From: a virus
Virus record (IMG/VR): IMGVR_UViG_3300034236_000011
Span: 1 to 24,676 of that record
DNA: 24,676 bases
Reading direction: 5' to 3' (one strand)
The notes under the pieces were generated by a model that searched no databases, was not told the origin of the DNA, and was given only the letters and a program-made list of their open reading frames with translations. The position numbers were made by a program, and so were the translations under genes. Positions 1 to 24,676 of this stretch are shown piece after piece. Each line of letters starts with the position of its first letter. Positions within the stretch are counted from its first letter, which is position 1.

Positions 1-1353
1 ATGTATGATCTGGCTGGCCTGCCTATCGTGTATGAGCATGGCAAGGTGCAGTCGGACGGTGACGCTCGCGGTAAGATCAGATTGAAGTTGGTTGACCAGC
101 AGAAGATGGACTTGATGGAGTCCATTCAGCTAATGGCCGACATTGACCAGCGCATGAAGCTGTATCTGACGCCCTACACTCAACTTATGGACCCCGATAC
201 CAGCCGTGTCTATCCTAGCCTTTCCTCACAGCTTGCCACGCGACGACTTGCCACGTCGTTCCCAAACCCTATGCAACTCGCCAAGTTGGGAGAGTCCGCA
301 TATATCCGAGGGTTCTATCTTGCTGATGATGACGATAGCGTCGTCGTTTCCGCTGACTGGTCTGCCATCGAGTTGGTCCTCATTGGTGAACTGTCTGGCG
401 GCGAGGGATTTCGCAAGGTCTATGGGCAGTTGCCCTATGGAGACATGCACTCGGGCGCAGCAGTCGATGGATTGTCGGTCAAGACCCTGCCGGGGCTGAC
501 TGAGGAAGAGTTCAAGGAGTTCAAGTATGGCCGAAACCCCAACAATCGAACGCTCGTTGATATGTCCGGTCAGACCCTTTCACCTTCGGACTTTCACAAG
601 TGGGCGCGGGGCACTGCTGTCGGAAAGGGGATTAACTTCTCCTACTGGTATTCGGGTGCTCTTTCCACGGTGGCGGCAAACCTTGGTTGGTCAGACAAAG
701 AGCATTGGGACGCCGTAGACAAGTATCGTGAGCGTTTCCCTGACGAGGAAGCGTGGCGTGTCGGGCGGCACCAGTTCGCAGCAGAGCACGGCTACGTCAT
801 TCTCCCTGACGGGCACCGCCGCAATCGTTTCGAGACGACGAGCGAGTGGGGCAGGCAGATGAAGGACAAGTTCATGCAGATCACGGCTGCGCCGGGGATG
901 CAGAACTATGCCGAGAAGGCCATCCGTAAGATACAGGGCCGTGCTCGCAATCAGGTGGTGAACGCAGAAATCCAAGGCACCTGTGCCACGTTGGCCAAGC
1001 GCACTCTGCTCAACCTCAAGCCCAAGCTGATCGAAACTGACATCAAGGCTCGCTTGATGATGCCTATTCACGACGAGCTTGTGTTCAGCGTGAATAAGCG
1101 TGACGTGCCTGCCTTCATCCCCGTCCTGCGTGAGGCTATGACCACTCACCCTGACATTGTGAAGACCTTGCCGCTCCACTGCACCGTTGCAATGGGACGC
1201 ACCTTCCGGCCATTCTCCAAGACCGATCCTAAGATGACGCAGATCGAGTTGGACGAGGCTTCGGCTATTGAAGGTGTGATCGGCAAGGAGTATGAGGGTA
1301 AGGCCCTTGACGAACCACAGATTGAAACCCTTTTGGATTGGATGTTTACATGA
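1..1353 (+). CDS. DNA polymerase, family A (PolA-like), C-terminal part; 5' end probably outside the window
   Basis: Template-directed DNA synthesis in phage replication. The visible 450 residues contain the polymerase palm and fingers. Motif A is DWSAIEL with metal ligand D119 and E124. Motif B is spread over R203, K209, F213 and Y217 (GKGINFSYWYSG). Motif C is HDELVF with H357, D358 and E359. The stretch before motif A (YPSLSSQ, SFPNPMQ, IRGF) matches the tip of the thumb and the region known in Pol I for TGRLSS and NPNLQNIP. Family members are usually 550-930 residues and have a thumb, and often a 3'-5' exonuclease domain, upstream of this point. The ATG at position 1 is therefore probably an internal Met and not the real start. 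Motif B is unusual: R to K is six residues instead of the usual four. F213 in the position of E. coli F762 predicts normal discrimination against dideoxynucleotides. A separate exonuclease gene follows at 2005. The next gene overlaps by ATGA. Confidence 0.93.
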   Translation: MYDLAGLPIVYEHGKVQSDGDARGKIRLKLVDQQKMDLMESIQLMADIDQRMKLYLTPYTQLMDPDTSRVYPSLSSQLATRRLATSFPNPMQLAKLGESAYIRGFYLADDDDSVVVSADWSAIELVLIGELSGGEGFRKVYGQLPYGDMHSGAAVDGLSVKTLPGLTEEEFKEFKYGRNPNNRTLVDMSGQTLSPSDFHKWARGTAVGKGINFSYWYSGALSTVAANLGWSDKEHWDAVDKYRERFPDEEAWRVGRHQFAAEHGYVILPDGHRRNRFETTSEWGRQMKDKFMQITAAPGMQNYAEKAIRKIQGRARNQVVNAEIQGTCATLAKRTLLNLKPKLIETDIKARLMMPIHDELVFSVNKRDVPAFIPVLREAMTTHPDIVKTLPLHCTVAMGRTFRPFSKTDPKMTQIELDEASAIEGVIGKEYEGKALDEPQIETLLDWMFT

Positions 1354-1595
1354 AGATAAGCCCTGAAATGACGGGACGGCTGATCGGCTATGCGATCCTC
1401 GCTTTCCTGATCCTAGTGGTGCCCTACCTGATTGTGGCTGTGGCCCTGTGGGACTTCAACCTTGCATGGTGGCAGCGGCAGGACCGTCAAGCCATGCTGA
1501 TGATGCAGATCGGCACGGCGTTTGGCCTGTATATTCGCGGAGCTATCGCAGCGTCACGGACGGTCCCTGAAACTGCTGACGACTTCCGATCATGA
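1350..1595 (+). CDS. Small membrane protein of unknown function
   Basis: This encodes 81 residues. The start chosen is the ATG at 1350, which forms an ATGA overlap with the polymerase stop. A TTG four codons upstream is open but less likely. Residues 11-34 form a strong hydrophobic segment (LIGYAILAFLILVVPYL and onward), followed by a tryptophan-rich turn (DFNLAWWQRQ) and a second, weaker amphipathic segment around residues 49-69. The N-terminus has no lipobox or cleavable signal. The gene ends in another ATGA overlap with the resolvase gene, so it is translationally coupled on both sides within the replication operon. I do not recognise a family. A membrane protein between polymerase and resolvase could anchor replication or could be an accessory gene, but nothing in the sequence decides this. 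Confidence 0.7.
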   Translation: MKISPEMTGRLIGYAILAFLILVVPYLIVAVALWDFNLAWWQRQDRQAMLMMQIGTAFGLYIRGAIAASRTVPETADDFRS

Positions 1596-2008
1596 AAAAC
1601 GACGGCAAGGAAGCCGAGAGGGCATTTGAACGACACTGGTCTGCCAAGGGGCACGTCCAGCGTCTTCGTGATCGCAAGGACTTGATGGCCCTGAACCCCG
1701 GCGTCAAGAACATCAGCGATTTCAAGAAGCCTTCTGACTTCCTTGTCTCGTCACCTGTTGATCCGCTGCACTATGCCGAGGTGAAGTCCACGCTGAAAGG
1801 CGTGAGCTTCCCCTTTGGTGCGATACAAGACGGACAGCATCAGGCTGCTATTCGTGAGGCCAAGCGAGGCTCCCACAGCTATCAATTCTACATTTTCTCC
1901 TATGAATTAGGGCAATGGTTTGTTATGTCTTGCCTTCAATATTCATCGCTCATCGAAGACGGTAAGCGATCCATTAAGTTTAAGGATTTGCAGCCGTGGA
2001 AAATATGA
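1592..2008 (+). CDS. RecU-like Holliday junction resolvase (restriction-endonuclease fold)
   Basis: This 138-residue protein has the RecU pattern. GKEAERAFERHW near the N-terminus fits the first helix with an acidic residue. It is followed by PSDF (D49), AEVKST (E63 and K65, the E-x-K of the PD-(D/E)xK core), and then SFPFGAIQDGQHQ, which matches the family segment that ends in a conserved hQ motif. Such enzymes cut four-way junctions formed in recombination and replication, and phages use them to resolve branched DNA before packaging. RecU itself is 170-200 residues in Bacillus, so this is a compact version. It starts in an ATGA overlap with the membrane protein gene and ends in an ATGA overlap with the exonuclease. 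An alternative is a generic phage VSR-like nuclease. The fold is well supported; the junction specificity is inferred. Confidence 0.75.
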   Translation: MKNDGKEAERAFERHWSAKGHVQRLRDRKDLMALNPGVKNISDFKKPSDFLVSSPVDPLHYAEVKSTLKGVSFPFGAIQDGQHQAAIREAKRGSHSYQFYIFSYELGQWFVMSCLQYSSLIEDGKRSIKFKDLQPWKI

Positions 2009-2562
2009 CTGACGTGATGGTTGATATTGAGACGATGGGCACCAACCCCCACACGTCAGGGATCATCCAAGTTTCTGCTATCAAGTTCAACTACGAGACC
2101 GGCGAGCTAGGGGGCATGTTCGACCGCTGTCCTATGCCGCTCCCCTTCCGAGGGTGGAGCGACAGCACGCGTGAGTTCTGGAATGGTCGTAACCGCAAGG
2201 TCTACGAGAGCATCATCATGCGCTCCGAGCCTGCACGTCCTGTGTATGAGGACTTCGTGAAGTTCTCCACTGATGGTGCGCCTGCCAACGGCTATCGCTT
2301 CTGGAGCAAGCCTCTCTCCTTCGACTTTGCGTTCCTTGCGGACGCCTTGGAGTCCTTGGATATGAAGATGCCGTATCACTTTCGCTATGCGCGTGACCTC
2401 AACAGCTTCGCCGCTGGTCTGATCGGCAACCCGGAGCATCCTGACTTGGAGGGCCGCGTCGTCAACGAGGGTGACGCACACAATGGTCTGCATGACTGCG
2501 CGTATCAGATTGATATGCTCATGCACATCAAGTCCCGTTTCATTCCAAGTGAGGTGCTGTAA
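2005..2562 (+). CDS. DEDDh 3'-5' exonuclease (DnaQ/RNase T-like superfamily)
   Basis: A 185-residue exonuclease. The start is the ATG at 2005, overlapping the resolvase stop as ATGA; an in-frame GTG at 1996 would add three residues and lacks this coupling. The first acidic pair is VDIETMGT (D7, E9). The second motif is LSFDFAFLADAL (D107). The last is AHNGLHDCAYQIDML, giving H159 and D164 as the H-x4-D of the DEDDh type. The spacing and length fit the compact stand-alone exonucleases related to RNase T and the Rv2179c-like family (about 170-200 residues). It may proofread for the neighbouring polymerase or trim DNA or RNA ends; the sequence does not say which substrate is preferred. It is followed by a TAATG overlap with the next gene. 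Confidence 0.85.
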   Translation: MTDVMVDIETMGTNPHTSGIIQVSAIKFNYETGELGGMFDRCPMPLPFRGWSDSTREFWNGRNRKVYESIIMRSEPARPVYEDFVKFSTDGAPANGYRFWSKPLSFDFAFLADALESLDMKMPYHFRYARDLNSFAAGLIGNPEHPDLEGRVVNEGDAHNGLHDCAYQIDMLMHIKSRFIPSEVL

Positions 2563-2783
2563 TGGATGACATTCAAGGACAGTTCTACGTCTACCCCTCG
2601 GGTCTGCTGAAAGACAAGTGGCGTTGGCGGTATGTCAGCAAGAACGGGCGCAAAATCTACGCGACCACCGAGTCCTACGAGAACCTACAGGACTGCATCA
2701 ACACCATCCCTCACCTACAGAGCCGTCCGCGCTCTTGGATCGTGCTGGATCGTCATGGTAAGCCGAAGAAGCGGAAAGCCTAA
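2562..2783 (+). CDS. Small protein with a DUF1508 (YegP)-like module
   Basis: This 73-residue product starts in a TAATG overlap with the exonuclease and ends in a TAATG overlap with the gp47-like nuclease. A GAGG seven bases upstream serves as ribosome binding site. The middle (KWRWRYVSKNGRKIYATTES followed by YENLQDCINTI) resembles the single repeat of DUF1508/YegP proteins, which carry a pattern of aromatic strand, NGR or NGE turn, SE-x-Y, and an alanine- or asparagine-rich helix. Both ends are rich in basic residues (the C-terminus is KPKKRKA), so nucleic acid contact is possible. The molecular function of DUF1508 is not established as far as I know. The family match is by eye on a short protein. 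Confidence 0.6.
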   Translation: MDDIQGQFYVYPSGLLKDKWRWRYVSKNGRKIYATTESYENLQDCINTIPHLQSRPRSWIVLDRHGKPKKRKA

Positions 2784-3811
2784 TGGACTTCGTGCTGCCT
2801 GACGGCCTGCGCGTTCACCTGATCGGAGACCCCCACCTTGGCAAGAAGTTCGAGCAGGGTGTGTCGCTGCGTAACAGGGGAAAGCGTGAGGCCAGCCAGT
2901 TCCAAGACTTCCGCGACCGCCTTGAGGTGGACGCAGACCTCATTATCATGGTCGGAGACCTCTTCGATCATCCTTATGTAGGCTACGCAGTAGTTACAGA
3001 GACACAGCAAGCCTTAGTAAGCGCAGCCCTTAATAACCCTGACGTGACTTACGTCATGATGGCTGGCAACCACGACATGCCTCGCAACACAACCGCTGTG
3101 GGGGCCTTCCACGACCTTGAAGAACGCTTGGGAGGTCGTTATGAGAATCTCTTAATTGCTCGTCGGCCAATGGTCGTCAAATCAGTAGCCCTCTTTCCTT
3201 GGGAATGGGACCGCAGAGCCGACGAGCAAGTTTCAGACCTCGCAGGTGAGACCGGCATCCTTACAGTGGTAGGGCATTGGGACCTGACCCTGTTCGACGC
3301 CGAGAAAGACAAGCACTTTGTGCCCATCAAGGAGCTTCGCGCTGCCTTCGGTGACGTGCCACTGTGGAGCGGCCACTATCATGTCCCCGGCAGGTATGGA
3401 GAAGTCATCTGCACAGGCTCGCTACAGCCCTACAGCCACGGTGAGGACCCTGCGGGCCGTCTCTACCTGACAATCACGGCTGACGAGGCGCGTAGCCGCC
3501 CTGCTGACGATTTTAAGGGCAAGCATGTTCGCGTCCTGCTGAAACCCGGCGAGGATTTGCCTGACCTAGACGCGCTGGCAGTCACCCAAAAGAGGGTGAA
3601 GGTCGATGAGCAACCGACAAAGGTTACTGCGTCACTTGCAGATTTTGACTGGAATAAAATCTTGTCCGAGCGTATCGCTAAGCTCGATCCCAAGGTTCGG
3701 GATTTCATTAAGGAGCGCCTGCCTTATGAAGACACCACCGCAGAACAGCATGACGGTAGCCCTGAAGCTGTTCGACAAGGCGAGACAGATGGGAATACCA
3801 GCGAGGGTTGA
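2783..3811 (+). CDS. SbcD/Mre11-like (T4 gp47-type) metallophosphoesterase nuclease subunit
   Basis: This is the catalytic subunit of the phage recombination nuclease. It would pair with the Rad50-like ATPase encoded at 6833 to process DNA ends and load recombination proteins. All five calcineurin-type motifs are present in the 342 residues: GDPHLGK (D16, H18), GDLFD (D59), GNHD (N96, H97), GHWD (H165) and SGHYHVPG (H198, H200). The length is close to T4 gp47 (339 residues). The C-terminal 100 residues are charged, with a helical segment (ILSERIAKLDPKVRDFIKER) that would fit the region which binds the coiled coil of the partner. It starts in a TAATG overlap with the preceding gene. Its last 86 bases overlap the next gene in another frame. 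The partner gene is not adjacent: the inverted lysis cassette lies between them. Confidence 0.9.
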   Translation: MDFVLPDGLRVHLIGDPHLGKKFEQGVSLRNRGKREASQFQDFRDRLEVDADLIIMVGDLFDHPYVGYAVVTETQQALVSAALNNPDVTYVMMAGNHDMPRNTTAVGAFHDLEERLGGRYENLLIARRPMVVKSVALFPWEWDRRADEQVSDLAGETGILTVVGHWDLTLFDAEKDKHFVPIKELRAAFGDVPLWSGHYHVPGRYGEVICTGSLQPYSHGEDPAGRLYLTITADEARSRPADDFKGKHVRVLLKPGEDLPDLDALAVTQKRVKVDEQPTKVTASLADFDWNKILSERIAKLDPKVRDFIKERLPYEDTTAEQHDGSPEAVRQGETDGNTSEG

Positions 3812-4259
3812 ATCCTCGTTGGTTGCACGATCTGACAGTCGTTACGTCATCCTGTTCCCGCGTGATTGGAACAGAGCGGTAATCCGCATCAGCAGTCACC
3901 GCCCCCCTGAGGGGGCATCGTATCAACTATCGCTAGATGTTCACACGCCACAAAGACTAGCATCGGCTGTGACCACTGGTATCGAATGGATGGAGAATAC
4001 CTATGCAGAGCACAATCAAAGTGAAGCTGGAAGTCCTGCCGCATGGGGCGGGCCTACCCTTCCCACGTTACCAAACAGAGGGTTCGGCGGGGATGGACCT
4101 GTCGTCCGCAGAGGACGTGATGGTCGCAAGAGGCGCGACAAAGGTCGTCGCCACCGGCATCCGAATGGTGGTCCCCGAAGGCTACGAGATTCAGATACGC
4201 TCAAGGGGCGGGCTGGCCTCGAAAGGTATCTTCGTTACGAATGGGCCGGGGACTGTTGA
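3726..4259 (+). CDS. Unknown small protein, overlapping the gp47-like gene and dut in different frames
   Basis: The space between the gp47-like stop (3811) and the dUTPase start (4003) is filled by an open frame with protein-like content, for example RYVILFPRDWNRAVIRISSH and SYQLSLDVHTPQRLASAVTT. The best start is the ATG at 3726, which has AAGGAG ten bases upstream. A second ATG at 3750 has no clear ribosome binding site. There is no stop in this frame until 4259, so the last 257 bases lie inside dut. There the product becomes arginine- and glycine-rich (GRDGRKRRDKGRRHRHP), as expected for a frame dictated by another gene. I recognise no family. The unique part, residues 30-92, is probably the folded core. 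It is either a true long overlap or a gene that lost its stop codon. Confidence 0.55.
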   Translation: MKTPPQNSMTVALKLFDKARQMGIPARVESSLVARSDSRYVILFPRDWNRAVIRISSHRPPEGASYQLSLDVHTPQRLASAVTTGIEWMENTYAEHNQSEAGSPAAWGGPTLPTLPNRGFGGDGPVVRRGRDGRKRRDKGRRHRHPNGGPRRLRDSDTLKGRAGLERYLRYEWAGDC

Positions 4260-4455
4260 CAGCGACTACCGTGGTGAAATCATGGTGCTGTTGACCAACT
4301 TGGGTCTGGAAGATTTCTATATCAAGCGTGGCGACCGCGTAGCGCAGGCTGTTACAGCGCCAGTGCTACGGGCCGAGATTGATGAAGTCGATTTCATTGA
4401 CACAGAAGAGACCGAGCGCGGCGAAGGCCGCTTCTCTTCTACTGGCGTGGCGTAG
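4003..4455 (+). CDS. dut: dUTPase (deoxyuridine triphosphatase)
   Basis: Hydrolyses dUTP to dUMP and pyrophosphate, which keeps uracil out of phage DNA and feeds dUMP to the thymidylate synthase encoded at 9047. All five trimeric dUTPase motifs are visible in 150 residues: AGMDL (29-33), RSRGGLASKG (66-75), GTVDSDYRGEI (83-93 with D86, D88, Y89), IKRGDRVAQ (107-115), and the C-terminal P-loop-like RGEGRFSSTG (139-148). The length is that of the bacterial and phage enzyme (about 150). The start has a GGAG eight to ten bases upstream within the preceding frame. The 3' end overlaps the convergent XhlA-like gene by 17 bases, so transcripts from the two strands meet here. Confidence 0.96.
   Translation: MQSTIKVKLEVLPHGAGLPFPRYQTEGSAGMDLSSAEDVMVARGATKVVATGIRMVVPEGYEIQIRSRGGLASKGIFVTNGPGTVDSDYRGEIMVLLTNLGLEDFYIKRGDRVAQAVTAPVLRAEIDEVDFIDTEETERGEGRFSSTGVA
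4404..4440. other. Two-part inverted repeat at the convergent dut / lysis gene junction
   Basis: An outer 7-bp stem pairs AGAAGAG (4404-4410) with CTCTTCT (4434-4440), and an inner 5-bp stem pairs GCGGC (4418-4422) with GCCGC (4427-4431) around a GAAG loop. It lies in the last codons of dut and next to the stop codon of the XhlA-like gene on the other strand. There is no run of T on either side, so it is not a classical intrinsic terminator. It may slow converging polymerases or be a by-product of coding sequence. Confidence 0.25.
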
Positions 4456-4828
4456 GATCAGGGTCAATACGAACTATTGACCCACCCTGCTGTGCCTGAA
4501 TCTGTTTGAGTATCATGTCTCGCTCCTTGGCCGCTTGATCTTGCGTCTTGAGGAGCGAGACTTGCTCTTGCAAATCCTTCTTCTGCGACTCGTTGGCGTT
4601 ATACTGCTGAAGTGCAGCCCACGCCATGAACGACAGCATCAAAGATATGATGAGACCACCGGCCCACTTTAGGGCATTCTTCAAGTCGGTGATGTCGCCA
4701 GTGATCTTGTCCAGCTTTACGTCAAGAATCTGACGGCTGTTAGCGAGGGCATGCCGGTTCTCGGCAGTAGCAAGCTCAAGCGAGGCGACCTTATCACGCA
4801 ACTCCCGGTAATCCTCGGTTTCGGGCAC
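4439..4828 (-). CDS. XhlA-like coiled-coil membrane protein, last gene of the lysis cassette
   Basis: The 129-residue product starts with GTG at 4828 directly after the o-spanin stop (TAAGTG), with AAGGA upstream as ribosome binding site. Residues 5-50 form a heptad-rich helix (ELRDKVASLELATAENRHAL and ILDVKLDKITGDITDLKNAL). This is followed by one transmembrane segment at about 54-76 (WAGGLIISLMLSFMAWAAL) and then a second charged helix to about residue 115. The layout of N-terminal coiled coil with D-x-K-L-x-x-I and D-L-K-x-x-L-K-W leading into one membrane span matches hemolysin XhlA-type proteins of phages, which act with holins on the inner membrane. Here the C-terminal arm is longer than in XhlA. 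The role in lysis is inferred from position and topology. The 3' end overlaps dut by 17 bases. Confidence 0.65.
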   Translation of the reverse strand: MPETEDYRELRDKVASLELATAENRHALANSRQILDVKLDKITGDITDLKNALKWAGGLIISLMLSFMAWAALQQYNANESQKKDLQEQVSLLKTQDQAAKERDMILKQIQAQQGGSIVRIDPDPTPRQ

Positions 4829-5119
4829 TTACTTTTCCTTCGGGCATGACGCGATCACTGGTTCTACTTCGCCTAGCCGCGCTACGCGCTGCATGCGACC
4901 AGCGTAGACAAGCTGATAACGCTCTGCTGCATCCTTAGCTGCAAGCAAAGCCTCGTCAGTATCAACGTAGGTTGGCGGTGCTGTCATCGTCTTCGGGACG
5001 CACGCTTGCGACACCGGCACGTTGACTGTTACCGTCTTGATGATCGGCTCTGGCACTGCTGCCTGCTTGGTAGCACAGGCTGACAACAGCAATAGAGGTA
5101 GAAGGAAGGCGGCTTTCAT
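4829..5119 (-). CDS. o-spanin, Rz1-like outer membrane lipoprotein
   Basis: The 96-residue product has a lipoprotein signal: MKAAF, a leucine run, and the lipobox LSAC with C15 as the lipidation site. The mature part is about 82 residues, with several prolines (VPEPIIK, VPVSQACVPK, APPTYVD) typical of Rz1-type proteins, and a short helix (ALLAAKDAAERYQL). It would sit in the inner leaflet of the outer membrane and bind the i-spanin across the periplasm to fuse the two membranes in the last step of lysis. Its start overlaps the i-spanin stop as ATGA, so the pair is in the overlapping but not embedded arrangement. The order i-spanin then o-spanin is the usual one and supports the call. Two Cys besides C15 (C38 and C92) could form disulfides. 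Confidence 0.82.
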   Translation of the reverse strand: MKAAFLLPLLLLSACATKQAAVPEPIIKTVTVNVPVSQACVPKTMTAPPTYVDTDEALLAAKDAAERYQLVYAGRMQRVARLGEVEPVIASCPKEK

Positions 5120-5559
5120 CGTTTCAGGTCTTTCAGAACTCGGTTATCAATGTCGGTGATCCGGTCCTGCAAGGTAGCACCCTGTGGTTTCCGTGACATG
5201 AACTCCGCTAGGCGACGTTCAGCCTCACGCGACTTTGCTTGGGCCAAGGCGAGTTCCTTTGTCAAGCGTCGTAGTTCAACCTTCGACGCCTCAGACTGCT
5301 TCGTAAACGCGATGTTCTGCGTCTCGATAGCCTTCTGCAAGATCACCACGTTCGCATTAGCCTGTGTGAGCCGTGCGATGTAGCCGGTCTTGGGATCGGT
5401 GATCGTCAATGCAAGACGGTCGCGCTCCTTGGTGATCTGCTTGTTCTCGAACCCTGATTGAATCAGGAAGTAGCCGACAACGAGCGAAGCGAGAAAGGCA
5501 ACGATGGTAGCGGCTTTCCAGAGTGAGCCGCCGAGGATGGATTTGATAGACAATGCCAT
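5116..5559 (-). CDS. i-spanin, Rz-like inner membrane protein
   Basis: The 147-residue product has one N-terminal transmembrane segment at about residues 14-34 (WKAATIVAFLASLVVGYFLI) with a basic residue before it. Then follows a long charged, alanine-rich helical periplasmic domain (TQANANVVILQKAIETQ, then ELRRLTKELALAQAKSREAE) that is expected to form a coiled coil. This is the i-spanin topology: N-in, one span, coiled periplasmic rod. It works with the lipoprotein encoded just downstream. The start lies one base after the stop of the preceding membrane protein, without a strong ribosome binding site, so coupled translation is likely. Length agrees with lambda Rz (153). Confidence 0.82.
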   Translation of the reverse strand: MALSIKSILGGSLWKAATIVAFLASLVVGYFLIQSGFENKQITKERDRLALTITDPKTGYIARLTQANANVVILQKAIETQNIAFTKQSEASKVELRRLTKELALAQAKSREAERRLAEFMSRKPQGATLQDRITDIDNRVLKDLKR

Positions 5560-5560
5560 T

Positions 5561-5956
5561 TTATTTGGACTCTGAGGGAGGGGTGGGGACAGTCAGCGAA
5601 ACGTCTTCATTCTGAACGGTAGTGTCGCTGGCACCAACGTTGATTGAGGTGGCACCGGGGCCAGCCGCAGAAATGCGAAGGCCCAAGGCGACAGCAAGGA
5701 TGCTGACCACAGTGATGCCGAGGATGGACATGAGACCAATGAGCGCATGGTCCTTCATGTCAATGAGCTTGAGCAGAACAGCGAGACACGCGTTCGTGTT
5801 CTCAGGAGACGTAGCTTCCGCAAGAGCGCACCACGCACGCGGCGCAGTCTCATAGAGTTGCCAGCCCACGAAGGCGGCGACAGTGAATGCAGCCAGAGCA
5901 AACGCAACAAGCGTCCATCCGTAGCGGCTCTTGAGTGTGGCAGGTGGCGAAATCAT
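5561..5956 (-). CDS. Two-span membrane protein, holin candidate
   Basis: The 131-residue product has hydrophobic spans at about residues 13-33 (YGWTLVAFALAAFTVAAFVGW) and 71-93 (ALIGLMSILGITVVSILAVAL), separated by a polar segment with two Cys (WCALAEATSPENTNACLAVL). The C-terminus is polar, rich in Thr and Ser, and acidic. It lies in the lysis cassette between endolysin and spanins, with its start overlapping the 60-residue membrane protein as ATGA. Two spans are compatible with a class II holin, but holins usually end in a basic tail and this one ends in SESK after acidic residues. It could therefore also be an antiholin or an accessory membrane protein. I see no family signature. Confidence 0.6.
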   Translation of the reverse strand: MISPPATLKSRYGWTLVAFALAAFTVAAFVGWQLYETAPRAWCALAEATSPENTNACLAVLLKLIDMKDHALIGLMSILGITVVSILAVALGLRISAAGPGATSINVGASDTTVQNEDVSLTVPTPPSESK

Positions 5957-6135
5957 GGAAACAAAATCTCAATGAGGATGTAGATACAAAAGATATTAGC
6001 AACCGTTAAGATTGTGACGATTGTCAATATTGACTTTTTGAACTTTTGCAAGCTCTCCCAAAGGACTAGGGTAAGCAGCGAGCCAACCACCAGTTTACCG
6101 ATGGATAGTATCAGCAGCCATTCGAGTGGTGTCAT
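5953..6135 (-). CDS. Small two-span membrane protein, holin or antiholin candidate
   Basis: The 60-residue product is almost wholly hydrophobic, with spans at about residues 4-25 (LEWLLILSIGKLVVGSLLTL) and 36-58 (ILTIVTILTVANIFCIYILI) joined by a short basic loop (QKFKKS). Size, topology and the position straight after the endolysin (ATGA overlap with its stop) fit a small holin or a holin partner. The gene is visibly more AT-rich than its neighbours, in line with its Ile, Leu and Lys content and perhaps recent acquisition. Which of this gene and the 131-residue product makes the lethal hole cannot be told from sequence. Confidence 0.6.
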   Translation of the reverse strand: MTPLEWLLILSIGKLVVGSLLTLVLWESLQKFKKSILTIVTILTVANIFCIYILIEILFP

Positions 6136-6746
6136 GACATCCCCGCTACAATTAAGTCCTCTTGGAAGATCATGGCATAGCCAGCGATCTTGTCGGCTTT
6201 GTCCGTTCCGTTGATGATAGGACGTGCAAGCACGAACTGTGCGCGAGTAGCCTTACCTTTGGCAGGCAGTCGCTTCGTCAGCGACACGCCCGTAAACCAT
6301 CCGGCCATCATCCCCTCAACGAGAATACGAGCGGCGACCGGCAGCGTCATAGCAAGGTCGGGGTTGTTCACAAGGTCAATCTTCAACAGCGCACCGACGC
6401 GAGCGTAGTTCCCGCGCCACGTCAACTGCACAAAACCGCGACCAGCATACTTGATTCCGTCGCCGGGATAAATGTTTCCGTTGCGCTTCGCCAACGTGGG
6501 GCGCGTGCCGCGAGGGTCATACATACGAGTGAGATAGCCGTGTCCACCGAGTTCCTTGATCGGCTGCATGGTGCCGTTGGTCTCATGGTAGGTCGTCGCC
6601 AGCATGTAAGCCAATTGTGCTAGGCCAACACCCCGCACCAATGCTGCGTTGACAATCTCGCTGGTCCCCTCGAACTCGTCCGCATCCAACACCGGCCCAA
6701 GCAGTTTCCCTTTGCGGAGTCGGTCATAAAATACGGGGAGGTTCAT
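6132..6746 (-). CDS. Endolysin, GH19 chitinase-like lysozyme
   Basis: This peptidoglycan-cleaving enzyme has 204 residues when started at the ATG at 6746. An in-frame upstream ATG at 6803 would add a hydrophobic-then-basic leader, but it would overlap the divergent gp46 leader and lies upstream of the predicted -10 box. The GH19 hallmarks are TTYHETNGTMQPIKE (catalytic E55, second acid near E65) and KYAGRGFVQLTWRGNY (99-114), which matches the conserved Y-x-GRG-x-x-QLT-x-x-NY of the family. The N-terminus (MNLPVFYDRLRKG) has no signal peptide or SAR span, so export would depend on a holin. It is the first gene of the minus-strand lysis cassette. The ribosome binding site is weak (AAAG about 13 bases upstream). 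Confidence 0.88.
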   Translation of the reverse strand: MNLPVFYDRLRKGKLLGPVLDADEFEGTSEIVNAALVRGVGLAQLAYMLATTYHETNGTMQPIKELGGHGYLTRMYDPRGTRPTLAKRNGNIYPGDGIKYAGRGFVQLTWRGNYARVGALLKIDLVNNPDLAMTLPVAARILVEGMMAGWFTGVSLTKRLPAKGKATRAQFVLARPIINGTDKADKIAGYAMIFQEDLIVAGMS

Positions 6747-6832
6747 TTTATAAGGCTTTCTTTTATGTATTATACTTAGTAATAGAAGAAAAAAACATAT
6801 CAATGATAGGAAGTGGTTGCTATGGAAATCTC
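6747..6832. promoter_or_regulatory. AT-rich divergent region with putative back-to-back promoters (lysis leftward, gp46 rightward)
   Basis: This is the only clearly AT-rich, non-coding gap between divergent genes in the window. On the minus strand there is a perfect TATAAT at 6774-6769, about 22 bases before the endolysin ATG. On the plus strand the overlapping TATACT (6771-6776) could serve the gp46-like gene. The -35 regions are poor: TTGATA at 6803-6798 on the minus strand is 23 bases from the -10, too far for a standard promoter. An activator or a phage-encoded factor may be needed. The two -10 boxes share bases, so the two directions may exclude each other. Confidence 0.4.
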
Positions 6833-8593
6833 ATGCTGAAAAATATCACCTACTCGGTTGCCTTCCCTATAAACCAAGTTGCCTTGGAAGGGAAGTTTGA
6901 ACCACAACCGGGCCTCACCGCCGTCATCGGACCCAATGGAGTTGGCAAGACCTTCGGCTCCATCGAGATGTCCCGCTTCCTGCTTTACGGGAAAGCCGCC
7001 CTACGAGGGCCAGCGTCAGATTACAAGAAGCTTGATGCGTCAGGCGTTGTCAACATCAAGGGTGCTGACTACACAATCGCACGCTCTAGCAAGAAGGAAA
7101 CCATTACGGACACCACCGGAGAGGTGCTGGCCGTTGGTGCTGATGCTGTCAACAAGAAGATCATCGAACTGATGGGCTACGGCCTGTCCGTGTTCGACGT
7201 GTGCAATGCCAGCGTGCAGAAGAAGGCTGACATCTTCGGAGCCATGCGACCAGCCGAGCGCAAGCGCATGGTCGATGAAGTCGTGGGCCTTACCAGCAAC
7301 GAGCAGGTTGAGAAGGCTGTGAAGAACGAGGCTGCGACCTACAAGCGCGAGGCCGAGGCGCTGACGCGACAGCTTTTCGTGCCCGAGAAGCCGGTCAAGC
7401 CCGACGACTATGAAACCAGCAGCGACCTTGGGCTGGAATACGCGCAGGATGAAGATCGCTACAAGCTGGCACAAAAACTACGCGAGCTTATTCGACCCGA
7501 GAAAGAAATCCCTAAGCCCGATGGTGTGCGCCCGAAGGACGGTGAACGTGAGGTTTTGATAGCCCGACAGGACAAGCACAAGCGCGTCGAGGCTCAACGA
7601 AAAGCTCTCCAAGCACAGATCGTTGAGCAGACTGAGAACGAATATACGCCAGAGCAGCTTGAGAAAGCTGTCGAGCGTCTAGCCTATCATGCCCTTGCTG
7701 AGAATGCTGTCACCTGCCCCACCTGCGGCGACAACTTCGTGCCGGGGGTTGGTCATGTCACTATGCCTGATGGTCCTGACCTGACGCGAGAAGAGATACG
7801 TCGTCACGGTCAGATGATGCGGTTGATCGAGGACTCCAACAAGGCTCGCGCAGAACTGGCGGCATTGCCTAAGACACAAGACGTGAACGAAGAACTGCAC
7901 TCAGTGAATAACCTGATCGCACAGTGGAACGGCTTTGATGCCTTAACCAAGCGTGCCGAAGGTCAGCGTGTAATCAACGCCAACGCCAAGCGTGACCTTG
8001 CTCTCATGGGTGACGTGCCCACCGCAGCAGATTTGGACGCTCTCAAGACACGGCTGTTTGACGCTCGCTACTATGAAAGGCTACTCAATGATTACCAAGT
8101 GCAGCAAGACCGATACGAAAAAACCTCGGCAGAAATCGCGGAAGCCCTGCGACTTGCTGACGCATTCCGAGAAGGAGCAACTAGCCTTGCAGATGCAAGG
8201 GCCACGCTCAAGGCGCTCCTTGCTCCGTCTCTTAGTCGAGTCGCTTCGCGTCTCCTAAACGATATGACCAACGGAAAGTATTCCGAAGTAATTGTTGACG
8301 ACGACATGGAGATAACGGTCAACGGTCAAAGTATCGAGACCCTATCTGGCGGCAACGAGACCGTCGCCAACATCGCCCTTCGTCTTGCGCTTGGGCAGGT
8401 GCTCGTCGTTGAGACCTTCCCTGTGTTTCTTGGGGATGAAATGGATGCTTTTGCTGACGAGAGCCGACGTGAAGCAGTGGCCGAAGCAATGGCTGCGCTG
8501 CTCGACAAGGGCCACCTCAAGCAAGTCATCCTCGTCACGCATCGCGGCGTGGCAGCAGCCGATCATGTGATCGACTTAGGTAATACTGAGTAA
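6833..8593 (+). CDS. SbcC/Rad50-like (T4 gp46-type) recombination ATPase
   Basis: ATPase partner of the nuclease encoded at 2783. The 586 residues hold Walker A GPNGVGKT (33-40), a helical coiled-coil middle interrupted by the zinc hook CPTC (C295, C298), the ABC signature LSGGN (504-508), Walker B VFLGDEMDA (D535, E536), and the H-loop VTHR (H570). T4 gp46 is 560 residues, so this is the short phage type. The ATG at 6833 (MLKNITYS) is preferred because it has GGAA at suitable spacing. An ATG at 6803 in the same frame would add ten residues (MIGSGCYGNL) unlike the family N-terminus. It is the first gene of a plus-strand unit reading from the AT-rich divergent region, separated from its nuclease partner by the inverted lysis genes. 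Confidence 0.92.
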   Translation: MLKNITYSVAFPINQVALEGKFEPQPGLTAVIGPNGVGKTFGSIEMSRFLLYGKAALRGPASDYKKLDASGVVNIKGADYTIARSSKKETITDTTGEVLAVGADAVNKKIIELMGYGLSVFDVCNASVQKKADIFGAMRPAERKRMVDEVVGLTSNEQVEKAVKNEAATYKREAEALTRQLFVPEKPVKPDDYETSSDLGLEYAQDEDRYKLAQKLRELIRPEKEIPKPDGVRPKDGEREVLIARQDKHKRVEAQRKALQAQIVEQTENEYTPEQLEKAVERLAYHALAENAVTCPTCGDNFVPGVGHVTMPDGPDLTREEIRRHGQMMRLIEDSNKARAELAALPKTQDVNEELHSVNNLIAQWNGFDALTKRAEGQRVINANAKRDLALMGDVPTAADLDALKTRLFDARYYERLLNDYQVQQDRYEKTSAEIAEALRLADAFREGATSLADARATLKALLAPSLSRVASRLLNDMTNGKYSEVIVDDDMEITVNGQSIETLSGGNETVANIALRLALGQVLVVETFPVFLGDEMDAFADESRREAVAEAMAALLDKGHLKQVILVTHRGVAAADHVIDLGNTE

Positions 8594-8660
8594 TAGCCTG
8601 ATATTCGTTTTGCAGTAGCAGAGCTTAGTTGTATCTGGCTGTATCACAGGAGATTTAGAA

Positions 8661-9047
8661 ATGCTTACCCCCGAAGTCATCGCGGACATACTTGTGCGTT
8701 ACAAGCAGACCCGCTCCCCTTTCAAGACTGCCACCTCCGTAGGTGTCAGCGTTGACGAAGTGTTCTCGGTCATCAACAGCCAGCAAGAGCGCGTCGTCAC
8801 AGCCGAAGAGCGTTATGGTGGCCTTGGTCGCCCTGACATTCGGAAGCACACTGTTGCTCGTCGTTCTGCCACGCTGCTAGGTTGGGACAATGACAACCCC
8901 GCCATTATCAAGGCACGCGCAGACTATGAGGCAGGCACGCACATCATGGCCACTGGTCGTGACGGCGGCACCCTGATCCTCTATTCAATCCCGCGCAAGG
9001 GTCGTCCTGATCCAATGCCGGGTTACTTCCTGCCAGAGGTCGCGTAA
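8661..9047 (+). CDS. Unknown phage protein with possible N-terminal helix-turn-helix
   Basis: The 128-residue product has a strong ribosome binding site (AGGAG, eight bases before the ATG) and lies 67 bases after the gp46-like gene. Residues 4-40 ([20 protein letters not shown], then [14 protein letters not shown]) look like a helix-turn-helix: a helix, a T-A-x-x-x-G-V-S turn, then V-D-E-V-x-x-V as recognition helix. The middle contains [20 protein letters not shown] and the end is [15 protein letters not shown] and FLPEVA, without a known motif. It is followed by a TAATG overlap with thymidylate synthase. A role as a DNA-binding protein is possible. I recognise no family. Confidence 0.65.
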
Positions 9048-10048
9048 TGAAAAAGCATCCTCTAATCATGTCGGGTGGACCGGCCATCGTTGACCCCAAC
9101 GGCGGCGTGTTCCAGCCTGTTGCCGGGTCGTCTGTCATTCAGGTGGACGCTTCGCAGCTACGCAACGGCAATCGCCCCTACCACGGCGAGCTACAGTATC
9201 TCGGCCTGCTCCAAGAGCTAGTCGATCTGCATGAGGAAGACCCTACGCCACGCGAAGATCGCACAGGCACTGGCACCTTCTCGACGTTCGGACGGCAGAT
9301 GCGGTTCGACATTGAGGACGAGTTTCCTCTGCTGACCACGAAGAAGGTGTTCTTTCGTGGCGTCGTAGAGGAACTGTTGTGGATGCTGTCAGGCAGCACC
9401 AGCGCCTTGCCTCTGCAAGAGAAGGGCGTTCACATTTGGGACGAGTGGTGCGACGAGAACTGCGAGCTTGGCCCTGTGTATGGTAAACAGTGGCGGGCTT
9501 GGGAAACCAATCGAACGACCGTAGAGCGCGGAGAGACCGAGTTCATGGGTATGGATTGGTCTATCCAGAAGCCTCTTGTGATCGACCAAATCTCCAACGT
9601 CATCAAGAGCTTGATCGAGAAGCCAAATGATCGCGGCCATATCGTCAGCGCATGGAACGTGGCTGACATTGACAGCATGCGCTTGCGTCCCTGCCACGCC
9701 CTGTTCCAGTTCTACGTCAAGGATGGAAAGCTCTCATGTCAGTTGTATCAACGATCCGCCGACATCTTTCTTGGCGTGCCCTTCAACCTCGCATCCTACG
9801 CGCTGTTGACGCACTTGATTGCCCGCGAAGTTGGCTTGGGTGTGGGCGAGTTCATCCACACCTTTGGCGATCTTCACCTGTATGCCAACCACGTCGAGCA
9901 GGCGAAGGAACAGTTGTCACGAAACCCAACACCCTTTCCGTCACTCAAGGTTGTTGGCGACAAGGACATCTTCGACCTGAACTCGGAAGATATTCAACTC
10001 TTCAACTACAGCCCCCTCCCCTCAATCAAAGCGGAAGTTTCAGTATGA
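9047..10048 (+). CDS. thyA: Thymidylate synthase (ThyA type) with an N-terminal extension
   Basis: Methylates dUMP to dTMP with methylene-tetrahydrofolate. Visible hallmarks in the 333 residues: DRTGTGT (71-77), FPLLTTKK (93-100), [27 protein letters not shown], the active site [10 protein letters not shown] with nucleophile C216, [19 protein letters not shown] (Asn retained in FN, which favours dUMP over dCMP), and [13 protein letters not shown] in the slightly varied form [14 protein letters not shown]. coli ThyA is 264 residues and starts where residue 50 lies here, so about 48 residues ([10 protein letters not shown] to GNRPYHGEL) are extra. The TAATG overlap and an AGAGG upstream support this start. 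It ends in an ATGA overlap with the next gene. Confidence 0.96.
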
Positions 10049-10725
10049 GCGATTCCCAATACATGCACCTCGGCAGCGAAGCCGAGGCCGACGATCTGGA
10101 AGCAGCCGGTAAGGCTCCTGTTCAGTTGCCCGATTTGGAACTGACGGAAGTCATCAGCGACGAGCAGCCGTTCGATCCTCTCGCCGCCTTGCAGGCTGTC
10201 GGTATCTCGCACATGCCAGAGCCGATCCCTGCCGAAGAGATTGAGGCATACTCGCACGATGTCACTCTTGCGATTGACAACGGCGTTGGTCCCAACGTGA
10301 TTGGTGATTTCACCTATGCTGGTGAAGCTGACAACTCGACGGAGCCGCTGACAACCGGCGTGAACCCCAAGGACCTGATCGGATTGACGAAGCCAGACCT
10401 GTCGCTTATCCCCGGTGCCGCGCTACTCTATGAGTCGCAGGCAATGATGGACGGAGCGAAGAAGTATGGCCCATACAACTGGCGTGACAACCCCGTTCTC
10501 TACCGGGTTTATATCGCGGCTGCCATTCGGCATCTTTATCAGCTTCTTGATGGTGAGGACTTCGATCCTATCAGCGGCGTGCATCATGTCGGTCATGCGC
10601 GGGCCTGCCTCGGCATCCTCGCGGACGCGAACGAGACCGGCAATCTTGTTGACGACCGACCGACCAAGGGAGCGTCAGGAGAAATGATCCGACGCTTCGG
10701 AGATACACAGTCGTTCCGCAGATAA
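10045..10725 (+). CDS. Protein with a DUF5664 / dATP-dGTP diphosphohydrolase-type domain
   Basis: The 226-residue product starts in an ATGA overlap with thymidylate synthase and has GGAAG upstream; the frame is open further upstream inside thyA but that part is shadow. Residues 1-106 are acidic and low in structure ([33 protein letters not shown]). Residues 107-209 carry the domain: [71 protein letters not shown], and [13 protein letters not shown]. This closely follows the family I know as DUF5664, related to MazG-like all-alpha NTP pyrophosphohydrolases and annotated as dATP/dGTP diphosphohydrolase; the MazZ enzyme of phages with 2-aminoadenine genomes is of a similar kind. Catalysis would cleave a purine dNTP to dNMP and pyrophosphate. 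No PurZ gene is present here, so the biological role is open. A terminator follows four bases after the stop. Confidence 0.8.
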
Positions 10726-10861
10726 AGGAAGAGGGGGCGAAAGCCCCCTCTTTTTTGTGTATCAGATTTAATACCTTACGCCGCTTGTCTTTCACGACCT
10801 TGGGTCTGTTAATAGGCAAACGCAGCGAGGCTGCGACAGGGTTACGCTTGACCTTGGGCAT
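10571..10861 (-). CDS. Small basic protein with an NPVA-x-x-LR motif; frame runs through the terminator
   Basis: The ATG at 10861 has an excellent ribosome binding site (GGAG, seven bases before it) and overlaps the end of the preceding gene by 20 bases. The first 32 residues (MPKVKRNPVAASLRLPINRP, then KVVKDKRRK) look like the short, very basic phage proteins with the pattern RNPVA-x-x-LR-x-P-x-x-R-x-x-VV that I recall from many tailed phages; those normally stop after 30-60 residues. Here no in-frame stop occurs before 10571, so the frame reads through the terminator hairpin ([11 protein letters not shown]) and antisense into the plus-strand gene, for 96 residues in total. The N-terminal third is credible; the rest is probably not under selection, or the stop was lost. 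Confidence 0.5.
   Translation of the reverse strand: MPKVKRNPVAASLRLPINRPKVVKDKRRKVLNLIHKKEGAFAPSSFICGTTVYLRSVGSFLLTLPWSVGRQQDCRSRSRPRGCRGRPAHDRHDARR
10729..10756 (+). terminator. Strong intrinsic terminator, possibly bidirectional
   Basis: A 10-bp GC-rich stem (AAGAGGGGGC with GCCCCCTCTT) closes on a GAAA tetraloop (10739-10742) and runs into six T residues (10751-10756). It lies right after the stop of the gene at 10045 and between converging plus- and minus-strand operons. On the minus strand the 3' flank (TTCCTTTAT) is weaker but could also terminate. Confidence 0.92.
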
Positions 10862-11153
10862 TGATCCTCTCCAACAGGGTTGCGACTTGGGCTTCCAGAG
10901 CTTCCACCCTATCAACCAACTCGCCTCTTGTCACGCCGCTACGGCGATTTTCTTTATCCAGTTTCTCACGCTTGGCGTTGTCCTTGACCCAACGGCCCTT
11001 CTCAAGGTCGAACCATTCACAGGCAGGATCAGTCGTATGCTTCGTCGTGGCACGAACGATGTGCCCCTCTGGCGGGTCCTCGCCGGGGTTCGTTAGAACC
11101 TGATGCATCTTCCCATCTTCGTCAAAGACCAGCCACTTTTTCATCTTAGCCAT
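10842..11153 (-). CDS. Small protein downstream of the tail tip gene, C-terminal coiled coil
   Basis: About 103 residues, starting at the ATG at 11153, which overlaps the tail tip stop by eight bases (MAKMKKWLVFDEDGK). An ATG at 11144 (MKKWLVF) is the alternative. The N-terminal half is a small mixed domain (KMHQVLTNPGEDPPEGHIVR and DPACEWFDLEKGRWVKDN). The C-terminal part is a charged helix with leucine and valine heptads (GELVDRVEALEAQVATLLER). Position after a J-like gene suggests a tail fibre chaperone or an accessory tail component, but I know no matching family. Confidence 0.65.
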   Translation of the reverse strand: MAKMKKWLVFDEDGKMHQVLTNPGEDPPEGHIVRATTKHTTDPACEWFDLEKGRWVKDNAKREKLDKENRRSGVTRGELVDRVEALEAQVATLLERINAQGQA

Positions 11154-14100
11154 TACCATTCGCATAACCATCGGAGTTTGGTTCTAGGCGAAGCGCATTC
11201 GCGGTCAAGGCTTTGTAGAAATTGAGGCGAACGTCATAGTTTCCCGCAGCAGGCGCGACCGATTGAACCATAGTTAGCTCACCATAGTCATTTAGGTTTC
11301 CTTCTTGATCCGTAGAGGTAACACTTCCGGTGGCATATGGCCCAATGTCCGTCCAGCTATTGGCTCCCGCAGGAGAATACTGGAACTTCGCCACAAGACG
11401 CGTGGACCTAGTGATACCGAAGCAGGAATATTGAGCACTCAAGTTGCACACCAACGTCTTGCCCGAACCCACATAGACAGGAGCAGCCGCAGTGACAGCC
11501 GGTGTTCCCGCTACTGCCGTTACGTTCGTCGGCATATAGACAGCAGCGCCTGATCCTGTTCCACCTGTGGGAGGAGGAGTAACAGGTGGCGGCACATAAA
11601 CCGCGTTCTGTTTAGCTACAGCTACAGGGTGAGCCGAAACAAGCGTGCCCTTGTAGTAAATGTTCAGCGTGAAGCTGCCGCTGCCTGTCACAGTGTTAGG
11701 AAGAGTGACTTGGCCCTTCGATGGACTGCCAGCGCCGTTGTCAACAGAGATACCGGATAAAGCGGGAGTCTGGCCGGAAATAGCGTAGGTAGTATCCCCG
11801 CTGGTCGTCACTAACTGACCGCCTTTGAGCACCTTAGGCAGAGCCAACGTGACAGGAAACTGACCCGCGTCAAGAACACCGCTGCTATTGGCATTGAGCG
11901 TTACAGTTGTAACCGTGTATTCTGAAGTCACCTGCGAGTTCGCGGTAACGTCAGCACCCATCTCGTTGCCGGGACCCGGCGTGAAGTTAGGATGCACAGT
12001 CTGAGACGAACCAGCAGTCGTCACCATTGGTTCACCGATGTAGGTAATCATGTCGCCAGCAGGGCCACCGCCTGCACCAGCATAGACTTCAAGCCAAGCA
12101 TAATAAGCATTGGCAGGCACGTTTACAAAGGCTGCTGGCTTGTAAAGTAGAGGAGTGCCTCCGGTTCCACTTGCAATTGAAGTATTGGTTATGCCGTTAC
12201 CGTTGGCATCAACCCACCAAATCACAAAGTTCCAAGCACGATTTTGACCTTGTGCATCAATGCCAATGTAAGCTGAAACACTAAGACGTTCAAAAGGACG
12301 AACAGGAATTGGTGCTACCGCTAACTTAGTTCCGATACTAGCTGTTTCAGTTCCAGCAGCACCAAAGCGAGTCGTGCCTACGATAAAAGCACGACCATCT
12401 ATTACTTGCTTGTCAAAATAAACATTGTTAGCGACAGCGAGCAAAGGTGCCCAACCGTTAGTGCCGCCCTCCATTAAGGAGAAGCGCACGCGATTGCCGT
12501 CACCAAGCGCGGTGTTGAGCGAGGTAACGTCTGCACCAGCAGCAGCCGTAGACCTGTCGGTGCGAATGATCGTGAACGTATCTGTGATGTTGGTGAGGTT
12601 TCCTTTGGCAGTCACCGTCACTTGCAGGTTGCCGCCGAAGTTGGCGAGCGAAAGCGTGCGAGTGTTGCCCGTTCCATTGAGCGTCACGTTGGGCGAGACC
12701 GTCCACGTTATAGTCTCGCTGGCATTCTGCGGCGTAGCCGTCAGCGTGATTAGCTGGTTAGGATTGACAGCCACGTTGTCCAAGAAAAGGAACGCCTGCT
12801 GGTCAGCCGTCAGCTTGATGACAGAGCCATTCAAACCATTCGATGCCATGACCGTAGGAGTGGCCCACTCGGTAGGAGCGATCGTGTCCGTCGCAGCAGC
12901 AGCAGCAGCAGTGGCCGTGGTCACATACAGGGGATCGTTAGCCGCGTTGACTGTGGGCACAGCTTGCGTCCAGCCCTGAAGATCGCCAGACAGCACGCCG
13001 GTTTGGAACGTGAGGGTCGTGTTCAAAGTTGGCTTGGTTGGGATCGAAGCGGCACGCTTGTAGAGGAACACAGTCGCAACGCTGATACCCGATGGCCCCT
13101 GACTACCGCTGGCACTGGCGACCAAAATCTGTGGAGCCGTCCACTCAGTCGCAGCAATGGTGTCTGTCGTATTGACGTTGCTTGCCGTGGCGACAGCAAC
13201 CCACAACGGCAAGCCGTTGTCGTTTGGAATGGTAGCCTGCCAACCGTTGTTGAGATTGGCCACAACACCCGACGAGAACGTGTAGGTCACGCCTAACGTT
13301 GGCAAGGTAGGAGCATTGGTCGCACGCTGGTAGATGTAGACAATGGCGTTGTTCAAGCCCTGTGAGCCACCAGCACCGTTTTGGGCCATGACAGTAGGCG
13401 CAGCCCACTCGGCCCCCGGAATAACGTCTGTGGGGTCTGCTGACGAGGCGGTAACAGTGGTGACGTAAAGCAGGTTGCCGTCGTTGGTTGGAACAGTCTG
13501 CTGCCAGCCCTGAAGATCGCCAGACAGCAGACCCGTAGCGAACGTAAAAGTCAGATTCGTTGTCGGCTTCGTCGGCACAGTTGTAACAGGCGAACGCCTA
13601 TACAAGAACACCGTCGCCACGTTGAGACCAGCGGGGCCTTCGCTGCCAGTGCCGGGAGGACCATCCTGTGCAAGAATCGTGGCACCAGCCCACTCGTTTG
13701 GCTGGATGATGTCAGAGTTCGTGTCGTTGCTTGCTGACGCGACAGTAACCCACAACGGCAGACCATTGGTGGTGGGGATTGTTCGCACCCAACCGTTGTT
13801 GTGTCCGGTAAGAACACCCGACGAAAACGTGTAGGTCGCAGCAGTTGTTGGTAGATCAGGCGTAGTAGCCTTGCGCTGATACAGATAGACCGTCGCAGTA
13901 TTCAGACCCGGAGCACCGCGATCCACAAAGAGAACGATCTTCTCAAAGGTCGGCACAGTTCCAGTAGACCTGTGGTCCGCAGTAACCATGTAGCTCACAC
14001 CTTGGTGGCTGAAGATGTCGCCCACAAAGTAGTCAGTATTGCTGGCCCATGCGCCGCGTGGATTGTTACGTGTGGCACCCGGCGTAGCAGGACGCAAGTC

Positions 14101-16602
14101 TTCAAGCGTCTGCTGGCCACCCGAGTAGAAGACCTGAGCCGCAGTAATCGTATTGGCATCGACAACAGCCGTGCCAACTAGGGGCGCAGAACGCGCACCA
14201 CTACGATTGATCGTATAAACATTGAAGATATAGGTGCCATCAGGTGGGTTCACTAAGTCAGCACTTGTCAGCGTGGTCTTCTCAGTGAGCACTTGCTCAA
14301 CGCCACCATTCACCGAGTAGGTGACGCGGAAGCCGCTGACCTGTGCGCCTGAAGGACGCTGCCAGTTGGCGGTGAGGCTGACGTTCTGACCCTGCACAGC
14401 TTCCGTCACCATGACGCGCAGCAGCGTGTTGTCAGGCGGTAGCAACGGGGTTGGCACGTTGCCCCGCAAAGTCTGATAGACAGTGTTGACGTTGCTCACG
14501 CCATCAGAAGCAGCCCACTTGCCAGTGTCCACTTCCAGTGCGCTGATCGTCACGCGCTCGCCATCGTCGCTGTATTCTACGTTCGTCACGCGATACAGCA
14601 GCGGCAGGGTAACAAGCGTTGCAGCCTCAAGCGCAATGGCGAGGTTGTCTGGCAGACCAGCAGGCAATGCAGCGTCAAGATAGATGGTCGTGACCGAGCC
14701 GCGCTGTGCGAAGTTGTTGGTGACATTGCGCTCTGCAACAATCGTCGGCTTCGTCCAATCCGAGTTCGTTGGCTGCGTCGTGCTCGCAGGATTATACAGC
14801 GGATTCATATAAGCGAACTTGAGCTTGTAGGGAATGTTAAGCTCAAGACGCAAAGGGTCGCGCACGATGATCGACATGCGATCAGCAGCCACAGTGATCG
14901 TGCGACCAGTGGTGCGCTTGGCCTGATCGCCAAGGTGGCCGTCCGCTACGAGGATCGTGGAAAGCTGTTCGATGTTGCGGCCACGACGGTTCGTAGTGAA
15001 GCTGACAAGCCGTGTCTCATTCACAGACGAGCGCAGACGGATCATCAGACGACGCATCGCTTCTTGACGATTGGTGCAGCCCACCAGTGCAATGCTGGAT
15101 GGTTTGTGCCCAATCAGCGCAATGCTGTTATTGTCGTAGAGATGAACCGTATCTTCCTGATAGTCCATCTCGGCATTGAGAAACGTGCCGGTGTAATCGT
15201 TGAAGCGCGAATCCACGTCGCTGTGACTGTAAACAAAGTCACCTTCGATATTGTCAAGCGTGAACAGGTCAACGGGATTGTCAGGCTTATCGACCTTCAT
15301 CCTCCACTGGCCGTCACCTTCGTCCCACGCAAAGCCGCCTACAGCGCCCGCCATGTAGCGAACAAACTCTTCGGCCTTCATCTGCTGGTTGGCAACGACG
15401 TTGAGGCTGTAGCGAGGATGCACGCCGCCCTTGCCGTCAGGCACCATCTCACTGAACCACTTGGACGCTTCCAGCGCATCCCACTTGTTTAGATACGAGC
15501 CGGGTGCGAGCAGGGAAATGCCGCTCAGTTCGTCAGAGATAATGTCATTGATGACCCAAGCCGGATCGTTCGTCCAGCCCTTCGCCCAAGAGCCATCCCA
15601 AATGCCAGCGTTGTAGACGCGGGTCTCAGGGTTGAAGATCGAAGTCGGCGGCACAGAGACGATCTTTGCGTCGGTCTCGACCTCAACGTCAGGCACGCCC
15701 GAAAGTTGGTTCGATGCCTTGCCGTAAATCTGAAGCCAAGAGACGCCGCGCCAATCTTCCTCTTCGCCAATCTCATCCTGATAGACGGCAGCAGCCGACT
15801 CCCAATTGATGTTGCGCTTCTCAAAGATCGGATCAGCGTCAACGCTGTCTTTCTCAACGAGACGGCAGCGAATGTCCCAAGTGCGGTTCGCATACGCGCC
15901 GGTCGAAGGCACCCACATGCGAAGCTCATGCACAGATGGGCTACCCGTCTTGCCGGTGATCTGAAAGGCTCGCTGAGCAGCATAGCCGGTCTGAGCATTC
16001 TGATTATAGGAGTCGTTGAAATAAACTTGAGCGACCAACCCAACAATCGAAGTCTGCATTTGCGTTCCAGCAGGAACACCAGCAGCATAGGCCATAGGAT
16101 TAACCCATGTTGCCGAGCCAGTTGGCTTCATTTCAATTTCAATACTGGCGGTGCCGTTATAGACGCCCTGCTTGTTCTGCGTGAACAGTTGATTGGCAAT
16201 GAAACGCAGGTCGATATAGTCAGGTGCAATGTTGTTGACAGTCTTCGTTACCCACTGCGACGTGCCGTTGGGTGGGTTAGTCAGAGCAAGATTGACAGGC
16301 GTAGGAGCAGCACCAGCACCGAGACGAAGAATAGGCTTCTCAGGGTGGTTGGCAGGGTTGCCGTCCGACATAATAGTGATGAAGCCGGGGAAGTTGCTTT
16401 CACCGTTCTCGCTCTGGACAGCAGTGCCGTCGAGCTTCACAGACTTGAGGCCCTTCGTTGGTCCCTTGATAGGGCCGATGCAGACGCCCATCAGTCCTTC
16501 AAACGTATCCTCGGAACGCAGGTTGTCGGCAGTCTGCACGAAGCTGCTACCGGAGCCGCTGCTCTGTCCACCCTTTGCACCTTTGAAAACCTGAATCGAC
16601 AC
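11146..16602 (-). CDS. Tail tip / host specificity protein, J-like, with a long C-terminal module array
   Basis: This is the central tip protein that closes the tail and binds the host. The start chosen is GTG at 16602 (MSIQVFKGAKGG), with AAGG seven bases upstream; a GTG at 16608 is only one base from that ribosome binding site. About 1818 residues. Residues 1-700 follow lambda J: a GGQSSGSGSSF lead, DGTAVQ, the NQLFTQNKQGVYNG region, and the KVDKPDNPVDLFT region. Then come a fibronectin type III-like domain (SLTANWQRPSGAQVSGFRVT, about 14390-14190), a CBM5/12-like motif (WASNTDYFVGDIF with GVSYMVTADH, about 14060-13970), four A-B-A-B modules (13918-12826), an Ig-like domain (VIKLTADQQAFLFLDN onward), beta-rich domains, a proline linker (YVPPPVTPPPTGG), and a C-terminal domain. 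Length far exceeds lambda J (1132). The C-terminal part is probably the receptor-binding region. Confidence 0.9.
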   Translation of the reverse strand: MSIQVFKGAKGGQSSGSGSSFVQTADNLRSEDTFEGLMGVCIGPIKGPTKGLKSVKLDGTAVQSENGESNFPGFITIMSDGNPANHPEKPILRLGAGAAPTPVNLALTNPPNGTSQWVTKTVNNIAPDYIDLRFIANQLFTQNKQGVYNGTASIEIEMKPTGSATWVNPMAYAAGVPAGTQMQTSIVGLVAQVYFNDSYNQNAQTGYAAQRAFQITGKTGSPSVHELRMWVPSTGAYANRTWDIRCRLVEKDSVDADPIFEKRNINWESAAAVYQDEIGEEEDWRGVSWLQIYGKASNQLSGVPDVEVETDAKIVSVPPTSIFNPETRVYNAGIWDGSWAKGWTNDPAWVINDIISDELSGISLLAPGSYLNKWDALEASKWFSEMVPDGKGGVHPRYSLNVVANQQMKAEEFVRYMAGAVGGFAWDEGDGQWRMKVDKPDNPVDLFTLDNIEGDFVYSHSDVDSRFNDYTGTFLNAEMDYQEDTVHLYDNNSIALIGHKPSSIALVGCTNRQEAMRRLMIRLRSSVNETRLVSFTTNRRGRNIEQLSTILVADGHLGDQAKRTTGRTITVAADRMSIIVRDPLRLELNIPYKLKFAYMNPLYNPASTTQPTNSDWTKPTIVAERNVTNNFAQRGSVTTIYLDAALPAGLPDNLAIALEAATLVTLPLLYRVTNVEYSDDGERVTISALEVDTGKWAASDGVSNVNTVYQTLRGNVPTPLLPPDNTLLRVMVTEAVQGQNVSLTANWQRPSGAQVSGFRVTYSVNGGVEQVLTEKTTLTSADLVNPPDGTYIFNVYTINRSGARSAPLVGTAVVDANTITAAQVFYSGGQQTLEDLRPATPGATRNNPRGAWASNTDYFVGDIFSHQGVSYMVTADHRSTGTVPTFEKIVLFVDRGAPGLNTATVYLYQRKATTPDLPTTAATYTFSSGVLTGHNNGWVRTIPTTNGLPLWVTVASASNDTNSDIIQPNEWAGATILAQDGPPGTGSEGPAGLNVATVFLYRRSPVTTVPTKPTTNLTFTFATGLLSGDLQGWQQTVPTNDGNLLYVTTVTASSADPTDVIPGAEWAAPTVMAQNGAGGSQGLNNAIVYIYQRATNAPTLPTLGVTYTFSSGVVANLNNGWQATIPNDNGLPLWVAVATASNVNTTDTIAATEWTAPQILVASASGSQGPSGISVATVFLYKRAASIPTKPTLNTTLTFQTGVLSGDLQGWTQAVPTVNAANDPLYVTTATAAAAAATDTIAPTEWATPTVMASNGLNGSVIKLTADQQAFLFLDNVAVNPNQLITLTATPQNASETITWTVSPNVTLNGTGNTRTLSLANFGGNLQVTVTAKGNLTNITDTFTIIRTDRSTAAAGADVTSLNTALGDGNRVRFSLMEGGTNGWAPLLAVANNVYFDKQVIDGRAFIVGTTRFGAAGTETASIGTKLAVAPIPVRPFERLSVSAYIGIDAQGQNRAWNFVIWWVDANGNGITNTSIASGTGGTPLLYKPAAFVNVPANAYYAWLEVYAGAGGGPAGDMITYIGEPMVTTAGSSQTVHPNFTPGPGNEMGADVTANSQVTSEYTVTTVTLNANSSGVLDAGQFPVTLALPKVLKGGQLVTTSGDTTYAISGQTPALSGISVDNGAGSPSKGQVTLPNTVTGSGSFTLNIYYKGTLVSAHPVAVAKQNAVYVPPPVTPPPTGGTGSGAAVYMPTNVTAVAGTPAVTAAAPVYVGSGKTLVCNLSAQYSCFGITRSTRLVAKFQYSPAGANSWTDIGPYATGSVTSTDQEGNLNDYGELTMVQSVAPAAGNYDVRLNFYKALTANALRLEPNSDGYANGNG
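12826..13918 (-). repeat. Four tandem ~90-residue modules in A-B-A-B order within the tail tip protein
   Basis: Each module starts near GLN-x-A-x-V-x-L-Y-x-R and ends near EW-x-x-P-x-x-x-A. Approximate limits are A1 13918-13637, B1 13636-13367, A2 13366-13094, and B2 13093-12826. A1 and A2 share TYTFSSGV, NNGW, NGLPLWV and ASN. B1 and B2 share PTKPT, SGDLQGW and LYVTT. A 26-base stretch (CCAGCC to CAGCA) is identical at 12970-12995 and 13504-13529, exactly 534 bases apart. In the A pair, the 14-base AACCCACAACGGCA recurs at 13198 and 13747, 549 bases apart. This points to duplication of a two-module unit. Confidence 0.85.
12893..12910. repeat. (GCA)6 triplet tract inside module B2
   Basis: Six perfect GCA triplets on the plus strand lie in the tail tip gene and fall in the alanine-rich stretch TATAAAAAATDT of the last module. 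Being a triplet tract, changes in copy number would alter length without shifting the frame. Confidence 0.9.
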
Positions 16603-16620
16603 ACGCACACCTTAACGAGA

Positions 16621-17172
16621 CTAGGTGAGAACTCCTATCCTCAAACCTAGCTGCGTGTCTACTTTGGTAATGGCTTGGTTGTCAATCAAGTCGCCAGCTT
16701 GGATGTTCGCACCAGTGATGACGCGGCGCTGCTCAAAGTTCTGACGCATCTCACGGTCAGTAACCTCACGGTCCAGTGCTTCAAGCGCAGCCCATATCAG
16801 GCCCTTGTCTTCTACGCCGTTCTCGCGCAGCGTCTTGGTGATAGGGTCCATGATCCTGCGGCGGCGAGTCCAAGTGTATTGGCCAGTGGCCTGCATCAGA
16901 CGGAAGCTCTGCCACAGTGTTCCCTCACGACGCTCCGAGGGGCCGTTGACGCCAACAATGAACACGTCACCGATGCGATCACGAATAGCCATGCCGGGGC
17001 GCAAGGCCGTAGGGTGCGGCGTGCGGAAGACGTGACGTGGTGCAACGAACACATACGATGGCTGCGACTGCTGTTCAGTCTCAGACAAGATGCCGCGCAC
17101 AAATCCTGTGCCATTATCAATGACTTCAAAGTGATGATAGAAACGCTCACCAACTGTCTTAAGAGAAACCAT
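16621..17172 (-). CDS. Minor tail protein of unknown family, between M-like and J-like genes
   Basis: 183 residues. The start at 17172 lies two bases after the M-like stop (TAA-TC-ATG). The N-terminal 100 residues look beta-rich (ERFYHHFEVIDNGTGFVRGI, YVFVAPRHVF, MAIRDRIGDVFIVGV). The segment GPSERREGTLWQSFRLMQAT, followed by YTWTRRRRIMDP, resembles the small beta-barrel style of phage connector proteins. The C-terminal part is helical, then ends in GANIQAGDLIDNQAITKVDT. It holds no cysteine, so it is not a lambda L-type iron-sulfur tail tip protein, although it takes the place of L/K in the gene order. A tail tip or hub role is inferred from position only. Confidence 0.65.
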   Translation of the reverse strand: MVSLKTVGERFYHHFEVIDNGTGFVRGILSETEQQSQPSYVFVAPRHVFRTPHPTALRPGMAIRDRIGDVFIVGVNGPSERREGTLWQSFRLMQATGQYTWTRRRRIMDPITKTLRENGVEDKGLIWAALEALDREVTDREMRQNFEQRRVITGANIQAGDLIDNQAITKVDTQLGLRIGVLT

Positions 17173-17174
17173 GA

Positions 17175-17573
17175 TTAGTAGCCCGGATTGTGGTGAACGA
17201 AGTTTACTTCAACAGGTTCAATAAAGCCTCCGCTTGCTGGGAGAGCAGCAGGAACAATAACAGGGCTGGCAAACCGTACAAGCATAGTGCCGCGATGAGG
17301 ATGAACCCAATTAAACGGATTCCACGTTTCATGACGCTCATAGAACTCCTCCAATAGTTTGGCGTTGACATCTTGTGACGACGCTACATCATACAAACCG
17401 TTTGTGTTTAGAAACCAGCGTAGGCCGTGCAGCTTCACTCGGAACTTGCGAACATAAGGGGTCGTCGGCTTGGATACGAAAGTCCATCCGTTCATAGTCA
17501 TGGCACTGGTCAGTTCACGCGGAAGCGTTTCTGGCACTTGACCATTAGGACAGAAGTTGAACGTTTCGGCCAT
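17175..17573 (-). CDS. Minor tail protein, lambda M-like
   Basis: The 132-residue product starts in a TAATG overlap with the tape measure stop. The segment KLLEEFYERHETWNPFNWVH followed by PHRGTMLVRFASPV matches the phage minor tail family of lambda M, which has a helix leading to F-x-x-x-x-G-x-x-PF-x-W-x-x-P and a strand with C or F. The C-terminus (GGFIEPVEVNFVHHNPGY) corresponds to the final beta strand of the family. M lies between the tape measure and the tip in the lambda tail, and this gene holds that place here. The match is by pattern only; lambda M is 109 residues. Confidence 0.7.
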   Translation of the reverse strand: MAETFNFCPNGQVPETLPRELTSAMTMNGWTFVSKPTTPYVRKFRVKLHGLRWFLNTNGLYDVASSQDVNAKLLEEFYERHETWNPFNWVHPHRGTMLVRFASPVIVPAALPASGGFIEPVEVNFVHHNPGY

Positions 17574-20500
17574 TAACGAGAATCCCTAGCAACATGCTGA
17601 ATGAGGCGACGTGACTCGCCATTGCTTAGCACGTCGTTCTGCCAAGTGACAAGAACGTCCTGCGGTCCCATCGAAGGCTTCTCGTCAGGCTTGACCATCC
17701 AGACGTTGACCGACTGTTGCGCGGCTACGGCAATAGGCGGCGTGTCCTTCGTGCTGTCAAGCGCAGCAGCACCCCGCTTGTTGAGCTTGTGCATAAAATC
17801 TGTGCCAACGCTCTCGACGGCTGCGCGACGAACGACGAACTCTTTCTTCGACAGCTTAGCAAGCGTGCTGTCGCGCATATCGTGGCCACCCATTACTTGA
17901 CCGCCGCCAGCAAAGCCGGGAACTTGACCACCATGATAGCCAGCGAATGACGGCACAAGACTAGCAACAGAACTGGAGTCGATATTGACCGGACCAGCGT
18001 TGCTTGCCGAGAAGGGATCACCACCAAGCGAACCGCCGAAGATGCTGAACATCAGGCTGATGATCTTGGTCGCAATGATCTTCGTCACGATCTGTGTGAT
18101 CGCGCTCATGATCGCCTTGGCAAATCCACCAATAGCACCAAGCACACTCTGCGAACCGCTGATGATACCGCTGAACATATTCTGGAAAGCGTCACCGATA
18201 GTCGTGATGCCGCCCAACATCTCACCGTTCAGCGTCTGCGTGAACGTTTGATTCATGTTGTTCATTTCTTTGTAGGCAGCAATCGCCTGACTGACGCCCT
18301 GACTTAAAGTCTGTGGCAGCAAGCCCTCAACACCAAGCGAAGCAGCCAGCGCCTCACGCGTTGTGCGAAGGTTGGCGAGGTTGTTGTTGGTCTCTTCGAT
18401 CTGTGCGTTGATACGGTCGAGGTCGAGGCCGCTAGTTTTCTCAGCACGCGACTTCAAATCTGCAAGCGCAGCTTCCTCACCAGCGATACGACCCGGAAGC
18501 TGCTGCAACTCGGCACGCTGCGCGCCCTCTTGGGCTTGTGCTACGCGGGCGTCAGCAAGAATGCGCGTCTGCTCTGGCACACGGTTACGCATCGTATAGT
18601 TGTTCAGCCCTGACGCGCTCGCCTGTGCGATTGCGAGGGTATTCTGTGATGGCTTCAGCGAAGCCTCAAAGGACTCCTGCACACGCTTCACGGTAGCCTT
18701 GAAACTCTTGAGCAAGCCGTCAGTGATCTGCCGCTGATAGGCTTCAATGTTCTGCGCGATAGCCTGATCGACTTGAGCCATCTTCGCTTGCCAGCGAGGG
18801 TCAGATGTATTGGCGATACCAGCCGAAGCCAGTTCGTTGCCAGCGATGTCCTTGAGGTTCTGATTGACGCGCTCCAACGCCTTCTGTGCGCTTGCAGCAG
18901 CAGCGTCAAAGGTCTCGCTGGTAGTGGCCGTGGCCATCTGCTTCAGGGACTCGGCAAGCCCCTTGCGATCAAGCTCAAGCTGCGCCTGATCCATCGCCGT
19001 GTCATACTGGAACTGCTCGCTGGCACCACGGCTTTCGCTACCCGGCTTGATGCGATTCTGACCGGGCAGGGTGTTGCCATGAAGGTGCGGAGCGGTGCCG
19101 TTGTTCTTGCCTCGCCCATTCTCATACTTCACATAAACGTCGATGCCGTAGGCACGCTTAAACTCGGCACGAACAGCTTCCTCAAGCTGCTCACCGCGAG
19201 CATCGCTGATCGCTCCGGTCCTCACGTCGCGGGCGATACCACCCGGCTTGGAGTGAGAGGATGTATCAGCAGTAGCGCGGGTCTTGCCCCGGCGATGCAA
19301 GTCATTCTGCTCGGCGGCAGTGCGCTGTCCGCTACCAAGCGGCATACCAGTGACGCGAGCAAGCACTTCGTCAAACTGTGCCTGTGTGATCGCTGGCCCC
19401 TTAGCAGCTTCGCTATCAGCGCGACGTGCTTCGGCACCCGCCCTACGCTCCTGCTGCGTGCGCTCGCGTGCGAGCTTCTTGCCGGTCGCCACTTCCTCTG
19501 CCGTAGCGGAATTAAGAGCACGAAGCTGCGTGCGAAAGCTGGTAACTTCCTGCTGCATCCCAAGCAGGTAGGTGCGGTTCTCACCAGCGTTAGGATTTTG
19601 GGCAAGCCTACGATTGATGAGGGTGTCCATCTCGTTGAGAATGGCGTTGCCCTGTCCAGTGAGCCTACGCTTCTCAGGCGAACCGTTGGTTTGCGAACCA
19701 AGCTGCTCAATGATGGCCGAGATATTTGTATAGCCGGTGTTCAGTTGAGCACCTGCTCCGGTCTGACCAGCGCGAGCCGCACCAAGAGCAGGAGCAATAG
19801 CACCAAGCTGCGCGGTAGATTGTGCGTAGGTTCCGGCAGGATTGAGACCACGCGACAACACATTGGCAACAGATTGATTGGTCTTTCCAAGACGCTCAAC
19901 AGCAGCCGAAAGAATACCCAAGTTAGCCGTGAACGCCTGACTACCAACTTCGCTATTATACAGACCCTTTACCGCGCCGCGCTCTTGCGGGTTGAGAGCC
20001 GCCATGACTTCGGCGTTGTTGTTGATCTGATAAAGATTAGTCCGCAAGTTGCTGCGGGACTCACGTGACTGCTGGCCAAGCTGTAGCTGCTGGACCTGAA
20101 GCTCGACACCCATAAGGCGCAACTGCTCAAGCCGATACCGACGAGCAGCCTGCACAAGATCATCGTAACGATTGCCCGTTACGGTCAACTGATTGGCAAG
20201 ACCAACGAAGCGCGACGTAAGAGTAGCAGTCTCCGCAGCAGAGCGTGTGTCGTTGTTCCGCAGAGTATCCTTCTGCGTGATGAGACGAATAAGCTCCTTG
20301 TCGAGTTCAGTAACCCGCTGCTTGTGCTCATCAATCTTACCGCTGGTCTCGTTGATCTGCGTGCCGAGACGCTCCGAAGCAGCACTAGCTCCGTCGCTGC
20401 TCTTCTGAATATCAACGAACCACTGAGCAACACTATCGTTCGTAGAGACGAGAGAGATCAGGCTATTGAGACCACCAGCCAAACCTTCGGTGTTGCTGTA

Positions 20501-22942
20501 GCCGCCAGTGATGTCCATTTCATAGAACTTCTCCTGACCCTTGTCACGACGACCCTGACGCTCGTCTAACAACTTCTCGGACTGCACAAGCTTATCGCTG
20601 ATCCAACGGAGAGTATTCTCCATCTGACTGACGACGCCCTGCATATCTTCTGTAAACTGCTGGCCGACGATGTTCTTGAACCGCTGCCACTGAGCCGTGA
20701 CCGAGTTCATCGCACGCTCGTTAGCTACCAACGCAGCCGTCGAATACGAGAACGACAACTGCAACTGGTCAGCCACGTCCACGTTGTTCTTCGCGGTCAG
20801 GTAGAACGCAGCAGCGCGGGTCTCAAGACCAGCGTAAGCCTGTGAGGCACCGAAGCCAGCGTTACGCAGCGTGTCGAGCACAGCAGGCAAGCCACGCACG
20901 CTCACGTCAATGTCAGCCGAGGTTAGCTTGAGAAGCGTAAGCTGCTCGGTGAGCTTCTTGCTTGGGTCCTGCAAGTCCACAAGGAACTGACGGAAGCCGG
21001 TGCCGATGGTGGAACCGCTCTTGATACCAGCCTGTGCGACGGAACCAACAGTGGCAAGCAACTGCTCAAGGCTGATGTTCTGCTCGTATGCGGTGGCACC
21101 GACATACTGGATGGCCTGACCAACCTGCTGCACCGTCAACTTGGTGCGGTTCAGAGCTTCAGTCATCAGGTCAGCAACGCGGCTGCTCTCGCTGGCCGAC
21201 AACTGGAACGATCCAAGGGCCGACGTGACAAGCTGCACAGCTTCCTCAGGCGTGGAACCTGATGCGGTAGCGAGCGTGGTGACAGATGCCAGCACCTTCT
21301 GCATGTCACCAGCGGCGACACCAGCCTGTGCGAGGGTCTGTGAAATCTTGATAAGATCAGTCGTGGCGAACCGCGACGTTTCACCGATAGCGAAGATCGA
21401 CCCACGCAGCGTTTGCATCTGCGTATCGGTCGCATTGGCAATGGCCTGTAGCTTGACCATCTCGTCTTCGATTTCGATGGTGTTCGACAGACCGGATTGT
21501 GCCGCGTTGAACGCGCCGTAAGCCGCACCAGCAGCCGCTCCGTAAACTCCGGTGCGTGCGATAGCTGAGACAGCGTAGCCGGGTGACAGGATGCGCTTAA
21601 GCGGGTTCTCTTTCTCAGGACCGGGCGCACCTCGCGCAGCTTCGCGTGCATCTTGAGCCGCACGACGGCTGGCTGCGGCAATCTGACGCTCAATAGCAGC
21701 AACGCGAGCGTCCTCAATACCAAGCAGGCGTTGAGCAGCGACTTGCTGCTGACCAACGGCACCCTTGAGAGCGTTCTGTGCAATAAGCTGACGACCCAAG
21801 GCAGCATTCAAAGCCTGCTGCGGACCAAGCGAAGCAATGGCATCCGTCGCATAGCGATTGGCCAGCATCTTCTGACTGCGACCGCTAAGGTTTGCATCGC
21901 CAGCAGCAGCCCGCTCGTCGGCCTTCTTCACGCGCTCGGCGGCAGCAGCCAGTTGGTTCTCCTTGGCGACCATACGCTCAATGGCAGCGAGCTTGGCACG
22001 CGCAAGGTCGAGACTTTGCAGGGCAGTAACACGCTCACGCTCGGAAGCGGCGTTCAGCAAGTTCTGCGTGGCTAGGGTCTGCGCGTCAACAGCACGGCTG
22101 CGTGCGTTGGATATACCGTAAATCTGCACGTCACGCTGCGCGGCAGCAGGCGCAAGGGCCTTCTGTGTCTTGTTGTCGAGACCGGACATGCGACGATTAG
22201 CCGCTTCAAAGGTCCGCATGTTCTGCTCAAGAGCTTGGCCACGCGCCTTCTCCATCGCAATAAGCTGTGCCAGTGCGCGAAGCTGCTCGGGGTTCGTCTC
22301 GGTCTTCTGCGCCTGACGAAATATCTGCATCTTGTTCATGTTGTCAACACGCGCACGCGTCAGAGCATTGGAATCCTGAATGCTCTTGGCGTTTGCAACA
22401 GCTTCGTCACGCGCTGCGCTGATACGCGAAGCACGGATGAGCTTCTGAGTTTCAATCTCCTGCTGCACCCGGCGACGATTATTTTCTGCAACGATGCGGG
22501 CACCCTCACGCTCGTCAGCAGCAATACGCTGAGTAGTCTCACGGCTGGCCGCTTGACGATCCTTGGCTTCCTTTAGCGTAAAGGCGCGGGCTTCGTCATA
22601 GCCCTTCTTGCGAAGCTCGGCCTGCTCCCGAAGGGCACCCTTAACAACACGATCAGTGTCCTTGACCGCATTGGCTTCGGCCTTGAGGGCAGCAGTATAG
22701 TCTCGGTCTCGGGTAGCCTTGGGCGTGCTGACTGCACGCAGACCATTCATCGCATCGCGCAATGACTTGACGTTGGCGTCGAGGGTCTTGTTGAGGTCAG
22801 CTACGGTCTTGTAGCTGTCCTTCTGAATGTTGGTGATTGTCTTCTGGATAGCATCAACGCGACGTTGAAAAATATCCATAGCCGAAAAGAGCGGCTTGCC
22901 GTCAGCGTCTAAAACGACATCTTGTTCATATGGTTTCGCCAT
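17573..22942 (-). CDS. Tape measure protein with embedded M15-peptidase-like domain
   Basis: Sets tail length and passes into the host at infection. Of 1789 residues, 1-445 are a long charged helix (NIQKDSYKTVADLNKTLDAN onward, many Arg, Ala and Glu). At about 448-490 a Gly/Ala-rich hydrophobic segment begins (SPGYAVSAIARTGVYGAAAG). Residues 490-720 match the TP901-type tape measure domain (ALGSFQLSASESSRVADLMT, QAIQYVGATAYEQNISLEQL). At about 1183-1290 lies an M15-like segment with SGQRTAAEQNDL, SSHSKPGGIARDV and PHLHG. Residues 1600-1660 are hydrophobic (IMSAITQIVTKIIATKIISL). The end, with GGGQVMGGHDMRDSTL and KKEFVVRRAAVE, is the typical tape measure C-terminus. The ATG at 22942 sits inside an 11-bp inverted repeat, with AGGATAGG as ribosome binding site. 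A TAATG overlap leads to the M-like gene. Confidence 0.93.
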   Translation of the reverse strand: MAKPYEQDVVLDADGKPLFSAMDIFQRRVDAIQKTITNIQKDSYKTVADLNKTLDANVKSLRDAMNGLRAVSTPKATRDRDYTAALKAEANAVKDTDRVVKGALREQAELRKKGYDEARAFTLKEAKDRQAASRETTQRIAADEREGARIVAENNRRRVQQEIETQKLIRASRISAARDEAVANAKSIQDSNALTRARVDNMNKMQIFRQAQKTETNPEQLRALAQLIAMEKARGQALEQNMRTFEAANRRMSGLDNKTQKALAPAAAQRDVQIYGISNARSRAVDAQTLATQNLLNAASERERVTALQSLDLARAKLAAIERMVAKENQLAAAAERVKKADERAAAGDANLSGRSQKMLANRYATDAIASLGPQQALNAALGRQLIAQNALKGAVGQQQVAAQRLLGIEDARVAAIERQIAAASRRAAQDAREAARGAPGPEKENPLKRILSPGYAVSAIARTGVYGAAAGAAYGAFNAAQSGLSNTIEIEDEMVKLQAIANATDTQMQTLRGSIFAIGETSRFATTDLIKISQTLAQAGVAAGDMQKVLASVTTLATASGSTPEEAVQLVTSALGSFQLSASESSRVADLMTEALNRTKLTVQQVGQAIQYVGATAYEQNISLEQLLATVGSVAQAGIKSGSTIGTGFRQFLVDLQDPSKKLTEQLTLLKLTSADIDVSVRGLPAVLDTLRNAGFGASQAYAGLETRAAAFYLTAKNNVDVADQLQLSFSYSTAALVANERAMNSVTAQWQRFKNIVGQQFTEDMQGVVSQMENTLRWISDKLVQSEKLLDERQGRRDKGQEKFYEMDITGGYSNTEGLAGGLNSLISLVSTNDSVAQWFVDIQKSSDGASAASERLGTQINETSGKIDEHKQRVTELDKELIRLITQKDTLRNNDTRSAAETATLTSRFVGLANQLTVTGNRYDDLVQAARRYRLEQLRLMGVELQVQQLQLGQQSRESRSNLRTNLYQINNNAEVMAALNPQERGAVKGLYNSEVGSQAFTANLGILSAAVERLGKTNQSVANVLSRGLNPAGTYAQSTAQLGAIAPALGAARAGQTGAGAQLNTGYTNISAIIEQLGSQTNGSPEKRRLTGQGNAILNEMDTLINRRLAQNPNAGENRTYLLGMQQEVTSFRTQLRALNSATAEEVATGKKLARERTQQERRAGAEARRADSEAAKGPAITQAQFDEVLARVTGMPLGSGQRTAAEQNDLHRRGKTRATADTSSHSKPGGIARDVRTGAISDARGEQLEEAVRAEFKRAYGIDVYVKYENGRGKNNGTAPHLHGNTLPGQNRIKPGSESRGASEQFQYDTAMDQAQLELDRKGLAESLKQMATATTSETFDAAAASAQKALERVNQNLKDIAGNELASAGIANTSDPRWQAKMAQVDQAIAQNIEAYQRQITDGLLKSFKATVKRVQESFEASLKPSQNTLAIAQASASGLNNYTMRNRVPEQTRILADARVAQAQEGAQRAELQQLPGRIAGEEAALADLKSRAEKTSGLDLDRINAQIEETNNNLANLRTTREALAASLGVEGLLPQTLSQGVSQAIAAYKEMNNMNQTFTQTLNGEMLGGITTIGDAFQNMFSGIISGSQSVLGAIGGFAKAIMSAITQIVTKIIATKIISLMFSIFGGSLGGDPFSASNAGPVNIDSSSVASLVPSFAGYHGGQVPGFAGGGQVMGGHDMRDSTLAKLSKKEFVVRRAAVESVGTDFMHKLNKRGAAALDSTKDTPPIAVAAQQSVNVWMVKPDEKPSMGPQDVLVTWQNDVLSNGESRRLIQHVARDSR

Positions 22943-22974
22943 GCCCTATCCTTTTCAGATAAAGCATGGCGAAA
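22934..22974 (-). promoter_or_regulatory. Perfect 11-bp inverted repeat covering the tape measure start codon
   Basis: TTTCGCCATGC (22934-22944) and GCATGGCGAAA (22964-22974) are exact reverse complements separated by 19 bases. In the minus-strand transcript the 3' arm contains the tape measure ATG and its next two codons (GCATGGCGAAA), and the loop contains the purine-rich ribosome binding site (AAAGGATAGG). A folded RNA would hide the start codon while showing the ribosome binding site in the loop. It lies between the stop of the metallophosphoesterase (22997) and the tape measure start. It has no T run after it, so it is not a terminator. Confidence 0.7.
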
Positions 22975-22996
22975 TCAAGGGGTCAGTGGGCAACCG

Positions 22997-24274
22997 CTAT
23001 ACGGTGAAGGACTTAATCGGCTGTGGCATGTAAGGAACTGCCTTGCCGCTGGCTTCTGCAATCGCACGAATACGATCACGAACCTGCTGGATCGGCAGAA
23101 GGCGACGACCAATCTCACCATACTTGCGGCTGCGATTGATGACCGTGATCGACTGACGTGAGCGATAGCCGTTGTCGTGTGCGTAGGCGTCCTTGGACGC
23201 TAGGATGCCGAAGCTCTCAATGATAACTTCGGGATGCTCGACAGAGCGCATGTGGTGGTGGATGTGACCAATGTCGATGTAGTGAAACTCGGTCTCACCG
23301 AAGTCACGACGGAAGTCACTGGTCATCACCTGTGCCAGCTTGTTGGGGCGAGTCTTGTCGCTGTGGTGGGTCATTACGAACGTGTTGCCCATTCGGTAGC
23401 CGATGAAGGGCGAATGGTTGTTGAGCACGTTGACGCGGCCAGAAGCACCATAGACCTCGCGCAGAAGGACAGCCATCCAAATGTCATTCGTGCGGGAGTG
23501 ATTGCCCTGATTGATGATGATGTCCACTGTCTCGGCCTTCGTGAGCGCAAGGTCCACGATGGTCCGCATAACGCGGGAGTAAACGTCGATCATCTTGGGG
23601 AAGCGGCCATCGTAGTCCAGCTTGTTACCGCTGTGCTCCGTCTCGCCCTTCATGTTCTCGTAGTGGGTGAAGTCGCCAAGGTCGTTGATGACCATGCGCT
23701 TTACAGGCTTCATTTCAGCAATCAGCATCGCAATGGCGGTGAGCAGTTCACGCTCTGCGATCTTGAGGTCGAAGTTCGCGCCGGTCTCGGCTTCATGAGC
23801 GAGCATACCCAAGTGAGCGTCACCGATCTGAATCCAAGGAATGATGTCATCGTCGGCGTCAAGTGGCGCGTCAGGGATGACGATGTTGTGTTCGATGCCT
23901 TCGACAAAGGCAGCGATGCCCTGCTCGACCTTCTCAACCCACTGTGTGTCGTCCAGACGAGTCTTCGTCCACTGCAACATCATTCGACGCTCGCCCGTCT
24001 CCGGGTCCACCTTGTCCATTGTCGAGTGGCCACGCGCTACGAACGGTGCCGGGATCACCCGCTCCAAGCCATGCTCCGGTGAGAAGCCGTGCGCTGCTGC
24101 GTTCTTCTTCACGCGTTTGATAGCCCGCTGGACGACGCTGTGATGGAGACCCAACGCCCGCGCTGCTTCCCGCCTGTTTCCGTTCGCGCTTTGGATAGCG
24201 TCGATGATGCGGCTTTGAGCGGGTGTTGCCCATGCCTTCAGTTCCTCAAGACTGTCTGTAGTTCCGCTTCGCAT
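22997..24274 (-). CDS. HTH-metallophosphoesterase fusion protein in the tail operon
   Basis: 425 residues with AAGGA eight bases before the ATG at 24274. Residues 18-56 form a Fis- or Crp-like helix-turn-helix (SRIIDAIQSANGNRREAARA then LGLHHSVVQRAIKR). Residues 143-390 form a calcineurin-type phosphoesterase: GDAHLGM (D152, H154), LGDFTHYEN (D201), NQGNHSRTND (N258, H259), MTHHSDK (H303, H304) and IGHIHHH (H337, H339). All metal ligands expected for the family are present. Such fusions are known in phages as HTH/DNA-repair-exonuclease-like proteins, but their substrate is unknown to me. It is a different type from the SbcD-like protein at 2783. It sits between the I-like gene and the tape measure, where a tail function is not obvious. 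Confidence 0.85.
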   Translation of the reverse strand: MRSGTTDSLEELKAWATPAQSRIIDAIQSANGNRREAARALGLHHSVVQRAIKRVKKNAAAHGFSPEHGLERVIPAPFVARGHSTMDKVDPETGERRMMLQWTKTRLDDTQWVEKVEQGIAAFVEGIEHNIVIPDAPLDADDDIIPWIQIGDAHLGMLAHEAETGANFDLKIAERELLTAIAMLIAEMKPVKRMVINDLGDFTHYENMKGETEHSGNKLDYDGRFPKMIDVYSRVMRTIVDLALTKAETVDIIINQGNHSRTNDIWMAVLLREVYGASGRVNVLNNHSPFIGYRMGNTFVMTHHSDKTRPNKLAQVMTSDFRRDFGETEFHYIDIGHIHHHMRSVEHPEVIIESFGILASKDAYAHDNGYRSRQSITVINRSRKYGEIGRRLLPIQQVRDRIRAIAEASGKAVPYMPQPIKSFTV

Positions 24275-24286
24275 ATATATGATCCT

Positions 24287-24676
24287 TTAAGGAGTAACAG
24301 GGAAAGCTCCATGCGACAGTTGATTGCTGTCGGACTGCAAGCTTAGCCAGTGGGGGTAAAGATTGACACGACCCCACGCCATTGTGATCGGCGTTCGTGC
24401 CGCCGTAGTATTTCGGTTGATGCCGAGATATTTTGAGTCTTCGGGATCGACGGACTTATCCATCTTAGGGGACTTGAAGAACAAGCCCACCACGCCTTGT
24501 GCCATCATCATGCCGCCCGAAATCATCAGCGAAATGCCGACTGTGGGGCTGAGAGTGAAGAAGACAACAGCACCGATAGCCACGACTACGGCACCCATGA
24601 TAATCTGACCGAACTTGCCGCCGCCGCCATGCAGCGAGGGCATGATGTTGATTTCATCTGGACGTTCGGTGAGAAG
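24287..24676 (-). CDS. Tail assembly protein I-like, C-terminal part; 5' end outside the window
   Basis: The frame is open from the right edge of the window (LLTERPDEIN before the first Met at 24643), so the gene enters from beyond 24676. The visible 129 residues have a glycine-rich turn (MPSLHGGGGKFGQIIMGAVV), a hydrophobic helical hairpin (VVAIGAVVFFTLSPTVGISL and MISGGMMMAQGVVGLFF), and then SPKMDKSVDPEDSKYLG and NRNTTAARTPITMAWGRVNL. This is the layout of the C-terminal half of lambda I: Gly/Ala hydrophobic hairpin, 'S/D-x-x-x-SY-x-F-G-x-x-x-N-T-T-x-x-G-x-P-x-P-x-x-YG' motif and a strand. I-like proteins help assemble the tail tip. Lambda I lies next to J; here it lies upstream of the tape measure. 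Confidence 0.75.
   Translation of the reverse strand, partial: LLTERPDEINIMPSLHGGGGKFGQIIMGAVVVAIGAVVFFTLSPTVGISLMISGGMMMAQGVVGLFFKSPKMDKSVDPEDSKYLGINRNTTAARTPITMAWGRVNLYPHWLSLQSDSNQLSHGAFPVTP

Follow-up and report, generated by a model that had tools for sequence, protein, structure and literature searches.

Hairpins that sequester a translation start are known from T4-type phages, in T4 genes e, soc, 49 and I-TevI, where the late promoter lies at the 5′ arm of the stem (PMC3014915). According to the same paper, which cites the original work, a hairpin at mobE of the Aeromonas phage Aeh1 is reported to reduce translation initiation (cited in PMC3014915). In the split ribosome binding sites of T4 genes 25 and 38, the stem forms between the Shine-Dalgarno sequence and the ATG and aids initiation (PMC3014915). 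The SAS/ESAS elements of the cluster K mycobacteriophages are inverted repeats with a variable spacer just 5′ of phage starts (PMC3203893). The ESAS are 17-bp inverted repeats with a shared consensus, particular to each subcluster, which lie beside a 13-bp start-associated sequence upstream of the start of non-structural genes; evidence for an mRNA hairpin was slight in the eyes of the authors who described them (PMC3203893). The tape-measure gene of Corndog (cluster O mycobacteriophages) makes use of a non-canonical start codon or of bypass (PMC4351075). A limited literature search found no report of a hairpin sequestering the start of a tape-measure or terminase gene.

The window analysed here, a stretch of 24,676 nucleotides, comes from a virus contig of 81,356 bp. 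The phage is a siphophage of ~80 kb, distantly related to Caulobacter phage Seuss; based on the terminase (~41–45% identity), the closest isolates are Pseudoalteromonas phage KB12-38, Caulobacter phage Seuss and Achromobacter phage JWF. A search of viral contigs with the tape-measure protein returned the window's own contig as its sole match. In the three isolates the gene directly ahead of the tape measure is the tail chaperone or a small gene, and the tape-measure start is without a comparable strong start-codon hairpin. In the window's group, the probable major tail gene is separated from the tape measure by tail genes resembling lambda L, K and I together with a phosphoesterase gene (window positions 22997-24676 and L129:8751-11857), and no chaperone gene adjoining the tape measure was identified. 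Seuss and JWF have the opposite arrangement, with these tail genes downstream of the tape measure. The TAG stop codon of the phosphoesterase gene (22999-22997) is 54 nt 5′ of the tape-measure ATG, and the minus strand from this stop onward reads TAG CGGTTGCCCACTGACCCCTTGATTTCGCCATGCTTTATCTGAAAAGGATAGGGC ATG GCGAAACC.

Table 1. Features of the tape-measure start region and its neighbours, in window coordinates.
Feature	Position	Strand	Basis or remarks
Tape-measure protein gene, 1789 aa	17573..22942	-	phrog_37649, tail length tape measure, E 1e-83; Pfam PhageMin_Tail
HTH + phosphoesterase gene, co-directional, 5′ of tape measure	22997..24274	-	phrog_704; Pfam HTH_8
GGTTG box of leader	22991..22995	-	Begins 53 nt 5′ of ATG; recurs in relatives before terminase, phrog_37797 and tape measure
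TTG box	22976..22978	-	12 nt past GGTTG, 33 nt 5′ of ATG; unchanged in all 16 tape-measure leaders aligned
Candidate transcript-start zone deleting the 5′ arm	22957..22975	-	Inferred from position of the element; predicted drop in opening cost at −20
RNA hairpin, 18 bp	22934..22974	-	5′ arm 22974-22957, loop GAAAA 22956-22952, 3′ arm 22951-22934
Likely Shine-Dalgarno sequence AAGGA	22949..22953	-	GGA paired in 3′ arm, AA in loop; sequence and fold
Tape-measure ATG start codon, within 3′ arm	22940..22942	-	Sequence; predicted fold

A sequence-only reading of this DNA had described a perfect 11-bp hairpin around the tape-measure start, with a stem too long to be expected by chance, the ATG blocked and the ribosome binding site displayed in the loop. 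The arms were correctly placed: on the minus strand TTTCGCCATGC (22974-22964) and GCATGGCGAAA (22944-22934) are exact reverse complements of 11 nt each, with the ATG at 22942-22940. The hairpin is real but larger than described, as TTTATCT (22963-22957) pairs with GGATAGG (22951-22945) to give 18 bp, of which 15 are Watson-Crick and 3 U-G, closed by a loop of 5 nt (GAAAA). The ribosome binding site is not displayed, since the GGA of AAGGA is paired and only its AA is in the loop. That such a stem is unlikely by chance was borne out at both lengths folded, with an MFE of −38.8 (z −4.9) for 111 nt and of −28.5 (z −6.7) for 54 nt, and with none of 200 shuffled sequences as good in either case. 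The ATG is indeed blocked, being fully paired, and the predicted cost of opening the start is 27.2 kcal/mol, compared with a median of 8.6 and the highest among the 82 called gene starts of the 81-kb contig, a set which is a simple ORF-based approximation. Among the simple hairpins of the contig it ranks third in stability. Another 18-bp hairpin (CTTGAGTTAAGTGACCAGC...GCTGGTCACTTAACACAAG), in the leftward-transcribed region (L128:5613-5659), is among the strongest of the genome.

The predicted stability does not suit an RNA thermometer, which melts in the physiological range: the pairing probability of the ATG is ~1.0 from 25 to 65 °C and the predicted opening cost at 50 °C is still 21.8 kcal/mol, so that the temperature switch suggested by the sequence-only reading is disfavoured. 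An intrinsic terminator would have a U-rich tract after the stem, and no terminator-like site was found in 22850-23150. An Rfam search of the window gave no family match at the gathering threshold. As at T4 genes 25 and 38, related phages have RNA structure where a virion protein gene begins, but here the ATG and the Shine-Dalgarno GGA are both within the 3′ arm, which does not correspond to a split ribosome binding site. The likeness to Aeh1 mobE is that of a phage RNA hairpin at initiation, although mobE, as presented in the citing paper, is a homing endonuclease gene and not a virion protein gene. Corndog likewise has an unusual tape-measure translation start after a disturbed arrangement of the neighbouring genes, while the start here is a normal ATG in a hairpin.

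Conservation was assessed in 17 distinct relatives, including the window, in which the tape measure lies behind the phosphoesterase gene; in one of them (genome G004) an antisense HNH endonuclease-like gene (L112:4330-4930) is inserted between the two. A clear hairpin is present between the conserved TTG box and the tape-measure ATG at 15 of the 17 loci, the stem being absent in L112 and weak in L003, and the hairpin has a z of about −4 to −7 in many relatives. In ten of the 17 the start is deeply buried by a strong stem (opening cost 21.8–29.4 kcal/mol) and in two it is intermediate (12.9 kcal/mol in L003, with its weak stem, and 15.1 in L024). In the four members of one clade (L006, L008, L012 and L020) the hairpin stops 13–16 nt 5′ of the ATG, and the start is open, with a cost of 7.7–9.9 kcal/mol.

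The letters of these leaders are not conserved. In the 16 tape-measure leaders that could be aligned, the TTG is invariant and lies about 32–34 nt 5′ of the ATG, and the interval between them has almost no conserved letters; among the relatives with a buried start the identity of the 5′ arm is only 30% and the loops are all different. As the register of the stem varies among relatives, a chimera test, in which the 5′ half of one leader was joined with the 3′ half of another relative's, was used instead of an RNAalifold-type analysis. For the ten relatives with a buried start, native leaders had a mean of −27.7 kcal/mol compared with −14.4 for the chimeras, and the native leader was best in every comparison. 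In stems picked by a rule blind to the difference, G-U pairs outnumber A-C mismatches 19:7, compared with 182:298 in shuffled controls (Fisher p 7e-4, a value that is indicative only because the relatives are not fully independent), and the excess of G-U therefore points to selection on the sense RNA. The count of compensatory pairs in the four open-start relatives (1 pair) was within the range of the shuffles and carries no weight. The sequence-only reading had looked to related phages for conservation of the stem, and there the pairing is kept through near-complete sequence turnover. Pairing itself is under selection, independent of sequence. A translational operator would be expected to have common stem or loop sequence among relatives, which was not found, and the sequence-specific protein switch proposed earlier is thus unlikely. 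The hairpin shares with the ESAS its inverted repeats near starts, but there is no shared consensus of the arms among relatives and the other ESAS traits are reversed here.

The TTG is part of a leader, GGTTG-N12-TTG-N32-34-ATG, which is common, with fixed spacing, to the terminase, the phrog_37797 head gene and the tape measure in nine genomes. The pattern GGT(T/G)(G/T)-N11-13-TTG-N30-35-start occurs at 31 places in these genomes, most of which are the starts of the three genes; permuted or re-spaced motifs, which were counted only, occur at 2 to 22 places. A fourth gene, phrog_28493, which probably encodes the major tail protein, has the element ~86 nt upstream. Its leader contains a conserved block, GGTTG-N12-ATTGAGC..AAA..AAGGCAAGAGGCA (L129:7747-7834, ~86 nt before the ATG), which recurs in L004, L010, L015, L020 and L025 and is possibly a second structured leader. 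The terminase leader (L128:17631-17683 and its homologues in G001-G009, L180, L184 and L185) has a dyad, GGTTG-N5-CAACC, followed by TTG, and this dyad is a candidate late promoter or operator. Farther upstream of the terminase and phrog_37797 leaders there is a short palindromic block (TTACCNNGTA-like; L149:13330-13433 and homologues), present in several relatives with variable spacing. A pattern scan for more tape-measure leaders, which serves as a negative control, gave only the known ones and unrelated matches without hairpins.

The rightward late block begins with the terminase, which in most genomes faces a conserved divergent gene, so a late promoter is expected nearby. A terminator-like hairpin lies downstream of the phrog_28493 gene. 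Given the divergent neighbour of the terminase and this terminator-like hairpin, the genes with the leader sit where late units would start, and we infer that GGTTG-N12-TTG is a late promoter or its control site. At the tape measure the element ends at the 5′ arm of the hairpin. No sigma-70-like promoter was found at either of the leaders searched, and readings of the element as a sigma-70, sigma-54, sigma-32 or −35/−10 promoter were rejected by eye on spacing or downstream sequence. The profile for single-subunit RNA polymerases (PF00940) gave no match, but its control gave none either, so that this negative carries no weight; the sigma factor search gave no match above the cut-off. A leader peptide starting from the invariant TTG was also dismissed by eye, as neither its frame nor its stop is conserved.

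Strong hairpins are not a general property of this leader, as they are present at the tape measure, absent from phrog_37797 and phrog_28493, and found at only one of 13 terminases. This terminase, in genome G011, has an 18-bp stem containing the ATG (z −4.9, opening cost 25). Immediately upstream of the gene is a co-directional ORF, 420 aa or longer, with a TAG that overlaps GGTTG; the geometry is that of the phosphoesterase-tape measure junction. The remaining terminases that could be judged lie behind divergent genes. In G004, where the HNH-like gene separates the tape measure from the phosphoesterase, the leader motif is intact, the hairpin is absent (z 0.1) and a clear Shine-Dalgarno sequence is missing. 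These two loci serve as natural tests, each a single event. The phrog_37797 gene is a partial exception to the neighbour rule: it has no hairpin, yet it lies behind the co-directional portal gene, at a distance of usually ~115 nt and in one genome of 17 nt. The hairpins are found mainly where the leader adjoins the stop of a co-directional gene.

The closest parallel is T4 gene e and its like. T4 e, soc, 49 and I-TevI have the start codon or Shine-Dalgarno sequence locked in a stable stem on long transcripts; in the window the ATG and the GGA are predicted to be so paired, and ten relatives have a deeply buried start. At the tape measure a candidate expression element also adjoins the 5′ arm, and transcripts beginning there would evade the stem. 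The differences are that the phage is an ~80-kb siphophage distantly related to Seuss, that the hairpins are at tape-measure and terminase genes rather than at lysis and homing genes, that there is no TATAAATA late promoter and that the sequence of the stem turns over completely; transcript starts are here predicted from the position of the element. The best reading, to which we give even odds, is that the hairpin is a device of the gene e type, in which the stem silences run-in transcripts and the functional mRNA starts inside or just past the 5′ arm. Run-in transcripts from the upstream gene would fold the stem and mask the tape-measure start. The relation between RNA structure at the start site and initiation is well established, and a strong stem around the start would therefore leave initiation nearly silent on RNA that contains it. 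A separate late transcript, driven by the GGTTG-N12-TTG element and beginning inside or just past the 5′ arm, could not form the stem for want of a full arm and would be translated. With the 5′ end of the RNA placed at −20, the predicted opening cost in the window drops from 27.2 to 6.6 kcal/mol, and in the other buried-start relatives it is 6–17 kcal/mol. The hairpin would in this way shield a low-copy structural gene from the transcription of its neighbours. The promoter role of the element, the transcript start site and the purpose, dosage or timing, are all putative. Transcription from upstream is probably late as well, which means that the timing logic of T4 gene e is not directly transferable and that the purpose may be isolation of dosage rather than timing. 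More tentatively, and at a little under even chances, the hairpin may be a sequence-free insulator, the leader gaining a start-masking stem when it comes to lie directly behind a co-directional gene, with the tape measure and terminase ignoring run-in RNA and obeying their own promoter, and the stem being gained and lost with the neighbours while its letters drift.

The suggestion of the sequence-only reading that the hairpin bears on the translation of a low-copy tail protein is supported, but the mechanisms that it offered fare less well. Were the stem present on all tape-measure mRNA, it could lower initiation to match the few copies per virion, ribosomes beginning on rare molecules that are open or unfolded co-transcriptionally. 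The occurrence of the hairpin at the tape measure and one terminase, both low-copy, and not at phrog_37797 or the probable major tail gene agrees with such a dosage throttle, as do the isolates with the tape measure directly behind the tail chaperone and no strong hairpin, where coupling may substitute. It is nevertheless rather unlikely: a static throttle is hard to reconcile with opening costs of 21.8–29.4 kcal/mol, which imply near-silence and not tuning, the start is open in one clade, and a terminase hairpin found only behind a co-directional gene is left unexplained. Under translational coupling, of which the sequence-only reading had proposed a readthrough form, ribosomes that finish the phosphoesterase gene, or pass its stop, would unfold the stem and start again at the tape-measure ATG. 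The end of the upstream gene is 41–57 nt from the ATG in all relatives except the HNH-inserted one, and in the window translation past the TAG would remain in frame until it met a TGA at the loop. This frame is not kept among relatives, however, and the stop lies anywhere between 5 and 32 nt from the 5′ arm; the ~22 nt in the window is farther than a terminating ribosome usually reaches, which makes coupling a poor fit and, in our judgement, quite improbable.

A sequence-free stem at a fixed gene junction could also be an RNase III site or an exonuclease stop that parts the upstream and tape-measure messages, for which the letters would be irrelevant, and this would cover the clade in which the hairpin leaves the start open. 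We think it improbable, since in most relatives the ATG or Shine-Dalgarno sequence is inside the stem and a double cut would damage the start, the stems of several relatives (11–14 bp) are on the short side for RNase III, and similar phrog_37797 junctions have no hairpin. An inverted repeat close to a promoter-like element is often an operator, and the terminase leader does have its conserved dyad, so the palindrome might act as DNA (operator, cruciform, replication or packaging site) with the RNA fold as a by-product; arms nearly without common sequence across relatives, and an excess of G-U over A-C that only sense RNA explains, make this most improbable. For a strong stem without function speak the absent stem of L112 and the weak one of L003, and otherwise only the general possibility. 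Chance as a general account is refuted by the z values of the relatives taken with the chimera test. The other three families of genes behind this leader also speak against it, as they have no comparable hairpins, one terminase excepted; we give it hardly any credence. A simple throttle, a thermometer and a protein switch thus fit less well than an insulator, and no model fully explains the open-start clade.

Start-sequestering hairpins are already known in T4-type phages; those described here differ in the complete turnover of their sequence and in their link to the upstream neighbour. For the very different amounts of virion proteins that phages make from one late region, explanations have mostly been specific to single cases. 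In these phages a structure that is kept while its sequence is discarded appears to cut the expression of tail-length and packaging genes off from the transcription of their neighbours. Sequence searches are poorly suited to detecting a structure of this kind, so insulators like it may be common but missing from annotations. A further product of the analysis is a candidate control element for the late genes of a group of environmental phages that are distant relatives of Caulobacter phage Seuss.
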